64,000 bases of DNA, taken from positions 749,602-813,601 of the forward strand of contig NZ_SNYN01000001.1 of the NCBI RefSeq assembly GCF_004363075.1. Reading direction: 5' to 3'. Of this stretch, positions 1 through 64,000 are shown one piece after another (the first letter of the stretch is position 1; the number at the start of each line of letters is the position of its first letter). This stretch comes from Actinorugispora endophytica. Lineage in GTDB: Bacteria; Actinomycetota; Actinomycetes; Streptosporangiales; Streptosporangiaceae. A program made the position numbers and the translations under genes. The notes under the pieces were generated by a model. It searched no databases, was not told the DNA's origin, and saw nothing but the letters and a program-made list of their open reading frames with translations.

Positions 1-186
1 GGTCGTGCGGAGCTGGGCCACGGCCTTGCGAACCGTGCCCGAGGAGACGCCGTAGCGCTCCATCAGCGCGGTCTCACTCGGGATCTCCTCAGCGGGAGCC
101 AGACGTCCCGCTCTGATCCGCTCTTCGATGTCGTCCGCGATCTGGAGGTACCGGGGCTTCGCGGACCGCGCCCCTACAGTGCTCAC
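1..186 (-). CDS. GntR-family transcriptional regulator, N-terminal part (runs off window)
   Basis: Only the first 62 codons are inside the window; the gene continues beyond position 1. The visible part is a winged helix-turn-helix of the GntR type: a basic start, then a PRYLQIADDIEERI helix, the IPSE turn, and the recognition helix around YGVSSGTVRKA. Both GTG (186) and ATG (189) are possible starts; AAGGA lies 5 nt before the GTG but only 2 nt before the ATG, so GTG is preferred. It is divergent from a NUDIX gene 33 bp away, so it probably controls the shared spacer. In pSAM2-like integrative elements the KorSA repressor is of this family, which fits the tRNA-Pro fragment further right. The effector domain cannot be seen. 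Confidence 0.8.
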   Translation of the reverse strand, partial: MSTVGARSAKPRYLQIADDIEERIRAGRLAPAEEIPSETALMERYGVSSGTVRKAVAQLRTT

Positions 187-219
187 CATAGTCCTTCTAT
201 GCCTCCTATGCTCCTGTAC

Positions 220-666
220 ATGAGTAACAGCCCCGGAGACAAGCCGTCAACGCCGCTGCACTCCGTGTCCGTGGCGGGAGCCGTCATCCGCGAGGACGGG
301 CGGATGCTGGTGATCAAGCGCAGGGACAACGGCAACTGGGAACCACCAGGCGGAGTACTGGAGCTCAACGAGACCCCCGAGGAGGGGGTTGTCCGCGAAG
401 TCCTGGAGGAGACCGGTATCCACGTCGAGGTGGAACGGCTCACAGGCGTCTACAAGAACATGGCACGCGGAATCGTTGCCCTGGTCTTCCACTGTAAGCC
501 ATCCAACGGCACAGAACGACCAACCAGTGAAGCAATTGCAGTCAAGTGGATAAGCCAGAAAGAAATTGAGGAAAAAATGCAAGAAGTCTACGCAATCCGC
601 CTGCTCGACGCCCTTACGAAAGACGACCCTCACATTCGAAGTCACGATGGGAAAAATATATTCTAG
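220..666 (+). CDS. NUDIX hydrolase, Pif-like in context
   Basis: A 148-aa protein with a complete Nudix box (GGVLELNE, then REVLEETGI), the Mg-binding motif of hydrolases of nucleoside diphosphates linked to another moiety. In-frame ATGs lie at 199, 208 and 220; the third is chosen because homologous domains begin close to the VSVAGAVI strand, but an earlier, possibly leaderless start is not excluded. The 3' third is visibly more AT-rich than the 5' part. Its partner is the divergent GntR gene. NUDIX genes next to GntR genes are typical of AICE plasmids, where Pif (plasmid immunity) carries a Nudix motif. The substrate is unknown, and the Pif assignment is inference from neighbourhood. Confidence 0.8.
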   Translation: MSNSPGDKPSTPLHSVSVAGAVIREDGRMLVIKRRDNGNWEPPGGVLELNETPEEGVVREVLEETGIHVEVERLTGVYKNMARGIVALVFHCKPSNGTERPTSEAIAVKWISQKEIEEKMQEVYAIRLLDALTKDDPHIRSHDGKNIF

Positions 667-701
667 GAATAAAAAATTCCGCCTGAGGCAACCTTGATAC
701 C

Positions 702-724
702 TGCCAGCGTTGGCAAAAATTTTC
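702..724. terminator. Possible short bidirectional terminator
   Basis: A five-base stem (TGCCA/TGGCA) around GCGT is followed by AAAAATTTT, between the convergent NUDIX and HEPN genes. The stem is short, so this is weak. Confidence 0.3.
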
Positions 725-785
725 CAAGGGAGAGGCGATGGGCAGTTCAGGTCTTACAATTCTCGCCATATTCTTTTAATAGATA

Positions 786-2195
786 TCAAGAAACATTATA
801 AATTGCAGGATAAAAGCGCTTGGCATCTAACTGAAATTGAATATACTTCTGGTGGCTCAAGAAGGCCTCCTTAAGGTTCTCCCCGTCGACCCCTGATTCA
901 ATGAGAAGTTTACAAAGGATAACCCAATGCAGAGAACGAGTAAGGATTATATATTTTTCAATACCAGACCCCTGTACATCTAGCGAAGAAAGCGCATGAG
1001 CCAGCCCGTTCCTAGCCAAGGCAACAGATTTTTTCCACTCGTGCTTGTCTCCACAAACACCCGGAATAAATTCGGAGACCTCTTCTGCGAGCATCAGCAG
1101 GCGCTCAGGGAAAGAGTAGTTCCAAAGGTAAAGATTCCACGCATTCAGGATGGAATCGAGCTCCGCTTTTTCGATATCAAGCTTCTGTAGAGCGCGCGCC
1201 ACACTCCTTTTCCTTGCCTTACTAATCTTTCCCTGCCCGTCAAAAGACCGGCGATGCAACCCTTCGGCCGAAAAAGCGAGCTGTACGAAATTTCCTTCCA
1301 AGGATTTATCTCGAAGTGAATTAGAAAGAATTATTGGCAGCGGACTCAGTCGCTTCGATGCTTCTATCCAACCAGCCAAACCCTCAGCACCAAGCTGCGA
1401 GAAACCCATCAGACAGGGAGCAAATTGGTTCTTTTCTGCATTGCCTCCCTTCTTGAATCCTATGACCTTTAGCCAATTAGAATCCTTACCCTTCTTCACT
1501 TCAAGCTTCCGAAGATTGCACTCTTCTCCGTACATGAGGCTGAGAAGTGATGCCATAGGCCAGCACAGATTCGTTTTTATATCGAACTCTTTCAAAGGAG
1601 AAGCAAACTTGGCAAGAGCCCACGTTTCTGTAGACACTTTGACACCACTCAAACTGGGAAAACTTCTAGTCAGATACTGATCAAAACAGAGGTCCCCCAA
1701 ACCTCCACCGAGAGGAATAGACTCAAACTCAGGAAATACATACTTGAAATTAAACTCCTCCTCTCCGTCTTTACCCTTCCACATCAAGCCACTACGGCCA
1801 ACCCAGTTGGTCAAATTATCGATCGAAAACTTCGCCTCCTGGTACTCCTCATCCACCCCAGTAATAAGATCCCCTTGAACTGCGTAGTCAAAAACTACTT
1901 TCTCACGTTCGAAAGTGCCCTGGTTAAAGGTATCTATTTTTGAGGAAGCGACCGTTCCACCCACGAGAGACACATGCCAAAGGCGGCCAGAAAGAATTCC
2001 ATGAATTACGGGAATCTTCCCCGAACTTACACCAAAATTACCCCCAGGAAGATGCTCTGAGATTGACCCAATAAGCTCAATCCTGGGCCACCCTTCGCCG
2101 AAAATAAAATACCCAGGAACTGAATTTTCTTTTTCTCCAGGCAGCCAGAACTTGCCTTCAATTTTCTCTTTTTCATAGGTATAAATATTTGACAT
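786..2195 (-). CDS. ApeA-like HEPN-domain anti-phage protein
   Basis: A 469-aa protein. The N-terminus (GKFWLPGE..., then PGYFIFGEGWPRIELIGSI) has the pattern of the ApeA N-terminal domain found in HEPN abortive-infection proteins. The C-terminal helical part carries the HEPN RNase motif R-x4-H as RNGLAH at residues 395-400. Proteins of this type are single-gene defence systems thought to cleave RNA after phage sensing. The gene is markedly more AT-rich than everything to its right and uses codons such as AAA, AAT and ATA that are rare in the host, so it was recently acquired. AGGAACC lies just before the ATG. It sits as cargo between the GntR/NUDIX pair and the tRNA-Pro fragment. Family recognition is by eye; the HEPN motif is clear, the N-terminal match less certain. 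Confidence 0.7.
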   Translation of the reverse strand: MSNIYTYEKEKIEGKFWLPGEKENSVPGYFIFGEGWPRIELIGSISEHLPGGNFGVSSGKIPVIHGILSGRLWHVSLVGGTVASSKIDTFNQGTFEREKVVFDYAVQGDLITGVDEEYQEAKFSIDNLTNWVGRSGLMWKGKDGEEEFNFKYVFPEFESIPLGGGLGDLCFDQYLTRSFPSLSGVKVSTETWALAKFASPLKEFDIKTNLCWPMASLLSLMYGEECNLRKLEVKKGKDSNWLKVIGFKKGGNAEKNQFAPCLMGFSQLGAEGLAGWIEASKRLSPLPIILSNSLRDKSLEGNFVQLAFSAEGLHRRSFDGQGKISKARKRSVARALQKLDIEKAELDSILNAWNLYLWNYSFPERLLMLAEEVSEFIPGVCGDKHEWKKSVALARNGLAHALSSLDVQGSGIEKYIILTRSLHWVILCKLLIESGVDGENLKEAFLSHQKYIQFQLDAKRFYPAIYNVS

Positions 2196-2236
2196 GAGGT
2201 TCCTATGCTTGCCGAGTTGAGCTGTACCGAATCAAG

Positions 2237-2325
2237 GCGACGGCGCTTCGCGCCGTCGCGGCGGTTGGGCTGGGGCTCCGGCTGCGGGCTGCCGCCCGGT
2301 CCGGAGCCCCAGCCCAACCGCCGCG
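2237..2325. repeat. Two nested, competing hairpins
   Basis: The first hairpin has 10-bp arms (2237-2246 and 2250-2259) around a TTC loop. The second has perfect 25-bp arms (2257-2281 and 2301-2325) rich in GGTTGGGCTGGGGCTCC around a 19-nt loop. The two overlap by three bases, so only one can fully form. They lie upstream of the HEPN gene, inside the presumed element. Role unknown; an element-specific replication, transfer or terminator structure is possible. Confidence 0.75.
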
Positions 2326-2960
2326 AGGGTTGAGGGCCGCTATGGACATCCCAGCACAGCAGTAAACGGTGAATCATGACATCGCAAAAAATGACGTACC
2401 GTGACATCTTCGTGTCGCCTGTAGTGCTGCCTATGGTTGCCGGTGTGCTCGGATCGCGTGGCACTCGATCGCGCGACCCGAGCTGTCTGTGGTCCAAGCC
2501 CCGGCGCGATCGAGCACCACGCCCCGAGCCCGTGGTCACCCGCCGCGGTGGTTGTCGGGAGCGCACTGCCCCGCCGCCTTGTCCCCGACCGGTCAGCGCC
2601 ACCACCCGCGAACCGCAGGAAAGCACACAGCCAGTGATGGGGCCGGCCAATCTCCCCATGCCAGTTCCGTGCCAGATACGGGAGTGCTTCAGAGGAAACC
2701 ACGGGGAATCAGCGGCACATCAGCCGCAACAGCACAGGTCAGCGAAACACCAGCTCAGCGATAAACCGCCCCGGCCGCTTCCCAGGCTAAAACTATGCGC
2801 GCCTCCGCTAGGTGCAGGAACCGCTAGCCGTTCCAATGCACATTCAGTGCACATGGCTCCGGGAGGGGCCCAGAAGCGGTGAGAACCGACGGGGACGAAC
2901 GACGAGGTCAGGGCCGGCTTCCGGGGTCCGTCCACCGGTCACCGCAGGCCCCCGGTACGG
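2326..2960. other. Stretch without a recognisable gene, inner side of the attachment site
   Basis: Several reading frames are open here on both strands, but none has a convincing start, ribosome site or recognisable motif; they look like high-GC shadow frames. Around 2376-2410 there is an AT-rich patch with repeated TGACATC/TGACGT words that could be a promoter or protein-binding area. No integrase or excisionase gene is visible, so they would have to lie at the other end of the element. Confidence 0.5.
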
Positions 2961-2996
2961 GAAGAGGTCGTGGGTTCAAATCCCGCCACCCCGACC
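2961..2996 (+). other. 3' fragment of tRNA-Pro: attachment-site remnant
   Basis: These 36 bases contain the 3' side of a tRNA: the end of the anticodon stem/variable region, a complete T-arm (GTGGG-TTCAAAT-CCCGC), the 3' acceptor strand CACCCCG, and ACCA. This is the 3' third of an actinobacterial tRNA-Pro. The 5' acceptor strand (CGGGGTG), the D-arm and the anticodon loop are absent upstream, so it is not a working tRNA. Such a fragment is what site-specific recombination at a tRNA 3' end leaves at one junction. pSAM2 and related AICEs use tRNA-Pro. Confidence 0.8.
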
Positions 2997-3000
2997 AGCC

Positions 3001-3031
3001 AAAACGCCGGTTCCAGTGGAACCGGCGTTTT
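3001..3031 (+). terminator. Rho-independent terminator of the tRNA-Pro locus
   Basis: A perfect 14-bp stem (3001-3014 with 3018-3031) closes on an AGT loop, starting with AAAA and ending in TTTT. It lies 4 nt after the tRNA fragment. It is probably the native tRNA terminator, marking the chromosomal side of the junction. Confidence 0.85.
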
Positions 3032-3146
3032 GCGTTGAGAGGCCAAACAGGAAGCCACTCCGCTTCCGGCGTGGTTCACAGTGGTGGTCGCTGTCCTGCT
3101 CGCGTGCGGCAGAAGACCGGCGACCGGCGAGGCCGTGCGGGCCGAC

Positions 3147-4085
<939 letters not shown>

Positions 4086-4154
4086 GGCACTCACCTGTCC
4101 GAAGAGACGGCCATCCGGAGTGGAATGACCTTTCCAAGACCATAGGTAGGACAT

Positions 4155-4176
4155 AATTGGAATGTCAATTCCAATT
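4155..4176. promoter_or_regulatory. TetR-type operator palindrome
   Basis: Perfect 9-bp arms AATTGGAAT and ATTCCAATT are separated by GTCA. The site lies 17 bp before the TetR start and 70 bp before the esterase start, so one dimer site could control both genes. The sequence resembles LmrA/YxaF-type operators. Confidence 0.75.
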
Positions 4177-4192
4177 TGGGTAGCGTGGGCAT

Positions 4193-4828
4193 ATGAGCGC
4201 ACCAGTGAAGGCCGGGGAGTCGAAGAGCCAGCGGCTCACCAAGGGCGGCCGCAAGACCCGCGAACGCATCATCGAGGCCGCTGCGGAACTGATGTTCCAC
4301 CACGGCGCGGGAGGCACGAGCATCCCGGACATCCAGGCGGCCGCCGGGGTCAGCGCGTCGCAGATCTACCACTACTTCGGCGACAAGCAGGGCTTGGTCC
4401 TGGCGGTCATCGACCACCAGACGGACACCCGGCTCGCCCAGCAGCGTCCGCTGCTGGACAGCTTGGACAGCATCGAGGCCCTGCGCGAGTGGTGCGACAG
4501 CGCAGGGAACCGGCAGGACGCAAGAGGATGCGAGGGCGGCTGCGAGATCGGCTCGCTCGCCAGCGAACTCGCCGACAGCGACCAGTCGGCGCGGACCAGC
4601 CTCATTTCTGCCTTCGACCGGTGGGAAGACCCCATCAGGTCGGGACTCGCGCGCATGCAGGCACGAGGCGAGCTGAGCGAGCGCGCCGATACCGCCGCGC
4701 TCGCCACCGCCCTGCTGGCCGCCATTCAGGGCGGCATGCTGCTGTCCCAGGTCCGCCGGTCGAGCACCGCCTACCGGCAGGCCGTGTCAGCGGTGATCGA
4801 CCACATCGAGAGCTATCTCGTCCGGTAG
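4193..4828 (+). CDS. TetR/AcrR-family repressor (LmrA/YxaF-like)
   Basis: A 211-aa regulator. Residues about 20-70 form the TetR helix-turn-helix, with the signature TSIPDIQAAAGVSASQIYHYF. The C-terminal ligand domain has a Cys-containing GCEGGCEIGSLASEL segment as in the LmrA/YxaF group. There is almost no leader: the ATG comes 16 bp after the palindromic operator and no clear ribosome site is present, so the mRNA is probably leaderless. It most likely represses itself and the divergent esterase. Ligand unknown. Confidence 0.87.
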   Translation: MSAPVKAGESKSQRLTKGGRKTRERIIEAAAELMFHHGAGGTSIPDIQAAAGVSASQIYHYFGDKQGLVLAVIDHQTDTRLAQQRPLLDSLDSIEALREWCDSAGNRQDARGCEGGCEIGSLASELADSDQSARTSLISAFDRWEDPIRSGLARMQARGELSERADTAALATALLAAIQGGMLLSQVRRSSTAYRQAVSAVIDHIESYLVR

Positions 4829-4891
4829 CGGCTCGGGTGCGCCAGCTCACCACTGACACCCTTTGACCTTCTGATACAGAGTTCAGAAACA

Positions 4892-4945
4892 GGCACTGGT
4901 ACTGCCCGTCGCCTCGACGAGTGGGTGACGGGCAGTGTCAGTGCC
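4892..4945. terminator. Hairpin behind the TetR gene
   Basis: Nineteen-base arms with two mismatches (GGCACTG..ACTGCCCGTC and its complement) surround a 16-nt loop, 63 bp after the TetR stop. No U-run follows, as is usual in this group. Confidence 0.6.
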
Positions 4946-4988
4946 GTGCCGTTGAAGCGGGTGTCGCCCCTTCCGCCAGCTCTCGTTG

Positions 4989-5131
4989 TCAAGTGGCCCT
5001 TGCGACGAGGGCAGCGGCGAGGAAAGCACGCCATCCGGCGGAGTCAAAGAGGAGCGCGCCGAGGTGGCGGTTCCGAGTGTCGCGCACGGCGGGCGCTCCG
5101 GGATGCCAGCGACCTCGACACAGGAATCACC
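4989..5131 (-). pseudogene. Frameshifted DUF397 remnant
   Basis: Read on the minus strand, one frame gives GDSCVEVAGIPE and another continues with VRDTRNRHLGALLF and AGWRAFLAAALV before a stop. Together these match the C-terminal half of the DUF397 proteins encoded at 7935 and 14823. The N-terminal part and start codon are missing and at least one frameshift is present. From 5132 to 5400 no gene is evident. Confidence 0.75.
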
Positions 5132-5400
5132 GGCCCCTCAGCTGCCCGTACTCGAGAAGATCTTCCGATCACCGTTCTCCACCCAGTCTTGACCGGAAGT
5201 GGTCAGCGGCAGAGTGCACCGGGTGTTCATTGGTTCCACTTCAAGGACGCAAACATGCAGGTAGAACCTGCAATGGATCACCGATCAGGGACAACCACCG
5301 CTCTTTGCCGCCAGCTCCGCTGATCATTCCCTCTTCGCATTTGATTGGTTTCTCTGCGTTATCGTTGCTGTTCGTCGGACACGAGGGCAGGGGAGTGGTC

Positions 5401-5760
5401 ATGCGCGGTGGGCTTCCGGGGTCGTTGAAGATCGTGCGGGGCCTGCTGTTCACCTACACCGCGATCACCGCCCTGACGGTTCTCGGCGGGTTGCTGGCCT
5501 TCGGGGTGTCCCCCGAGGTCCTGGGGGCACTCGCCTACCTGGCGATACCCGGGACCATCGCCCTGGTCTGCGCACTTCGGACGCCCAGAGGCGGCCGAGG
5601 TCTGCTGTGGGGGATCGTCGTCCTGCAAGTGGTGCTGATTCTGCTGGGGATCGGTCGACTGGGAAACGGTGAGCCCCAAGGGCTGACCAACCTGGTCCTT
5701 CCCGCCCTGGTCCTCTTTTTCGTGCTGCTCAGACCATCCCGGGACCGCCTGAGCGGCTGA
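5401..5760 (+). CDS. Small four-helix membrane protein, unknown function
   Basis: A 119-aa protein, almost entirely four hydrophobic segments (about residues 11-32, 38-57, 66-84 and 95-111) with short basic loops. The start ATG has AGGGGAG 8-14 nt upstream. It lies 51 bp before the toxin gene in the same direction and has no terminator after it, so it may be co-transcribed with the toxin and immunity genes. I do not recognise the family. A role in secretion or membrane anchoring of the toxin is only a suggestion from position. Confidence 0.7.
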   Translation: MRGGLPGSLKIVRGLLFTYTAITALTVLGGLLAFGVSPEVLGALAYLAIPGTIALVCALRTPRGGRGLLWGIVVLQVVLILLGIGRLGNGEPQGLTNLVLPALVLFFVLLRPSRDRLSG

Positions 5761-5811
5761 GCCCGCCCGAGACCTGCCTCCTCCCCCACCCCCTGAGACT
5801 GGTGGATCGCA

Positions 5812-7443
5812 GTGCTGCGCAGAATCCACAGCCCCGATCGCGGTGTGAGCATCACCGAGTACTCCGCAGTCATCGTGCTGGTCGCCGCCATCGTGGCGGC
5901 GCTGTCCAACACCGGCATCACCACGACGATCACCACCTCCCTGTACTCGGGGGTGAACCGGGTTCTCGGTGACGGGAACGCGCTCCCTGACGGCGACGCA
6001 GCCGCAGGCGATCCGGCGAGGGAACCGCTGCCTGCTGCTTCGGTGGGTCCCGACGGCGAGGTCACTTACTCGGGTGACAGCCGCAGCCCTGAGCAGGACC
6101 AGCGCAACGAGTTCCGCCTCGCGTTCAACGGTGGCATCGCTCCTGAGGACGTCGACCCCGACGACTTGGTGAACGAGAACGACGTCGTCATCCCCGACGA
6201 CCACGCCGCAGCCGATGACGAGGGCAAGCCTTGGTGGCTGTCACTCCTGGACGCGCTGGACGGCAGCGCCGGCATTCTCGAACGGTTCGCCGAAGCCCTG
6301 GGCACCAGCGTCTCCAATGACATCCAGGGCATGATCGACTCCCTCACGACCAACCCGGTCGACAGCGTCCTGGGCCTGGTCGACACCATCGTCAACGACC
6401 CGGTCGGCCTGCTGTTCAGCGACGAACTACGCGACACCTGGGCTGAAGGCGACTGGCCCGCCATCATCGGCCATGGTCTGTGGGAGATCGGAAGCTGGCT
6501 CATTCCCGGGGCCGGAGCGGTCATGAAGGTCCTCAAGTTCCTCGGCAAAGGCCCAGACGCACCCGGCCGACCGCCCGACACCGAATCCGGTGGAGGACCG
6601 AACACCGACAGCGAGGACGTTGAGGGTGGCGAGGATCAACCAGACGAGGGAAACGGAGCGGACGAAGGGGATCGGAACTCCGAAAGCACGCCGTGCGCGG
6701 GCAACAGCTTCCCGCCCGGCACCCTCGTTCTGCTGGCCGACGGCACGCACACCCCCATCGAGGCCGTCATGGTCGGGGACGAGGTGTGGGCCACCGACCC
6801 GACCACCGGCGAGTCCGGTCCCCGTGAGGTCACCCGCCTGATCACCGGCAGCGGGGAGAAAACCCTCGTCGAGATCACCGTCACCGACGACACCGGCACG
6901 ACGGGAAGAGTCACCGCCACTGCAGCCCACCCGTTCTGGCTCCCCGACCGCCGACGGTGGGCCGATGCCATCGACCTGGCCCCCGGCGACCGACTGCACA
7001 CCTCCACCGGAGCCCGGGTCCGGATCACCGCGACCGAGTCGCGGCCCGCCACCGACCAGCAGGTGCACAACCTGACCGTCGACGGTCTGCACACCTACCA
7101 CGTGGCAGTTGGTCAGGTGGACGTGCTCGCACACAACAACGGGTGCGGCGTAACCTACACCGACAAACAGCTGCAGAAGAAGTTCAAGCACGCACAGGAT
7201 TTCGGCATTTCAGGCGACTACAGCAGGGCGAAAGCCGACGAGTTCAGAGAGGCCCTCGACAACCACATCGACTCCCCCGGGACGGTCCAGATACAGGGGA
7301 CCTACCACAGGGAACCGGTCACCCACTTCCTCGACCCCAATACCGGCCTCAACGTCATCACGACGAGGAGCGGCGAGTTCATCAGCGGCTGGAAGCTGAG
7401 TCCCGGTCAACTCGCGAACGTCCAGCAGCACGGAGGGCTCTAG
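5812..7443 (+). CDS. Polymorphic toxin: Flp-pilin-like N-terminus, Hint domain, colicin D-type tRNase
   Basis: A 543-aa protein with three clear parts. Residues 1-40 look like a type IVb (Flp) prepilin: a basic leader, Gly11, then VSITEY with Glu at +5 and Tyr at +6, followed by a hydrophobic helix. A middle region ends in an acidic linker (about 250-292). A Hint autoprocessing domain runs from Cys295 (NSFPPGT, PIEAV, ATDPTTGE) to LAHNN near 443. The last 100 residues match the colicin D nuclease (KKFKHAQDFG with His460, GTYHREPV, NPNTGLNV-like, SGWKL), which cleaves tRNA-Arg anticodon loops. The start is GTG. The stop overlaps the immunity start by one base. The pilin-type N-terminus suggests export through a Tad-like machine rather than T6SS or CDI. 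Confidence 0.85.
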   Translation: MLRRIHSPDRGVSITEYSAVIVLVAAIVAALSNTGITTTITTSLYSGVNRVLGDGNALPDGDAAAGDPAREPLPAASVGPDGEVTYSGDSRSPEQDQRNEFRLAFNGGIAPEDVDPDDLVNENDVVIPDDHAAADDEGKPWWLSLLDALDGSAGILERFAEALGTSVSNDIQGMIDSLTTNPVDSVLGLVDTIVNDPVGLLFSDELRDTWAEGDWPAIIGHGLWEIGSWLIPGAGAVMKVLKFLGKGPDAPGRPPDTESGGGPNTDSEDVEGGEDQPDEGNGADEGDRNSESTPCAGNSFPPGTLVLLADGTHTPIEAVMVGDEVWATDPTTGESGPREVTRLITGSGEKTLVEITVTDDTGTTGRVTATAAHPFWLPDRRRWADAIDLAPGDRLHTSTGARVRITATESRPATDQQVHNLTVDGLHTYHVAVGQVDVLAHNNGCGVTYTDKQLQKKFKHAQDFGISGDYSRAKADEFREALDNHIDSPGTVQIQGTYHREPVTHFLDPNTGLNVITTRSGEFISGWKLSPGQLANVQQHGGL

Positions 7444-7709
7444 TGGACATTCCCCTGGCGCCATATGCCGACCTGGCCAGGAGCTACGTCGAAGGGGAAA
7501 TCGAGGCGAGGGCCTTTGAGACGGCCTTCCTGCGGCTCTTCAAAACAGACGAACGCCTTTTCGGTCCAGCCGACTACGAAGCTCTCGAAGAGCTTTTCTG
7601 GGCGGTCGACTCGTACTGCGCCGATCCGGAGCTACGGGACGAGCGCGACCTGGACGAGCCCCAGCTGAGGCGCTACGTCCAGGACTTCCTCGACCGGATC
7701 TCCGCATAG
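7443..7709 (+). CDS. Colicin D-type immunity protein
   Basis: An 88-aa acidic protein beginning with GTG that overlaps the toxin's TAG stop (TAGTG). Its pattern (LARSYVEGEIEARAFETAFL, then a central ELFWAVDSYCADPELRD and a C-terminal LRRYVQDFL helix) follows the helical immunity protein of colicin D. It should bind and neutralise the tRNase domain encoded immediately upstream, and tight translational coupling fits a toxin/antidote pair. The small size, acidity and position all agree; there is no other candidate immunity gene downstream. Confidence 0.85.
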   Translation: MDIPLAPYADLARSYVEGEIEARAFETAFLRLFKTDERLFGPADYEALEELFWAVDSYCADPELRDERDLDEPQLRRYVQDFLDRISA

Positions 7710-7854
7710 AAGTCACCACAGAGCGGTTCGTCCCTCCAGTACTGGCGCGGACCGGCCTGCATCTCCTGCAGACGATCGCGGAGGGTCCAGGCCATCTAGC
7801 CCATCAGGGCCTCGGATTCCGGCATCGGCGGCAGCCGTTACCCGAGCGGTTGCG

Positions 7855-7919
7855 CCGCGATCTTGCGTCTTTGTCGGGTCCTTCTGGGACGGCATTGACA
7901 GAACCACAAGATCGCGGCA
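7855..7919. repeat. GATC-containing inverted repeat
   Basis: Twelve-base perfect arms GCCGCGATCTTG (7855-7866) and its complement (7908-7919) flank a 41-nt loop, between the immunity gene and the convergent DUF397 gene. It resembles the GATC-ended palindromes found elsewhere in the window and may terminate both genes. No gene is seen in 7710-7934. Confidence 0.55.
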
Positions 7920-7934
7920 AGACGGAGCAGTAGA

Positions 7935-8126
7935 TCAGAGGGCGTCGTGCTTGGCGGCGGTGAGGAAGGCGCGCCACTCGGCGGAGTCGAAGAGAAGCGC
8001 GCCGAGGTGGCGGTTCTGGGTGTCACGCACAGCGGACGCCTGGGGGGCGTCGGCGACCTCGACGCAGGAACCGCCGCTTCCACCGCTGTAGCTGGACGTG
8101 CGCCACTGGCTGTGCTGGCGGTTCAC
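7935..8126 (-). CDS. DUF397 protein
   Basis: A 63-aa protein of the DUF397 family, small actinobacterial proteins that usually accompany XRE/DUF5753 regulators. Conserved features are WRTSSYSG, CVEVAD, the RDTQNRHLGALLF strand and WRAFL near the end. The GTG start at 8126 follows AAGGAG by 6 nt. No XRE partner lies next to it. About 130 bp of its 3' part is almost identical to the copy at 14823, suggesting recent duplication or gene conversion. The molecular role is uncertain. Confidence 0.85.
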   Translation of the reverse strand: MNRQHSQWRTSSYSGGSGGSCVEVADAPQASAVRDTQNRHLGALLFDSAEWRAFLTAAKHDAL

Positions 8127-8209
8127 GGTAGCTCCTTGCTGATCCGACCGATGAGTTCGACCGATTCGGACGGGTTCAACGCTACCAGGAGCGGCAGTCC
8201 TGCACCTTC

Positions 8210-8275
8210 TCGGTGATCTTGACCTTTTCGGGGCCTCAACCGCTTCCGAGCCCCCGAAAAGGTCAAGATCACCGA
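8210..8275. repeat. Family A palindrome, copy 1
   Basis: Perfect 24-bp arms (8210-8233 and 8252-8275) built on TGATCTTGACCTTTTCGGGG surround an 18-nt loop. The minus strand just to the right (8338-8276) reads MTAFRRITVEPAG, which looks like the start of a DUF433-type antitoxin or similar protein that breaks off at the palindrome. From there to 8553 no complete gene is visible. Confidence 0.85.
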
Positions 8276-8553
8276 AGAAAACGGAAGGCCGACCTCCACG
8301 CCTGCGGGCTCCACGGTGATACGGCGGAACGCGGTCATACGCGACGGGGCGGTCGCTCACGTCGGTGGCCGGTCGGGCGTCGACCGCGAGAGCCGTGACC
8401 CCGCTCTCAGACAGTACGGAGGTCGCCGACGAAGAGTTCGTAGGAGCGGCTCCCGCCGCATTGTGAACGGACCGCTGCGCTGGGTTTACACAGTGAACCA
8501 GGGTTGCACTTATTTCAGATATCGACTGTCAGTGATGAAGGGCAGGAGCCGAC

Positions 8554-9003
8554 ATGGCGCGTAGCAGTGTCCTGGCGCAAGCCACCAGAGTCACTCCCAG
8601 AGCTTCCAACCGGAACGTACTGACCGAGGCCAGCCTCATGAGGGCCGGTGAAGTACAGGTCGTACTGCGAATGTCCGACGGCAGGGAACTGTCCCTTCCC
8701 TCCGAACTGGTCGAGGTCCTCATCGCCTCGGCCGGTGAGCTGGCCGACGGGCACGCGGTCACCGTGCTCGCCTCCGAGGTCCAGCTCACCCCGGCCGAGG
8801 TCGCCGAACTGCTGGGCTTCTCCAGGGCGTTCGTCGTACGGCTCCTCGACTCCGGCGACATCCCGTCGGAGCACCTCCCCGAAAGCCGCCACCGGGTGGT
8901 TCGCCTCGCCGACGTCCTCGCCTTCCAGGCCCGCCGCGACCGTCACGGGAAAGGGCGCCGCCAGATTGCCGAAGCCGTGGACACCTCCGAACTCCCGTAC
9001 TGA
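8554..9003 (+). CDS. Excisionase-type HTH protein (orphan antitoxin-like)
   Basis: A 149-aa protein. Residues about 85-130 form a MerR/excisionase-like HTH_17 domain (LTPAEVAELLGFSRAFVVRLLDSG, then HRVVRLADVLAF). The N-terminal part carries a beta-rich GEVQVVLRMSDGRELSLP segment. Proteins of this build are often the DNA-binding antitoxin of a PIN-domain toxin pair. Here the sequence after the stop decays at once into DUF397 debris and no PIN gene is found, so it appears orphaned. GGAG lies 7 nt before the ATG. It could also be a free-standing regulator. Confidence 0.7.
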   Translation: MARSSVLAQATRVTPRASNRNVLTEASLMRAGEVQVVLRMSDGRELSLPSELVEVLIASAGELADGHAVTVLASEVQLTPAEVAELLGFSRAFVVRLLDSGDIPSEHLPESRHRVVRLADVLAFQARRDRHGKGRRQIAEAVDTSELPY

Positions 9004-9067
9004 CCGAGCACCGCACCGACCATTCAAGAAAGCACTCCGTTGCTGGTCTTTGTCGTCGCCGGGGAAG

Positions 9068-9145
9068 AACGAGGACGGCCTCGACGCGTTCGTCGTGTGA
9101 TCCGCTCTGGCTGGACCTGCGCCATTGATCGTGTCGGCGGTTCAC
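9068..9145 (-). pseudogene. N-terminal DUF397 remnant
   Basis: On the minus strand a GTG at 9145 begins NRRHDQWRRSSQSG, which matches the start of the DUF397 gene at 7935 (NRQHSQWRTSSYSG). The bases before it also match the leader of that gene (GGAACTACT, GGCCGGATCAG). After about 20 codons the match ends. The remaining bases of 9004-9345 hold no other gene. Confidence 0.6.
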
Positions 9146-9345
9146 AGTAGTTCCTTGGCTGATCCGGCCCATGGGTTCGGCCGGTTCAGGTGGATCGGCT
9201 CCGTACCGCACCCCAGCCGTGGCCATTGCAGGCCAATCGCTTTACGCGCGGTCGCTCCCCGCGTACCGTCGTGCGGTGGACGTGGCTTCTGCATGCCCGA
9301 AACCGGGTGGGAGCCCACACCCTCGACAATTGAAGCGGAGACATC

Positions 9346-12300
9346 GTGCGGCGTCGGCAGCGGCTCGGACTACTCCTCCAGCTGTTTCTCGTCCTCGCGG
9401 CGAGCCTTCTCGGGGTCGTCACGAACTACGCGACGAACGACGGCAACGCCCCGTTTCCGCTGAACATCCTCGAACGCGCCGCTCTGCCTGGTCTGGCTCT
9501 ACTGCTCGTGGCACTGGTCATCGGCCACTTCGTCGCCTACCGGTTGGAGAACCCTCCCGACCCCGAGTTGACCTGGGACCGGTCACGCATTCCGTTTCCC
9601 GGTCTGGAGGCGTTCAACGAGGACGAGGCAGCCGTCTTCTTCGGCCGCGACGTCCAGATCAGCGAGGTCGTGCGCCGTCTGCACGAATCGGGAACCGACA
9701 CCCCGGCCCGCTTCGTCACCGTCGTCGGGGCCTCGGGCAGTGGCAAGTCCTCCCTTGTACAGGCGGGGGTGCTCCCGCGGCTCCGCGCGCAGAGATGGAT
9801 GGTTCTCCGGCCGATCGTTCCAGGCACCGATCCCCTCGGTGCACTGGCCCGGAGTCTTTCCGATGTTCTGGACGAATCGGTGGAATCGGTGAGCCGGCGA
9901 CTCCGCAGATCCGAGACGGAGCTGGCTTCGCTGCTGGCCAGAGCTCGGCGTGAGAAAGGACGCAGGCTCGGCCGCACCCTCCTGGTAATCGACCAGTTGG
10001 AGGAGTTGGCCTCGCTCAGCGGGGAACGCGACCGGAACCTGTTCCTGGCCTCTGTTACCGAAGCCTTGCGCCGAGATCGGCATCTGCGGGTCGTCGCGAC
10101 TCTGCGGGTGGAGTTCCTCGGTGACCTGCTCTCCGGTGAGCACTCCCGGCTCTTCACCAGCCCGGTGGCGATCGGCGCCATTGACCGGGCCGGCCTGGCG
10201 GAGGTGATCGAACGTCCCGCTTCGTTGGCGGGCCTGCGGTTGGAGCCAGGACTGATCGAGCGAATCGTGGCCGACACCGGCAGCGGTGACGCGCTCCCCC
10301 TTCTCGCGTATCTGCTCCAGGAGCTCTACCTGAGCGTAGGGGCTGGCCGCACCGCGACCCTGCACGACTACGCGGCTCTGGGCGGAGTAGGGGGCGCGCT
10401 CTCTCGGCACGCCGACCAAGTGGTCGCGGAGCTACGTGATGACGGTGACCCCGCCGAGGTACTGCGCGTGCTGCTGCTCTTCGTGACAGTGACGAGCGAG
10501 GACGCCACCCGGCGACGGGTCCCGTTGGGGAGTTTGGAACCCGCGCAGCGGCGGATCGTGGACGCGTTCGTCGATGCCCGCCTTCTGGTATCCGACGTCC
10601 ACGACGGCAGCCCCACCGCGCAGGTCACCCACGAGGCGCTGTTTCGCCAGTGGGCGCCGCTGCGCCAGGAGGTCCGGACCCACGCCGAACGGCTCAGGCA
10701 ACGCGCCGAACTGGAAAGGTGGGCCGCCGACTGGGAACGGTCCGAACGCAGTCCGGACTACCTGCTCGGCGGTCAGCGGTTGGCCCTCGCCGAGCAGTGG
10801 CTTGACGGCCTGCGGCAGGTGGGGCAGGAGACCTCCGAACTCGTGGCGTTCGTGGAAGCGTCGAAACGCCGTGACCAGGGATTCCTCCTACGTGTGTCCA
10901 AAGGGATCGCCGAATACGTCTTGGCCAACGTCGAGCAGTACCCGGAACTGGCTGTTCTGCTGTCCCTCGCCGCGTTGAGCGAGTGCGCGCCCACACCCGT
11001 GGTCCAACGCGCGCTGATGGCGGCGCTGTCCTTCAGCCATGGGCGTCTGGTACTGAAGGGGCACACGGATACGGTCCGCAACATCGCCTGGTCACCTGAC
11101 GGGACCATGATCGCGACCGCGTCGCGGGACGGGACGGCCCGGGTCTGGGACGCGGAGACCGGTGAGACGACGCGGGATCTCACGGGACACCTGGGGATGG
11201 TGGAAATGGTTGCCTGGTCCCCCGACTCCACCCGTCTGGCCACCGCGTCCCGGGACCGCACGGTGCGGTTGTGGGACGTGGCGACGGGGGAGAGCACGAC
11301 ACGGTTTGCCGACGCGACCGACGTGGTGCGCGGGGTGGCCTGGAGCCCTGACGGTCGCTGGATCGCGGGGGCCTCCCGGGACCGCGTCGTACGGGTGTGG
11401 GAGGTGGCCACCGGGCGCCTCTCGGCAAGTCTGGTCGGTCACGAGGACAATGTCCTCGGCATCAAGTGGTCCCCTGACGGGGATCGGCTGGCAACCGCCT
11501 CACACGATCAAAACGTCATCGTGTGGGACATCATCAGCGCGAAGCCCCAACTGGTTCTGCGAGGGCATCAGGACTTCGTCGAAGGTGTCGACTGGTCACC
11601 GGACGGCCGGTCCATCGCCACGGCTTCAGGGGACCACACGGTCAGGGTATGGGACGCCTCGGACGGGCGGCAGAGCCTCCTGATCCGCGGCCACCGCGAC
11701 CGCGTGTGGAACGTCGTCTGGTCCCCCGACGGAAAAAGCCTGGCCACCGCATCGGCGGACCGAACCGCGCGGGTCTTCTCCGCGTCGGACGCCGACGAGA
11801 AGGCCGTACTGCGGGGACACGATGACGGTGTCTGGGGCGTTGCCTGGTCCCCCGATGGGCGGCGACTGGTGACGGGATCAGAGGACGGGACCGCTCGTGT
11901 GTGGGATCTCATTCCACAGACGGTGGAACGGAAGGTCCACACCTCGCACACCGCATCCGTGACGTCGGTGCGATGCGTCCGGGATTGGGCGGTGATCGTC
12001 AGCGCGGCAGAGGACGGAACCGTTCGGTTGGGTGGACTCGGCGAGAACGACGGTGCGTCCTCCCTTCATCAGCACGGTGGCAAAATCCGCGCTGTCGCGT
12101 GCTCCCCCGACGGGCAACGCTTGGTCTCCTGCGGTATCGACCGCCGAGGGGTGTTGTGGTTCGTCGGTGGCGAACGGCAACCGGTCATCCTCGACCATGA
12201 CAGTGCCATCGTTGAATCGGCGGCCTGGTCGCCTGACGGAACCCGGTTGGCCACCGGTGCCCAGGACCGGTCCATCAGAATCTGGGACGCGTTCGACGGT

Positions 12301-12906
12301 TCTCTTCTCACAGTGCTCACCGGCCACCAGGACTGGGTGGTGGGTCTGGACTGGTCACCCGGCGGAGGGATGATCGCCTCGTCCTCCGACGACCGGACCG
12401 CGCGGGTGTGGGACCTGTCCACGGGACGCGAGCGGTTTGTTCTGCACGGGCACGACAACTGGGTTGACTCGGTGTCGTGGTCACCGGACGAGAGCCACCT
12501 GGTCACCTCCTCGGCCGACTGGACCGCACGGATCTGGAACATCTCAACAGGGACGCAGAGCGCGGTCCTGCGCGGCCACGAAGGCCGGGTGCCGTGCGTG
12601 TCCTGGTCACCCGACGGCACCCGGATCGCCACCGGGTCCTACGACCGGACGGTGCGTTTGTGGGAGCCACGCGACGGTTCCGAGATCGGCGTAATCGGTA
12701 TGCACCGCGATCGGGTGACTTGTGTCGACTGGACATCCGATGCCAGGAGCGTGGTCTCGGGTTCCTTCGACACCACAGTTCGTGTATGGCCCGCCGAGGT
12801 CGATCTGGAGCGGCTCCAGCTCCTGGCGCGGAGACGGGTCTTCCGATCCTTGACGGTGGAGGAACGCCGGGCGCACATGCTGGCCGTCGCCGAGGACGGT
12901 CAGTAG
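9346..12906 (+). CDS. Membrane-anchored nSTAND NTPase with 14 WD40 repeats
   Basis: An 1186-aa protein. Two hydrophobic segments at about 7-27 and 46-65 anchor it in the membrane. A conserved FPGLEAF..FFGRD box and a P-loop NTPase follow (Walker A GASGSGKSS at about 128, Walker B LLVIDQLEEL at about 213), as in the nSTAND family. A helical linker leads to a C-terminal array from about residue 572 with 14 WD40 units (each with an SPDG and a VRVWD-type end), enough for two seven-bladed propellers. Units 8 and 9 are the least regular. STAND proteins act as ligand-gated switches; several bacterial ones are defence sensors, others are signalling proteins in development. The GTG start is preceded by GCGGAG. 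The last 7 bases overlap the convergent NIPSNAP gene. Confidence 0.88.
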   Translation: MRRRQRLGLLLQLFLVLAASLLGVVTNYATNDGNAPFPLNILERAALPGLALLLVALVIGHFVAYRLENPPDPELTWDRSRIPFPGLEAFNEDEAAVFFGRDVQISEVVRRLHESGTDTPARFVTVVGASGSGKSSLVQAGVLPRLRAQRWMVLRPIVPGTDPLGALARSLSDVLDESVESVSRRLRRSETELASLLARARREKGRRLGRTLLVIDQLEELASLSGERDRNLFLASVTEALRRDRHLRVVATLRVEFLGDLLSGEHSRLFTSPVAIGAIDRAGLAEVIERPASLAGLRLEPGLIERIVADTGSGDALPLLAYLLQELYLSVGAGRTATLHDYAALGGVGGALSRHADQVVAELRDDGDPAEVLRVLLLFVTVTSEDATRRRVPLGSLEPAQRRIVDAFVDARLLVSDVHDGSPTAQVTHEALFRQWAPLRQEVRTHAERLRQRAELERWAADWERSERSPDYLLGGQRLALAEQWLDGLRQVGQETSELVAFVEASKRRDQGFLLRVSKGIAEYVLANVEQYPELAVLLSLAALSECAPTPVVQRALMAALSFSHGRLVLKGHTDTVRNIAWSPDGTMIATASRDGTARVWDAETGETTRDLTGHLGMVEMVAWSPDSTRLATASRDRTVRLWDVATGESTTRFADATDVVRGVAWSPDGRWIAGASRDRVVRVWEVATGRLSASLVGHEDNVLGIKWSPDGDRLATASHDQNVIVWDIISAKPQLVLRGHQDFVEGVDWSPDGRSIATASGDHTVRVWDASDGRQSLLIRGHRDRVWNVVWSPDGKSLATASADRTARVFSASDADEKAVLRGHDDGVWGVAWSPDGRRLVTGSEDGTARVWDLIPQTVERKVHTSHTASVTSVRCVRDWAVIVSAAEDGTVRLGGLGENDGASSLHQHGGKIRAVACSPDGQRLVSCGIDRRGVLWFVGGERQPVILDHDSAIVESAAWSPDGTRLATGAQDRSIRIWDAFDGSLLTVLTGHQDWVVGLDWSPGGGMIASSSDDRTARVWDLSTGRERFVLHGHDNWVDSVSWSPDESHLVTSSADWTARIWNISTGTQSAVLRGHEGRVPCVSWSPDGTRIATGSYDRTVRLWEPRDGSEIGVIGMHRDRVTCVDWTSDARSVVSGSFDTTVRVWPAEVDLERLQLLARRRVFRSLTVEERRAHMLAVAEDGQ

Positions 12907-12931
12907 GCCCGGGTCACTTCGCGCACGTCGG
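12882..12931. repeat. 50-bp direct repeat, left copy
   Basis: This copy covers the last codons of the WD40 gene (AVAEDGQ) and the last codons of the convergent NIPSNAP gene. It matches 14689-14738 with a single mismatch. Confidence 0.9.
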
Positions 12932-13199
12932 TGCTGACCAGGTAGTCCTTGGGGTCCAGGCTCATCGCCTCGCGCTTGGGCGAGGCCCAGTACTGCTGGT
13001 TGCGCTCGGCGAACGTCTCGGGGCCGTCGTAGGCGATGGTCCACACGAACTGGTTGCGCTCCCGGTCGATCCACGCCCCGTCGAGCACGAACCCGAACTC
13101 CAACCGCAGCGGGACGATCTCCGACCGCCACCGCTCCACCCACTCGTCGAGCAGGCCCTCCTTGACCGTGTACGTGCGCAGTTGAGTAGTTCCGGACAC
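12900..13199 (-). CDS. NIPSNAP-family protein
   Basis: A 99-aa protein of the dimeric alpha/beta-barrel NIPSNAP type: QLRTYTVKEGLLDEWVERW at the start, a central GAWID..NQFVWTIAYDGPETF, and YWASPKR. Bacterial members are small cytoplasmic proteins without an established reaction. It converges on the WD40 gene and overlaps its stop by 7 bp. The last ten codons lie in a 50-bp repeat that recurs after the HAD gene. Confidence 0.85.
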   Translation of the reverse strand: MSGTTQLRTYTVKEGLLDEWVERWRSEIVPLRLEFGFVLDGAWIDRERNQFVWTIAYDGPETFAERNQQYWASPKREAMSLDPKDYLVSTDVREVTRAY

Positions 13200-13306
13200 C
13201 TGTTCCCCCAGTCGAACTGTCGGATCTTCCCGCCATTCTCCCCAGGGCGGCGCCTCGCGGAGACGGCCCGGGCCGGAAAAGGCCCGGACCGCTTCCCTGG
13301 GATATC

Positions 13307-13340
13307 AAAAGAGAAGCGCGCCGAGGCGGCGGTTCTGGGC
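13307..13340 (-). pseudogene. Short DUF397 fragment
   Basis: Thirty-four bases on the minus strand encode AQNRRLGALLF followed by a stop, matching the core strand of DUF397 (TQNRHLGALLF). Bases around it are unrelated. It sits directly behind the stop of the CGNR gene. Confidence 0.55.
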
Positions 13341-13347
13341 ATCGGCG

Positions 13348-13920
13348 TCAGGTGGCTTCCCCGGGCTCGCGACTCTCGGCCAGGGCCGAGGCTCGTCTGC
13401 GGGCCCGATACGCCGCGGCCTTGACGCGGTTGCCGCACTCGTCCATCCCGCACCAGGTGCGCCGGGCGCCGCGCGATCGGTCGAGGTAGATGCGGGCGCA
13501 GTTGGCGCGACCGCACTCCTTGAGACGGGCCCGGGGGTCGGCGAGCACGGCGATACCGCTCCTCGCCAGTTGGGAGAGCACGGCGAGGATGCCCCCCGAC
13601 ATACGCAGCCCCGCGTCTGCGAGCTCGACCGTGGGGACCGGCCCAGCGGCCGTGCCGTTGACGATTTCGAGGCTGCCCGGGTCGAAGGGCCGATCGAGCA
13701 CGCGGTCGAGAGCGAGCCGGTAGACGGCTTCCCGCAGTGACAGCGCGGACTCGAAGGCTGCGAAGTCGGCGGTGACACCGTCGGGGAGCCCGTCGCATTC
13801 GGCCACCCACCGCTCAAGGTCGGCGGGCGTGGCCAGGAGATCGACGGGCTCGTCTCCACGAGACCTGACGGTGCCGGCCAGGTCGAGAGCCGGGTTGCCG
13901 CTCACGAACGCGAAATCCAC
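13348..13920 (-). CDS. CGNR zinc-finger protein (ABATE domain)
   Basis: About 190 aa. The N-terminal part (FVSGNPALDLAGTV, then WVAECDGLP) is the ABATE ligand-like domain, and the C-terminal 45 residues form the CGNR zinc finger with CGRANCARIYLDRSRGARRTWC and the name-giving CGNR. Such proteins are putative DNA-binding regulators. GTG at 13920 is chosen as start since the domain begins there; the ribosome site is poor and a longer frame exists. It is divergent from the HAD gene, with ACCGGT-containing repeats in the spacer that could be its operator. Confidence 0.8.
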   Translation of the reverse strand: MDFAFVSGNPALDLAGTVRSRGDEPVDLLATPADLERWVAECDGLPDGVTADFAAFESALSLREAVYRLALDRVLDRPFDPGSLEIVNGTAAGPVPTVELADAGLRMSGGILAVLSQLARSGIAVLADPRARLKECGRANCARIYLDRSRGARRTWCGMDECGNRVKAAAYRARRRASALAESREPGEAT

Positions 13921-14002
13921 GTCACCATCTTGACCGGTAACGGCACCGATGACAAGATCGTCACCGGTTGAACAGGTGACGCCGAGGCGAACGGGGAAAC
14001 GC

Positions 14003-14713
14003 ATGGCCGGGATCCGCGACATCGAGGCCGTCGTCTTCGACGTCCTCGGAACGCTGGTGGACGAACCCGGCGGGCTGCGAGCGGCGATCCGCGACGCGCT
14101 GCCGACGTCCGACGACGCGTCCGCCGACGAACTGCTCGCCTTGTGGCAGCGGTACGTCGAACGGGAGCAGCACCGCATCGCGCGAGGGCACCGCGCCTAC
14201 GCCGGCACCGAGATCATCGACGCGGAGGCCGCTCAACGGGTGGCCGACCATGCCGGACTCACCGATCCGGCGGCCATCGCCCGACTGGCCACAGCAGGTC
14301 AGCGCCTTCCCCCCTGGGGCGACTCCGTCGCCTGTCTCGAACGGCTCGCGCGGCGGTTCCCCGTGCTCGGGCTCTCGAACGCCGGTTCCACCGCTCTGCT
14401 GCGGCTCAACGCGCACGCCGGGCTGCGCTGGCACCAGGCCCTGTCCTCCGAAACCGTTCTCGCCTACAAACCGGCTCCGGAGGTCTACCAACTCGCCATC
14501 GACACCACCGGATACCCGGCCGAACGTGTGCTCATGGTCGCCGCCCACGCCTGGGACCTCCGCGGAGCCCAGGCGAGGGGCATGCGGACCGCCTACGTCC
14601 AGCGACCGGTCGGGGATCCGCCGACGAACTACGACCGCTTCGACTGGCGCTTCAACGGGCTCGACGAACTGGCCACCGCGCTGACGGCGGCCGTCGCCGA
14701 GGACGGTCAGTAG
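14003..14713 (+). CDS. HAD-family hydrolase (haloacid dehalogenase type II-like)
   Basis: A 236-aa protein with HAD motifs in order: VVFDVLGTLVDE near residue 10 (nucleophile Asp), LGLSNAG (motif II Ser), YKPAPEVY (motif III Lys) and MVAAHAWDLRGA (motif IV Asp). The last resembles L-2-haloacid dehalogenases, which keep HxxD here, although a phosphatase activity is also possible. GGGGAAACGC precedes the ATG. The end of the gene (AVAEDGQ) is inside a 50-bp repeat shared with the WD40 gene, so its native C-terminus may have been replaced. Confidence 0.82.
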   Translation: MAGIRDIEAVVFDVLGTLVDEPGGLRAAIRDALPTSDDASADELLALWQRYVEREQHRIARGHRAYAGTEIIDAEAAQRVADHAGLTDPAAIARLATAGQRLPPWGDSVACLERLARRFPVLGLSNAGSTALLRLNAHAGLRWHQALSSETVLAYKPAPEVYQLAIDTTGYPAERVLMVAAHAWDLRGAQARGMRTAYVQRPVGDPPTNYDRFDWRFNGLDELATALTAAVAEDGQ

Positions 14714-14738
14714 ACCCGGGTCACTTCGCGCACGTCGG
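14689..14738. repeat. 50-bp direct repeat, right copy
   Basis: Identical to 12882-12931 except for one base. It covers the last eight codons of the HAD gene and, behind it, an orphan copy of the NIPSNAP gene's 3' end. Confidence 0.9.
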
Positions 14739-14746
14739 CAACGAAC

Positions 14747-14811
14747 GCGGTGATCTTGACGTCAGCGTTCTGCAAAACGGACAAAATAAACGTCAACGTC
14801 AAGATCACCGC
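14747..14811. repeat. Family A palindrome, divergent copy
   Basis: Sixteen-base perfect arms GCGGTGATCTTGACGT (14747-14762) and complement (14796-14811) enclose a 33-nt AT-rich loop, between the convergent HAD and DUF397 genes. Probably a shared terminator. Confidence 0.75.
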
Positions 14812-14822
14812 AGTTCTGACCT

Positions 14823-15014
14823 TCAGAGGGCGTCGTGCTTGGCGGCGGTGAGGAAGGCGCGCCACTCGGCGGAGTCGAAGAGAAGCGCGCCGAGGTGGCG
14901 GTTCTGGGTGTCACGCACAGCGGACGCCTCGGGGGTGTCGGCGACCTCGACGCAGTTGGCGCTGTTGGCGTTGGTGTAACTGGACGTACGCCAAGCGACT
15001 GTGCTGAGGTCCAT
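14823..15014 (-). CDS. DUF397 protein paired with XRE regulator
   Basis: A 63-aa DUF397 protein (WRTSSYTN, CVEVADTPEASAVRDTQNRH, LFDSAEWRAFL). It lies 31 bp downstream of the XRE/DUF5753 regulator in the same direction, the standard arrangement for this pair, and is likely co-transcribed. Its 3' 130 bp are nearly identical to those of the copy at 7935, while the 5' parts differ. Confidence 0.87.
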   Translation of the reverse strand: MDLSTVAWRTSSYTNANSANCVEVADTPEASAVRDTQNRHLGALLFDSAEWRAFLTAAKHDAL

Positions 15015-15045
15015 GAGGCACCATCTCGTTTCGGAACAAGCCAGT

Positions 15046-15879
15046 TCAGAGCAGGCACGCCATGAACTCCGCAGAATCCTCAACGGAGAGGGCCGTCGCC
15101 TGGATTCGGTCGTAGATCAGCTTATGGCGCTTGATGCCGGTTTCGTCCTCGACGTATTGGCCGTCATCCGGCGACTCGAAGAAGACCACCGAGTCGGTCC
15201 CGCCCTCGAAGCCGAGGATCACGAAGGGAATGGTTCCCCCCGCGTGTGCCCCTGCCTCGAAGGGGATCACCTGGATGTTCACGTACTCCCGTTTGGAGAG
15301 TTCGAGCAGATGCCGTACCTGGTCGCGCATCACCTCGGCTCCGCCGACCTGTCGCCGTAGGGCGGCCTCGTCGATGACGGACCAGATCGACGGCGGTACC
15401 GACCGATTGAAGATCGCGTCCTGGCGTTCGAGTCGCGCTCTGGTCCGGTTCCGGGCTTCGGGTTCGGAGATGTCGGCCGCTCGCTCCATGAGAGCGGCGA
15501 TGTAGTCGGGGGTCTGGAACAAGCCGGGAATCAAGCCGACAGTGAAGTCCTGGATCTCGGTCGCCTCAGCCTCGAACTCGATGAAGTGGCCGGGGAACAG
15601 GTCCTTGTACCTGAACCACCACTCTTTGCTCCTGCGGGACTGCAGGGCGATCTCCACCAGCTTGCGGCCTTGTTCTTCGGATGCCTGGTAGAGACGGCAC
15701 AGTGCCATCACGTCGGCGCTGTTGATCCGCTGGAAGCGTCCGGTCTCGATACGCAGGATCTTCTGTCGGTCCCATCCCATCTCCTTGGACACGTCGCTTT
15801 GGGAGAGACCTGCTTCGTTGCGCAGTCTCCGCAACTGGATGATCAGGTGCCGCCGTCGGACCGGCATCGCCTTGGACAT
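15046..15879 (-). CDS. XRE-family regulator with DUF5753 domain
   Basis: A 278-aa regulator. Residues about 10-65 are an XRE helix-turn-helix (LRRLRNEAGLSQSDVSKEMGW, then KILRIETG), and the remainder is the DUF5753 domain (EWWFRYKDLFPGHFIEFEAEA, IPGLFQTPDYIAAL, then VIPFEAGAHAGG). Such regulators are widespread in Streptomyces and Nocardiopsis and usually act with a DUF397 partner, here the gene 31 bp downstream. The spacer toward the divergent ATPase gene holds a nested palindrome likely to be its binding site. Target genes beyond this locus are unknown. Confidence 0.9.
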   Translation of the reverse strand: MSKAMPVRRRHLIIQLRRLRNEAGLSQSDVSKEMGWDRQKILRIETGRFQRINSADVMALCRLYQASEEQGRKLVEIALQSRRSKEWWFRYKDLFPGHFIEFEAEATEIQDFTVGLIPGLFQTPDYIAALMERAADISEPEARNRTRARLERQDAIFNRSVPPSIWSVIDEAALRRQVGGAEVMRDQVRHLLELSKREYVNIQVIPFEAGAHAGGTIPFVILGFEGGTDSVVFFESPDDGQYVEDETGIKRHKLIYDRIQATALSVEDSAEFMACLL

Positions 15880-15920
15880 GACTGCCTTTCCCTCTGATGG
15901 AAGTGGTTTCGACGATGATA

Positions 15921-15981
15921 TACAACGGCCTGAACTTCTCATTACCGGATAAATGAACCATAGATTTATCAGGCTGTTGTA
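15921..15981. promoter_or_regulatory. Nested palindrome in the XRE/ATPase intergenic region
   Basis: An outer inverted repeat TACAACGGCCTGA / TCAGGCTGTTGTA (15921-15933 and 15969-15981, one mismatch) encloses an inner GATAAAT / ATTTATC (15948-15954 and 15964-15970). The region is AT-rich for this genome. It is well placed to control both the XRE gene and the ATPase gene. Confidence 0.6.
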
Positions 15982-16050
15982 TTTTCAGGCTTACGACTCC
16001 ATGATGGAGACCAGAAGAAGCACTCACGCCGCCACCGGCGGCCTGGTCCT

Positions 16051-16566
16051 GTGGGGGTACTCGTGTTGTCTGTGGTGTCGTCTGGGGCGTTTTCGCCGGT
16101 GCGGTGGGAGCCGCGTATCTACGAGGGGTCGCTGAAGCAAGCCGCTGTCGTGCGTTCGCACGTGCGCAAGGACCTGGGCGGGTTCGCTCCGGGGCTGGTG
16201 GACGACGTGGAGTTGTGCGTCTCGGAGCTGTTCGCCAACGCGGTGGAGTACACCGCCTCCGGAGGCGAGGGCGGGGAGGTCGTACGGCGGTTGTCGCTGC
16301 CCGAGGCGGGGCTGCTGCGGGTGGAGGTCGCCGACGGCGGCTTCACCGACACCCGGCCCGTTGTGGCGGAACTGGCCGGGGACGACTGGTTCACCTCCGA
16401 ACGCCACCGGGGCCTGCTCATGGTGTCGGCGATCGCGAAGAGCTGGGGCTTCTACCCGGTGTACGCCCACCCCACCCTGAACCTGGGCCTGGTGGTGTGG
16501 GCCGACCTACCCCTGGACCCCGCACAAGTCCCGACCGGCCTCCCCCGGTTCGTGCACACCACCTGA
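16051..16566 (+). CDS. ATP-binding protein, RsbW/HATPase_c_2 family
   Basis: A 171-aa protein of the anti-sigma-factor kinase fold. The N box is VELCVSELFANAVEYT, the G1 box VEVADGGF, and the G2 box HRGLLMVSAIAKSWGF. Small proteins of this family in actinomycetes are often single-domain Ser/Thr kinases that act on anti-anti-sigma factors, or orphan regulators next to XRE/DUF397 pairs, as here. The start is a GTG; a second GTG nine codons later is also possible. Confidence 0.8.
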   Translation: MGVLVLSVVSSGAFSPVRWEPRIYEGSLKQAAVVRSHVRKDLGGFAPGLVDDVELCVSELFANAVEYTASGGEGGEVVRRLSLPEAGLLRVEVADGGFTDTRPVVAELAGDDWFTSERHRGLLMVSAIAKSWGFYPVYAHPTLNLGLVVWADLPLDPAQVPTGLPRFVHTT

Positions 16567-16596
16567 ACCACAGCCCCCGAGCGGCGTCTCCTCAGC

Positions 16597-16652
16597 GATC
16601 TTGACGTTTTCGGGGTCTCGGACGCGGTTGAGACCCCGAAAACGTCAAGATC
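16597..16652. repeat. Family A palindrome, copy 2
   Basis: Perfect 23-bp arms on GATCTTGACGTTTTCGGGG (16597-16619 and 16630-16652) with a 10-nt loop, starting 31 bp after the ATPase stop. Probably acts as its terminator. Confidence 0.85.
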
Positions 16653-16809
16653 ACCAAGAAAAACGGACACCACGGACAACCGGAGCGCCAACCGCCCCTC
16701 CTCCGACCCGCGCGCCGTCGCCGCCCCGTCACGGCCCCCGGCCCCGCACCCCCTCGACGACCACCACGGCCGCCACCCCGAAAAGACCCCCGGAAAGGAC
16801 CCGACACCC

Positions 16810-17307
16810 ATGACCGTCACCGTCACACACGGCGACATCCTCGCCACCCCCGGCACCCCCGGCATCCCCGGTGCCCTCGGTGCCCTCGGCATCCCCGGAA
16901 CCCCCGGCACTCTCGACACCGGACGGCAGGACGCGCACCTCGCCGCACTCATCCGGCGACTCGCCGACCTCCGCCCCGAGATCGCCGTCGGATGGACACC
17001 GCCCCCGACCCCCGCACCGGCCCCCACACCCACCCCCGCGCCGCGACCGCCCCGCTTCCTGCCAGACCCCCGCTTCCTGCACCCGCTCGAACCGCACCCC
17101 GTCACCGGGCGCTGGCCCACCCGCGACGACTTCCCCGCCGACCGCGAGCGCGCCGACTCCATCGCCCGCCTGCGCGCCATCGCCGCCGGAACCCACCGAC
17201 ACGGCGACCACTGGCCCGCCCACGCCACACCCGACTACTACGCCCGCAAACGCAGGCCCACCCTCTGGCAGCGCGTCACCCGGACCGTCCGCGCGCTCCT
17301 CCGCTGA
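16810..17307 (+). CDS. Hypothetical protein with collagen-like and Pro-rich segments
   Basis: A 165-aa protein of unknown function. Residues about 13-33 consist of Gly-x-x repeats (GTPGIPG, GIPGTPGT), residues 62-80 are alternating Pro with Ala and Thr, and the C-terminal third (RWPTRDDFPADRERADSIARL) is helical and basic, ending in WQRVTRTVRALLR. GGAAAGGA precedes the ATG by 9 nt. No signal peptide is visible. The repeats may only reflect GC-rich slippage, but the frame is well kept over its full length. Confidence 0.6.
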   Translation: MTVTVTHGDILATPGTPGIPGALGALGIPGTPGTLDTGRQDAHLAALIRRLADLRPEIAVGWTPPPTPAPAPTPTPAPRPPRFLPDPRFLHPLEPHPVTGRWPTRDDFPADRERADSIARLRAIAAGTHRHGDHWPAHATPDYYARKRRPTLWQRVTRTVRALLR

Positions 17308-17310
17308 GGC

Positions 17311-18213
17311 CTACCCGCCCCGCAGGTGGTCGCGGAGGGCCCGGGCCACCCGGCCCATCAGTGCCTCCGCTCCCGGCTGGCTGATGGCGGGGACGCTCGA
17401 CTCCGTGAGGGCGGCCACGGCGAACGCCTGGCCGTCGGCGTGCTCGACGACGCCGATCTCGTGGCGGAGGTTGAGGAGGGTCCCGGTCTTGGAGGACCAC
17501 TTCGACGCGTCGGAGCTGAAGTCGGGCGCCAGCCGGTGCCTCAGGACGTTGTCGCCCATGAGCGCCCGCACCCGCTCCGCGACCTCCGGGGCGATCGCGG
17601 AGGGCGTCCACAGCGCCCGCAGCAGGTCGACGCACGCCCGCGCGGATCCCGAGTTCGCGCGGGTGACGTCGAGCTGGGCCACCCGGTGCCCGCGCCCGGC
17701 CGTCCCCGCCCCGATGGCCAGGGAGTGGGCGAGGTGGACGTCGTCGGGGTCGAGGCGCTCCGCCGGGGTCTCGTTGAGGTCGCGGATCGTGTGCCGGACG
17801 GTGATGCCCCGGAGCCCGACCGCCTGGAGCGACCTCGCGACCTCGGCGGGCGGGGTGAGGTCGAACAGCGCGTCCGCCGCCGTGCCGTCGCTCATCGAGG
17901 TGCTGAGGTAGACCAGGTCGTCGATCGCGACCAGGGCCGGATGCCGGAACTTGCTGAGCCCGGTGGGCCCCGGGGCGGTGATCCCGCCCGGACGCACCAG
18001 GATCCGCTCGGCTCCGTCGAGTTCGCCCCTCCGGACGCGTTCGAGCGTGGCGACGGCGAGCGGGACCTTGACGAGGGAGGCGATGGGGAACACCAGGTCC
18101 GGCTCGATCCCGACCTCGTCCCCCGAGTGCAGGTCCCGCACGAGGAACGACCCGCGCAGGCCCGCGTCGTCGAGCGCGCTCCGCAGCTCCCGGAGGAGGG
18201 CCTCGGCGCTCAC
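17311..18213 (-). CDS. blaB: BlaB-like penicillin-interactive serine hydrolase
   Basis: A 300-aa protein with the class A beta-lactamase motifs SLVK (Ser46-Lys49), SDG (108-110) and KTG (242-244), but no Glu166-type ExxLN motif and no signal peptide. In Streptomyces cacaoi the cytoplasmic BlaB has the same features and is needed, together with the LysR protein BlaA, to induce the beta-lactamase. The gene order here is the same: blaB follows blaA with GTGA overlap of stop and start, and bla is divergent. It is most likely a sensor or cofactor in induction rather than a resistance enzyme. The absence of the deacylation Glu is read from sequence only. Confidence 0.8.
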   Translation of the reverse strand: MSAEALLRELRSALDDAGLRGSFLVRDLHSGDEVGIEPDLVFPIASLVKVPLAVATLERVRRGELDGAERILVRPGGITAPGPTGLSKFRHPALVAIDDLVYLSTSMSDGTAADALFDLTPPAEVARSLQAVGLRGITVRHTIRDLNETPAERLDPDDVHLAHSLAIGAGTAGRGHRVAQLDVTRANSGSARACVDLLRALWTPSAIAPEVAERVRALMGDNVLRHRLAPDFSSDASKWSSKTGTLLNLRHEIGVVEHADGQAFAVAALTESSVPAISQPGAEALMGRVARALRDHLRGG

Positions 18214-19100
18214 CCGGCCTCCTCGTCCGGGACGGGCGCGCCGAGGCACCGGGCGATCCCGTCCCCGAGGAGCGTCCGGACGCGCTCCGCCTCGTCCCCG
18301 TCCCCCGCGAACACGTCGAAGCCGCGTTCGAGGCCGATCTCGCCGATCGGACGCCAGTGCAGCCCCAGCTCCCCGGCCTGCTTGGGCGAGGACAGCAGGA
18401 AGTCGGCCGAGCCGAGGACCTCGGCCACCGCCGACGTGAGGGACCCCGCGACGGCGACCTGCGCGGGCTGGAGGCCGACGGCGTCCCCGAGCCGGACCAC
18501 GCGGTCGCGGATGTGCGGGACGTCGTCCTCGGGTTGGATCCAGACGCGGCGCCCCGGAGACGGGTCGGCGCGGCCGACCCGGAGGGTCTCGACGTAGACG
18601 GTGTCCGCGCGGGGCGCGGCCGCGCTCGCCAGCCCCAGCGGCACGGACCAGCGGCCCTCGCCCTGGGCCACCTCCGTGATGGCGGCACGCACCTGGCGGG
18701 TACGGAGGAGTTCCGCCCGCAAGGGCGGCGGGGCAGGGCGGAAGTCCAGGTGGACGCCTTTCCGGCGCCCCTCGGCGTCGAGGCGCGCCAGGTCCCGGGT
18801 GGAGCAGGTGTCGGGGACCGCGAGGCGGACGGGCCTGCGCCGGGCCCTCTCCGCGTCGTGCTCCATGGCCTCGGCCAGCTCGACCAGGCGCTTCGCCGAG
18901 GGCAGCATGTCGCGGCCGAACCGCGTGAGCGTCGCCCTGCGCGTCGACCGGTCGAACAGCCGCGCGCCCAGGTGCTTCTCCAGGGCCGCGACGCGGCGGC
19001 TCGCCACCGGTTGGGGGATGCGCGCGGCTGCCGCCCCGAGGGTGAAGCTGCCCCTCTCGCTCACGCTCACGAACGCCCGGCAGGCGCTGACCATGTCCAC
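18210..19100 (-). CDS. blaA: LysR-family regulator, BlaA-like
   Basis: A 296-aa LysR protein. Residues 1-60 form the winged HTH ([36 protein letters not shown]), and the rest is a periplasmic-binding-like effector domain. It is divergent from the class A beta-lactamase gene 217 bp away and translationally coupled to the blaB-like gene. By analogy with S. cacaoi BlaA it should activate bla when beta-lactam or wall fragments are sensed. Effector not known from sequence. Confidence 0.85.
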
Positions 19101-19111
19101 GTCCAGAGGCT

Positions 19112-19126
19112 ATGCCGTTTCCGCAT
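19112..19126. promoter_or_regulatory. Candidate LysR binding site
   Basis: ATGC-N7-GCAT, fitting the T-N11-A dyad of LysR operators, lies 12 bp upstream of the blaA-like start in the shared promoter region with bla. Confidence 0.45.
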
Positions 19127-19266
19127 CGAACCGCTCGTTTTTGTCTTCGACAGCATCGGTCCCCTCGGTGAGACTTCCCGATGGCACCCGAAAGTGGTCG
19201 CGCGATCACGCGAGGGGCCGACCGGAGGCGACTCCGGCACGCGGTCCGGACGCCGTCGCGGACCCC

Positions 19267-19298
19267 GAGAACCCGAGAACCCGAGAACCCGAGAACCC
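19267..19298 (+). repeat. Tandem 8-bp repeat in bla leader
   Basis: Four perfect GAGAACCC units run head to tail, ending 19 bp before the bla ATG. Copy-number change by slippage would shift the leader in 8-bp steps. Confidence 0.85.
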
Positions 19299-19317
19299 GA
19301 GGACAGGACACCGACCC

Positions 19318-20232
19318 ATGCCGATCCAGCTCACCCCACGCGTGAAGTTCGCCGCCCTGGCGGCGGCCGCGCTCATCCCGCTCACCGGCTGCGCGGCGGC
19401 CGACGACGCCCCCGCGCTCGAGGCGGCCGCCGGGACGGCGGAGTCCCCCGCGCCCTACGAGGAGGAGTTCGAGCGGCTCGAAGGCGAGTTCGACGCCCGC
19501 CTCGGCGTCTACGCGGTGGACACCGGCACCGACGAAGCCGTCGCCTTCAACGCCGACGAGCGGTTCGCCTACGCCTCCACGCACAAGGCGTTCTCCGTCG
19601 CCGCCGTGCTCCGGCAGAACTCGGTCGAGGAGCTCGACGAGGTCGTCACCTACACCGAGGACGACCTGGTCGACCACTCCCCCGTCACCGAGCGGCACGT
19701 GGACACCGGCATGACGCTGCGCGAGATCGGCGACGCCGCCGTCCGCTACAGCGACAACACGGCCGCGAACCTGCTCTTCGAGGAGCTCGGCGGCCCCGAG
19801 GGCCTGGACGCCGCGCTGGAGGAGGTCGGCGACGACGTCACCCAGGTCGACCGGATCGAGACCGAGCTGAACGAGGCCGTACCCGGGGACCCCCGCGACA
19901 CCAGCACCCCCCGCGCCATGGCCACCACCCTCCGCGAGTACGCGCTCGGCGACGCCCTGCCTGCCGGGAAGCGCGTGATCCTCACGGACATGCTCCAGGG
20001 GAACACGACCGGGGACGCGCTGATCCGCGCCGGGGTCCCCGACGGCTGGGAGGTCGGCGACAAGACCGGGGCCGGCGGCTACGGGACGCGCAACGACATC
20101 GCCGTCCTCTGGCCCCCGCACGGCGACCCCGTCGTCCTCGCCGTCATGTCCAGCCGCGACGCCGAGGACGCCGAGCACGACGACGCGCTCATCGCCGAGG
20201 CCGCCGAGGTCGTCGTCGACGCCCTGGCGTAG
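19318..20232 (+). CDS. bla: Class A beta-lactamase, lipoprotein
   Basis: A 304-aa precursor with a lipobox (LTGC, Cys25), so the enzyme is probably lipid-anchored outside the membrane. All class A catalytic motifs are present: STHK (Ser87-Lys90), SDN (145-147), ETELN (Glu181, the deacylating Glu) and KTG (249-251). It hydrolyses beta-lactams; the spectrum cannot be read. The divergent blaA/blaB-like genes point to induction. A strong hairpin closes the transcript. The leader contains four GAGAACCC tandem units. Confidence 0.92.
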
Positions 20233-20240
20233 GACCCGGA

Positions 20241-20275
20241 CCGGCCCGCGCGGACGACGCGTCCGCGCGGGCCGG
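20241..20275 (+). terminator. Terminator of bla
   Basis: Perfect 16-bp stem (20241-20256 and 20260-20275, CCGGCCCGCGCGGACG) with loop ACG, 8 bp after the stop. Confidence 0.8.
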
Positions 20276-20390
20276 AGGACGTCGTCCCCGGCGGCCGGGG
20301 GCGGCCCCCGCGGGGGACTCCCTCCGGCCGGGGACCGGGGTCACCCGCGGGAGGGAGGCGGTGGAGCGGCATCGCGGGGAGCATCGTCCC

Positions 20391-20924
20391 ATGAGCGCGT
20401 ACGAGAGGCCCCGGGCGGGCCGAGAGCACCGACTTTCCCCGGGCGTCCCCCGGTGGGCGAACATCGCGGCCCACGCCACCGCACTCGTCTCCCTGCCCTC
20501 GGGTCTGTGGCGGATCGCCCTGGTGGCCGGGGTCCCGCTGGTGGCGTTCGACACCAGCCGCATAGGGGTCTGGGAGTCCGTCTACATCGTCTCGCTCAGC
20601 GTGGTCCTGGAGGGGCTGGCGTTCCTGACGCTCGGTCTGGTCCGGCCGTGGGGCGAGACCGTGCCCCGCTGGGTCCCGCTCCTCGCGGGCCGCCGGATCC
20701 CGCCGCTCGCCGTGACCGTCCCGGCGCTGTCGGGAGCGGCCGCGCTGACCTGCCTCTGGGGGTACGGCTGCTACGCCATGGCCGTCCTTCCCCCCATCGG
20801 CACGCCGGTCCAGCACGCGGTCCTCGTCGCCTGCTACGCGCCGCTGCTGCTCTGGGGACCGCTGCTCGTGGCGGTCACGGCCCACTACCACCGGCGCAGA
20901 CGTGCCGAGCCCTCGCGCGTCTGA
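20391..20924 (+). CDS. Hypothetical four-helix membrane protein
   Basis: A 177-aa protein with four hydrophobic helices (about 25-50, 60-85, 103-130 and 140-165) and a basic C-terminus. Related proteins are common, unnamed actinobacterial membrane proteins of about this length. GGGGAGC precedes the ATG. No neighbours suggest a function. Confidence 0.75.
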   Translation: MSAYERPRAGREHRLSPGVPRWANIAAHATALVSLPSGLWRIALVAGVPLVAFDTSRIGVWESVYIVSLSVVLEGLAFLTLGLVRPWGETVPRWVPLLAGRRIPPLAVTVPALSGAAALTCLWGYGCYAMAVLPPIGTPVQHAVLVACYAPLLLWGPLLVAVTAHYHRRRRAEPSRV

Positions 20925-21072
20925 CCCGGTCCGCGCCCGGCGGCCTCCTTCTCCCCGTCCTTCTTCCGGTCCCGGCCGGTCCGCTACGGCCGGGGAACGT
21001 CACCCCCGTGTGCCAGGATGTGCCGGGCCGCCGGTCGCGGCCGGACGCCAGCCGACGAGGAGGAGCCCTCCC

Positions 21073-21468
21073 ATGACCCCGCAGCAGTTCATCGACGCCG
21101 CGCTGTGGTTCCCCGAGTCCGTCGAGACCGAGCCGTTCGGGCCGGGAACGCTCGTGTACAAGGTCGCGGGGAAGATGTTCGCCCTGCTCGGCGCCCCCTC
21201 CGGCGACGACCCCGCGCGCGTCACGCTCAAGTGCGAGCCCGGCCTCGCGCTGGAGCTGCGCGCCGAGTTCACCGCCGTGACCGCCGGGTACCACACCGAC
21301 AAGCGGCACTGGAACACCGTCGTCCTGGACGGGACCGTGCCCGACGACGAGCTGCTGGAGATGCTCCGGCACTCCTACCAGCGGGTCGTCGCGGGGCTGC
21401 GCAAGGCCGACCGCGAGCGGCTGCTCGCCGTGCTGGGCGAGGACGCGCCCCCGCCGCCGTCCGGGTGA
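21073..21468 (+). CDS. MmcQ/YjbR-family protein
   Basis: A 131-aa cytoplasmic protein of the YjbR (CyaY-like fold) family, recognised by the sequence of segments FPESVETEPFGPGTLVYKVAGKMFAL, the LKCEP strand, VTAGYHTDKRHWNTV and the C-terminal SYQRVVAGL helix. These proteins are described as DNA-binding by fold, without a defined target. AGGAGGAG precedes the ATG by 9 nt. It converges on the AraC gene. Confidence 0.88.
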   Translation: MTPQQFIDAALWFPESVETEPFGPGTLVYKVAGKMFALLGAPSGDDPARVTLKCEPGLALELRAEFTAVTAGYHTDKRHWNTVVLDGTVPDDELLEMLRHSYQRVVAGLRKADRERLLAVLGEDAPPPPSG

Positions 21469-21480
21469 CCCGCGCCCGCC

Positions 21481-22299
21481 TCACCCGGAGGCGGACCGCC
21501 GTCTGCCCGCGGCGCGCGCGTAGTGGCCCGGGGTGGTGCCGACGACCCGCCTGAAGTGGCGGGTCAGGTGGGACTGGTCGTAGAACCCGGCGGCGGCCGC
21601 GACGGCCCCGGCGGGCTGCCCGGCGAGCAGCAGCCGACGGGCGAGGTCGATCCGGCGCGCCGTCAGGTACTGGTGCGGCGCCATGCCGAACTCGCGGCCG
21701 AACGCCCTCACCAGGTGCGTGGGGTGCGCGTGCAGCAGGGCCGCCGCCTCCTCCAGCGTCACCCCCCGGCGGACGCGCTCGTCGAGGAGCCCGCGCAGGC
21801 CCCGGGCGAGGCGCCGGTCGCGGCGCGGCGGCGGTGGCGGGACCCGGTGCCGCAGGTGCCACCGCAGCCGATCGAGGATCAGGGCCAGGCGGCCCTCCGC
21901 CTCGAACTCCTCGCCGGGAAGCGCCAGGGCCCCGTGCAGCCGGTGGACCCGGCGGCGCAGGACGGGGTCGTCCAGGGTCGGGCCGTCCACCGCGCTCCCG
22001 ATGAGGCCGTCGTCCAGCAGTGCCGCCTCCAGGTACAGCACCCGCTTGCGGAAGCCCCCGGGGGTGGCCGAGCAGCCGTTGTGCGGCACGTGCGGCGGCA
22101 GGATGGTCACCGGGCCGTTCAGCGCGCCGTGCTCGTGGCGGTCGAGGTCGTACCGCACCACGCCGTCGTCGACGAGCAGCAGCGTCCACGCGTCGTGGGT
22201 GTGCATGGGGTACGCGTGGTCGGTGAAACGGGCGTGGAAGACCTCCGCGACGCCTCCCACGGAGGGGCGCCACGCCTTGACGTCCGGGCGGGCGGCCAT
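21481..22299 (-). CDS. AraC-family transcriptional regulator
   Basis: A 272-aa regulator. The N-terminal cupin (YPMHTHDAWTLLLVDDGVVRYDLD, ILPPHVPHNG) binds an unknown ligand, and the C-terminal double HTH (VTLEEAAALLHAHPTHLVRAFGREFG, then GFYDQSHLTRHFRRVVGTTPGHY) is intact. It is divergent from a DUF2000 gene, a recurrent pairing in actinobacteria, which it probably controls. Start at 22299 is chosen; an ATG five codons earlier is possible. Confidence 0.88.
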   Translation of the reverse strand: MAARPDVKAWRPSVGGVAEVFHARFTDHAYPMHTHDAWTLLLVDDGVVRYDLDRHEHGALNGPVTILPPHVPHNGCSATPGGFRKRVLYLEAALLDDGLIGSAVDGPTLDDPVLRRRVHRLHGALALPGEEFEAEGRLALILDRLRWHLRHRVPPPPPRRDRRLARGLRGLLDERVRRGVTLEEAAALLHAHPTHLVRAFGREFGMAPHQYLTARRIDLARRLLLAGQPAGAVAAAAGFYDQSHLTRHFRRVVGTTPGHYARAAGRRRSASG

Positions 22300-22349
22300 G
22301 CCAGGATCGTACAAGACCGCGCACCGGCCCCGGCGGCAGAATCCGGGGC

Positions 22350-22781
22350 ATGGAAACCGAGAACCCTCCCGTCCGCTTCGACACCAAGATCGCCGTCCTG
22401 CTCCGCGACGACCTGCACACCTGGCAGCGCCTCAACGTGACGGCCTTCCTCGTCAGCGGGATCGGCACGGCGGTCCCGGAGGTGGTCGGCGAACCCTACG
22501 TCGACGCCGGGGACGCCGGGTACCTGCCGATGTTCCGCCAGCCCGTGCTCGTGTTCGCCGGGTCCAAGGAGGTGCTGACCGGGGCGCACGCCCGCGCGCT
22601 CGGACGCGGCACGGCCATGTCGGTGTTCACCTCGGACCTGTTCGCCACCGGCAACGACCGCGACAACCGCGCCGCCGTGCGGGCGGTCCCGACGGACCAG
22701 CTGGACCTGGTCGGCCTGGCCGTCCACGGCCCGCGCAACGCCGTGGACAAGATCCTCAAGGGCGCGGTCATGCACCCCTGA
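22350..22781 (+). CDS. DUF2000-family protein
   Basis: A 143-aa protein of the DUF2000 family (FDTKIAVLLRDDLHTWQRLNVTAFLVSG, PMFRQPVLVFAG, VHGPRNAVDKILKG). Structures in this family resemble peptidyl-tRNA hydrolase-like folds, but the biochemical role is not established. The divergent AraC gene is its likely regulator. A perfect hairpin separates it from the convergent deacetylase gene. Confidence 0.85.
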   Translation: METENPPVRFDTKIAVLLRDDLHTWQRLNVTAFLVSGIGTAVPEVVGEPYVDAGDAGYLPMFRQPVLVFAGSKEVLTGAHARALGRGTAMSVFTSDLFATGNDRDNRAAVRAVPTDQLDLVGLAVHGPRNAVDKILKGAVMHP

Positions 22782-22798
22782 GCCTCAGCGCGCGTCCC

Positions 22799-22822
22799 CC
22801 GGTCCGCTCCGGAGCGGACCGG
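22799..22822. terminator. Bidirectional terminator palindrome
   Basis: A perfect 24-bp palindrome centred on GCTCCGGAGC lies exactly between the convergent DUF2000 and deacetylase genes, touching the stop of the latter. Confidence 0.7.
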
Positions 22823-23701
22823 TCAGGAGCGGGGGTTGCGGCGCTTGAAGTCGTCGGCGATCTCGTCGAAGGTGACCCAGCGGACGCCCTCGTGGCCGTT
22901 GATGTGCTCGATGAGCCGCTCGTGCATGAGCAGGGACTGCGGGCGGCCCGAGACGTCGGGATGGACCGTCATGGTGAACACCGCGTAGTCGCTCTCGCGG
23001 TAGACCCAGTCGAACTGGTCCTTCCACATCTGCTCGAGGTCGCGCGGGCTGACGAACCCGTGGCTGTTCGGGCTGGACTTGACGAACATCATGGGAGGCA
23101 GGTCGTCCAGGTACCAGGACGCGGGGATCTCGACGAGGTCGGTCTCGGCGCCGCGCTCCAGCGGCCTCATCCACTCCCGGGCGGGCCGGTCGTAGTCGAT
23201 CTTGGTCCAGGAGTCGCCGACGCGGACGTAGTAGGGCTCGAAGTCCCTGTGCATGAGGGAGTGGTCGTACTTGATGCCGCGTTCGAGCAGCAGCTCGTTG
23301 GTGACGGGGGAGAACTCCCACCACGGCGCGACGTAGCCGGTGGGGCGGCGGCCCGTGCGGTTCTCGATCAGCTCGACGCAGTGGTCCAGGACGGCCGCCT
23401 CCTGCTCGCGGCTCATCGCGATGGGGTTCTCGTGGCTGTAGCCGTGCACGCCGATCTCGTGCCCGGCCTCGACGCACCGCGCGAACTCCCCGGGGAACGT
23501 CTCGATCGAGTGCCCCGGCCAGAACCAGGTCGTGGGGATCTGCGCCCTGCGGAACAGCTCCAGCATGCGCGGCACGCCGACCTCTCCCGCGAAGAGCCCG
23601 CGCGAGATGTCGCAGGGGGAGTCCTCGCCCCCGTAGGAGCCGAGCCACCCGCCCACGGCGTCCACGTCGACGCCGTACGCCACCAGGATCTCCTTCGCCA
23701 T
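22823..23701 (-). CDS. Polysaccharide deacetylase-fold hydrolase (imidase/PgdA-like)
   Basis: A 292-aa NodB-fold protein with no signal peptide. It begins [24 protein letters not shown] and contains [11 protein letters not shown] (metal ligands) and [10 protein letters not shown]. This pattern is that of the HP0310/PuuE-like branch, whose members act on cyclic amides such as allantoin or imides rather than on polymers. It follows an asparaginase gene by 65 bp in the same direction under an upstream LacI-type operator. Together they suggest a small amide-degradation pathway in which ring opening is followed by amide hydrolysis. The substrate assignment is inference. Confidence 0.82.
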
Positions 23702-23766
23702 GACGGCACTTCCTCTCGTTGTCTCGGTTCTCGGTCGGTGCCCGGGCCGGGGCCCGGGGTCAGGGG

Positions 23767-24786
23767 TCAGGGCCGGGGCTCCGCCGCGACGGCTCCGGCC
23801 TCGCGCAGCCACGTCCGGCAGCGCCGCGCCGGGGCGTCCGGGTCCGCCGCGCCGGACTCGGCGGACAGGGCGGCGGCCAGGAGCAGCCGCGCCTGCCAGG
23901 GCGAGAGGTCTCCGGCGAAGACCGCCCCGGCGGCGGCGAGGTCGGCCCCGCCTCCGTTGTAGAGGCCGACGACCGGCCCCGAACCGGTCCGGCTCGCCAT
24001 GACCACCGGGACGCCCGACTCCAGCAGGCCCAGGCACGCCCGGGTCACCGCCGGCGTGGCGTTCCCGGAGCCGAACCCGGCGACGACGACGCCGCGCGCG
24101 CCCGAGGCGACCGCGTGCTCCACCGCCGACGCGTCCGCCCCCAGGTACTGGCTGACGACGTCGACGCGCGGCAGGTCGGCGGCGCCCGGGGCGATCAGGG
24201 GCGCGGGGGCGGGGGCGGTCCGGTGGCGGCGCACCCCGGCCTCGTCGACGTGCCCCACGGGCCCGCGCCCGGGGGCGGAGAAGGCGTCCAGTCCGAGGCT
24301 CCGGGTCTTGCGCACGCCCACGGCGGGCAGCACCGCGTCGGCGAACACCACGGTGACGCCCGTCCCCCCGGCCTCGGGCGACGCCGCCCAGCGCAGCGCG
24401 GCGGCCAGGTTGCGGGGGCCGTCCGGCGCGGGGTCGTCGAACGGCCGCTGCGCGCCGGTCACGACGACCGGGGCGGTCCCCTCGTGCGCGAGCGCCAGGA
24501 GGAAGGCGGCCTCCTCCAGGGTGTCGGTGCCGTGGGTGACGACGACCCCGTCGGCGTCCCTCAGCGCGGCGCGCACCCGCGCGGCCAGGGCGAGCACGTC
24601 GGGGATCCCCGCCGCGAAGCTGGCGACGCTGTTCACGTCGTGCGTCTCGACGCGCGGGGGCACCGGGCCCCAGACGGCCTCGGCCGCGCGGAGCAGTCCG
24701 GCGGCGTCCACCTCGACCCGGCGCCCTCCGGGGGTCCCCCGCGTGGCGATGGTCCCGCCTGTCGCCAGGAGTGCAAGATGACGCAC
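23767..24786 (-). CDS. Asparaginase-family amidohydrolase
   Basis: A 339-aa cytoplasmic asparaginase with both catalytic threonine motifs: ATGGTIAT near residue 9 and [11 protein letters not shown] near residue 85. The [10 protein letters not shown] and GSGNATPA segments are also typical. It is the first gene of a two-gene operon with the imidase-like hydrolase. A perfect 14-bp palindrome of LacI type lies 20 bp upstream of the ATG, and the divergent gene encodes a LacI regulator. It may act on asparagine or on a ring-opened half-amide. Confidence 0.9.
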
Positions 24787-24806
24787 AGATCCTCCGCTAA
24801 CGTTTG

Positions 24807-24820
24807 CGCAATCGATTGCG
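24807..24820. promoter_or_regulatory. LacI-type operator
   Basis: The perfect palindrome CGCAATCGATTGCG, inside TTGCGCAATCGATTGCGTA, lies 20 bp upstream of the asparaginase start and 140 bp from the LacI start. Overlap with the promoter fits repression. Confidence 0.8.
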
Positions 24821-24960
24821 TATGATGATCCGCAACCGCCGGGGCCACGTCAAGGAGCGAAACGCAGAATTTACGAATTCGTGCATACGCGACCAATGCC
24901 GCGTGACGTACGGCAGAATGGCCACGGTCCGTGAGGCGGGGTGAAGGGGGGACGACGACG

Positions 24961-26034
24961 GTGGGCAGCGACTCTCCCGACCGCGGCGCGGGCACGCCCG
25001 GCCCGGACGCCCCCGGCGGGGAGCCCCACGGAACGGGCGGCCCCGTCCGGATGTCCGACGTGGCGCGCGCCACCGGGGTGCACATCACGACGGTGTCGCG
25101 CGCGCTGCGCGGCAGCGAGGGGGTCGGGAACGCCACCGCCGAACGCGTCCGCCGGGCCGCCCGGGAGCTCGGCTACCTGCCGCACCCGGCGGCGGCCAGC
25201 CTGCGGACCGGCCGCTCGAAGATGATCGGCGTCGTCGTGCCGCGCCTGACCGACCTCGTGCTCGCCACCGTCTACGAGGGCATCGAGGAGGGGTCGGCCG
25301 CCGCCGGCTACCAGGCGGTCGTCGCCAACAGCGGGGACGACCGCGCCGTCCAGCGGCTCCGCGTGGAGGCGCTGCTCGGCGCGCGCGTCGACGGGCTCAT
25401 CCTCGGCGACGCCCGGACCGACTCCCCGCTGGTGGGCGAACTCGTCGAACGCGGCGTCACGACCGTGCTCACCTCGCGCCGCCTCCCCGGCGTCCCCTCC
25501 GTCACCTGCGACGACCCCCTCGGCGGCGCGCTGGCCGCCGAGCACCTGCTGGGCCTCGGCCACCGCCGCGTCGCGGTCATCGCGGGCGAGCCGTACGCCT
25601 CGACGGGGATCGAGCGCACCGCAGGGTTCCTGCGCGCGTGCGCCGACGCCGGTGTGGACGTCCCGGCGGACCGCGTGCTGAACTCGCGGTTCGACGTCCG
25701 CGGCGGCCGCGAGGCCGCCGAGGCGCTCCTCGCCCTCTCGCCCCGGCCCACCGCGCTGTTCGCCGTGAACGACTTCGCCGCCATAGGCGCCATGGGCGCG
25801 ATCCGCGACGCCGGGCTGCGGGTCGGCGACGACATCGCGGTCGTCGGCTACAACGACGTGCCGCTCGCCTCCGAGCTGCCGGTCGCGCTGACGACGGTCC
25901 GCTCGCCGATGCGCGCGATGGGCCGCGAGGCCGCCCGGACGCTCGTCCGGCTCATCGCGGGCGAGGACGTCGAGTCCGCGCGGCTCCGTCCCGAACTGCG
26001 GGTCCGCGCGTCGAGCCTGGGCCGGGCCGGCTGA
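24961..26034 (+). CDS. LacI-family repressor
   Basis: A 357-aa regulator. After a Gly/Pro-rich N-terminal tail comes the LacI HTH (VRMSDVARATGVHITTVSRALRG) with hinge helix (AAASLRTGRSKMIG), then the periplasmic-binding-like sugar/effector domain ending in VALTTVRSP. GTG at 24961 is chosen because GGGGGGA lies 8 nt upstream; a GTG at 24931 would add ten residues. The palindrome before the divergent asparaginase gene is its probable operator. Its effector is probably a metabolite of that pathway. Confidence 0.87.
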   Translation: MGSDSPDRGAGTPGPDAPGGEPHGTGGPVRMSDVARATGVHITTVSRALRGSEGVGNATAERVRRAARELGYLPHPAAASLRTGRSKMIGVVVPRLTDLVLATVYEGIEEGSAAAGYQAVVANSGDDRAVQRLRVEALLGARVDGLILGDARTDSPLVGELVERGVTTVLTSRRLPGVPSVTCDDPLGGALAAEHLLGLGHRRVAVIAGEPYASTGIERTAGFLRACADAGVDVPADRVLNSRFDVRGGREAAEALLALSPRPTALFAVNDFAAIGAMGAIRDAGLRVGDDIAVVGYNDVPLASELPVALTTVRSPMRAMGREAARTLVRLIAGEDVESARLRPELRVRASSLGRAG

Positions 26035-26046
26035 CCCCCGGCGCGG

Positions 26047-26415
26047 TCAGGAGGCCGGGCGGCTCCCGCCGGTCACCCGGCGCAGCGCCGCCGCCAGGCG
26101 GTCGCGGGCCTCGGTCTGGGCGGCGACGCGCGCGTCGAGGACGGCGAGGCGGTCCAGGGCGATCCGGATCCCGCCCTCCGACGGCGGCGCGGCGGCCATG
26201 TCGCCGTCCAGGCAGGGCAGGAACGCGCGCACGTCCTCCAGGACCAGGCCGGCGGCCAGCAGGTAGCGGATGTTGCGGACCCGCGCGACCGCGCCCTCGT
26301 CGTAGACCCGGTAGCCGTTGGACGCCCGCCGGGAGGCGATCAGCCCCTCGTGTTCGTAGTGCCGCAGCGCGCGGGGCGTCGCACCCGTGACCCGCGCCAG
26401 CTCGCCGATCCGCAC
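26047..26415 (-). CDS. MerR-family regulator
   Basis: A 122-aa MerR protein: HTH with RIGELARVTGATPRALRHYEHEGLI, wing NGYRVYDEGAVARVRNIRYLLAAGL, a short dimer helix and no long effector domain, as in small redox or drug sensors. GTG at 26415 is favoured by GGAAGGGGGA just before it. It lies 28 bp downstream of the SDR gene in the same direction; the SDR promoter holds a textbook MerR dyad, so it probably controls the pair. Confidence 0.87.
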   Translation of the reverse strand: MRIGELARVTGATPRALRHYEHEGLIASRRASNGYRVYDEGAVARVRNIRYLLAAGLVLEDVRAFLPCLDGDMAAAPPSEGGIRIALDRLAVLDARVAAQTEARDRLAAALRRVTGGSRPAS

Positions 26416-26443
26416 CGGTCCCCCTTCCACCGCCCCGTTCCTA

Positions 26444-27199
26444 TCACGCGACCACGGCGCCCCCGTCCACCGGGAGGATCACCCCGGTGACGAACGAGGC
26501 CTCCGGCGAGGCCAGCCGCGCGATCGCCCACGCGACCTCCTCGGGGCGGCCGATCCGCCCCATCGGCGTGTTGGCGACCTGCCACTCCCGGACCGCGGCC
26601 ATCCGCTCGGGCGACAACCCCTGGTGCGCGCCGATCGGGGTGTCCACCGCGCCGGGCGCCACCCCGACAACCCTGATCCCGCGCGGCGCCAGTTCCACCG
26701 CCCAGCTGCGGGTGAGCAGCTCCAGGGCGGTCTTCGTCGCCGCGTACACCGAGTTCCCCGGCCAGGCCCGCTGCCCGACCGACGTGCTCACGTTCACGAT
26801 CACCCCGCCCCGGACCTCCAGCGCGGGCAGCGCCGCCTGCGCCAGCAGGACCGGCGCGGTCAGGTTCGTCGCCAACTGCGCCCCGATCGCCTCGGGGGTG
26901 AGCGCCCCCAGGGCCTCCCCCCGGACGATCCCGGCATTGTTGACCAGCACGTCCAACCGGCCGTGCCGTTCCAGGACGGCGTCCACGATCCTCCCCGCGG
27001 CCCCCTCCGCCGTGATGTCGGCGGGCAGCGGCCCGATCCCGGCGTGCCCCCCGGCGGTCTCCGCCAGCGGTTCCGCCCGCCGCCCCACGGCCACCACCCG
27101 CGCGCCCTCCCCGGCGAACGCGCGCGCCGTCGCGCGCCCGATCCCGGTGCCCGCGCCGGTGACGACGACCACCCTGTCCTGCCGCTGTGAACTGTCCAT
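26444..27199 (-). CDS. SDR-family oxidoreductase
   Basis: A 251-aa classical short-chain dehydrogenase/reductase. NAD(P)-binding TGAGTGIG is at residues 15-22, NNAG is present, the catalytic Ser lies in VNVSTSVG, and the active-site YAATK is intact. Arg after the first strand (AVGRR) favours NADP. It starts with almost no leader, 9 nt after the -10 of a MerR-type promoter, and is followed by the merR gene. Substrate unknown; the regulator suggests induction by a toxic or reactive compound. Confidence 0.9.
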   Translation of the reverse strand: MDSSQRQDRVVVVTGAGTGIGRATARAFAGEGARVVAVGRRAEPLAETAGGHAGIGPLPADITAEGAAGRIVDAVLERHGRLDVLVNNAGIVRGEALGALTPEAIGAQLATNLTAPVLLAQAALPALEVRGGVIVNVSTSVGQRAWPGNSVYAATKTALELLTRSWAVELAPRGIRVVGVAPGAVDTPIGAHQGLSPERMAAVREWQVANTPMGRIGRPEEVAWAIARLASPEASFVTGVILPVDGGAVVA

Positions 27200-27207
27200 G
27201 CGCGGAA

Positions 27208-27239
27208 TCCTGCGACCCTGCCGCCAACGGCAGGGTCAA
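27208..27239 (-). promoter_or_regulatory. MerR-type promoter with dyad in a 20-bp spacer
   Basis: On the minus strand TTGACC (27239-27234) and CAGGAT (27213-27208) are 20 bp apart. A perfect dyad GACCCTGCCG-CCAA-CGGCAGGGTC (27214-27237) fills the spacer. This is the classical layout for promoters twisted open by MerR regulators. Confidence 0.75.
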
Positions 27240-27502
27240 GCCCCGGGGCGTACCCGCCCTTCGGGAGCGTCGTCCAGCGCCTCCTCCACGGCGGCGACCG
27301 CGTCCACCCGGGAGTGGTCGGCCAGGCGCCGGGTGAGGCAGGCCATCGCGTAGCCGCGCTCCGGCGACCACCACGCGGCGCCGCCCCCGATGCCGCCCGT
27401 CCCGACCTCGCCCTCGTCGTGCCGGAAGCCGAGCGTCCACACCACGTCGCGGACCGCGCCGAAGCGCGGATCGACGACGCCCTCGCTCGGAATGATCATG
27501 AG
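27236..27502 (-). pseudogene. C-terminal remnant of a beta-lactamase/esterase-fold (serine hydrolase) gene
   Basis: About 85 codons read DPRFGAVRDVVWTLGFRHDEG, GTGGIGGGAAWWSPERGYAMACL and ADHSRVDAVAAVEEAL. This is the end of a class C/EstB-type serine hydrolase, where a glycine-rich strand with a His or Thr precedes SPERG. The catalytic SxxK and Tyr motifs are missing. The 5' side is cut off exactly where the family B palindrome begins, so the remaining frame starts inside repeat sequence. Confidence 0.65.
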
Positions 27503-27695
27503 CTTTCCGCCCTTCAAGGCCCTGAAACGGGCAGAAGGCTCAAGATCATCGACGAGAGCCTCCTGTAACGGTCATCTTGGACGCGGCCCCGGCCCCCCGC
27601 TCGTCGCCGCCCCGTCACCGCGCCGCGCACGAGAACACCCCGACGATCCGGTCGGCGGATTCCCGGCACCGAATCACCCCCGCCCCGGAAACCCC
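27495..27695. repeat. Family B element, half copy
   Basis: Core palindrome GATCATGAGCTTTCCGCCC...ACGGGCAGAAGGCTCAAGATC (27494-27549) is followed by the right half that ends in CACCCCCGCCCCGGAAACCCC. Compared with the copy at 63621 the left half is missing. The right end is 4 bp from the stop codon of the BCCT gene. Confidence 0.7.
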
Positions 27696-27699
27696 ATTG

Positions 27700-29349
27700 C
27701 TACCGGTCGCCCGGCCTGGCCGCGCCGGGCCTGCCGGGCGTTTCGGCCTCCGGCTCCCGGAGCGGCCTGTGCCACTGGTGCGGCAGGTGCGGCAGGTGCA
27801 GCCCCAGCGGTTGGTGCGGCCGCGTCGGCGGCACGGTCTCGGTCTTCAGCGAGCGCAGCAGGGCCGCCATCATGAGGAACCCCATGACGAAGAACGGCAG
27901 GCCGATGACGGTGATCACCTGTTGCAGGGCGTCCAGCCCGGAGCGGCCCGTGGCCGCGATCAACGTGGCCGCCACCACCCCCTCGGTCAGCGCCCAGAAG
28001 ACGCGCTGGCGCACCGGCTGCACGTCCTGCTCGCCCGAGCACAGCATGTCGACCACGAGCGAGGCCGAGTCCGACGACGTGGTGAAGAAGACGACCACGA
28101 TCAGCACCGACAGGGCCGCCATCAGGACGGGGAACGGGAAGTTCGCCAAGAAGGCGAACAGCGCGCCGGGGATGTCCTCCTCCACCACGACGGCCCGCAC
28201 GAGCCCGCCCGCCCCGTTCATCTCGATGTCGAACGCGGACAGCCCGAAGACGCTGAACCAGACGATGGTGAAGGCCGTGGGCAGGCCCAGGACCCCGAGC
28301 ACGAACTCGCGGATCGTGCGGCCCCTGGAGATGCGGGCGACGAAGATCCCCACGAAGGGCGACCAGGTGATCGTCCAGGCCCAGTAGAACACCGTCCAGG
28401 TGCCCTGCCAGCCCGTGTCGCCGAAGGTGTCGTTCCAGAACGACAGGGGGACCAGCCAGCTCAGGTAGACCCCCGTCATCTCGACGGTCCCCCTGACCAG
28501 GTACAGGGTGGAACCCGTGACCAGGATGAACAGCAGCAGGCCGACCGCCAGCACGATGTTGATGTTGGACAGCCACTTGATGCCCTTGTCCAGGCCCAGC
28601 GACACCGAGATCGTCGCGATGACCGTGACCACGGCGATCAGCACGACCTGCACGGGTTTGCTCACCTCCACCCCGAAGAGGGTGGCCAGTCCGCTGTTGA
28701 TCTGGAACGTCCCCAGCCCGATCGAGACCGCGACGCCGAACAGGGTCCCGATGACGGCGAGGACGTCGAGGCTCTTGCCGATCGGCCCGTGGATCCGGTC
28801 ACCCAGGAACGGGTGGAGGACCGAGCTCACCCGGAGCGGCAGCCCCCGCCGGTAGCCGAAGTAGGCGAAGCACAGCGCCGGCAGGCAGAAGATCGTCCAG
28901 GTGTGCAGGCCGAAGTGGTAGAGGGTGTACGCCATGGCCTGCCTGGCCGCCGGGGCCGTCCCGGGTTCGACGTTGTCCTGCGGCGGATCGGCGAAGTGGC
29001 TGATCGGCTCGGCGACCCCCCAGAACATCAGGATGGTGCCGATCCCGGCCGCGAACAGCATCGCGAACCACACCAGGCTGCCGTATTCGGGCCGCTCCCC
29101 GTCCCCGCCCAACCGCAGGCGTCCGTACCGGCTGAACCCGATCCAGGCCAGGAAGACCAGGAACGTGGTCACGCCCAGGATGTAGAACCAGCCGAGGTTG
29201 GCGATGATCCACGTCGACACCGAGCTGAACAGCGTGTCCACCGGGCCGGTGAAGACGATCGCGGCGACGACGAACACGACCGTCAGCGTCGCGGAGGCGG
29301 AGAAGACGACCGGATCCGTACGCAGTCCCAGTCTGTTCAACAGGTTCAC
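27700..29349 (-). CDS. BCCT-family transporter (betaine/choline/carnitine)
   Basis: A 549-aa membrane protein with about 12 transmembrane helices. Signature regions are FAAGIGTILMFWGVAEPISHF and the TM8-type segment FYWAWTITWSPFVGIFVARISRGRTIREF. The family imports glycine betaine, choline or similar compounds, mostly with Na+. The C-terminal tail is Pro/His-rich (RPHQPLGLHLPHLPHQWHRP), long enough for osmosensing. GTG at 29349 has GAAGGAG 8 nt before it. Upstream, two copies of GCAGTGGGCAC may be regulatory. It belongs to no operon. Confidence 0.9.
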   Translation of the reverse strand: MNLLNRLGLRTDPVVFSASATLTVVFVVAAIVFTGPVDTLFSSVSTWIIANLGWFYILGVTTFLVFLAWIGFSRYGRLRLGGDGERPEYGSLVWFAMLFAAGIGTILMFWGVAEPISHFADPPQDNVEPGTAPAARQAMAYTLYHFGLHTWTIFCLPALCFAYFGYRRGLPLRVSSVLHPFLGDRIHGPIGKSLDVLAVIGTLFGVAVSIGLGTFQINSGLATLFGVEVSKPVQVVLIAVVTVIATISVSLGLDKGIKWLSNINIVLAVGLLLFILVTGSTLYLVRGTVEMTGVYLSWLVPLSFWNDTFGDTGWQGTWTVFYWAWTITWSPFVGIFVARISRGRTIREFVLGVLGLPTAFTIVWFSVFGLSAFDIEMNGAGGLVRAVVVEEDIPGALFAFLANFPFPVLMAALSVLIVVVFFTTSSDSASLVVDMLCSGEQDVQPVRQRVFWALTEGVVAATLIAATGRSGLDALQQVITVIGLPFFVMGFLMMAALLRSLKTETVPPTRPHQPLGLHLPHLPHQWHRPLREPEAETPGRPGAARPGDR

Positions 29350-29417
29350 CCGGACAACTCCTTCTCGTTGGACGGCCCGTCGGCCCTGCCCCGAGTGGGA
29401 CCCGGCCGTCACCCCGT

Positions 29418-29476
29418 GTGCCCACTGCGCCCCGGGGCGCGTCCGAACGGATCGCGGCCCGGCTGGTGCCCACTGC
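29418..29476. promoter_or_regulatory. Pair of 11-bp direct repeats before the BCCT gene
   Basis: GTGCCCACTGC occurs at 29418-29428 and 29466-29476, 48 bp apart, in the leader of the BCCT gene. A regulator site is possible; nothing else in 29350-29547 is recognised. Confidence 0.3.
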
Positions 29477-29547
29477 CCGCCCGACGGGGAAATCCACACG
29501 CCCCGCGCTCCGCCCGCCTCCAACGGGGCACGGCTCCCGGCGCGGTC

Positions 29548-30936
29548 TCACCCCGGCTTGATGTTGTGGTTCAGGTGGAAGACGTTGTCCGGGTCGTACC
29601 GGGACTTCACCGCGGCCAGGCGCCGGTGGTTGTCGGCGCCGAACCCCGCGGCGACCCGCTGCTCCCCCTCGTCGCCGATGAAGTTCAGGTAGACGTCCCC
29701 GGTCGACCACGGCCGCATGTCGTCGCGGACCGCGCGGGCCCACTCCCTGGCCCGGTCGTCGTCCGCCGGGTCGGCCCACAGGCCGAGGGGGTGCACGGCC
29801 CACGGCGCCCGGCGCCACGGCACCGGGTAGTCGGCCCCCGACCGCGCCACCGCGCCGCCCTGGGGGAACAGCACGTGCTGCGACGGCGACGGCACGACCA
29901 TCCGGTCGGCCCCGGAGCAGAAGAGCTCCACGGCCTGGTCGGGGAAGTCCTCCAGGTACTCGGCGGACCAGTGGTTCCGGTAGCCGGGCGGGTCGTCGAG
30001 CATGGACTGCAGGTCGGCGTAGGGGAGTCCGGTGACCATCCCGCCGACGTGGCCGAGTCCCAGCATCGGCCGGAGGACCCCGCGCCCGGTCTCCTCGTCC
30101 CCGGCGTAGGTGAGCAGGACCGCGCAGGCCAGGCGCCCCACCAGCGGCTCGGGCACGAACGGCTCGGGCGGCGCGGTGAGGTACAGGACGGCGCCACCCA
30201 CCTCGTCGGGCGCCGTCGCCACGAAGTCGCGGAAGGCGCGCACCACCTCGGGCCCCGCCCCGGGCTCCCAGAGCAGCAGGGCCAGGGTCATCGCCGACAG
30301 CGGGTGCAGGCGCAGGGTCAGGGACGTGGCGACGCCGAAGTTGCCGCCGCCGCCGTGCAGCGCCCAGAACAGTTCGGGGTTCTCGTCCCCGGCCGCGCGC
30401 ACGGCCTCGCCGTCGGCCGTCACCAGTTCGACGGCGAGCAGGTTGTCGCAGGCCAGCCCGAACTTGCGCTCCAGCCAGCCGCTCCCCCCGCCGAGGACGA
30501 AGCCGCCCACCCCCGTTGTGGACACCCGGCCGCCGGTCGTGGCCAGTCCGTGGGTCTGGACGGCGCGGTCGAGGTGGCCCATCGTGGCGCCGCCGCCCAC
30601 CCGGACGGTCCTCGCCCCGGGGTCGACCACGACGCCGTTCATCCGCCGCAGGTCGACGACGAGGCCCCCGTCGGTGAGGGCCTTCCCCGCGACGCCGTGG
30701 CCGCCACCGCGGACGGCGATCTCGAGTCCGCGCTCACGCGCGAACCGGACCGCTCCGACCACGTCCCGGACCGTCTCGCACTGGGCGATGGCGCCGGGGG
30801 ACCGGTCGATCATCGCGTTGAAGACGGTGCGCGCCTCGGCGTAGTCCGGGTCCGCGGGTCCGATGACGCGGCCGGTGAAGTCGGTCCGGAGCTCGGCCAG
30901 CGCCGCCTCGGTCGGGGAGCTGTTGGTCTGGGTCAT
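29548..30936 (-). CDS. FAD-linked oxidase, berberine-bridge-enzyme type
   Basis: A 462-aa flavoprotein. The FAD-binding PCMH domain has IAVRGGGHGVAGKA (His for covalent FAD linkage) and LGGGSGWLERKFGLACDNLLAVELV. The C-terminus has the BBE motif YDPDNVFHLNHNIKP. Such enzymes oxidise sugars, aclacinomycin-type glycosides or other alcohols with O2. There is no signal peptide. GGAGAT precedes the ATG. No biosynthetic neighbours show the substrate. Confidence 0.88.
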   Translation of the reverse strand: MTQTNSSPTEAALAELRTDFTGRVIGPADPDYAEARTVFNAMIDRSPGAIAQCETVRDVVGAVRFARERGLEIAVRGGGHGVAGKALTDGGLVVDLRRMNGVVVDPGARTVRVGGGATMGHLDRAVQTHGLATTGGRVSTTGVGGFVLGGGSGWLERKFGLACDNLLAVELVTADGEAVRAAGDENPELFWALHGGGGNFGVATSLTLRLHPLSAMTLALLLWEPGAGPEVVRAFRDFVATAPDEVGGAVLYLTAPPEPFVPEPLVGRLACAVLLTYAGDEETGRGVLRPMLGLGHVGGMVTGLPYADLQSMLDDPPGYRNHWSAEYLEDFPDQAVELFCSGADRMVVPSPSQHVLFPQGGAVARSGADYPVPWRRAPWAVHPLGLWADPADDDRAREWARAVRDDMRPWSTGDVYLNFIGDEGEQRVAAGFGADNHRRLAAVKSRYDPDNVFHLNHNIKPG

Positions 30937-31130
30937 GGGGATCTCCCGTCCTCTCTCGGGCCGGGTGGGGCCGCACGGCCCCCACTCTCGGCAGAGGCCT
31001 TCCGACCAGGCCCTCCACCGCCTCTCAGGGACCCGTCCGCTGCATCGTAGGACTCCGGTCCGAGGCGGTCGCCCCCTCATGCGCATTCCATGCGAGAACT
31101 TGCCCGGAGCATGCCGGGCCCGACACCGAA

Positions 31131-31161
31131 AGGGCGGTCCCTCCGCTCGGGGGACCGCCCT
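31131..31161. terminator. Hairpin terminator
   Basis: Perfect 11-bp arms AGGGCGGTCCC and GGGACCGCCCT enclose a 9-nt loop, downstream of the secreted-protein gene on the minus strand. Confidence 0.65.
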
Positions 31162-31251
31162 GCCGTGGTCGGGGCGCCACCGGAGAGGACTCGGCGAACC
31201 CGCCGGTGGCCGCCCCCGGGACCGGCGGGCGCTAGGAGCGCCGCTCCGGGG

Positions 31252-31749
31252 CTACCACCAGACCGTCCCGTTCTCCCCCGTGACGCACTCCTCGTCGTAG
31301 GTGTCGACGACGCACGCGCGGAACGCGCGGTCCTTGGACGAGGAGGTCGGGTAGCCCGAGGTGTAGTTGCGGGCGCCGATCCGCCACGACTCGTACTCGT
31401 CCCAGGACCGGTCGCCGTCGAGGTCGACCTCGAACCGGACCCAGTGGTTGTCGTTGGTCCGGAGCCCCCGGGCCCAGCCGTACTTGACGCCCTCGTGGGT
31501 GCCGAACCGGAGCTGCGCGATCCCGGTCACGGACTTCTGGGTGCGGGCGGTCCCGACGCCGGAGGCCACGGCGGGGTCGTCCAGCCACGTCGTCTGCCCC
31601 GTGCGGGGCACGGCACTCCTGACCCCGTGCGCTCGTTCGTTGCTCTCCTCCGTCGCGCCGGCCGGCGCGGCGCCGAGCAGCGCCGTCGCGACCGCACCGG
31701 CCGCGCCGACGGCCATGAGTCGGCGGATGGTCTTACGGCGTTCGAACAT
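31252..31749 (-). CDS. Secreted protein of unknown function
   Basis: A 165-aa precursor with a twin-arginine-like start (RRKTIRRLMAVGAAGAVATALLG) and an AGA-type cleavage near residue 33. The mature part contains an aspartate-rich DLDGDRSWDEYESW stretch that resembles a calcium-binding loop, and three Cys. I do not recognise the family. ACGGAG lies 7 nt before the ATG. It is monocistronic, with an AT-rich leader (31830-31865) that probably contains the promoter. Confidence 0.75.
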   Translation of the reverse strand: MFERRKTIRRLMAVGAAGAVATALLGAAPAGATEESNERAHGVRSAVPRTGQTTWLDDPAVASGVGTARTQKSVTGIAQLRFGTHEGVKYGWARGLRTNDNHWVRFEVDLDGDRSWDEYESWRIGARNYTSGYPTSSSKDRAFRACVVDTYDEECVTGENGTVWW

Positions 31750-31934
31750 GCGGGAACTCCGTTTCCGGGAACGCGTGCGGCGCTCCCTCGGGCGATGAAC
31801 CATGAAGCCGAGGAGTGGAAGGCTCCTTCGACAGCCCTTAACTTACGCATAGTAATGACTTGACTACAACAAGCCATGACCTGCGTTTTCCATCGCGCCG
31901 ACCGCCCCGCGGCGCCCTCCGCGCCGCAGACCCT

Positions 31935-32591
31935 CTAACCCAGTCGGTAGCCCACTCCCGGGAAGGTCTCGATGAGTTGTGGTTCGCCCAGTTTGCGGCG
32001 CAGGCCGCGGATGGTGACGCGCACGATGGTGGTGAACGGGTCGATGTTCTCGTCCCACACGCGCTCCAGCAGGGTCTCGGCCGACACCGGCGCCCCGTCC
32101 GCGTTCAGCAGCTCCTCCAGCAGGGCGAACTCCTTGCGGGACAGCAGCACCCGCCGCCCGTTCCGGAACACCTCGTGGTACCGCGTGTCCAGGCGGACGC
32201 CGGAGCGCTCCAGCACGGGCGGGGAGGCCCGGTCGGGGCGGCGGGCCAGGGCCCGCACCCGGGCGACGAGCTCGTCGAACGCGAACGGCTTGGCGAGGTA
32301 GTCGTCGGCGCCGAGGCCGAACCCGTCCACCCGTTCGGAGACCGAGGCCAGCCCGGTGACCATCAGCACCCGCACGCCCATCCCCTCCGCCACCACCCGG
32401 CGGCACACCTCGTCGCCGTGCACCTTCGGCAGATCCCGGTCGAGCAGCAGCACCGCGTACTCGTTGACCGAGAGGTTGTACAGCGCGCCCTCCCCGTCGT
32501 AGGCGACGTCCACCGCGAACCCCCGCCTGCGCAGCCCCGCCGCGATGGCATCGGCAAGCGGTTTCTCGTCCTCCGCCACCAGCACCCGCAT
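31935..32591 (-). CDS. OmpR-family response regulator (orphan)
   Basis: A 218-aa regulator. The receiver has the acidic pair ED (residues 7-8), the phospho-acceptor in LLLDRDLP, the Thr of VTG and the Lys of AKPF. The winged-helix domain has the LLSRKEFALLEELL and VRVTIRGLRRKLG segments. No histidine kinase gene is next to it. It is divergent from alr-ddl, which resembles the VanR-type placement at wall-precursor genes, so control of that operon is plausible but unproven. Confidence 0.9.
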   Translation of the reverse strand: MRVLVAEDEKPLADAIAAGLRRRGFAVDVAYDGEGALYNLSVNEYAVLLLDRDLPKVHGDEVCRRVVAEGMGVRVLMVTGLASVSERVDGFGLGADDYLAKPFAFDELVARVRALARRPDRASPPVLERSGVRLDTRYHEVFRNGRRVLLSRKEFALLEELLNADGAPVSAETLLERVWDENIDPFTTIVRVTIRGLRRKLGEPQLIETFPGVGYRLG

Positions 32592-32698
32592 GAGATCCTC
32601 CGTCCCCGGCCCCCGCCGCGTCCCCCGCAGGGCGGTCCGGGCCCCCGTGGGCCCGGGCACTCACCTCCCGCTTACGAGGGATGGTGTCTAATTTCCCT

Positions 32699-33904
32699 AT
32701 GCCGCAGACCGATAAGGGGGACCCGACCGCCCCCGCGCCCTCGATCCAGTCGGCACCCGCCTTGGCGGAGGCCGTCATAGACATGAACGCGATCGTGCAC
32801 AACACCCGGTTCATGGCAGAGCAGACAAAAGCCGAAATCATGGCCGTGGTCAAGGCCGACGGGTTCGGGCACGGCATCGTCGAGACGGCCAGGGCCACCC
32901 TCTCAGCCGGCGCGACATGGCTGGGTGTGACTTCCTGCACAGAGGCGCTGAGGCTGCGCGACGCGGGGGTGCGCGCGCCGGTGCTCAGCTGGATGAGCGT
33001 CCCGGACCAGGACTTCACCCGCGCGGTCGGCGCCGACGTGGACATCGCGGTCTCCGCCGCGGAGCACCTGGACGCCGTCGCGGACGCCGCTCGCGCGGTC
33101 GGCGCCACCGCGTCCGTGCACCTCAAGGTGGACACCGGGCTCGCCCGCAACGGCTCGGCCCCGCACCTCTGGCCCGCCCTCGTGGACCGGGCCCGCGCTC
33201 TGGAGCGCGACGGCGCGGTCCGGGTGCGCGGCGTCTGGTCGCACCTGGCGTCCGCCGACATCCCCGGCGACCCGACGACCGGCGAGCAGATCGCGCTGTT
33301 CGACCAGGCCGTGGCCCAGGCCCGCGCGGCCGGGCTCGACCCGAGCCTGCTGCACCTGGCCAACTCCGCGGGCATCCTCGACGTGCCCGAATCGCACTAC
33401 GACCTGGTGCGCGCCGGAGTCGGGCTGTACGGCGTGGAACCGGTCGCGGGGAAGCGCTTCGGGCTGCGCCCCGCCATGACGCTGCGCGCCCGTGCCATCA
33501 TGGTCCGCGAGGTTCCCGTCGGCACCAGGGTCGCCTACAACCACACCTACACCACCCCCCGTGACGGCTTCCTGGTCCTGGTGCCGCTGGGCTACGCCGA
33601 CGGGGTCCCGCGCTCCGCCGGTCCGCGCGGCGAGGTCTGGATCCGGGGCGCGCGCCGCCCGGTCGCCGGGCGGATCGCGATGGACCAGTTCGTCGCCGAC
33701 ATGGGCGGCACCGAGGCCCACATCGGCGACGAGGTCGTCGTGTTCGGCCCGGGGGACGACGGCGAGCCCACGGTCGCCGACTGGGCGCGCTGGGCCGGCA
33801 CCATCCCGCACGAGATCCTCACCGGAATCGGGGCCAGGGTGGCCCGCACGTACTCGGCGCGACCCTCCTCGCGCCCCGGCCACAAGGAACTACTGAGTGT
33901 CTGA
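32699..33904 (+). CDS. alr: Alanine racemase
   Basis: A 401-aa PLP enzyme that makes D-alanine for peptidoglycan. The cofactor Lys lies in AVVKADGFGHG (Lys52 counted from this start), the second catalytic Tyr in RVAYNHTYTT, and the barrel motifs VDTGLARNG and HLANSAG are present. A TCTAAT box ends 6 nt before the ATG with no ribosome site, so the mRNA is probably leaderless. The stop overlaps the ddl GTG by 8 bp. The Phe in KADGFGHG replaces the usual Tyr, a mild deviation at the substrate pocket. Confidence 0.92.
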   Translation: MPQTDKGDPTAPAPSIQSAPALAEAVIDMNAIVHNTRFMAEQTKAEIMAVVKADGFGHGIVETARATLSAGATWLGVTSCTEALRLRDAGVRAPVLSWMSVPDQDFTRAVGADVDIAVSAAEHLDAVADAARAVGATASVHLKVDTGLARNGSAPHLWPALVDRARALERDGAVRVRGVWSHLASADIPGDPTTGEQIALFDQAVAQARAAGLDPSLLHLANSAGILDVPESHYDLVRAGVGLYGVEPVAGKRFGLRPAMTLRARAIMVREVPVGTRVAYNHTYTTPRDGFLVLVPLGYADGVPRSAGPRGEVWIRGARRPVAGRIAMDQFVADMGGTEAHIGDEVVVFGPGDDGEPTVADWARWAGTIPHEILTGIGARVARTYSARPSSRPGHKELLSV

Positions 33905-35012
33905 ACGAAGAACCCGCGTCGCCCTCATCTTCGGCGGCCGCAGCGGCGAGCACGACGTCTCCTGCTCCTCCGCGGCGGCGGCCATGACGCACCTGGACCG
34001 CGAGCGCTACGAGGTGGTCCCGGTCCGGATCACCTCCGAAGGCGTGTGGGTGGTCGGCCCGTCGGACACCGGGCCGGCCGTGCTGGACGCCGCCGCCCTG
34101 ACGGCGCTCACCCTCGAAGAGCCGGACTCCGCCGCCGGGACGGGCTCGTCCGCGCGGGTCTGCCGCAGCCTCGCCGACGCGCTCACCGCCCTCGGCTCGA
34201 TCGACGTGGCCTTCCCCGCGCTGCACGGGCTCCACGGCGAGGACGGCACCGTGCAGTCCCTCCTGGAGATGCTCGGCGTCCCCTACGTCGGCAACGGCGT
34301 CTTCGCCAGCGCCGCCGGGATCGACAAGGAGTTCAGCAAGGCGCTGTTCCGCGCGGCCGGGCTGCCGGTGGCGCGCGGCGTGGTCCTGCGACGCCCCGAC
34401 GACGACCTCTCGCCCGAATTGCGCGGCGCCCTGGGCCTGCCGGTCTTCGTCAAGCCCGCCCGCGGCGGCTCCAGCCTCGGCGTGACCAAGGTCCGCTCCT
34501 GGGGCGAGCTCGACGCCGCCCTCGAGCAGGCCCGCGCGGTCGACCCCAAGGTGCTGGTCGAGGAGGCGGTGCACGGGCGCGAGGTCGACCTCGCGGTCCT
34601 GGAGGACGCCGACGGCGAACTGCGCGTGGGTCCGCCGCTGGAGATCCGGGTGACCGACGACCGCCGGTTCTTCGACTACGACGCCAAGTACAAGGGCGGG
34701 TCGGCGGTCTTCGACATCCCGGCCCGGCTCAGCCCCGAACTGGACGCCCGCCTGCGCGAGCTGGCCCTGCGCGCCTTCGAGGCGCTGGACTGCGCGGGCC
34801 TCATGCGGGTGGACTTCTTCCTGCGCGACGGGGTCGACCCGGTCGTGAACGAGGTCAACACCTTCCCCGGGTTCACCGCCGCCTCGCAGTTCCCGCAGAT
34901 CTGGCAGACCGCGGGCGTCAGCTACCCCGAACTCCTCGACATCCTGATCGCCAACGCGCTGGGCCGGGGCGACCGCGCCCGCCGCCCCGCCCGGGCCGAA
35001 GCGGCGAGCTGA
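33897..35012 (+). CDS. ddl: D-alanine--D-alanine ligase
   Basis: A 371-aa ATP-grasp ligase. Motifs are FGGRSGEHDVSCSSA at the start, HGLHGEDGTVQSLLE, VKPARGGSSLGVTKV, the omega loop FFDYDAKY and NEVNTFPGFT. The Tyr of the AKY motif is kept, which favours D-Ala-D-Ala over D-Ala-D-Lac products (D-lactate ligases have Phe or a VanA-type loop here). Translation starts at GTG inside the end of alr. A terminator hairpin follows. Streptomyces-type genomes usually carry ddl near other genes, so this alr-ddl operon may be an additional copy. Confidence 0.92.
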   Translation: MSERRTRVALIFGGRSGEHDVSCSSAAAAMTHLDRERYEVVPVRITSEGVWVVGPSDTGPAVLDAAALTALTLEEPDSAAGTGSSARVCRSLADALTALGSIDVAFPALHGLHGEDGTVQSLLEMLGVPYVGNGVFASAAGIDKEFSKALFRAAGLPVARGVVLRRPDDDLSPELRGALGLPVFVKPARGGSSLGVTKVRSWGELDAALEQARAVDPKVLVEEAVHGREVDLAVLEDADGELRVGPPLEIRVTDDRRFFDYDAKYKGGSAVFDIPARLSPELDARLRELALRAFEALDCAGLMRVDFFLRDGVDPVVNEVNTFPGFTAASQFPQIWQTAGVSYPELLDILIANALGRGDRARRPARAEAAS

Positions 35013-35017
35013 TCCGG

Positions 35018-35060
35018 CCGCTCCGCGCGGGCGGTCAGCGGAACCGGCCGCGCGGAGCGG
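35018..35060 (+). terminator. Terminator of alr-ddl
   Basis: Perfect 13-bp arms CCGCTCCGCGCGG / CCGCGCGGAGCGG (35018-35030, 35048-35060) with a 17-nt loop, 6 bp after the ddl stop. Confidence 0.7.
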
Positions 35061-35068
35061 GACCAGCC

Positions 35069-35239
35069 CTACCCCTCGCCGAAGTCCTCGCGCCCCACCC
35101 CTTTCTCCTCCATGCGGTCCCGCAGCTCCGCGCCCAGGGTGGGGCGGGCCTCCCCGGGCGGCAGGGGACTGTCCTCGGGGCTCGCCGACACCTGCGCGGT
35201 GTCGCGGTTCCTGGAGGCGCTCTCCTCCGGCATGGCCAT
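35069..35239 (-). CDS. Small acidic hypothetical protein
   Basis: A 56-aa protein (AMPEESASRNRDTAQVSAS, then LGAELRDRMEEKGVGREDFGEG) with AAGGAG 8 nt before its ATG. Charged and probably disordered at the N-terminus with one helix. The strong ribosome site and codon use support it as real; the family is unknown. From here to 35449 nothing else is recognised. Confidence 0.5.
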   Translation of the reverse strand: MAMPEESASRNRDTAQVSASPEDSPLPPGEARPTLGAELRDRMEEKGVGREDFGEG

Positions 35240-35449
35240 CGCCGTTCTCCTTCCACTCGGTGGTCGTTCTCCCGTGCGCGGCCCGGCTACCCGCCCGGAC
35301 CGGCCTGACACGTCGCGGGAGAGGAAGGCGCGGGAAAACACGGGCGGCCGGTGTGCCGGGGCGCGGCGTCACGGCGCGCGGTCACCTCTTGTACAAGGAC
35401 CGCCGCGGATCCTCCCCCAGGGACCCTGGCGGCGAAAGCTGCTCGAAGC

Positions 35450-35591
35450 GGTTCCCGGCGTGGGGGTGTCCGGCGCGCACTCGCGACGATCATGGGCTTT
35501 CCGCCCTTTCAGGCCCCGGAACGGGCAGAAGGCCCACGATCGTCGAGCAGGTCCCTTCGACGGACGCCGGACCACCCCCGCGCCGGAAACC
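35450..35591. repeat. Family B element, compact copy with clear terminal inverted repeats
   Basis: Left end GGTTCCCGGCGTGGGGGTGT (35450) and right end complementary to GGTTTCCGGCGCGGGGGTGG (ending 35591) form imperfect 26-bp terminal inverted repeats. The centre is a palindrome of the GATCATGGGCTTTCCGCCC type (35483-35546). At 142 bp it has MITE size. Its right end runs into the stop codon of tex. Confidence 0.75.
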
Positions 35592-35592
35592 C

Positions 35593-38007
35593 TTAGAGGC
35601 CCTTGTCCAGGCCCGCGCGGCGCAGTGCGTCGGCCAGGGCGCCGGTGGGCTGCTGCTCGGCGCGGCCGCCGCGCTGCTGCTGGCGGCCGCCGCCACCGCC
35701 ACCACCGCGCCGTCCGCCGCCCGAGCGGTTCCCGCCGCGCCGCTCACCGCCGCCCGAGCGGTTCCCGCCGCGCCGCTCACCGCCGCCGTCGGAGCGGTCG
35801 CGCTCGCCGCCGCGCCGGTCGGCCTCGTCGTCCAGGCGCAGGGTGAGCGCGATGCGCTTGCGTCGGGCGTCCACCTCCAGCACCTTCACCCGCACGATGT
35901 CGCCGGGCTTGGCCACGTCGCGCGGGTCCTTGACGAAGTTCCTGGACATCGCCGAGACGTGCACCAGGCCGTCCTGGTGCACCCCCACGTCCACGAAGGC
36001 CCCGAACGCGGCCACGTTGGTGACCACGCCCTCCAGCAGCATGCCGGGCTCCAGGTCCGTCAGCTTCTCCACGCCCTCCTTGAAGGCCGCGGTCCTGAAC
36101 GCGGGGCGCGGGTCCCGGCCGGGCTTCTCCAGTTCGGCGAGGATGTCGGTGACGGTCGGCAGGCCGAAGGCGTCGTCCACGAAGTCGGCCGGACGCAGCT
36201 TCCGCAGGGTGTCGCCGTCGCCGACCAGCGACCGGATGTCCCCGCCCGTCGCGCCCAGGATGCGGCGCACCACCGGGTACGCCTCGGGGTGCACGCTGGA
36301 GGAGTCGAGCGGGTCGTCCCCTCCGGGGATGCGCAGGAAGCCCGCGCACTGCTCGAACGCCTTGGGCCCCAGCCGCGGCACCCCCTTGAGCCCGGCGCGG
36401 GAGCGGAACGGGCCGTTGGCGTCGCGGTGCAGCACGATGCTCTGCGCGAGCCCCGCGCTGATCCCCGAGACCCGGCTGAGCAGCGGCGGGGACGCGGTGT
36501 TGACGTCCACGCCGACGCCGTTCACGCAGTCCTCCACGACCGCGTCCAGGGACCGCGACAGCTTCACCTCGGACAGGTCGTGCTGGTACTGGCCGACGCC
36601 GATCGACTTGGGGTCGATCTTGACGAGCTCGGCGAGGGGGTCCTGGAGCCGCCGGGCGATCGAGACCGCGCCGCGCAGCGACACGTCCATGTCGGGGAGC
36701 TCCTGGGAGGCGTACGCCGACGCCGAGTACACCGACGCGCCCGCCTCGGACACCATGACGCTGGTGAGCTTCAGGTCGGGATGCCGCTTGATCAGCTCAC
36801 CGGCGAGCCTGTCGGTCTCGCGCGAGGCGGTGCCGTTGCCGATCGCGACCAGCTGCACGCCGTGCCTGCCCGCGAGCGCGGCCAGCACGGCGATCGACTC
36901 GTCCCAGCGGTTGCGCGGCTCGTGCGGGTAGACCGTCGCGGTGTCCAGGACCTTTCCCGTGCCGTCCACGACGGCGACCTTCACCCCGGTGCGCAGCCCC
37001 GGGTCCAGGCCCATGGTGGGGCGGGTACCCGCGGGCGCGGCCAGCAGCAGGTCGCGCAGGTTGGCGGCGAAGACGTTCACCGCCTCGTCCTCGGCGGCCT
37101 GCCACAGGCGCGTGCGCAGGTCGATGTCCAGACGCACCAGGACGCGGGTGCGCCACGCCCAGCGGACGGTGTCCAGCAGCCAGCGGTCGCCGGGGCGGCC
37201 CCGGTCCGCGATCCCGAAGTGCTTGGCGATGCGCACCTCGAAGCCGCTGGGGCCGGGCCGCGCGCCGGCGTCCTGGCCGGCCTCCTCCGGCTCCAGGGTG
37301 AGTTCGAGGACCTCCTCCTTCTCCCCCCGGAACACGGCCAGCACGCGGTGCGAGGGCAGCTTGGTGAAGGGCTCGGAGAAGTCGAAGTAGTCGGAGAACT
37401 TGGCTCCGGCCTGCTCTTTGCCCTCACGCACCCGCGAGACCAGGCGGCCCTGCTCCCACATGCGCTCGCGCAGCACGCCGATGAGGTCGGCGTCCTCGGT
37501 GAAGCGCTCCACCAGGATGGAGCGGGCGCCCTCCAGCGCGGCGGCCTCGTCGGCGACGCCCCGGTCCTCGTCGACGAACCCCGCCGCCTCGGTCCGCGGG
37601 TCCAGCCCCGGGTCGCCGATCAGCGCGTCGGCCAGCGGCTCCAGCCCGGCCTCGCGCGCGATCTGCGCCTTGGTGCGGCGCTTGGGCTTGTACGGCAGGT
37701 AGACGTCCTCCAGCCGCGCCTTGGAGTCGGCGGCCATGATCCGTTCCCGGAGCGCGTCGTCGAGTCTGCCCCGGGACTCGACCGACTCCAGGACGGCCTT
37801 CCTCCGCTCCTCGAGTTCGCGCAGGTAGCGCAGGCGCTCCTCGAGCGCGCGCAGCTGGGCGTCGTCGAGCATCTCGGTGGCTTCCTTGCGGTAGCGCGCG
37901 ATGAACGGCACCGACGACCCGCCGTCGAGCAGCTCGACCGCCGACCGGACCTGCCGTTCGCGCACCCCGAGCTCCTCGGCGATCCGCTGATGAATAGACG
38001 TCGTCAC
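35593..38007 (-). CDS. tex: Tex, S1-type RNA-binding transcription accessory protein
   Basis: An 804-aa protein of usual Tex length. It has the N-terminal helical region (IAEELGVRERQVRSAVELLDGGSSVPFIARYRKE), the YqgF/RNase H-like domain (GLDPGLRTGVKVAVVDGTGKV), helix-hairpin-helix units (GVDVNTASPPLLSRVSGI) and a C-terminal S1 domain (GMLLEGVVTNVAAFGAFVDVGV). A 70-residue tail with GERRGGNRSGG-type repeats follows, common in actinobacteria and probably RNA-binding. GTG at 38007 is chosen to match the family's start. Its stop codon abuts a family B repeat. Confidence 0.95.
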   Translation of the reverse strand: MTTSIHQRIAEELGVRERQVRSAVELLDGGSSVPFIARYRKEATEMLDDAQLRALEERLRYLRELEERRKAVLESVESRGRLDDALRERIMAADSKARLEDVYLPYKPKRRTKAQIAREAGLEPLADALIGDPGLDPRTEAAGFVDEDRGVADEAAALEGARSILVERFTEDADLIGVLRERMWEQGRLVSRVREGKEQAGAKFSDYFDFSEPFTKLPSHRVLAVFRGEKEEVLELTLEPEEAGQDAGARPGPSGFEVRIAKHFGIADRGRPGDRWLLDTVRWAWRTRVLVRLDIDLRTRLWQAAEDEAVNVFAANLRDLLLAAPAGTRPTMGLDPGLRTGVKVAVVDGTGKVLDTATVYPHEPRNRWDESIAVLAALAGRHGVQLVAIGNGTASRETDRLAGELIKRHPDLKLTSVMVSEAGASVYSASAYASQELPDMDVSLRGAVSIARRLQDPLAELVKIDPKSIGVGQYQHDLSEVKLSRSLDAVVEDCVNGVGVDVNTASPPLLSRVSGISAGLAQSIVLHRDANGPFRSRAGLKGVPRLGPKAFEQCAGFLRIPGGDDPLDSSSVHPEAYPVVRRILGATGGDIRSLVGDGDTLRKLRPADFVDDAFGLPTVTDILAELEKPGRDPRPAFRTAAFKEGVEKLTDLEPGMLLEGVVTNVAAFGAFVDVGVHQDGLVHVSAMSRNFVKDPRDVAKPGDIVRVKVLEVDARRKRIALTLRLDDEADRRGGERDRSDGGGERRGGNRSGGGERRGGNRSGGGRRGGGGGGGRQQQRGGRAEQQPTGALADALRRAGLDKGL

Positions 38008-38138
38008 AATCCTGATCCGCTTTCTCCCGGAGATGACAGGTTGCATTGTCCCGTTGTTCCGCGACCGCGTGCGACCGCTCTCCCCCTCGGCGAACCCGCA
38101 GGTCGACATGTCGATCCGGTGCGCGGGCCGCCGACCGC

Positions 38139-41100
38139 TCAGCGCACGCCGCGGAGGTCCCGGAGGTCGGCCCTGGCGGTCTCGGCCTCGGGCACGCCGA
38201 GGCCGGCGAACACCTCGACCGCCCTTTCCAGCATGGCCTCCGCCGTGTCCGCGCCGATGACGTCGGAGGGCAGGCCGGCCAGGCCGTGGAGGGCCCGCGC
38301 CTCGGCGAAGAGCTCGTGGCGCTCGCCCGCCAGGCGCAGGGCCCGCTCGTGGGCGAGGCGGGCCTCCTCGTAGCGCTTGCCGCGCGCGTAGGTGGTGCCC
38401 AGGTCGTTGAGGATCTCGGCTTCGGCGCTGCGCTGGGCGCTCCTCTCGCCCAGTTCCAGTGCCAGCAGGTGCGCGGCGACCGCCTCGTCCAGCCGCCCGG
38501 TCTCGCGCAGCACGACGCCGATGTAGTCGCGGGTGTAGATCTCGCCCGCGCTGTCCTCCAGCGCCAGGAAGAGCTCCAGCGCCTCCTGGAGCTGGGCGTG
38601 CGCCAGCTCGTTGCGGCCCAGCCGGATGTTGATCTCGCCGAGGACGCGCAGCGCGGCGGCCCGGCAGTCGTCCGGCTGCCCGTTGGAGCCGGCGGCCAGG
38701 ACCCGGTCGCAGTGCTCGACGGCCTGGTCGAACTCGCCGAGGGACTGGTGGATGACCGCCATGTTGGTGCGCTGGCGGATCTCCTGCTCGGTGTCGCCCG
38801 CCTCGACCGCGTGGTCCAGCACCTCCCTGAGGGCGTCCAGCGACTCGGTGTACCGGCCCATCCGCTCGTACACCATGGCCATGTTGGCGGTGGCCCTGGC
38901 CTCGCCGCCGCGGTCCCCGAGCCTGGTGAAGAGGTCGCGCGCCTCCACGAGCAGGGACAGCGCCAGGTCGAACCGGCCGGACAGGCAGTGCGCGATGCCC
39001 AGGCCCACCAGGGTGACCGCGGTCCCCATGTCGTCGCTGTCCGCGCGGCTGGCCTCCAGCGCCTGCTCGTGGGTGGTGAGCCACAGCTCGGTCTGGCCGT
39101 GCCCGGCGTAGAAGCGCCACAGCGAGTTCGCCAGTTGCCAGGCCTGCGTGCCGCGCTTGTGCTCGGCGAAGTAGCCGACAACGGCGGCGAGGTTCTCCCG
39201 GTGCCAGTCGAACCACTGGGCGGCCTCGGCCCACCCCGACCAACTGGTGCGGTACCGGGAGCCGTCGGAGACGTCCAGTTCGTAGTCGTGTCCGCGCGGT
39301 CCCAGCATCCCGGCCGCGCGGTCGGCGGTGCGCAGGTAGTAGTCGCTCAGCCGCAGGCGGCTCTCCTCGACGACCCCGTCGGCCAGGCGGGTGACGGCCT
39401 TGTGCCGGGCGTACTCCCCGATGAGGTCGTGGAAGCGGTACAGGTCGACGTTCTGCTCCTCCAGCAGGCACACGCTGACCAGCTCCTGGAGCAGGTCGTC
39501 GGTGTCGGGAAGCTCCCGGCCGACCAGTTCCGCGGCCCCGTGCACGTCGATGCTGCTGCCGATCATCAGGCCGAGGCGCAGGAACGCGTCCTTCTGCGCG
39601 TCGTTGAGGCTCTGGTAGGAGAGTTCGAAGACCGCCTCGACGCTGTGGCTCTCGGTGCGCAGTTCGCGGAACCGGCGGTGCTGCCCGCTGAGCCGCTGCT
39701 CCACGTGGGCGAAGGTCCACTTGGGCCGGGTCGCCATGCGCCCGGCGACGATGCGCAGCGCCAGCGGCAGCCCTCCGCACAGCTTGACCACCCTGCGCAT
39801 GGGCACCGGCTCGGCAGAGGTGCGCTCGGGACCCAGCACCGCGCTCAGCAGGGCCTCGGCCTCGCCCGTCCGGAGCATGCCCAGGGAGACGTAACGGGCG
39901 CCGCTCAACCCGGCGAGGTCGTTGCGGCTGGTGATGAGCGTCAGCGAACCGGCCGAGGCCGGGAGCAGCGGTCCGACCTGGGCGTAGTTGACCGCGTTGT
40001 CCAGGACCACCAGGACCCGCCTGTCCACCAGGATGGAGCGCCACAGCGCCGCGCGCTCCTCCAGCGAATCGGGGACCGCGTCGGCCTCCAGGCCCACCGC
40101 CCGCAGCAGGCTGCCCAGCGCCGTGTCCGCGGTCACCGGCTCCTGGTCGACGGTGTGCCCGTACAGGTCGATGAAGAACTGCCCGTCGGGGTACCGCTCG
40201 GTGAGCCGGTGCGCGGCGTGGATGGCCAGGGTCGTCTTGCCCGCGCCGCCCGGACCGGTGATGACGCAGGCCTCGGCGCCTCCCGCGCCGCCGGCCTCCA
40301 GGACGCGGCCCAGGTCGTGCTCGCGTCCGGTGAAGTCGGGGATGTCGCGGGGCAGGTCGTTGCGGGACGCGAACGGCGGGGGCTCCTCGTCGGGGGGGTC
40401 GGGGTCGGGCGGGGCCTCCGCGTGCTCGACCGGCGCCGGGGCCCTCTCCTCGGTGTCGGTCACGATGCGCTGGTAGAGGTCGCGGACCTCCTGGCCCGGA
40501 TCGATCCCCAACTCCTCGGCCAGGTATCCGCGGAGCTCGTGGTAGGCGGCCAGCGCCCCGGCGCGCTCGCCGCTGCGGTGCATCGAGGCGACCAGCAGGT
40601 AGTGCAGCCGCTCGCGGGAGAGGTCCTCGCGCACCAGGGGGGCGAGCCGGGTGGCCAGTTCCGCGTAGCGCCCCAGCGCGAAGCCCGCCTCGGCCCAGGC
40701 GGTCACGGCGGCCCACCGCTCCTCCAGCAGCGGCCCGCCCACCGCGTACCAGAGCCGGTCCGACCCCGTTCCCGAGAAGGGGCGCCCCCGCCAGCAGGCC
40801 AGCGCCTCCTCCCACAGCCGCACGGCCTCCTCCGCGTCCCCCGACTCGCGGGCCCGCCCCGCGAGGGCCCTGAAGCGGTGCAGGTCGACGCGGTCGGGGT
40901 CGGTCTGCGCGAGGTAGCCGCCGGCCGTCGTCCGGATGAGCTCCGGAAAGGCGCGGCGCAGATGCGAGATCTGCACGTGGATGACGGACTTCGCGGTACG
41001 CGGCGGCCTGTCGTCCCAGAGGAACTCGACCAGCCGGTCGAAGGGGACCTCCCGGCCCAGGTCGGCCAGGAGCGCCCCGAGGACACAGCGCTGCCTGGGT

Positions 41101-41174
41101 CCGCCGACGGATACCGGCTCCCCGTCACGCCAGGCCGCCACGGGACCCAGAACGCCGAATTCCACAAACGGCAC
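38139..41174 (-). CDS. AfsR-type SARP regulator with NB-ARC and TPR domains
   Basis: A 1011-aa regulator. Domains in order: OmpR-like DNA-binding domain (FGVLGPVAAWRDG..., VIHVQISHLRRAF), bacterial transcriptional activator domain (about 95-240, ending LGIDPGQEVRDLYQ), NB-ARC ATPase with P-loop GPGGAGKTT near 305 and VLVVLDN, winged linker, and a C-terminal TPR array. This is the large AfsR architecture that activates secondary metabolism. No biosynthetic cluster is adjacent, so it may act globally. A small Pro/Ala-rich gene lies 97 bp upstream. Start could be GTG 41174 or 41165. Confidence 0.9.
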   Translation of the reverse strand: MPFVEFGVLGPVAAWRDGEPVSVGGPRQRCVLGALLADLGREVPFDRLVEFLWDDRPPRTAKSVIHVQISHLRRAFPELIRTTAGGYLAQTDPDRVDLHRFRALAGRARESGDAEEAVRLWEEALACWRGRPFSGTGSDRLWYAVGGPLLEERWAAVTAWAEAGFALGRYAELATRLAPLVREDLSRERLHYLLVASMHRSGERAGALAAYHELRGYLAEELGIDPGQEVRDLYQRIVTDTEERAPAPVEHAEAPPDPDPPDEEPPPFASRNDLPRDIPDFTGREHDLGRVLEAGGAGGAEACVITGPGGAGKTTLAIHAAHRLTERYPDGQFFIDLYGHTVDQEPVTADTALGSLLRAVGLEADAVPDSLEERAALWRSILVDRRVLVVLDNAVNYAQVGPLLPASAGSLTLITSRNDLAGLSGARYVSLGMLRTGEAEALLSAVLGPERTSAEPVPMRRVVKLCGGLPLALRIVAGRMATRPKWTFAHVEQRLSGQHRRFRELRTESHSVEAVFELSYQSLNDAQKDAFLRLGLMIGSSIDVHGAAELVGRELPDTDDLLQELVSVCLLEEQNVDLYRFHDLIGEYARHKAVTRLADGVVEESRLRLSDYYLRTADRAAGMLGPRGHDYELDVSDGSRYRTSWSGWAEAAQWFDWHRENLAAVVGYFAEHKRGTQAWQLANSLWRFYAGHGQTELWLTTHEQALEASRADSDDMGTAVTLVGLGIAHCLSGRFDLALSLLVEARDLFTRLGDRGGEARATANMAMVYERMGRYTESLDALREVLDHAVEAGDTEQEIRQRTNMAVIHQSLGEFDQAVEHCDRVLAAGSNGQPDDCRAAALRVLGEINIRLGRNELAHAQLQEALELFLALEDSAGEIYTRDYIGVVLRETGRLDEAVAAHLLALELGERSAQRSAEAEILNDLGTTYARGKRYEEARLAHERALRLAGERHELFAEARALHGLAGLPSDVIGADTAEAMLERAVEVFAGLGVPEAETARADLRDLRGVR

Positions 41175-41214
41175 TCTAGCAATGCCATTCGTGATTTTTG
41201 GGGTAAATAGAACA

Positions 41215-41263
41215 CCGCCGCACCCGTGCTCCCCTCCCACAGAAAGCACGGGTACAGCGGCGG
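41215..41263 (-). terminator. Hairpin between the small gene and the SARP gene
   Basis: Arms CCGCCG-ACCCGTGCT and AGCACGGGT-CGGCGG (with a short bulge) enclose a 14-nt loop. On the minus strand the stem is followed by TGTTCTATTT, which suits termination before the SARP gene. Confidence 0.6.
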
Positions 41264-41271
41264 CGGGCCGG

Positions 41272-41493
41272 TCAGGCCGCGGGCTTGTCGGCCCCGTCCT
41301 TCTCGGCGGGCGCCGGGGCCTCCTCCTCGGGCGCGGGCGCCGGAGCGGGCTGCTGCTCCGGGTCGGGCTCGTGCCGGGTGGGCCGCAGCTTCGCCGTCGC
41401 GGGGGCCCCGGCCGGAGTCCGGTCCCCGAACCCTTCGACGATGGCCAGGAACTCCGCGTCCACGGCGGCCTCCACGGCCGGCAACTGCACCAT
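41272..41493 (-). CDS. Small Pro/Ala-rich protein upstream of the SARP gene
   Basis: A 73-aa protein. The first 25 residues (MVQLPAVEAAVDAEFLAIVE) form an acidic amphipathic helix; the rest is disordered and rich in Pro, Ala and Glu (PEQQPAPAPAPEEEAP). AGGAG lies 5 nt before the ATG, and a hairpin follows the gene. Its promoter region carries 11-bp spaced repeats as expected for SARP binding. The position beside an AfsR-like gene, the size and the composition recall AfsS, a small protein whose gene is an AfsR target, but no sequence identity is claimed. A peptide-precursor role is an alternative. Confidence 0.6.
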   Translation of the reverse strand: MVQLPAVEAAVDAEFLAIVEGFGDRTPAGAPATAKLRPTRHEPDPEQQPAPAPAPEEEAPAPAEKDGADKPAA

Positions 41494-41653
41494 TCGCACT
41501 CCTGAACTCCTGTGGTGAAGGGGGGACAGCGAACCGCCGTCCCGCGACCAGGACGCCACGATGACCCGGTCGAGGGGCGGCGAAATTCCCACTGCCGCCG
41601 ACCGGCGAACGCGGGCCGTCCTCCCGCGAAACCCGTCGTACGGAGCGGTTCCC

Positions 41654-41692
41654 ACCCTAGGAAGGGCCTCTTCCAAGCCGCTTTCGATCCGC
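41654..41692 (-). promoter_or_regulatory. Candidate SARP-type promoter
   Basis: On the minus strand two adjacent 11-bp units GCGGATCGAAA and GCGGCTTGGAA (41692-41671) lie 11 bp before TAGGGT (41659-41654). SARP sites are 11-bp direct repeats just upstream of the -10. It would drive the small Pro-rich gene. Nothing else is seen in 41494-41822 apart from the start of the rightward operon. Confidence 0.35.
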
Positions 41693-41822
41693 TTACGGCG
41701 GTCCTCCGGCAGAAGGGCACCCCGACTGTACTGCCCCGCCCGACACGGCCCAAGCACCGCGGCGGTGGCCTGAAGAGGACGCGCCCATGCCCCGAACGGG
41801 CCATTGACCCTAGAATTCCGGC

Positions 41823-42437
41823 GTGGCACACCACGCACCCGCACAGGAACCGCAACCGGTGGACATCCTCCCCCAGGGCCCGGTCGCGCGCGTTCTGGCC
41901 ATGGGCGGGTTCGTCGGGGTCGCCGGAGCCCTGGTCCTCACGCTCTGGCAGGTGGGCGGGCTGGAGAAGGCCCCGCCGCCGGCACCCGTCCCGCCCGGGA
42001 CCGAGGTGCGCAACGAGCTGTTCGCCCTCACCGTCACCGGGCCCCGGGCGGTGGTCGCGGACGACGACTTCGAGACCCGGGTCCAGGTCAGCGGCGAGTT
42101 GACCTCCCTCTCGAAGGAGCCGGTGCGGGTGTCGGACCTCAACTCCGTGTTCGCCCCGAAGCTGGCGCCCGGGGACGCGGCGCTGACCACCTCGTCCCTC
42201 CGGATCCGGTTCGACCGCTCCCCCGAGCGCTTCGTCACCTACCTCCAGCCGGAGGTGACCGAGCGGGTGACGCTCAGCTGGGCGGCGCCCGAGGGCGCGG
42301 CCGCCGCCGAGGCCGAGGAGGTCCTGCTGGCCGTCACCGGCGCCGCGTACGAGCCGGGGTTCACCGACCAGCGCCTCTCCTGGTGGACCGACAACGAGGT
42401 TCTCCAGGTCGTCGGGCTTCCGATCGAACAGGGATGA
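41823..42437 (+). CDS. Membrane-anchored extracytoplasmic protein, unknown function
   Basis: A 204-aa protein: short cytoplasmic tail, one hydrophobic helix (about 24-43), Pro-rich stalk, then a beta-rich outer domain (TEVRNELFALTVTGPRAVV, VQVSGELTSLSKEPVRV). It starts with GTG 6 nt after a TAGAAT box at 41811, so it is probably leaderless. It is the first of three similarly built genes in one direction, likely an operon. The outer domain resembles DUF4352-like immunoglobulin folds in layout only. Confidence 0.7.
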   Translation: MAHHAPAQEPQPVDILPQGPVARVLAMGGFVGVAGALVLTLWQVGGLEKAPPPAPVPPGTEVRNELFALTVTGPRAVVADDDFETRVQVSGELTSLSKEPVRVSDLNSVFAPKLAPGDAALTTSSLRIRFDRSPERFVTYLQPEVTERVTLSWAAPEGAAAAEAEEVLLAVTGAAYEPGFTDQRLSWWTDNEVLQVVGLPIEQG

Positions 42438-42441
42438 GGCC

Positions 42442-43050
42442 GTGACCCGCGACTTCCGGCGACGCGTCGGCGTCTTCGCGCTCTCGGTGGTCCTGCTCGT
42501 GCTGATCGGCCTCGCGCACCAGACGTACCCGACCCGGAACGAGCTGACGGCCCCCATCAGCCACCGGGGTGACGCGGGCGCGCCCGTGGACGCCAGGCGC
42601 TTCGCCATCGAGGTGGACAGGGTCGAACTGGCCCGCGCCGTCAACGACCCCGAGTCCTCCCCGGACTCCGCCGAGGCGGGGCCCGGCCTGGTCTGGGTCG
42701 TGGTGTGGGCGACGGTGACCGCCACCGAGGAGCCCCTCCGGATCGGGAACCCGGTGCTTCTGGAGACCGCGGACGGCTACTCGTTCGCCGGCGACACCAC
42801 CATGGACAGCCCTCTCAACGGCTTCTCCGTGGTCCAGGAGCCCGGCCTCGGCCGGTACGGCGCGTTCGCGTTCGAGGTCCCCCGGGAGAGGCTCTCGGAC
42901 CTGTCCCTGCGGGTGACCGCGTCCGGCGACCTGGACACCCGGCTGAGCGCCCAGGCGGTGGTCGACCTCGGGCTGGACGCGGCACGGTTGGAGGAGATGC
43001 TCGACACGGCGGCCGACTCCGTCGAAATCGCCCCTCCCGAGTACCGCTAG
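42442..43050 (+). CDS. Membrane-anchored extracytoplasmic protein, second of three
   Basis: A 202-aa protein with an N-terminal membrane helix (about 9-26) and an outer beta-rich domain (RFAIEVDRVELARAV, GLVWVVVWATVTATEEPLRI, LLETADGYSFAG). The gene starts 4 bp after the previous stop. The domain order and the phrase pattern of an ionised strand followed by a VTATEEP-like turn match its neighbours, suggesting they arose by duplication. Confidence 0.7.
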   Translation: MTRDFRRRVGVFALSVVLLVLIGLAHQTYPTRNELTAPISHRGDAGAPVDARRFAIEVDRVELARAVNDPESSPDSAEAGPGLVWVVVWATVTATEEPLRIGNPVLLETADGYSFAGDTTMDSPLNGFSVVQEPGLGRYGAFAFEVPRERLSDLSLRVTASGDLDTRLSAQAVVDLGLDAARLEEMLDTAADSVEIAPPEYR

Positions 43051-43058
43051 GCGAGGCC

Positions 43059-43763
43059 ATGCCACCGACCGATCCCCGCCCCTTCCGCTACCGGGTGACG
43101 CCGCCCCCGCAGGCGCCGCCTCCCCGCCCGGAACCGCCGGAAGCACCGGAACCGCGGCCGGCCGTCCCTCGGCGCGCCCCCTGGTGGCGGCGCCGCCACC
43201 TGCCGTCCGCGCTCGCCCTGCTGGTGCTGCTCCCCCTCGGGGTGGGCGTTCCGTGGTGGCTCGAACGCGAGGACCTCCTGGCGGAGGGGGTCATGGCACC
43301 CGAGGCGGTCCCGGTTCCCGGGACCACGGGAAGCCTCTCCGGAAGCGAGTGGGAGTTCCGCGGGATGGTGCTGGGCGAGACCGGCGGCTTCGGCGAGCCC
43401 CTGCCCGACGGGGTCGAGCTGGTCGACGCGGTGTTCCTCGTGACGCCCGGGGACGCCTCCGCCTCCGAGCTGCTCCTGGCGTCCTGCGAGTTCCTGGCCG
43501 TGGACGGCCGGGGCCGGACCTGGACGCAGACCTCCGCCTACGCGGGGCGGGTGATGCCCGAGGAGGTCGGCTCGACCTCGTTTGGCTGCGCCGGTCCCGA
43601 CGCCGAGGCCATCGCCCCCGGCAGCGAGCAGGGCCTGGTCGCCACCTTCCTCGTGCCCGAGGACGCCGTGGACTCCCTGCGGTTCGAGGTCAGAGCGGAC
43701 ACCAGCGACGACCCCGAGGCCCCCCGCCCGGCCGCCGTCTCCTTCCGCGCCGACTCCGCCTAG
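43059..43763 (+). CDS. Membrane-anchored extracytoplasmic protein, third of three
   Basis: A 234-aa protein with a Pro-rich cytoplasmic tail (PPPQAPPPRPEPPEAPEP), one membrane helix (about 47-66) and an outer domain with SEWEFRGMVLGE, LVDAVFLVTPGDASASELLLASCEFLAVDGRGRTW and a pair of Cys that could form a disulfide. It follows the previous gene by 8 bp and is closed by a perfect family A hairpin. Function unknown. Confidence 0.7.
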   Translation: MPPTDPRPFRYRVTPPPQAPPPRPEPPEAPEPRPAVPRRAPWWRRRHLPSALALLVLLPLGVGVPWWLEREDLLAEGVMAPEAVPVPGTTGSLSGSEWEFRGMVLGETGGFGEPLPDGVELVDAVFLVTPGDASASELLLASCEFLAVDGRGRTWTQTSAYAGRVMPEEVGSTSFGCAGPDAEAIAPGSEQGLVATFLVPEDAVDSLRFEVRADTSDDPEAPRPAAVSFRADSA

Positions 43764-43771
43764 TGTCCTCT

Positions 43772-43841
43772 CCCCGGTGATCGTGGCCTTTCCGGGGTCT
43801 CGAAGGCGGTTGAGACCCCGGAAAGGCCACGATCACCGGGG
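43772..43841. repeat. Family A palindrome, copy 3
   Basis: Perfect 30-bp arms (43772-43801, 43812-43841) on CCCCGGTGATCGTGGCC with a 10-nt loop, exactly between two convergent genes. Very likely a bidirectional terminator. Confidence 0.88.
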
Positions 43842-43856
43842 AACCGGCGCGGAACG

Positions 43857-45134
43857 CTAGAACCGGTCGGCGGCGCGACGAGCGCGGCGGCCGACGCTGC
43901 GGGTGCCCAGGCGTCGCAGCGTCATCTCGAAGGCGGCGGCGAGCAGGCACACCCGCGCCAGCTCGTGCAGCGCGTCCAGGACGAAGCCGACCGGGCCGAG
44001 CCACTGCCACCACCAGGCCAGGAACTCCTGCGGGCCGACCAGGACGTAGACCCCGCGCTCCAGCCAGCCGAAGCCCAGCTCCAGCAGCACGTAGTACAGG
44101 CAGTAGGAGAGGAAGAACACCGGTCCCACGCGCAGGACGAACCGGAGGGCGTTGAGGAACGGGGTGTACTTCCCGCGCAGGTCGCGGCCGACCAGCCGAC
44201 CGAACCCGCGCAGCAGGCCGCGCGCCCCGCCGGGCCCCTGCTCGGGGGACCGCCCGCCCCCGCCGAACATGGGCTGCTCCTCGTCCACCTCGGCGCCGAA
44301 GACCACCGCCACGATGGTCAGCCACAGCAGGGGTTCGAGCAGCCCCTCCTTGAGGTGCTCCCAGAGCTGGGCGACGACGAGCAGGGCTGCGGCGTAGGCC
44401 TCCACCGCGGGCAGCCTGGTGACCTCCTCGACCGTCAGGAGCAGGCCCTCGACGGCGAAGGCGAGGTCCGCCATGAACACCCGGCCGGCCAGCCACTCCT
44501 GGGCCCGGGCCACCAGCCTGGTGACCGTGAAGACCGCGAAGAACATCCAGTTCGCCTCGAACACCGCCGTGAGGAGGCCGAGCCACCGGTCCCCGGCGCG
44601 CCGGTACAGGCCCTCGAAGACCGTCCGCCCGAGCCAGCAGGCGATGGCGACCACCAGCGGCAGGCCGGCCGACTCGATGTCGGACAGCTCCAGGTAGGCG
44701 TCCAGGCCCCGGTCGTTGGCGACGCTCGTGGCGTACTGGCGGAACTCCTCGGCGAACATGCCCCAGGCGCTGTAGAAGAGCAGGAACGGCAGGATCGCCA
44801 TGGTGACGGCGTCCACCACCCGCCGCTCGCGCTCCGCGAAGGGGACCCCCGCCCGCTCCCCGATCCCGGGCAGCTCCGTCGCGAGCGTGGGCATGCCGGG
44901 GGCGAGCAGGTGGAACATGATGATCGTGACGGCCAGCGTGACCAGCACGGCCAGGCTCAGCCCCGCCATTCCCAGCAGCCGGTGGACCCCGGAGAGCCAC
45001 ACCATCGCGTGGACCAGCAGATCATGCAGCAGGGTGCCCGCCGTGTACACGCACAGCAGCGGAGCCCAGTACCGCCGCAGCAGATCCGCGGCGTAGAGGG
45101 GGGTCATCGCGGCGTTGGACGCCATCCTGTTCAT
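43857..45134 (-). CDS. Polytopic membrane protein, unknown function
   Basis: A 425-aa protein with about nine hydrophobic segments; a hydrophilic Gly-rich loop (EEQPMFGGGGRSPEQGPGG) separates the N-terminal two thirds from a C-terminal part containing FLSYCLYYVLLELGFGW. I do not recognise the family. ATG at 45134 is chosen; there are further in-frame ATGs at residues 4 and 10. It is monocistronic. Confidence 0.7.
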   Translation of the reverse strand: MNRMASNAAMTPLYAADLLRRYWAPLLCVYTAGTLLHDLLVHAMVWLSGVHRLLGMAGLSLAVLVTLAVTIIMFHLLAPGMPTLATELPGIGERAGVPFAERERRVVDAVTMAILPFLLFYSAWGMFAEEFRQYATSVANDRGLDAYLELSDIESAGLPLVVAIACWLGRTVFEGLYRRAGDRWLGLLTAVFEANWMFFAVFTVTRLVARAQEWLAGRVFMADLAFAVEGLLLTVEEVTRLPAVEAYAAALLVVAQLWEHLKEGLLEPLLWLTIVAVVFGAEVDEEQPMFGGGGRSPEQGPGGARGLLRGFGRLVGRDLRGKYTPFLNALRFVLRVGPVFFLSYCLYYVLLELGFGWLERGVYVLVGPQEFLAWWWQWLGPVGFVLDALHELARVCLLAAAFEMTLRRLGTRSVGRRARRAADRF

Positions 45135-45279
45135 CGCACCGCGATCCTAGGCCACGGCCCCCGGGACCGGTCCGCTCCGGTTTTCCCGTTCCCCCGACCA
45201 GGGGAAGCCCCGACCGGGCATGCTGGTTATGCGACATGCGGGGCCGGACGCGGCCCCGCCGAACGACGCTGGAGGTCTG

Positions 45280-46155
45280 ATGCTCAAAGGCGACGGTGAC
45301 GGCTGGGTGGTCCTGCCCGACGGCTCGCGGCGGTGGGGGCTGCACGGAGCCTCGGGCCTGCTCCTGCACACCCTCGACTCGGCCGGAACCGGCCAGGTGC
45401 TGCTCCAGCACCGCGCGGCGTGGACGCATCAGGGCGACACCTGGGGCCTTCCGGGCGGCGCCCGCAACAGCGGGGAGTCGTCGGTGGAGGCGGCGCTGCG
45501 CGAGTTCGGCGAGGAGGTCGCGGGGGAGCTGGGCGTGCTGTCCCTGGCGGGGATCCACCGGCAGGACCACCAGGTCTGGTCCTTCGACACCGTGCTGGCG
45601 AGCACCCCCGAGCAGGGGGTCTTCTCCCCCGGCAACTCCGAGAGCAAGAGCATCCGCTGGGTGCCGGTGGACGAGGTGCCGTCGATGGAGCTCATCCCGG
45701 CGTTCGGCCGGGTCTGGCCGCAGGTCGAGACCGCCCTGTCCGAGCGGCTGCTGCTGATCGTGGACGCCGCCTCCGTGGACGGCCGCGCGGACGCCGGGCG
45801 GCTGCGCGACGACCTGGCCGGGCTGGCCCGCGCGGGGATGCCCGGGGCCTCGCTGCCGCCGGGGGTCCCGTTGACCCCGCTGCACCACCGCTTCCCCTCC
45901 GTGGTGCTGGTGGTGGAGGAGTCCGCCCGCTCCCTGTCCCCGGCCCCGGGTGTGGAGGTGCTGCCCGCCGCGGGCGGGAGCGCCGAGGCGATCACCGAAC
46001 TGGTCCGGCTGCGCTCGGACCGGGCGTGCGCGGTGGTCGCCACCGCCGACCGGGCCCTGCGCTCCCGCTGCGCCGCGGCGGGCGGCCATCCGGTCTCCCC
46101 CGCCTGGCTGCTGGGCGCCGTCGGGATGACCGAGGCCGCGGACCTGGTCGGCTGA
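45280..46155 (+). CDS. NUDIX hydrolase fused to a NYN/PIN-like domain
   Basis: A 291-aa protein with two domains. Residues about 20-160 are a NUDIX fold with box GGARNSGESSVEAALREFGEEVAG; the final GU position is Ala-Gly instead of Gly-hydrophobic. Residues about 165-285 follow the NYN/PIN-like pattern: LLLIVDAASVDG (first acidic residue), VVLVVEESAR, and CAVVATADRALRSRC with the T-A-D-R motif of that nuclease superfamily. GGAGG lies 4 nt before ATG 45280. The fusion implies linked processing of nucleotides or RNA caps and RNA cleavage. Second-domain assignment is by motif only. Confidence 0.75.
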   Translation: MLKGDGDGWVVLPDGSRRWGLHGASGLLLHTLDSAGTGQVLLQHRAAWTHQGDTWGLPGGARNSGESSVEAALREFGEEVAGELGVLSLAGIHRQDHQVWSFDTVLASTPEQGVFSPGNSESKSIRWVPVDEVPSMELIPAFGRVWPQVETALSERLLLIVDAASVDGRADAGRLRDDLAGLARAGMPGASLPPGVPLTPLHHRFPSVVLVVEESARSLSPAPGVEVLPAAGGSAEAITELVRLRSDRACAVVATADRALRSRCAAAGGHPVSPAWLLGAVGMTEAADLVG

Positions 46156-46195
46156 CCGGGCGCCCGCCGCCTCCCGCGCGCCCGGAGGCGCGGGC

Positions 46196-47158
46196 TCACC
46201 CCGGGCACGCGGGGCAGTGGCCGCGGGTGCGCTGCTGGTAGTCCCAGGTGGCGCAGGTCAGGGCCGCGGCCCAGAGCAGCCAGGACAGGTAGAACGTCAC
46301 GTAGACCCACGAGCTGATCCCGCCGATCGCCGTGAGGAGGCCGTCGTCGAGCAGGGTCCGCCCGGCCACGTACGCCGCCGGCAGGCCCACGGTCCCCAGC
46401 ACCACCGCGCTGAACCAGCCGCCCGCCAACAGGAGCCACCGGGGCGCGCCGAACCCGCGCGGATGGGCCAGGGCCAGGGACAGGGCGAGGCCGACGAGCA
46501 CCGGGAGCACGGGGAGCCACGCCAGAGCGTCGTGCGCGAAGGTGTCGTCGGAGGCCAGGCCCACGTTCACGCCCAGCATCCACAGGGTCTTGAGAACGGG
46601 GTACGGCAGCGCCGCGACGACGGCGACGACGGCGGGCCCGCGCGCGGGAGTCCGCGGCGGCGCGCCCGGTACGCGACCGCAGCGCGCACACGCGTTCGCC
46701 GTGGCGCGGGCGAACCGCAGCCCCGCCACGGCGACGAGCAGCGCCGCCGCCAGCGCCGTGAGGCGTACGGGCACGCCCGGCCAGTCGACCTCGGCGGGCA
46801 TGACGTCCGCGCCGGTCACCAGCGAGGCGATCCTCAGCAGGTCGAACACGAGGCCGCCGGAGGTCCACAGCAGCGCGACGGCCGCGACCCCGATCACGGC
46901 GAGGAGCGCCGTCCTCGACGCTTCCCCCCACCGCCGTCCGGCGAGGGAGGCGAGCATGCCGCCGGTGCCCAGGGCGGCCGCGAGGACCGGCAGCCCTGGT
47001 GGGACGAACGCGTCGGTGTAGTCGGCGGCCCCGGGGAGCAGCGGCCCGGCCGCGACCGCGATCGCGGTCAGGGCGGCGGCCGCGGCGGCCGCGAGGCGCG
47101 GCTCCGGGGCGCCGGTCCCGGAGTGCGACCGCCTGGGATGAGTCGTGTTCACGGCCAC
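46196..47158 (-). CDS. Polytopic membrane protein with Cys motifs, unknown function
   Basis: A 320-aa protein with about nine transmembrane helices. Two CxxC motifs, CARCG in the middle and HCPACPG at the C-terminus, could hold a metal on the cytoplasmic side. Start at GTG 47158 is uncertain (GTG 47152 is possible). Related membrane proteins are common in Streptomyces and Nocardiopsis without assigned role. Confidence 0.65.
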   Translation of the reverse strand: MAVNTTHPRRSHSGTGAPEPRLAAAAAAALTAIAVAAGPLLPGAADYTDAFVPPGLPVLAAALGTGGMLASLAGRRWGEASRTALLAVIGVAAVALLWTSGGLVFDLLRIASLVTGADVMPAEVDWPGVPVRLTALAAALLVAVAGLRFARATANACARCGRVPGAPPRTPARGPAVVAVVAALPYPVLKTLWMLGVNVGLASDDTFAHDALAWLPVLPVLVGLALSLALAHPRGFGAPRWLLLAGGWFSAVVLGTVGLPAAYVAGRTLLDDGLLTAIGGISSWVYVTFYLSWLLWAAALTCATWDYQQRTRGHCPACPG

Positions 47159-47356
47159 CAGCCTGCCGGGCCCCGCTCGCGCGCGGATCCCGCCCGGGAG
47201 CGAGGGCCGTCCCCCTGGGGAGGGAAGCCGGACGGCCCGCCGGAAGCCCCGGAGGCGAACTCTCCGAAGCGGTGTCAACGCGGAGAGTGGAAAATCTTCC
47301 CCTCCAATGCAAACTGTGTGTTTCGTCTCAGTTTCGAAGGGTAAAAATCCTAGGGA

Positions 47357-47370
47357 TGGGAGCGCTCCCA
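47357..47370. promoter_or_regulatory. CelR/CebR operator
   Basis: The perfect palindrome TGGGAGCGCTCCCA is the published recognition sequence of CelR, the LacI-family cellulase repressor of Thermobifida fusca relieved by cellobiose. It lies 38 bp before the LPMO start. Confidence 0.92.
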
Positions 47371-47408
47371 TTGTCCGGACCCCACAACCGGAAAACGGAG
47401 ACCGCACG

Positions 47409-48083
47409 ATGCACTCTCGAAGAGGAACCACGTCCTCCCGCCGATCGCTCCGCGCCCTGGCCCTGCTGTCCGCAGCGCTGTTCCCGCTGATGGCCTGGGC
47501 CACCCCCGCCGCCGCCCACGGATCGATCATCGACCCGGCGTCCCGCAACTACGGCTGCTGGGAGCGCTGGGGCAGCGACCACCTGAACCCCGACATGGCC
47601 CAGGAAGACCCCATGTGCTGGCAGGCGTGGCAGGACAACCCGAACGCCATGTGGAACTGGAACGGGCTGTACCGCGACAACGTCGGCGGCGACCACCAGG
47701 CGGCGGTTCCCGACGGGCAGCTGTGCAGCGGCGGCCGGACCGAGGGCGGCCGCTACGACTCCCTCGACGCCGTGGGCCCGTGGACGACGACGGACGTCGA
47801 CGCCGGCGCCTTCTCGGTCCACCTGTACGACCAGGCCAGCCACGGCGCCGACTACTTCCGGGTCTACGTCACCGAGCAGGGCTTCGACCCCGAGACCCAG
47901 GCCCTGGGCTGGAACGACCTGGAACTGATCCGCCAGACCGGCAGCTACGCCCCCAGCCAGAACATCACGGTCACCGGCCTCAGTGCCCCCGGGCGCAGCG
48001 GCCACCACGTCGTCTACACGATCTGGCAGGCCTCCCACATGGACCAGGCGTACTACCTGTGCAGCGACGTGAACTTCGTCTGA
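47409..48083 (+). CDS. Lytic polysaccharide monooxygenase AA10 (E7-like)
   Basis: A 224-aa secreted copper enzyme. A signal peptide with AAA-type cleavage exposes His37 (HGSIIDPASRNYGCW), and the second histidine-brace residue is His145 in YDQASHGADYF. Length and sequence pattern follow T. fusca E7 (AA10, active on chitin and cellulose) from end to end, including the final YYLCSDVNFV. There is no extra carbohydrate-binding module. A perfect CelR box upstream implies induction by cellobiose together with cellulases elsewhere. GGAGA precedes the ATG. A strong hairpin follows. Confidence 0.93.
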   Translation: MHSRRGTTSSRRSLRALALLSAALFPLMAWATPAAAHGSIIDPASRNYGCWERWGSDHLNPDMAQEDPMCWQAWQDNPNAMWNWNGLYRDNVGGDHQAAVPDGQLCSGGRTEGGRYDSLDAVGPWTTTDVDAGAFSVHLYDQASHGADYFRVYVTEQGFDPETQALGWNDLELIRQTGSYAPSQNITVTGLSAPGRSGHHVVYTIWQASHMDQAYYLCSDVNFV

Positions 48084-48108
48084 TCCGCTGATCCACGCCG
48101 TTCCCACC

Positions 48109-48142
48109 GGGCCCGCCCGACGCCACGGCGTCCGGCGGGCCC
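48109..48142 (+). terminator. Terminator behind the LPMO gene
   Basis: Sixteen-base arms with one mismatch (GGGCCCGCCCGACGCC / GGCGTCCGGCGGGCCC) and a 2-nt loop. Confidence 0.7.
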
Positions 48143-48162
48143 CTCCGCCTACGGGCGCCCGC

Positions 48163-49296
48163 TCACGTCGGCAGGAAGCGTTCCCGGAAGACGTTCCCCT
48201 CCGGCACGCCGCCCTCGACCGCCGCCTCCACCACCGAGTCGATCAGCGGCGGCGGCCCGCACACGTAGACGTCCGGCCGCGCGGCCTCGGTCTCCAGGCC
48301 CGCCCGCACCAGGTCGGCCGGGGTCCCGACCGGCCCCCGCCACCCCGCTCCGGGGCGCCACACGCAGACGTCGTACTCGAAACCGGGGAGCCCGGGGACT
48401 CCGGAGACCGGGGCGGCCTCCGCGGCCAGGGCCCGCAGCTCGGGCAGGCCGAAGACGTCCGCTTCCCCGTTGACGCCGAGGACCAGCCGCACCGGGTGCG
48501 GCTCCTGCCACTCGACCATGTGCCGCGCCATCGCCAGCATGGGCGCGAGGCCGGTCCCCCCGGCGACGAGCCAGCGCGGCCGGAGCCCGGTCTCGCTCAG
48601 CCCGAAGGCGCCCTGGGGACCCCGGACGACGAGCGGATCGCCGGGGCGGGCCCGCTCCCGGAGGTGGCCGGAGAACCGGCCGCCGGGCCGCAGCCTGATG
48701 AAGAACTCCATCAGGCCGTCCCAGTTGCCGGTGTTGGCCAGCGAGTACGCCCGCTTGACGTCCTCCTCCCCCGGCGGTTGCAGCTCCACGAACTGGCCGG
48801 GTTCGAACTGGCAGCCGGGTCCCTCCTCCGGATCGGGTTCGAGCCGTACCTCCAGCCGGACGGTCTCCTCGGCGACCTCCTCCAGCGCGGTGATCACGCC
48901 CTCGCGGACCGGGATCGCGCCGCGCAGGACGCGCGAGCCGTCGTAGGGAAGCGTCGCCGTCAGGGGGCCGCGGGGGAACGTGCGGCACAGCAGCACGCCC
49001 CCGCGGTCGCGCCGCTCGTCGGGCGGCAGCGCCTGCGGGCTGTGCGCGCCCAGCCGGTACTCCCCGCTCGTGGCGGTGGCGTGGCAGGACCCGCACGTGC
49101 CCTGCCGGCAGGAGGCCGGAAGGGTGACCCCGGCCTCCGCCGCGGCCTCCAGCACGCTCTGCCCGGAACCGCAGCAGAACTCCAGCGCCTCCCCGTCGGT
49201 GGTCGACAGCGTGACGGGGTGACGCCCGCCGGAGTCGCCTTCGGCGCCCGGCGGCACCGGGGGCGACTCCGGCCCGGCCGGGGGCGTCACGGTCAC
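48163..49296 (-). CDS. hcr: Hcp reductase-like flavoprotein (2Fe-2S ferredoxin + FNR domains)
   Basis: A 377-aa protein. A plant-type 2Fe-2S ferredoxin domain comes first (CRQGTCGSC plus a later Cys in VLLCRTF), then an FNR-like FAD domain (RAYSLANTG) and an NAD domain ([25 protein letters not shown]). In E. coli Hcr the ferredoxin domain is at the other end; here it is N-terminal, as in oxygenase reductases. Its GTGA start overlaps the hcp stop, so it is translationally coupled and should deliver electrons from NAD(P)H to Hcp. Confidence 0.88.
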
Positions 49297-50960
49297 GACC
49301 GCACCTCGCGCAGCGCCGCGGCCACGTCGGCGACCGGGTCGTTGATCGTCCGCAGCCCGAACCGGTCCACGAACTCCCGGACCAGGTCCGGCGTGAGGTA
49401 GACCGGCAGCGTGGGACCGAGGTGGATGCCCCGGAAACCGAGCGCCAGCAGCGTGAGGAGCACCGCGACCGCCTTCTGCTCTGTCCAGGAGATCACCAGG
49501 GTCAGCGGCAGGTCGTTGATCCCGCAGTCGAACGCCTCGGCCAGCGCCATGGCGATCCTGATGGCGGAGTAGGCGTCGTTGCACTGCCCGACGTCGAGCA
49601 GCCGGGGGATCCCGTCGATCTCCCCGAAGTCGTGCCGGTTGAAGCGGTACTTGGCGCAGCCGAGGGTGAGGATGACCGAGTCCGGGGGCGCCCCGAGCGC
49701 GAACTCCGTGTAGTAGCTGCGGCCCGGGGTGGGGCCGTCGCAGCCGCTGATCAGGAAGAAGTGCCGGATCGAGCCCCGCTTGACGGCGTCGGTCACCCGG
49801 TCCGAGAGGGAGAGCACCGCGTCGCGCCCGAAGCCCACCATGATGGTCTCCTCCGGCTCGGTCTCCCGGTATCCGGGCAGCGCCCGCGCTGCCCGGACCA
49901 CGGGGGCGAAGTCGCCGTTCGCGACGTGCCGCACACCGGGCCACCCGACGGGGCCCGTGGTGAAGATCCGCCGCCGGTAGGAGGCGTGCGGCTCGATGAT
50001 GCAGTTCGACGTCATCAGGATCGGCCCGGGGAACCGGGCGAACTCCTGCTGCTGGTCCTGCCACGCCCCGCCGTAGTTGCCGACCAGGTGCGGGTACCTC
50101 CTGAGCAGCGGGTACCCGTGCGCGGGGAGCATCTCCCCGTGGGTGTAGACGTTGACGCCGGCGTCCTTGGTCTGCTCCAGCAGGTCGCCCAGGTCCCGCA
50201 TGTCGTGCCCGCTGACCAGGATCGCCTTGCCCTCGACCGGCGTGGTGCGCACGGCGGCGGGCTGCTGGGCGCCGTAGGTCCCGGTGTTGGCGGCGTCGAG
50301 CAGCTCCATGACCGCGAAGTTGAGGCGGCCCAGGTCGAGCGCCCGTTCCAGCAGCTCTTCGACGTCGACGGGTTCGGTGGCCAGGTAGGCGAGCGCCGAT
50401 TCGACGCCGCCGAAGACCTCGGCGCTGTGGCGGCCGAGCACGTGCGCGTGGTGGGCGTACGCGCAGATCCCCTTGAGGGTGTACAGGTGCAGCGAGCGCA
50501 GTCCGACGACGTCGGGGCCGACGAGGGCGAGACCGGCGTCGACGCGGACGTCGGCCGCCTGGCGCAGCAGTCCGTCCGTGTCCGGCGCGGGCTGCCACGC
50601 GGCGGGGCCGTCCGGCTCCTCGGGCGTCAGCCCGCGGGCGCGCGCCGCCTCGCCGTACGCGTCCCTGACCCGGTCGCGGACCGCCGCGGCCTCCCGCAGG
50701 AGGCCGACGAACCGGGTCTGGCTGAAGTTGACGTTGGTGAGCGTGTTGAACACCGAGAAGAGGATGAAGCCCGCCGCGTCGTCGTCGGGGGCGGCCAGCG
50801 CCCGGGCCCTGGCCGCGTACTGGGCGATGCCCTTCACCGCGTGGACCAGCAGGTCCTGCAGGTCCGAGGTCGGGGCGTCCTTGCCGCAGTTGCCGACGGG
50901 GCCCCCGCAGCCGGGAACGGCGCCGGTCCTGTCGGTCTGCTCGCACTGGAAGCAGAACAT
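49293..50960 (-). CDS. hcp: Hybrid cluster protein (NO reductase / hydroxylamine reductase)
   Basis: A 555-aa cytoplasmic protein with the N-terminal cysteine set ([24 protein letters not shown]) for a 4Fe cluster and the hybrid-cluster ligands ([14 protein letters not shown], the EMLPAHGYP glutamate/histidine region, TSNCI, SGCDG, LGCAKYR, GQCND). It removes NO or hydroxylamine. AAAGGA precedes ATG 50960. The hcr-like gene overlaps at the end. A Crp/Fnr-type box lies 93 bp upstream, and a regulator of that family is encoded next. Confidence 0.93.
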
Positions 50961-51052
50961 ACGTGGTCCTTTCACGGACTCGTCGTCTCCGTCGGCTCCG
51001 GAGGTGGTCGGAGCCGCGGGGCGAACGTAGACCGGTGCCCCGCCCTGTTTCC

Positions 51053-51066
51053 TTGACCCGCGTCAA
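51053..51066. promoter_or_regulatory. Crp/Fnr-family box upstream of hcp
   Basis: TTGAC-CCGC-GTCAA, a perfect palindrome of the FNR/NnrR/DNR type, 93 bp before the hcp start. The adjacent Crp/Fnr gene is the natural candidate to bind it. Confidence 0.78.
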
Positions 51067-51106
51067 TCGGCGGCCGACTGTGAGCGGGATCCCACCGGCG
51101 TCCCCG

Positions 51107-51850
51107 CTACTCCAGCCGGGCGGCCAGCCGGGGGACGTCGTGCAGGGTGATCCGGTGCCCGTCCACGCTGATGAGACCGTCGGCGGAGAGGTCGTGCAGG
51201 ACGCGCGAGAACGTCTCCGGCGCCAGGTTGAGCCGGGAGGCGAGCACCTGCTTGCGCGCGGGCAGCCGCACCTCCCCCCGGGGCGTCCCGTACGCCTCGG
51301 CCTCGCTCAGCAGCAGCCCCACGACCCGTTGCGCGCTCGAACGCAGCGAGTAGGACTTCACGTCCTGCACCAGGCCGCGGAGGCGGCCCGCCATGTTCGC
51401 CAGCATCCGGCGGGCGAACCCCGGGTCCCGGTCGAGCAGGCCGAGCACCGCCGCGCTGGACACGGCCAGCAGTTCCGTGCGGGCCAGCGCGGTCGCGGTG
51501 ACCGGGTAGTCGATCCCCTCGAAGACCACGGCCTCGCCGAAGCCCTCCCCCTCCCGGATGATCTCCATCACCTTGCGGGCGCCGTCGGGGGTCGAGACCG
51601 TGATCTGGACCTGTCCCCGCAGCACGAAGAAGAACCCGCGGACCGGGTCTCCCTGGTGGAAGACGATCTCACCCCGGTCCAGCGCCACGAACCGGCAGCC
51701 CGCGGCGACGGCTCGGAGCTGGTCGGGGGTGAGCCCCCTGAAGAGTTGCAACCGCGACAGCAGGCCGGGCAGCGGCATGGCCGTCGGCTCCCTGTCGCGT
51801 ACCGTGTGTGACGACCCGGGGGCGTGGTCGCCGAAGGCTGCGATCGGCAT
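51107..51850 (-). CDS. Crp/Fnr-family regulator (DNR/NnrR-like)
   Basis: A 247-aa regulator: cyclic-nucleotide-binding fold (LFRGLTPDQLRAVAAGCRF, DRGEIVFHQGDPVRGFFFVLRGQVQI), dimer helix and HTH (ARKQVLASRLNLAPETFSRVLHDLSADGLI). There is no N-terminal Cys set, so it is not a 4Fe-4S FNR; the DNR/NnrR group senses NO by heme or otherwise. It reads toward hcp-hcr and probably activates them. AGGAG precedes ATG 51850; ATG 51778 is a shorter alternative. Confidence 0.87.
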   Translation of the reverse strand: MPIAAFGDHAPGSSHTVRDREPTAMPLPGLLSRLQLFRGLTPDQLRAVAAGCRFVALDRGEIVFHQGDPVRGFFFVLRGQVQITVSTPDGARKVMEIIREGEGFGEAVVFEGIDYPVTATALARTELLAVSSAAVLGLLDRDPGFARRMLANMAGRLRGLVQDVKSYSLRSSAQRVVGLLLSEAEAYGTPRGEVRLPARKQVLASRLNLAPETFSRVLHDLSADGLISVDGHRITLHDVPRLAARLE

Positions 51851-51959
51851 GCGGCGTCTCCTGATCGGGAGGGGCGGGCCGGAACCGGGCGTCCGCGCGG
51901 TTCCGGCCCATTCCGTTAATCGGTCGCCCCCAGTGTCTCCCCGCCTCCGGAGACGCCGC

Positions 51960-52094
51960 TCAGACCCCCGGTCCCGCCGGGGTTTCGTCTTCGGGGCGCT
52001 CCGGATGGCGGCGCAGCTGGACGATGGCGGCGACCAGGCCGCCCCAGACGATCACGATGGACACGATCATCATGACGACCGCGCTTGTCGACAT
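51960..52094 (-). CDS. MetS-type small subunit of NSS transporter
   Basis: A 44-aa protein with one membrane helix (AVVMMIVSIVIVWGGLVAAI) and a charged tail. It starts within the stop of the large transporter gene (ATGA overlap). In Corynebacterium the MetP transporter needs such a small MetS subunit for methionine/alanine uptake. The size and the WGG motif fit that family. Confidence 0.85.
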   Translation of the reverse strand: MSTSAVVMMIVSIVIVWGGLVAAIVQLRRHPERPEDETPAGPGV

Positions 52095-53641
52095 CAGTTC
52101 TTCCCTTCTTCCCGTGTGACCGCTCCCGTGTCCGACCCCGCCGAGGCGGGCCCGGGGCCGCCGCGCCAGGGAACCAGCGAGACGAGCACGCCGACGAGCA
52201 GCGCGGCCCCGGCGACGCCCCAGCCGGCCCAGAGCAGGAACCCGGTCGGGTAGTCCTCGTAGTTCTGCGCGAACTCCGCGCGCAGGCTGTCGACCATCAT
52301 CCAGCCCAGCACCAGCGGGGTGACCGCGCCGAGGCAGACCAGCCACCAGCGGCCGAGCGGCACGGCGGAGGTCTCGTTGGCGTGCCTCTGGAGCGAGGGA
52401 AGCCGGCGCAGCACCCAGCCGACGACGACCACCACCACGAGCCCGGCGAGCACGATGCCGTACTGGTTGATGAAGTGGTCGGCCGTGTCCAGCAGGTAGA
52501 CGCCCCCGTCGGTCGGGAACACCAGGACCGAGACCAGGGCGATCGCGCCGCCGACGCCGAGGACCGCCGGGAGCCGCCCGATGCCGGTGCGGTCCCGCAC
52601 CGCCGAGACCACGACCTGCACGATGCTGATCAGCGAGGTCAGGCCCGCGACCACCAGCGACGCGAAGAACAGCACGCCGAACAGGCCGCCCAGCGGCATC
52701 TCGGAGATGACCGTGGGGAACGCCACGAACGCCAGACCGATCCCGGCGGCGGTGACCTCGTTGACCGCGACGCCCTGAGCCGTGGCCATGAAGCCGAGCG
52801 TGGCGAACACGCCGATGCCCGCGAGGAGCTCGAACGAGCTGTTGGCGAAGCCCGCGACCAGCGCCGAACCGGTGAGGTCGGAGCGCTGCCGCAGGTACGA
52901 GGCGTACGTGATCATGATGCCGAAGCCGATCGACAGCGAGAAGAAGATCTGCCCGTACGCGGCGACCCACACGCCGCCGTTGCCCAGCACCGACCAGTCG
53001 GGCGTGAACAGCGCGTCCAGACCGGTCCACGCGCCGTCCAGGGTGAGCGCGCGGCCGACGAGGACGACGAAGAAGACCACCAGCAGGGGGATGAAGAGCT
53101 TGTTCGCCTTCTCGACGCCGTTGCGGATGCCGAGCGCCAGGATGGCGAGGACGACCACCCAGACCGCGATCAGGGGCCAGAGCACCCCGCCGACGTAGGA
53201 GGAGACCGTCCCGGGCGCCTCGGCGGCCTGGAGGAAGTCGCCGAAGAAGAAGGCGTCGGCGTCGTCCCCCCACTGCTCGCCGAGGGAGAAGCCGATGTAC
53301 CGCAGCGCCCACGCGATGATGACGGCGTAGTAGGCGGCGATCACGAAGCAGATCGCGACCTGCCACCAGCCGATCGCCTGGGCGGGCTTCGCCAGCCCGC
53401 GGAAGGCCGCCGGGGGCGACTTCCGGAACTTGTGGCCGATGGAGTACTCGAGGACGAGCAACGGGATGCCCGCCGTGAGCAGCGCGATCAGGTACGGCAG
53501 CAGGAAGGCGCCGCCGCCGTTCTCGTAGGCGACGGCGGGAAAGCGCCAGATGTTGCCGAGGCCGATCGCCGATCCGATCGCGGCGAACAGGAAGCCCGAG
53601 CGGCTGCCCCATTGCTCGCGGGATGGGTTGGACATGGTCAT
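52094..53641 (-). CDS. Sodium-dependent amino-acid transporter, NSS family (MetP-like)
   Basis: A 515-aa protein with 12 membrane helices. TM1 has GSAIGLGNIWRFPAVAYENGGGAFL, the sodium- and substrate-binding signature of LeuT-fold NSS transporters. The overlapping small gene of the MetS type points to methionine/alanine uptake. CAGGAGAAC precedes ATG 53641. A family B element lies just upstream, in the promoter area, beginning 93 bp before the start. Confidence 0.92.
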   Translation of the reverse strand: MTMSNPSREQWGSRSGFLFAAIGSAIGLGNIWRFPAVAYENGGGAFLLPYLIALLTAGIPLLVLEYSIGHKFRKSPPAAFRGLAKPAQAIGWWQVAICFVIAAYYAVIIAWALRYIGFSLGEQWGDDADAFFFGDFLQAAEAPGTVSSYVGGVLWPLIAVWVVVLAILALGIRNGVEKANKLFIPLLVVFFVVLVGRALTLDGAWTGLDALFTPDWSVLGNGGVWVAAYGQIFFSLSIGFGIMITYASYLRQRSDLTGSALVAGFANSSFELLAGIGVFATLGFMATAQGVAVNEVTAAGIGLAFVAFPTVISEMPLGGLFGVLFFASLVVAGLTSLISIVQVVVSAVRDRTGIGRLPAVLGVGGAIALVSVLVFPTDGGVYLLDTADHFINQYGIVLAGLVVVVVVGWVLRRLPSLQRHANETSAVPLGRWWLVCLGAVTPLVLGWMMVDSLRAEFAQNYEDYPTGFLLWAGWGVAGAALLVGVLVSLVPWRGGPGPASAGSDTGAVTREEGKN

Positions 53642-53733
53642 GTTCTCCTGGTTGTTCTTCTGTGTCTGGCCGCACGCTAGCAATGCGCCTTTCTCCGAAC
53701 GCGGTCGCCACCGCTTGTCGGGGCGCGGTTTCG

Positions 53734-54098
53734 GGAGTCTCCGACGCGGGGGTGGTTCGCGCACGGGTGCTTCGGGGGCCTTTCGGCCTCATGTCGTGCG
53801 GATCGCGGGGTCACGGCGGGCGGCGACGGCGGGCGCGGGTCGGGGCCGCGCCCATAGTGTCCGCTGTGTGGGGTTTCGTTGTCGGTCGTGGGCTTTCCGC
53901 CCGTTTCGAGGCCGGGAAGGGCGGAAAGCCCGTGATCATTCGGGGGCAGAGCGGGACCGGCCCTCGGACCGCCGCGTCACGGGCGCCCGGCGGGGACGCG
54001 CGGGCGTCCGGCCCCGCCCGCCGTCGCCGCCCGCCGCGAAAGACCCCGAGCGAACCCCGACCCGACAGAGCCCCGGACACCCCCGCACCGGAAAATCC
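53734..54098. repeat. Family B element, full-length copy
   Basis: A 365-bp element. Its left end GGAGTCTCCGACGCGGGGGT and right end, complementary to GGATTTTCCGGTGCGGGGGT, are inverted. The central palindrome is GTGGGCTTTCCGCCC...GGGCGGAAAGCCC (53888-53932). Both halves match the copy at 63621 along most of their length (for example GACGGCGGGCGGCGACGGCG and GCCCCGCCCGCCGTCGCCGC). No protein is encoded. Confidence 0.75.
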
Positions 54099-54132
54099 GT
54101 TCCGGATGGCGCGGGCCGCGTCCGGCGGCGCG

Positions 54133-54768
54133 TCACTTCACGGCGTAGTCGGCGAGCGACCCCTCCAGCAGCGCGAAGACGCGCCGGGCCGAGGCGGCCA
54201 CCGCGTCGGCGATCCGCTCGTTGTCCCGGCCGTCGAGGGTCAGCTCCAGGATCCGCTGGAACAGGATCCGGTGGGCGCCGCCCAGCTGGGCCGCCGCCGC
54301 CCGGGGGGTGATGTCGTCGGGGGCGGCGCCGGTCTCGGCGGCGAGGAGCCCGGCGAGCGCGGCCTCGCGCTGGTCGTGCAGGTCGCGCAGGCGGGCCAGC
54401 AGCGTGGGGCTGTCCGCGATCATCCGGGCGAACACCTCCCCGGAGAACCCGATCACCGGGTCGCGCCGCTCCACCCCGTCGAGGAACCCGCGGCGCAGCG
54501 CCGTGAGCGCCGACTCCCCCTCGGCCCGGCCCGAGACGGTCCGGGAGAGGCCCGCGACGAACTCCTCCTGGTGGTCGAAGGCCAGGTCCTCCTTGCGGGC
54601 GAAGTAGTTGGTGACCGTCTTCTTGGAGACCCGGGCGGCCGCGGCGATCTCGGCGATCGTCGTCGTCTCGAAGCCGTTCTCGATGAAGAGCCTGGTCGCG
54701 TGGTCGGAGATGAGCTGTCGGGTCTCCTGCTTCTTGGACTCGCGGAGTCCCGTCGTTTCGTTACCCAT
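54133..54768 (-). CDS. TetR-family regulator
   Basis: A 211-aa regulator with TetR HTH (TIAEIAAAARVSKKTVTNYFARKEDL) and a helical C-terminal domain of the type seen in actinobacterial multidrug repressors. The upstream AT-rich region has an inverted CGTCA/TGACG pair. No efflux gene lies next to it; the divergent direction leads to a 350-bp region without a clear gene, then DUF5701. Confidence 0.88.
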   Translation of the reverse strand: MGNETTGLRESKKQETRQLISDHATRLFIENGFETTTIAEIAAAARVSKKTVTNYFARKEDLAFDHQEEFVAGLSRTVSGRAEGESALTALRRGFLDGVERRDPVIGFSGEVFARMIADSPTLLARLRDLHDQREAALAGLLAAETGAAPDDITPRAAAAQLGGAHRILFQRILELTLDGRDNERIADAVAASARRVFALLEGSLADYAVK

Positions 54769-54784
54769 GGGAAAATCTTACACT

Positions 54785-54806
54785 CGTCATAAATTTCTAC
54801 TTGACG
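54785..54806. promoter_or_regulatory. Possible TetR operator
   Basis: CGTCA-N12-TGACG, 17 bp upstream of the TetR start in AT-rich DNA. A wider CTTAC/GTAAG pair (54777, 54824) surrounds it. In 54840-55134 one short rightward frame is open (from 54878), but it has no motif or ribosome site and is not called. Confidence 0.35.
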
Positions 54807-55134
54807 AACTGATTATCTTGAGGGTAAGTTTACGTCCGTAGCAAGTTTCCCTTGAGTCGTCCCCGGAAAGGCAGAGATTGGAACCCTCGCTCACGATCGA
54901 CATCGCCGCCGCCCTCGACCGCGAGAAGACCGCGCCGGGCCGGCAGGCCGCTCCTCCCGCCCACGTCCCGCCGTTCACCCCGCGGGGCCGTGGAACCGGG
55001 CGCTCCGGACACGTCCCGTCGTCCGCCGCTCCGCGCGGGGACCGCTTCCGGCCGGGCAACGCCCCGCGCAGGCGCTCGTACTGACGGCCGCCCGCAGTCC
55101 CTCTCTCTCCCGCCTACGCCCAGGAAGGCCGCCC

Positions 55135-55788
55135 ATGACCGAGTTCGACGCCGGTACCGAGTTCGACCGCCAGGTTCGGACGCTGGTCGACAAGGGCTAC
55201 CCGGGCCTCGCCGGGATGACGGAGGCGGCGTTCCGCGCGCTGCTCGCGCCGCTGCGCGGGCCCGTACTCGCCCGGGCCGCCGCGATGGCGCCGCCCTCGG
55301 AGGGGCGGGTGCCGTTCCTGCTGGTCGCCACCAGGGCGCTCGTACCCCTCGAGGAGTCGGTGCCGCTGACCGCGCTCGCCGGGAAGAGCGCGCCCGGGGT
55401 CATCGAGCGCTTCTACGCGCCGGGCGAGCTGGAGCGGTTCGTCTCCCTCCGGGAGCTGGCGGTCCCCGAGGAGAAGGCGTACGTCGTGTTCGACGTCGAC
55501 CGGGGCGAGGAGTTCTGCGGGGTCGTCCCCCTGGACGCGCTCGCCTCGGTCGCGGAGCGCGGCCGCACCCCGCTCACCATGGAGGAGGGCGTCGCGTTCG
55601 TCACCCAGTACCCGGAGGCACTGGCCAGGAACAAGTGCTTCTCGCTCGGCGGCACCCGCATGGGGGGCGGGGACCGGCGGGTCCCCGCCCTGTGGATCAG
55701 CAAGGGCGCCCCGAAACTGGGCTGGTGCTGGCAGGGCAACCCGCACACCTGGCTGGGCCTCGCCTCGGCCGGCGGCCGGGACCGCTGA
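55135..55788 (+). CDS. DUF5701-family protein
   Basis: A 217-aa cytoplasmic protein matching the DUF5701 pattern: FDRQVRTLVDKGYPGLAGMTEAAFRALLAPLR, then PFLLVATRALVPLEESVPLTAL, TMEEGVAFVTQYPEAL and a GNPHTWLGLAS end. Members are single-copy actinobacterial proteins of unknown reaction. AGGAAGG lies 7 nt before the ATG. It converges on the lipoprotein gene. Confidence 0.82.
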   Translation: MTEFDAGTEFDRQVRTLVDKGYPGLAGMTEAAFRALLAPLRGPVLARAAAMAPPSEGRVPFLLVATRALVPLEESVPLTALAGKSAPGVIERFYAPGELERFVSLRELAVPEEKAYVVFDVDRGEEFCGVVPLDALASVAERGRTPLTMEEGVAFVTQYPEALARNKCFSLGGTRMGGGDRRVPALWISKGAPKLGWCWQGNPHTWLGLASAGGRDR

Positions 55789-55835
55789 GCGCGGGAGCGG
55801 CGCGGACGGACCGCGCGCCGCGGCGGCCCCGGCCG

Positions 55836-56492
55836 TCAGAGGGCGTCGCCCTCCACGACGTGGCCGATCTCCGCGTGGATCTCCTCGGCGCTGGGCTGCG
55901 CGTAGAGCTCCGAGGGGACCTCCTCGTACTGCAACCACGACGGGCAGTCCGTGGTGAGGCCCGATCCGATGAAATGCCCGTTCGTCACCGTGAAGTCGCT
56001 CTCGTGGACCGTCCGGCCCGTGGCGAGCTCGTACACGGTGACGGAGAAGTCCTGACTGTGCATCGGGATCAGGTACTCACCGCCCCTTCCGGACCCGCTG
56101 TCGTACTCGCAGTCGTGGAGCTCCTCGCCCTTGCCGTGGCCCGTGGCGCAGACCAGGAGCTCGACCTCGTCGAGACCGGCCGGAAACCAGCCCTGGATGG
56201 GGGTCGCGTCCGGAGCCGCGTCCTCCCGCGCCTCGAGCAGGCGCGGTCCCGGGGAGGTGTCGGTGTCGGCGGCGGCGGCCTCGAAGAACATCGCGGGCGG
56301 ATGCGGTCCGCCACCGGAGTACCCGGCCGCGCCGGAGTACCCCTCGCCGATGTCCTCGCACAGCACCCGCAGGTCGTCGACCTCCTCGATCGGGGGCTGC
56401 CCCAGGTTCCCGGGCACCTCGCCGGAGCATCCGGCGGTGGCGAGCAGGAGAGCGAGGGGAACGACGGATCCACGCACGACAGAAACGGGCAT
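55836..56492 (-). CDS. Lipoprotein of unknown function
   Basis: A 218-aa precursor with a lipobox (ATAGC, Cys21), so it is predicted to be membrane-anchored outside. The mature part has six further Cys, including CEDIGEGY, CATGHG, HDCEYDSG and DCPSW, enough for three disulfides. AGGAAGTG precedes the ATG. Family not recognised. The 480 bp upstream (56493-56975) hold no convincing gene, only short frames. Confidence 0.75.
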   Translation of the reverse strand: MPVSVVRGSVVPLALLLATAGCSGEVPGNLGQPPIEEVDDLRVLCEDIGEGYSGAAGYSGGGPHPPAMFFEAAAADTDTSPGPRLLEAREDAAPDATPIQGWFPAGLDEVELLVCATGHGKGEELHDCEYDSGSGRGGEYLIPMHSQDFSVTVYELATGRTVHESDFTVTNGHFIGSGLTTDCPSWLQYEEVPSELYAQPSAEEIHAEIGHVVEGDAL

Positions 56493-56975
56493 TCGGCACT
56501 TCCTGGGGTCGGGAACCGGAATCGGCCCGCCTGAAGCTACCGGCCGCCTACGACGGGGACCCGGCCGGTGATCCGGTCGGGAGCCCGCGGACGACCCGTC
56601 CGGCCGCGGCGGGGCCCGTTGGGCTGGTGAGCGCGGCAGCATGCATGGGGCCTCCCGGAGCCGACGGCGTACGCGGTCGCACGTCATCCGAGAGCGCTGA
56701 CGGAGCGCCTAGCTTTGGATGCCTCCTGGCTCCCAGACGATGTAGTAGGTCACGGCATCACACATAGTCCGTCTCGGGGTGGGTCCACACGTAGTCCGCA
56801 GTCCGCTAAAGGGGGCCCGGGTGGCCTCCCCGTCCTGAACGAGCCTGATGGTGGAGGTTGAGCCCCGTGCGGCATGGGGGGCAGGATGAGTACGAAGCAC
56901 CGGGCTTGGGGGTGGGCTACTGGACACGGTGCCGCGTGCCTGATCGGCCGAGATTCTCTTGGGGGGATGGGCAGC

Positions 56976-57665
56976 ATGGTGAAGCGTGGTCACTGGCGGG
57001 AGTCCGACGGCTCTCCCATGAAGACAGCGGACGCCCGCGACATCTGGGCTGAAGAGGCGTACTCGCTGCTCGTTGACGTCGCACGCACCTATCACGCGGT
57101 CATCACCTACAAGGAGCTCGCAGAAAAGGTCCAGAAGACCTCCGGTATCCGCACTTCGGCTCTACTCCGCAACTGGATCGGCGCCGTGCTTGGCGTGGTC
57201 GTCCGTGAAGCGCACCGTCGTGGTGACCCGCCGCTGACCGCTCTGGTGGTGCACAGCGACGACGGCATGGTGGGTGAGGGATACAAGGAGGTTCTCTGGG
57301 TTGCGGGAGAGCCCCCGCTGGAGGACGTTTTCGAGCGCGAGCATCACGCGGCCGAGGCACGGTTGGCTTGCTACCGCCGCTTCGGCGCAACGCTGCCGCC
57401 CGACGGTGGTACGGCGGCACTCGCCCCCCGATTGCAGGCGACCGTTGAGCGCCGACGGCGGGCGGGTCCCCGGGCTGCGGGAAGGTGTCCGTTCCTCCCG
57501 GTGATCTTGACCTTTTCGGGGTCTCAGAGACGGTTGAGACCCCGAAAAGGTCAAGATCACCGGGAGGAACGGACATCGTGGACGCAGGCGCCTCGGACGG
57601 GGCCGGTCACCTGCGTTCATGGGCGTCCGGTCGTGAGAGCGGCCACCGGCTTCGGTCCCGTCTGA
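56976..57665 (+). CDS. Hypothetical protein whose 3' end runs through a palindrome
   Basis: The first 165 codons look genuine: DARDIWAEEAYSLLVDVARTYHAVITYKELAEKVQKTSGI, then a GAVLGVVVREAHRRGDPPLTALVVHSDDG segment. Its layout recalls small alkyltransferase-like or restriction-associated proteins, but I do not recognise the family. From about residue 171 the frame passes through the family A hairpin (57487-57574) and ends 30 codons later, so the native C-terminus has probably been lost or extended. GGGGGG lies before ATG 56976. Confidence 0.5.
   Translation: MVKRGHWRESDGSPMKTADARDIWAEEAYSLLVDVARTYHAVITYKELAEKVQKTSGIRTSALLRNWIGAVLGVVVREAHRRGDPPLTALVVHSDDGMVGEGYKEVLWVAGEPPLEDVFEREHHAAEARLACYRRFGATLPPDGGTAALAPRLQATVERRRRAGPRAAGRCPFLPVILTFSGSQRRLRPRKGQDHREERTSWTQAPRTGPVTCVHGRPVVRAATGFGPV
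57487..57574. repeat. Family A palindrome, copy 4 (40-bp perfect arms)
   Basis: Arms 57487-57526 and 57535-57574 are perfectly complementary over 40 bp around an 8-nt loop. The core is GGTGATCTTGACCTTTTCGG. It lies inside the open frame of the upstream gene. Confidence 0.92.
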
Positions 57666-57754
57666 ACGGCCGTGAACGGCACTGAATGAGACGGAGACTG
57701 AGACGGACGGATGGGCCGGGCTCGCCTCGCATCGTCGCTGTTGAAGGGGGTGTC

Positions 57755-58186
57755 ATGGCTCTGGTCCGCAAGGGATCACGACGGATCGTTGTCGACGGTA
57801 CGGCCTACCGCTGGCGGCTGCGTGGGAGGCCGACGTACTTCCAAGGCTTGGCCTGGTCGCCGTGCACGTTCGCGGTCGAGCATGCGGACACCCCGGGCAT
57901 GATGCTCGTGGCCACCACCGACCAGCCGCATCCGAGCAACTGGATTGGTCACGAGGCCGAACCTGTACTGCCGTCCGGTGTTGCTGCGGCTGTTCGGGGT
58001 TGTACCTTGGCGGTGCGCGAGCGGCAGGAAGATCACGAGTTGGATGGTCCATGTGATGCGGTTGCTGTCGTGGGTGACGGCGACGGTGCAGGGCTCACTG
58101 CGCAGGAGGGTATGCCGTGTCGCGATGCGGCCTTGGTAGAGCCAGCCCCATGCCTCATCGGATGCCTCGGGGTCGAGTGCCGATGA
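57755..58186 (+). CDS. Hypothetical protein, C-terminally disrupted
   Basis: The first 80 residues (ALVRKGSRRIVVDGTAYRWRLRGRPTYFQ, AWSPCTFAVEHADTPG, TDQPHPSNW, AEPVLPSGVAAAVRG) follow a conserved actinobacterial protein of about 100 aa. After AAAVRG the frame enters unrelated sequence that reads better on the other strand, so the end is replaced. GAAGGGGG lies 7 nt before the ATG. The product may be unstable or nonfunctional. Confidence 0.5.
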   Translation: MALVRKGSRRIVVDGTAYRWRLRGRPTYFQGLAWSPCTFAVEHADTPGMMLVATTDQPHPSNWIGHEAEPVLPSGVAAAVRGCTLAVRERQEDHELDGPCDAVAVVGDGDGAGLTAQEGMPCRDAALVEPAPCLIGCLGVECR

Positions 58187-58220
58187 GATGGTGCGCAGTG
58201 CGACGGCGCTTCGGCCCTTG
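57990..58220 (-). pseudogene. Minus-strand gene fragment of unknown family
   Basis: An uninterrupted minus-strand frame reads GRSAVALRTISSALDPEASD, EAWGWLYQGRIATRHTLLRS and EPCTVAVTHDSNRITWTIQL with protein-like composition but without a start codon or a proper end. It abuts the point where the plus-strand gene loses its C-terminus. Source unknown, possibly phage or plasmid. Confidence 0.35.
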
Positions 58221-58320
58221 CAAGCCGACCTTGAAGATGTGCGCTGGGGAGCGACCGGTCAAACTCCGAGGATGGTCCGCCTCACCGCTCCCGCCCTGCC
58301 CCGCGGGTAAGGTCCCTGGC

Positions 58321-58878
58321 ATGTACCCGGTCACGCGTTCCGGTCCACGCATCGGCCTCCGCGAACTCACCATGGAAGACGTCGACGAGGTGCTCGCCGT
58401 CTACGGCAGCCCCGAGGCCACCGAGCACCTGTCGTTCGAGCCGCGCACCCGCGACCAGGTCGCCCAGATCGTGGCCCGGTCCATCGCGTCGGCCACTGAA
58501 GAACCCCGCGCCGAGTACGCCCTCGCCGCCATCGAGCGGGACACCGGGCGACTGGTCGGGTTCGGGCGGATCGCCATGGACCCGCACCAGCAGCGCGCGG
58601 CCACCTTCGGCTTCGCGTTGCGCCCCGACGCCTGGGGCGTCGGCTACGGGCTTGAGACCGTGCGCCTCCTGCTCGGCCTCGGCTTCGACGACCTGGGCCT
58701 GCACCGCGTCTGGGGAGCGCGTTCCCCGCTCAACGAGGCATCGGCGAAGACCATGACGGCCGCGGGCATGGTCGAAGAGGGCACCATCCGTGAACACATC
58801 CTGAAGGCCGGCAAGTGGCGCGACTCGGTCGTGCACGCCGTCCTCGACCGCGAATGGCGGCCGACCGCGCCGGAGTAA
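58321..58878 (+). CDS. GNAT acetyltransferase, RimJ/RimL type
   Basis: A 185-aa N-acetyltransferase. RIGLRELTMEDVDEVLAVYGSPEATEHL opens the domain; the acetyl-CoA loop region is FALRPDAWGVGYGLETVRLLLGLGF, followed by LHRVWGARSPLNEASAKTMTAAGM and the typical end REHILKAGKWRDSVVHAVLDREW. This group acetylates ribosomal or other N-termini or small amines; the substrate here is not known. It stands alone. Confidence 0.9.
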   Translation: MYPVTRSGPRIGLRELTMEDVDEVLAVYGSPEATEHLSFEPRTRDQVAQIVARSIASATEEPRAEYALAAIERDTGRLVGFGRIAMDPHQQRAATFGFALRPDAWGVGYGLETVRLLLGLGFDDLGLHRVWGARSPLNEASAKTMTAAGMVEEGTIREHILKAGKWRDSVVHAVLDREWRPTAPE

Positions 58879-58937
58879 CGGCACGGCCCACCACACGTGT
58901 GAACTGGTCCCCGATAGTTGGACCGGCTCATTGAAGG

Positions 58938-59216
58938 TTAGGCCGTCAGGGCCTGGGTTCGGTACTGCACCGGGCTCAGGTCCTCAAGGTAGGTATGCAC
59001 CCGTTCGTTGTTGAACCAGGTGGTGTACTCGTCCAGCCGCCTGGTGAACGCCTCGATGTTGTCGAACTCGGCGTGGGTGTAGAACTCTTCCTTCAAGTGG
59101 CCGAAGAAGCTCTCGATCACCGCGTTGTCCAGGCAGTTGCCCTTGCGCGACATCGACTGGACGCACCCGGCCCCCGCGAGCAGACGCCGCCAGGACGCGT
59201 TCTGGTACTGGGCGAG
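58938..59216 (-). pseudogene. IS3-family transposase OrfB, C-terminal remnant
   Basis: About 92 codons encode the end of an IS3/IS150-type integrase domain: VQSMSRKGNCLDNAVIESFFGHLKEEF (with the catalytic Glu), then DEYTTWFNNERVHTYLEDLSPVQYR. The 5' part is cut by the inverted repeat of the IS30 element at 59217 and does not reappear on the other side, so a deletion accompanied or followed the insertion. Confidence 0.85.
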
Positions 59217-60692
59217 TTCAACCAGTCGTTGCAACACCGGGCTGTTGAAGCGAGCGTAGCTGCTCGGCGAAAACCTCGGCCGGAGTCCGCCAGCCCAGGA
59301 CCTTACGGGGCCGATTGTTCACCGCCAGAGCAACGGCTTCGAGGTCCTCAAACGACCACCGAGACAGATCAGTGCCCTTCGGGAAGTACTGGCGCAGCAG
59401 CCCGTTCGTGTTCTCGTTCGTCGGTCGTTGCCAAGGCGAACGCGGATCAGCGAAGAACACCTTCGTCCCGGTCTCGAACGTGAACTGGGCATGCGCGGAC
59501 AACTCCTTCCCGCGATCCCAGGCCAGGGTCTTTCGTAGCTGCCCGGGTAGTTTCGCCATCGACACCGTCAGCGCCGCGTTCATCGCCACGGCACCGTAGC
59601 CACCAAGCGAGGGACCGTTCTTCACCGTCGGTTTCTCGCCCCAACCCTCCAACCGGGGCAGGTGCACCAGCAGCGTGGATCGGCTGCTGCGCTCCACCAG
59701 CGTGCCGATCGCGGACCGGCCCGTCCCGATGATCAGATCCCCTTCCCAATGCCCCGGGACCGCGCGATCGGCAGCTTCGGCGGGCCGCTGCGAGAGGACG
59801 ACATCGGCGGTGACATGTCCTTGCGGCTTGTTGTGTGCCCGCTCTCTGGGAACCCGCAGCGCCCGCCCGGTGCGCAAACACGCGACCAACTCACGCTTGA
59901 GCGTGGCGCGCCCCTCGATGAACAGGGACTGGTAGATCGCCTCGTGGCTGATACGCGTGGACTCATCATCAGGGAAATCGAGCTTGAGCCGTTGGGAGAT
60001 CTGCTGCGGGCTCCACGCCAAAGACCATCGCCTGTCCTGTCGACGCGGCTTGTTCAGCCCCTTCCACGTTGGTGTGTGGGGGCCGACGACGGTCGTGCCG
60101 TCAGGTCGGCGGACGCTCCCGGCGAGCCGTTCCCGCACGTACTCGCGTAACCGATCGTTGTCCATGAGCTTGGCCGTCTTGGGGCGCTTGCCGGTCTGCT
60201 GCGCCTTCCACTGCGCTACCAAGGCCCGGTATTCGGACTTGCCGCCCCTGGTCGCTGCGTTACGGCGCGGCTCACGCGAGATCGTTTCCGGATCGCGTCC
60301 GATCCTGCGGGCGATCTCTCGCACTCCGCACCCTTGGGCACGCAGCAGCGCGATCTCCTCACGCTCGGAGAAGGACAGGTAGCGGCCGGTGGGCTCGTCC
60401 AGGCTGATCGGCGGCATGCCGCCAGCGTGGCGGAACCAGCGGACCCCGACCGGCCATGACACACCAACGGCCTGCGCGGCCTCTACCGTGGTCACGCCTG
60501 ACGCGATACGCCGCCAGAAGTCCCGCTGCACCGTACGAGAGGGCTCCGGGCGACCGGGTGAACGCATCGGTGGCCGTAGTGCCCGATCTGCTGCCCATTG
60601 CCGTCGTGCTCCCGCAGGCACCTGGGGTATCGGCTTCTTCTTGCGTTCCATCGCACACCTTCGTGATCGAGGTGTTGCGACGACCAGTTGAA
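59217..60692 (-). mobile_element. IS30-family insertion sequence
   Basis: A 1476-bp element bounded by 22-bp imperfect inverted repeats: left TTCAACCAGTCGTTGCAACA (59217), right ending in the complement TTCAACTGGTCGTCGCAACA (60692), three mismatches. A single transposase gene fills it, and its stop codon lies inside the left repeat. No target duplication is obvious, in line with a later deletion on one side. Confidence 0.87.
59218..60651 (-). CDS. IS30-family transposase
   Basis: A 477-aa transposase, full length. An N-terminal HTH of the IS30 type (SFSEREEIALLRAQGCGVREIARRIGRDPETISRE) is followed by an integrase-like DDE core: GHWEGDLIIG (first Asp), LAWDRGKELSAHAQ (second Asp) and RPTNENTNGLLRQYFPKGTDL (Glu). 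No frameshift is seen, so it should be active. ATG 60651 begins MERKKKPIPQ. Confidence 0.92.
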   Translation of the reverse strand: MERKKKPIPQVPAGARRQWAADRALRPPMRSPGRPEPSRTVQRDFWRRIASGVTTVEAAQAVGVSWPVGVRWFRHAGGMPPISLDEPTGRYLSFSEREEIALLRAQGCGVREIARRIGRDPETISREPRRNAATRGGKSEYRALVAQWKAQQTGKRPKTAKLMDNDRLREYVRERLAGSVRRPDGTTVVGPHTPTWKGLNKPRRQDRRWSLAWSPQQISQRLKLDFPDDESTRISHEAIYQSLFIEGRATLKRELVACLRTGRALRVPRERAHNKPQGHVTADVVLSQRPAEAADRAVPGHWEGDLIIGTGRSAIGTLVERSSRSTLLVHLPRLEGWGEKPTVKNGPSLGGYGAVAMNAALTVSMAKLPGQLRKTLAWDRGKELSAHAQFTFETGTKVFFADPRSPWQRPTNENTNGLLRQYFPKGTDLSRWSFEDLEAVALAVNNRPRKVLGWRTPAEVFAEQLRSLQQPGVATTG

Positions 60693-60718
60693 TCCGCCGC
60701 GGAGCCACCGACTCACCG

Positions 60719-60910
60719 ATGCAACGCGTACGGCTGGACACCGCCCATGGCCACATCCTGCTCTCCGACACGGCGACCCGGGATGATGGGCTCCTCGTCC
60801 TCGATCAGGCCACGCGCACGGCCGCGCAGTACGGACTCGTCCACCAACTGCGCAGTATCGAGGGCATCAAGGCCATGAACGAGGGGTCGACCGCCCCCCG
60901 GCGACGGTGA
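60719..60910 (+). pseudogene. Possible C-terminal fragment of a TPR-type protein
   Basis: A 63-codon frame directly behind the IS30 right end reads LLVLDQATRTAAQYGLVHQLRSIEGIKAMNEG, similar in pattern to the last TPR unit of actinobacterial regulators. The rest of such a gene would be missing, removed with the IS insertion. It overlaps the leader of the next gene. Could also be a chance frame. Confidence 0.35.
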
Positions 60911-60924
60911 CCAGGGAGAGACAC

Positions 60925-61593
60925 GTGAGCGACAACCAGCAGGCCATCACCGAGGACCAGTGGCACCGGGCCGCGTTCATCTGGGACTACCACCAGATGC
61001 ACCACCGGTTGCGGCCCGTCGACGTGGCAATCGGCCTGGGCAGCCATGACCTCGGCGTCGCCACGCACTCCGCCGAGCTGTACCGCGCCGGACTCTTCCC
61101 GACCCTGGTCTTCACCGGCGGCAACAGCCCCACCACCGCCAAGGTCTTCCCACGAGGCGAGGCCGTCCACTTCCGCGAGCACGCCATCGACCTCGGCGTA
61201 CCCGCGGAGGCGATCCTGCTGGAACCGGACGCCGGCAACACGGGGCAGAACATCACTCTCTCCCGTCAGGTCCTCGCCGCCGCCGATATCCACCCGACGA
61301 CGGTGCTGCTGGTCTCCAAGCCCTATATGGAACGGCGGTCGTTCGCGACCGCCCGCAAGCTCTGGCCCGACGTCGAGATTCTCTGCGCGTCGGAGCCGTT
61401 GGAGCTCGACGACTACGTGAAGTCCATCGGCGACGAGAAGCTCGTCCTGGACATGCTCGTCGGCGATCTCCAGCGGGTCATCGAGTATCCGAAGCTCGGA
61501 TTCGCCATCGAGCAGGAGGTCCCGGAGGACGTGCATGCAGCGTACGAATCCCTCATCCGTGATGGCTTCACCAGCCGTCTCATTGCTTCCTGA
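60925..61593 (+). CDS. YdcF/DUF218-family protein
   Basis: A 222-aa cytoplasmic protein: AIGLGSHDLGVATHSAELYRAGLFPTLVFTGG, then EAILLEPDAGNTGQNITLSRQVL and TVLLVSKPYMERRSFATARKLWP. This is the DUF218/YdcF Rossmann fold (SanA-like) without the usual membrane segments. Some YdcF members bind S-adenosylmethionine; no reaction is fixed. GGGAGAG precedes GTG 60925. Its end overlaps the WbqC-type gene by 59 bp, so the two are translated together. Confidence 0.85.
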   Translation: MSDNQQAITEDQWHRAAFIWDYHQMHHRLRPVDVAIGLGSHDLGVATHSAELYRAGLFPTLVFTGGNSPTTAKVFPRGEAVHFREHAIDLGVPAEAILLEPDAGNTGQNITLSRQVLAAADIHPTTVLLVSKPYMERRSFATARKLWPDVEILCASEPLELDDYVKSIGDEKLVLDMLVGDLQRVIEYPKLGFAIEQEVPEDVHAAYESLIRDGFTSRLIAS

Positions 61594-62311
61594 CCTGCCG
61601 AAGTCGGGCGGGCTGTGTGCCATCCGCCAGCCCAATCTGTTGCCGAGACTGACGACGCTGACCAAGCTGTTCGCGGCGGGCTACTGGGTCGTCCTGGACG
61701 ACGTGCAGTTCACCCGCCACGACTACCATCACCGAGCCCACCTCGGCGACCTCGACGAACCGGACCGTCGGCAGTGGATCACCGTCCCTACCCGCCTCCC
61801 CCACGGACGTCCGACGCTCATCCGGGACACGTTGATCGACAATCTCGACCGGGCCTGCCGCAAAACTGCGGGGATGCTGCGGCAGTACTACGGTGCGAGC
61901 CCTTACTGGCCCGCACTCGCACAGGCCCTGGCCCCAGTACTGGATGCCTTCGGTACGGGCAGGACCGCCACGGTCGCCGAAACCTCCACGCGTGCTCTGC
62001 TCGGCCTGCTCGGCTGGCAGGGCAAGATCCTCACCAGCAGCGATCTGCCCTCCCGGCCGGGCCGCTCCCAGTGGCTCGCCGATCTCTCCGCCATCACCGG
62101 TGCCCGCGCCTATCTCTGCGGAACCGGCGGCATGACGTACCTCCATCCGGCATCGTTCGCCGCCGAGGACATCGCTATCACGCCGTTTCGGCCGCCGACA
62201 ACCGGCACCTGGTCCTCCGATTGGAGTCTCAGTTCGCTTGGGGTATTGGCAGCACTCGGCCCGCAGGAGGTGGCCGCCATCATGCAGAGGCTCGCCTTGG
62301 ACCACGTCTGA
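61535..62311 (+). CDS. WbqC-like family protein
   Basis: A 258-aa protein of the WbqC family: CAIRQPNLLPRLTTLTKLFAAGYWVVLDDVQFTRHDYHHR, WITVP, then a C-terminal YLCGTGGMTYLHPASFAAEDI. These proteins occur in O-antigen and nucleotide-sugar clusters and near YdcF-type genes; the reaction is unproven. GGAGGA lies 5 nt before ATG 61535, which overlaps the YdcF gene; ATG 61562 is an alternative. Confidence 0.85.
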   Translation: MQRTNPSSVMASPAVSLLPDLPKSGGLCAIRQPNLLPRLTTLTKLFAAGYWVVLDDVQFTRHDYHHRAHLGDLDEPDRRQWITVPTRLPHGRPTLIRDTLIDNLDRACRKTAGMLRQYYGASPYWPALAQALAPVLDAFGTGRTATVAETSTRALLGLLGWQGKILTSSDLPSRPGRSQWLADLSAITGARAYLCGTGGMTYLHPASFAAEDIAITPFRPPTTGTWSSDWSLSSLGVLAALGPQEVAAIMQRLALDHV

Positions 62312-62337
62312 TGGCGGCCGCCGCTTGACCGCGGCCT

Positions 62338-63047
62338 GTTGGCGACTGTTCCGGATCAGCGGTGTGCGCGGATCGGCCGACTCGTGGGAGTAGCGGCAGG
62401 CACCGGCGGCAGGTCGTTGGGGGAAGGGGTGCCGAAGACTGATGCGGTAGTGCTTCGTAGGCGGGCTGCCTCGGCACGGAGATTGGGCGCGGGCGGGCCT
62501 GTGGGCGGTGCCGAGCTCTCGGCGGGCGGCGGCTTCCTTGAGGAGCTGGGGGGCGTGGCCGCCGACTTCGGCGTCGGCGAGGACGGTGGCGAGGACCGGC
62601 CCGGTCGGGTGGCTCAGGTCGGGGAGATAGCGAGGGAGCAGTGGGATTACGAGGCGGGTGCTGGCATCCAGCTCATCCGCCACGAGATCCCCGACCGCCG
62701 GTTGGTGCACCATGCCCATGCCGTGTTCCTGGCGGGAGGCGAACGGCTCAACGTCGGAAGTCCTGCCCAATGGTCAACGTGGGCCTGGGAATTCGAGTCC
62801 GGCCTGTACACGGACCTCTCGGTGCGTTAGCACACTTCGCGTCGCCCAGGCCAGGAGGTCGAGGCCCAGGTGCGTGGCACAGACAAGGACGCCGTCTCGT
62901 CGGTCTACGTGGAGGCGTGCGCACAGGCTGTGGACCGTGCGCACCCCCGACACGTACGGCGACGGTCAGAGGCAGGGGCCGTCGTTCCTGTGAAGGGAAC
63001 CGAATACGGGGCCTCGACCAAGTTGGTCGGGGCGCTGTTCGTCACAT
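62338..63047. other. Stretch of decayed sequence without a confident gene
   Basis: Frames are open on both strands but none has a good start and motif. On the minus strand about 62720-62480 reads DASTRLVIPLLPRYLPDLSH and HAPQLLKEAAARRELGTAHR, which resembles the C-terminal helical part of plasmid relaxases; after that the frame degrades. Around 62860-62980 another minus-strand stretch is protein-like but broken. Probably mobilisation-gene debris. Confidence 0.4.
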
Positions 63048-63620
63048 TCAGCTGGGAAGCCCGAGCTCCTTCAGATACGTGAGGCGAGCATTTATGGCAG
63101 CCGAGAAGTGCCGCCAGTCGAGGCTGTTCACCAGTTCGACGGGCTTAGGATCCTCGGCTGAGGACGTGACATAGCAAGCGGCGTACCAGGTTGCGAAGTC
63201 GATTGCTTCGGGAGCACCGAACGCCCGCGTGGTATCGGCTGCCACTGCAGCGCCTTGAGGGCGGTTGGAGATGAGCGTGATCGCAGGGTAGGCGGAAACC
63301 TGGTCATCGAAGGCGTCGACGTCGTGCATGACCAGAACCAGGTCCATGCTGAAGCTCTTGGTCACCAGCTGGCGAAGTCGGCGACCGTATTGATTACGCA
63401 TCCAACGGTCCGCACAGATGAAGCCCAACTGTCCGCCTGCGCTGAGGCTCCGGAGGGCGACTCGTAGAAGCCGACATAGATGTCCGCCCGACCGCCCATG
63501 GTGGGGCATGCATGGCGGTAGACGGCCATCCGGTCATCGGGGATGTCTTCGAGGCGGATGTCGGGTGGGTTCCCGACCACGTAGTCCGCTCCGTGGGCCG
63601 ACTCGGGCTGGAGCAGATAT
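63048..63620 (-). pseudogene. N6-adenine DNA methyltransferase (Eco57I/type IIG-like), C-terminal remnant
   Basis: Two frames joined near 63465 give one protein: YLLQPESAHGADYVVGNPPD (motif IV NPPD), GRADIYVGFYE, ALRSLSAGGQLGFICADRWMRNQYGRRLR (motif VIII region) and PAITLISNRPQG, ending ARLTYLKELGLPS. This is the catalytic core of a gamma-type adenine methyltransferase as found in type IIG and BREX-like systems. It has a frameshift, and its 5' side stops exactly at the end of the family B repeat at 63621. Only a remnant is present in this window; whether the rest lies beyond 64000 cannot be seen. Confidence 0.75.
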
Positions 63621-63986
63621 GGGGTTTCCGGCGCGGGGGTGTTTGGCGTGCTGGTGCTTTGGGTGAGTCGTTCGGCCTCACGTCCGCGAACCGCGAGGTG
63701 ACGGCGGGCGGCGACGGCGGGTGAGGGTCGAGGCCGCGCCCACGACGTCCGTTGCGTGGGGGTTCCGCTGACGGTCTTGGGCTTTCTGCCCGTTTCGGGG
63801 CTTGGAAGGGCGGAAAGCCCATGATCGTTCCGGGAGGGCGGGACCGGCCCTCGAACCGCCGCGTCACGGACATCCGGCGGTTATGCGCGGGCCTCCGGCC
63901 CCGCCCGCCGTCGCCGCTCGTCGTAACAGGCCCTGAGGGGACCCCGCCCCGGCAGAGCCCCGAATCACCCCCGCGCCGGAACCCCC
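63621..63986. repeat. Family B element, full-length copy
   Basis: A 366-bp element beginning GGGGTTTCCGGCGCGGGGGT and ending with the inverted counterpart CACCCCCGCGCCGGAACCCC. The central palindrome is TGGGCTTTCTGCCC...GGGCGGAAAGCCCA (63778-63821). The two outer halves are also roughly inverted to each other (TGACGGCGGGCGGCGACGGC versus GCCCGCCGTCGCCGCTCGTC). No protein is encoded. The left end abuts a truncated methyltransferase gene. Confidence 0.75.
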
Positions 63987-64000
63987 ATAATCGCCCTGCT

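What the first reader, a model, noticed from the sequence alone, without database searches (positions are those of the whole stretch)
5812..7709. Polymorphic toxin with a type IVb pilin N-terminus, Hint domain and colicin D tRNase, with ColD immunity
The N-terminus has an exact Flp-type prepilin motif (Gly, then VSITEY with Glu+5/Tyr+6 and a hydrophobic helix). Polymorphic toxins normally carry Sec, T7SS/WXG or T6SS-type leaders. Fusion to a pilin leader suggests toxin display or delivery through Tad-pilus machinery followed by Hint autocleavage releasing a tRNA-cleaving domain. I know of no described system of this exact architecture.
Basis: partly seen in the sequence, partly recalled or inferred. 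Interest (0 to 1): 0.85.

Follow-up and report, generated by a model that had tools for sequence, protein, structure and literature searches.

The report
Pilin-led polymorphic toxins of actinomycetes
A bacterium carries a predicted tRNA-cutting toxin built onto the end of a pilus subunit, and relatives carry many such toxins, some beside pilus-assembly genes, which suggests that these bacteria may use a pilus to show or deliver toxins to neighbours.

Summary
Window 5812-7443 encodes a 543-aa protein: Flp-type prepilin domain (Gly11|Val12, Glu+5, Tyr+6), low-complexity and helical middle, Hint domain with its key residues, colicin-D tRNase; a colicin-D immunity gene overlaps it by one base. It belongs to a large class. 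Of 34 Hint frames found in Nocardiopsidaceae and Allonocardiopsis without using the leader, 33 carry such a leader (the 34th is cut by a contig end); C-termini are polymorphic (deaminases, DNase, RNases, Ntox24, Ntox50). Its homologues lie near a long pilin-leader ORF in 26 of 30 loci, and in a second family it is fused in front of the pilin in 5 of 6 ORFs read. 22 of 72 long pilin-leader ORFs lie within 40 kb of a tad locus (0.9 expected); this genome's tad locus has two more such toxins beside it. Delivery by Tad is inferred, not shown; 50 of 72 ORFs, the window's included, are not linked to it. In print, one 2025 paper lists Flp pilins in one phrase among domains associated with a toxin; ten searches of the open library showed no description of class, partner or route.

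The parts
5401..5760 (+). Partner membrane protein ('MemUp', 119 aa, no Pfam family); four long helices plus a short C-terminal helix
   Evidence: conserved beside pilin-leader toxins, fused to them in a second family; AlphaFold pLDDT 94.8; no significant fold match
5812..7443 (+). Pilin-led polymorphic toxin, 543 aa, GTG start, TAG stop
5812..5844 (+). Prepilin leader MLRRIHSPDRG (residues 1-11), predicted to be cut after Gly11
   Evidence: Alignments A1 and A3; leader 75% mean pairwise identity in A1 (A1 was picked by leader type)
5845..5979 (+). Flp-type pilin domain (residues 12-56), Glu+5 and Tyr+6, hydrophobic helix
   Evidence: match to own Flp; helices 14-33, 36-52
6232..6561 (+). Helical middle region (residues 141-250), shared with relatives, function unknown
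6694..7137 (+). Hint (pretoxin autoprocessing) domain: Cys295, Thr370/His373, His441-Asn442
   Evidence: Cys295 in 32 of 35, His373 in 32 of 35 members of A1
7168..7419 (+). Colicin-D tRNase domain (residues 453-536) with the KKFKHA motif
7443..7709 (+). Colicin-D type immunity protein, 88 aa, start overlaps toxin stop by one base

Best explanation
It is an antibacterial toxin-immunity unit that uses a type IVc (Flp/Tad) pilin as its export domain. Proposed steps: (1) The protein is inserted in the membrane with the pilin helix as anchor, leader inside and cargo outside (inferred). (2) The four-helix partner encoded just upstream receives or holds it there; in the other family it is part of the same chain and would be cut off with the leader (partnership shown by linkage and fusion, role inferred). 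(3) The type IV leader peptidase cuts after Gly11 (motif and a gene for the enzyme shown, cutting inferred). (4) The Tad motor pulls the mature protein out as a rare, probably tip-like, pilus subunit, so the cargo is shown at the cell surface (linkage shown for part of the class, step inferred). (5) The Hint domain cuts itself at His441-Asn442 and frees the last ~100 residues (residues present, cutting inferred). (6) The colicin-D domain cuts tRNA-Arg in the target cell; the 88-aa protein protects the producer (homology shown, activity inferred). How the toxin crosses the target envelope is unknown.
For: Domains and immunity. Leader found without selecting for it: 33 of 34 Hint frames of Nocardiopsidaceae and Allonocardiopsis, against none of 59 frames of other taxa at the N-terminus (4 of the 59, from Actinomadura, have a variant without Glu+5). 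Selection by partner alone: 26 of 30 loci hold a long pilin-leader ORF within 1.7 kb, about 0.4 expected from the control rate of 0.014 per 3.4 kb. Fusion: partner domain in front of the leader in 5 of 6 long leader ORFs read in genus g85, E 2e-27 to 1e-16 (stretches picked for long frames), and in three open frames of the window's own family. Polymorphic C-termini. Tad linkage: 22 of 72 long leader ORFs within 40 kb of tadC, 0.90 expected, in 13 of 25 genomes that have such ORFs (which corrects). Own tad locus on C16: CpaB, TadZ, TadE, TadA, TadB, TadC, Flp, TadG-like, with two Hint toxins of the same leader 9-12 kb from tadC. tadC of this class in 26 of 26 genomes that I chose for their leader hits.
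Against: 50 of 72 long leader ORFs, the window's among them, are not within 40 kb of that tadC. T2SSF genes occur in 331 of 341 genomes of the family, so co-occurrence with Tad says nothing. 4 of 30 partner loci showed no leader ORF, and partner copies without any leader ORF exist, one in this genome at C7:26502. In one locus (L054) the partner follows the toxin and immunity genes instead of preceding them. Some members lack Glu+5 (L023/L054; L178 and L171; L224, L228; one of G133). A cargo of this size (~490 residues) on a Tad pilin has no precedent known to me. No experiment exists.
Confidence: 0.6

Rival explanations
1. Partner-only export: the pilin domain is just a membrane anchor taken from Flp; the four-helix protein, not the Tad motor, places or releases the toxin, and Hint frees it at the surface.
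For: The partner is more tightly linked to the toxins than tad genes are (26 of 30; 22 of 72). Forms of a second family are fused to it. The window toxin is not near the class-1 tad locus.
Against: A plain anchor would not need Gly-1, Glu+5 and Tyr+6 to be kept: the scan allowed Glu, Asp, Gln or Asn at +5 and all 33 leaders shown have Glu. The tad linkage of part of the class would be unexplained.
Confidence: 0.22
2. T2SS-like use: the toxin is extracted by a pseudopilus stroke of the Tad motor and released to the medium as a diffusible protein, with no display on a pilus.
For: Hint gives a built-in release step; T2SS and Tad share motor families (T2SSE, T2SSF).
Against: No direct evidence either way here.
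Confidence: 0.1
3. Not for attack: a pilus-borne sensor or defence device, for example against pilus-binding phages, with the nuclease acting on the producer.
For: Tad pili are involved in phage adsorption in Caulobacter (title and start of abstract of PMC11067988, listing). A nuclease with an immunity partner can act as a suicide device.
Against: Hint, polymorphic C-termini and an adjacent immunity gene are the usual signs of toxins exported against competitors (passages).
Confidence: 0.05
4. Chance or annotation artefact.
For: GTG start; no Pfam pilin hit on the window protein.
Against: Leader kept across genera, homology to the own Flp, control rate 4 per Mb.
Confidence: 0.01

Closest known systems
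Polymorphic toxin systems (Zhang et al. 2012, PMC3482391; passages seen)
   Same: Constant N-terminal trafficking part, Hint, variable toxin end, immunity gene next door
   Different: The passages list type II, V, VI, VII, PVC, PrsW, TcdB/TcaC and MuF routes; the words pilin, pilus, pili and prepilin occur 0 times in the held text (first 300,000 of 357,715 characters)
ARC (CD38-like) toxins with Flp pilins (PMC12605009, 2025; passages and section 8 read)
   Same: A toxin domain is said to be associated with Flp pilins, among other anchoring elements
   Different: One phrase; no class, partner protein, tad linkage, Hint or colicin-D case in the parts seen. Which of the 12 proteins of its figure is meant is not said in section 8
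Kil system of Myxococcus (PMC12075869 passages; PMC8460266 passage)
   Same: Tad-type pilus needed for contact killing; minor pilins with variable domains form interchangeable tips
   Different: In the passages seen the toxic agent is not identified; the authors suggest that Tip4 either associates with a toxin or is itself toxic. No Hint or immunity gene in those passages
Colicin D and ImmD (PDB 1v74, 1tfo)
   Same: tRNase fold, KK(F/Y)KHA motif, immunity family
   Different: Only the last ~85 residues match; pilin and Hint stand in front instead of colicin import domains
Hint-bearing protein of PDB 8w20 (identity as a Streptomyces umbrella toxin part is recalled)
   Same: Best sequence match of the window Hint domain in PDB (E 3.7e-30)
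   Different: 1368-residue chain; the match covers only the Hint part

Membership tests
Polymorphic toxin | Constant N-terminus, variable C-terminal toxin domains | tested here: met
   PT-HINT in 32 of 35; C-termini Toxin-deaminase 5, Colicin_D 2, Ntox24 2, XOO_2897-deam 2, Col-Pyo_DNase 1, RNAse_A_bac 1, Ribonuclease 1, Ntox50 1; C-terminus 17% mean identity
Polymorphic toxin | Adjacent immunity gene | tested here: met
   for the window; SMI1_KNR4 after the deaminase toxin of L006; not surveyed for the other members
Polymorphic toxin | One of the export routes listed by Zhang et al. 2012 | tested here: not met
   No such domain in Pfam or NCBIfam; pilin not mentioned in the held text
Flp / type IVc pilin | Gly-1, Glu+5, Tyr+6, hydrophobic helix, homology to a Flp | tested here: met
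Flp / type IVc pilin | Pfam Flp_Fap match | tested here: not met
   None for the window protein at E up to 10; 2 of 35 members
Flp / type IVc pilin | Cut by a type IV leader peptidase and assembled by Tad | not testable with these tools
   One A24 peptidase match in the genome and a tad locus on C16
Hint self-cleaving domain | Nucleophile Cys, TxxH, C-terminal HN | tested here: met
   (which residues are catalytic is recalled)
Colicin D | tRNase fold with conserved Lys/His motif, ImmD-type partner | tested here: met
Colicin D | Receptor-binding and import domains | tested here: not met
   only the last ~85 residues match colicin D by sequence, so it is not a colicin
Kil (Tad-like) killing system | Tad pilus needed for killing on contact | not testable with these tools
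   Needs tad mutants

The most novel reading that the evidence does not exclude
Actinomycetes own an undescribed toxin-delivery system: toxins are themselves pilins, handed by a dedicated four-helix membrane partner to the Tad motor and carried as exchangeable warheads on a type IVc pilus, with pilin-led NlpC/P60 wall hydrolases on the same pilus opening cell walls.
Probability: 0.45. Interest if true: 0.92.

Novelty: new variant of a known kind. Interest (0 to 1): 0.8.

Why it matters
Polymorphic toxins are sorted by how they are exported, and a pilin route with its own membrane partner would add a new route, seen here in at least two actinomycete families (f1 and f18 of the genome tool). It would give Tad pili of monoderm bacteria a concrete job in competition and explain why one genome carries many long 'pilins'. 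It also makes a question left open by the Kil work testable: can a Tad pilus subunit carry the toxin itself?

Tried and rejected
Co-occurrence of Tad and toxins: dropped, because T2SSF is in 331 of 341 genomes. First genome-contig scan with the N-terminal half found no relative; the second, with alignment A1, worked through a Hint pattern. MemUp as a peptidase: rejected by eye, no invariant acidic residue; the invariant ones are P6, R13, P101, R114. Fold searches with MemUp gave no match with E under 0.3. Plasmid collection: no match with residues 1-251 or with a fused form. P0002 against PDB sequences: none at E up to 1. Organism names of G handles are not given; that genus g85 is Streptomyces is a guess and was not tested.

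Biases to state. The strict leader scan demands Gly/Ala, Glu+5 and a hydrophobic stretch, and A1 was then picked by eye for the RIHDP-type leader, so the invariance of G11 and E16 in A1 and the 75% leader identity are partly built in. The g85 stretches were picked because their open frames were long, which favours fused forms. The linkage count rests on the rows shown, a capped list, in 26 genomes chosen for their leader hits. wrongly counted one 78-residue Flp (G130) as a long ORF because its open frame runs on upstream; one search measured 73 of 73 rows from the leader to the stop and gives 22 of 72.

Full report
What is there. The window holds a three-gene unit on the + strand: a 119-aa membrane protein (5401-5760), a 543-aa toxin (5812-7443) and an 88-aa immunity protein (7443-7709, one-base overlap). 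Pfam finds PT-HINT and Colicin_D in the toxin and Colicin_immun in the partner, all over their cut-offs. AlphaFold on 35 relatives gives a mean pLDDT of only 68.5. The Hint part (blocks 301-440) scores 85-96 and the tRNase part (451-530) 81-94, and both match solved Hint/intein and colicin-D structures. The pilin part is a kinked helix, residues 14-52, of lower confidence. The KKFKHA motif aligns with KKYKHA of colicin D; that this holds the catalytic histidine is recalled.

The N-terminus is a Flp pilin. In its own genome it matches an 84-aa Flp-like protein of the tad locus at E 2.4e-7, 46% over 56 residues. The cleavage Gly, Glu+5, Tyr+6 and helix align with short Flp pilins of three tad loci.

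It is a class, not a single oddity. With residues 1-251 as query, 71 of 341 genomes of the same family match at E up to 1e-3; short Flp pilins are among these hits. A strict leader scan of 44 stretches gave 84 leader ORFs, a few of them plainly false by eye, and 59 of 350 aa or more. I split these by leader into 35 (A1) and 24 (A2). In A1, 32 of 35 have PT-HINT and the C-termini belong to at least seven toxin families. In A2, 3 of 24 have PT-HINT; others carry Abhydrolase_8 (3), calpain-like peptidase (2) or EndoU (1). Mean pairwise identity in A1 is 75% in the leader, 54% in Hint and 17% in the C-terminal part, the pattern of a polymorphic toxin; the leader figure is partly due to how A1 was chosen.

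A test without choosing by leader. The genome-contig scan used one Hint pattern; the best 80 of 570 relatives were kept, 79 loci, in which I read 93 Hint frames. Thirty-four lie in Nocardiopsidaceae or in Allonocardiopsis, which the taxonomy puts in the same order without a family (Nocardiopsis itself and the record titled 'Nocardiopsaceae bacterium' were not looked up). Thirty-three have a pilin leader in the N-terminal part of the open frame, all with Glu+5; the other (L127) is cut by the contig start. None of the other 59 frames, most of them in very long ORFs, has the motif at the N-terminus; seven have matches far inside. Four of the 59 (Actinomadura, L171 and three in L178) have a clearly related leader without Glu+5. 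Two leader types dominate: RIHDP-like and RWVWRAE-like.

The partner. Homologues of the 119-aa protein sit just upstream of toxins. Of 34 distinct copies found in the fetched loci at E up to 0.01, 27 have a leader ORF downstream on the same strand at -3 to 211 bases. Of the other seven, four run on in one open frame (L006:8521, L050, L079, L123); three of these clearly reach a pilin leader with Glu+5, and in L079 the stretch is a variant without it. In L054 the partner follows a toxin (leader with Asn at +5) and a further small gene instead of preceding them. Two are weak hits without a leader ORF (L059, L060). Across the family the partner is in 44 of 341 genomes. In the 30 loci returned (one per genome), 26 have a leader ORF within 1.7 kb: 24 with Glu+5, one Asn, one Ser; four show none. 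Some of these lie in divergent orientation (L206, L207, L209, L216), so this is not merely one operon. Control DNA gives 4 leader hits in 1.0 Mb, 0.014 per 3.4 kb.

Fusion. In another family (f18, genus g85, unnamed) I read six long leader ORFs in stretches picked for their long frames; five have the partner fused in front of the leader, and four of these five end in Tox-REase-5. A further fused-looking frame of the same genus came from the partner search (L293). The fused order fits the expected topology: partner C-terminus and leader would both be inside, and leader cleavage would separate them (inference). In a class-wide sample the partner is in 12 of 197 genomes. Its model is a confident four-helix bundle (pLDDT 94.8) without a known fold match.

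Link to Tad. Contig C16 of this genome carries CpaB/RcpC, TadZ, TadE, TadA, TadB, TadC, a Flp, a TadG-like protein and a pilin-led NlpC/P60 protein, and by eye a histidine kinase and response regulator. Nine to 12 kb from tadC lie two further toxins of the same leader: a Hint protein with an unassigned end, and a Hint-deaminase followed by a SUKH-type gene. In 26 genomes chosen for leader hits, tadC of this class is present in all. Of 72 long leader ORFs of 25 of them, measured from leader to stop, 22 lie within 40 kb of it, 0.90 expected, in 13 genomes. The hits are clustered and several genomes are close kin, so no strict P value should be read from this. The window toxin is on another contig; a second, different Tad-like locus with a 66-aa Flp-like ORF lies about 40 kb upstream on C1. 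The genome has one A24 leader peptidase match, on C6 beside aroC (aroC recognised by eye).

How it most likely works. See Best explanation. Shown: parts, homology, linkage, fusion. Inferred: topology, leader cutting, extraction by Tad, display, Hint cutting, tRNA cutting, delivery into the target.

What is known. Ten literature searches were run in the held open-access library. Zhang et al. 2012 does not contain pilin, pilus, pili or prepilin in the part held. The Kil papers (passages) show that a Tad pilus can be needed for killing. PMC12605009 mentions Flp pilins among domains associated with ARC toxins, in one phrase. I found no description of the class, its partner or its tad linkage; most subscription papers and bioRxiv preprints are not covered.

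Verdict. A real and widespread class of pilin-led toxins with a membrane partner for which I found no description. Filed as a new variant of polymorphic toxins, with a probably new export route. Interest 0.8.

Noticed in passing
L006:12481-13143 (-), homologues in L044, L048, L059, L060, L068, L080, L081: Tad loci hold a ~200-aa NlpC/P60 cell-wall hydrolase with its own pilin-type leader; it may open the wall for the pilus or act on the target wall.
   Followed up: partly
L006:2991-4331 (-); see also L268:11781-13109 and L274:4137-5507: Other long pilin-leader proteins of tad loci without an assigned domain; the C-terminal ends of the L268 and L274 proteins look alike.
   Followed up: no
L264:5846-6919, L271:5471-6610, A2 members: Pilin leaders also stand before enzymes: GDSL lipase, thermolysin-like peptidase, alpha/beta hydrolase, calpain-like peptidase. 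The route may carry more than toxins.
   Followed up: partly
L301, L281, L291: Partner-like genes with no leader ORF seen beside them; L291 and L301 lie beside a response-regulator-like gene (by eye).
   Followed up: no
L138:9287-10810: A MAG of Egibacteraceae has a pilin-leader ORF and a Hint ORF overlapping in different frames, which hints at the same architecture with a frameshift.
   Followed up: partly
window 8215-8270, 16597-16652, 43779-43834, 57503-57558: Four copies of a 56-base inverted repeat; eight GATCTTGACCTTTTCGGGG half-sites with up to 3 mismatches, 0.01 expected.
   Followed up: partly
window 9346-12906 (+): 1186-aa nSTAND1 NTPase with WD40 repeats.
   Followed up: partly
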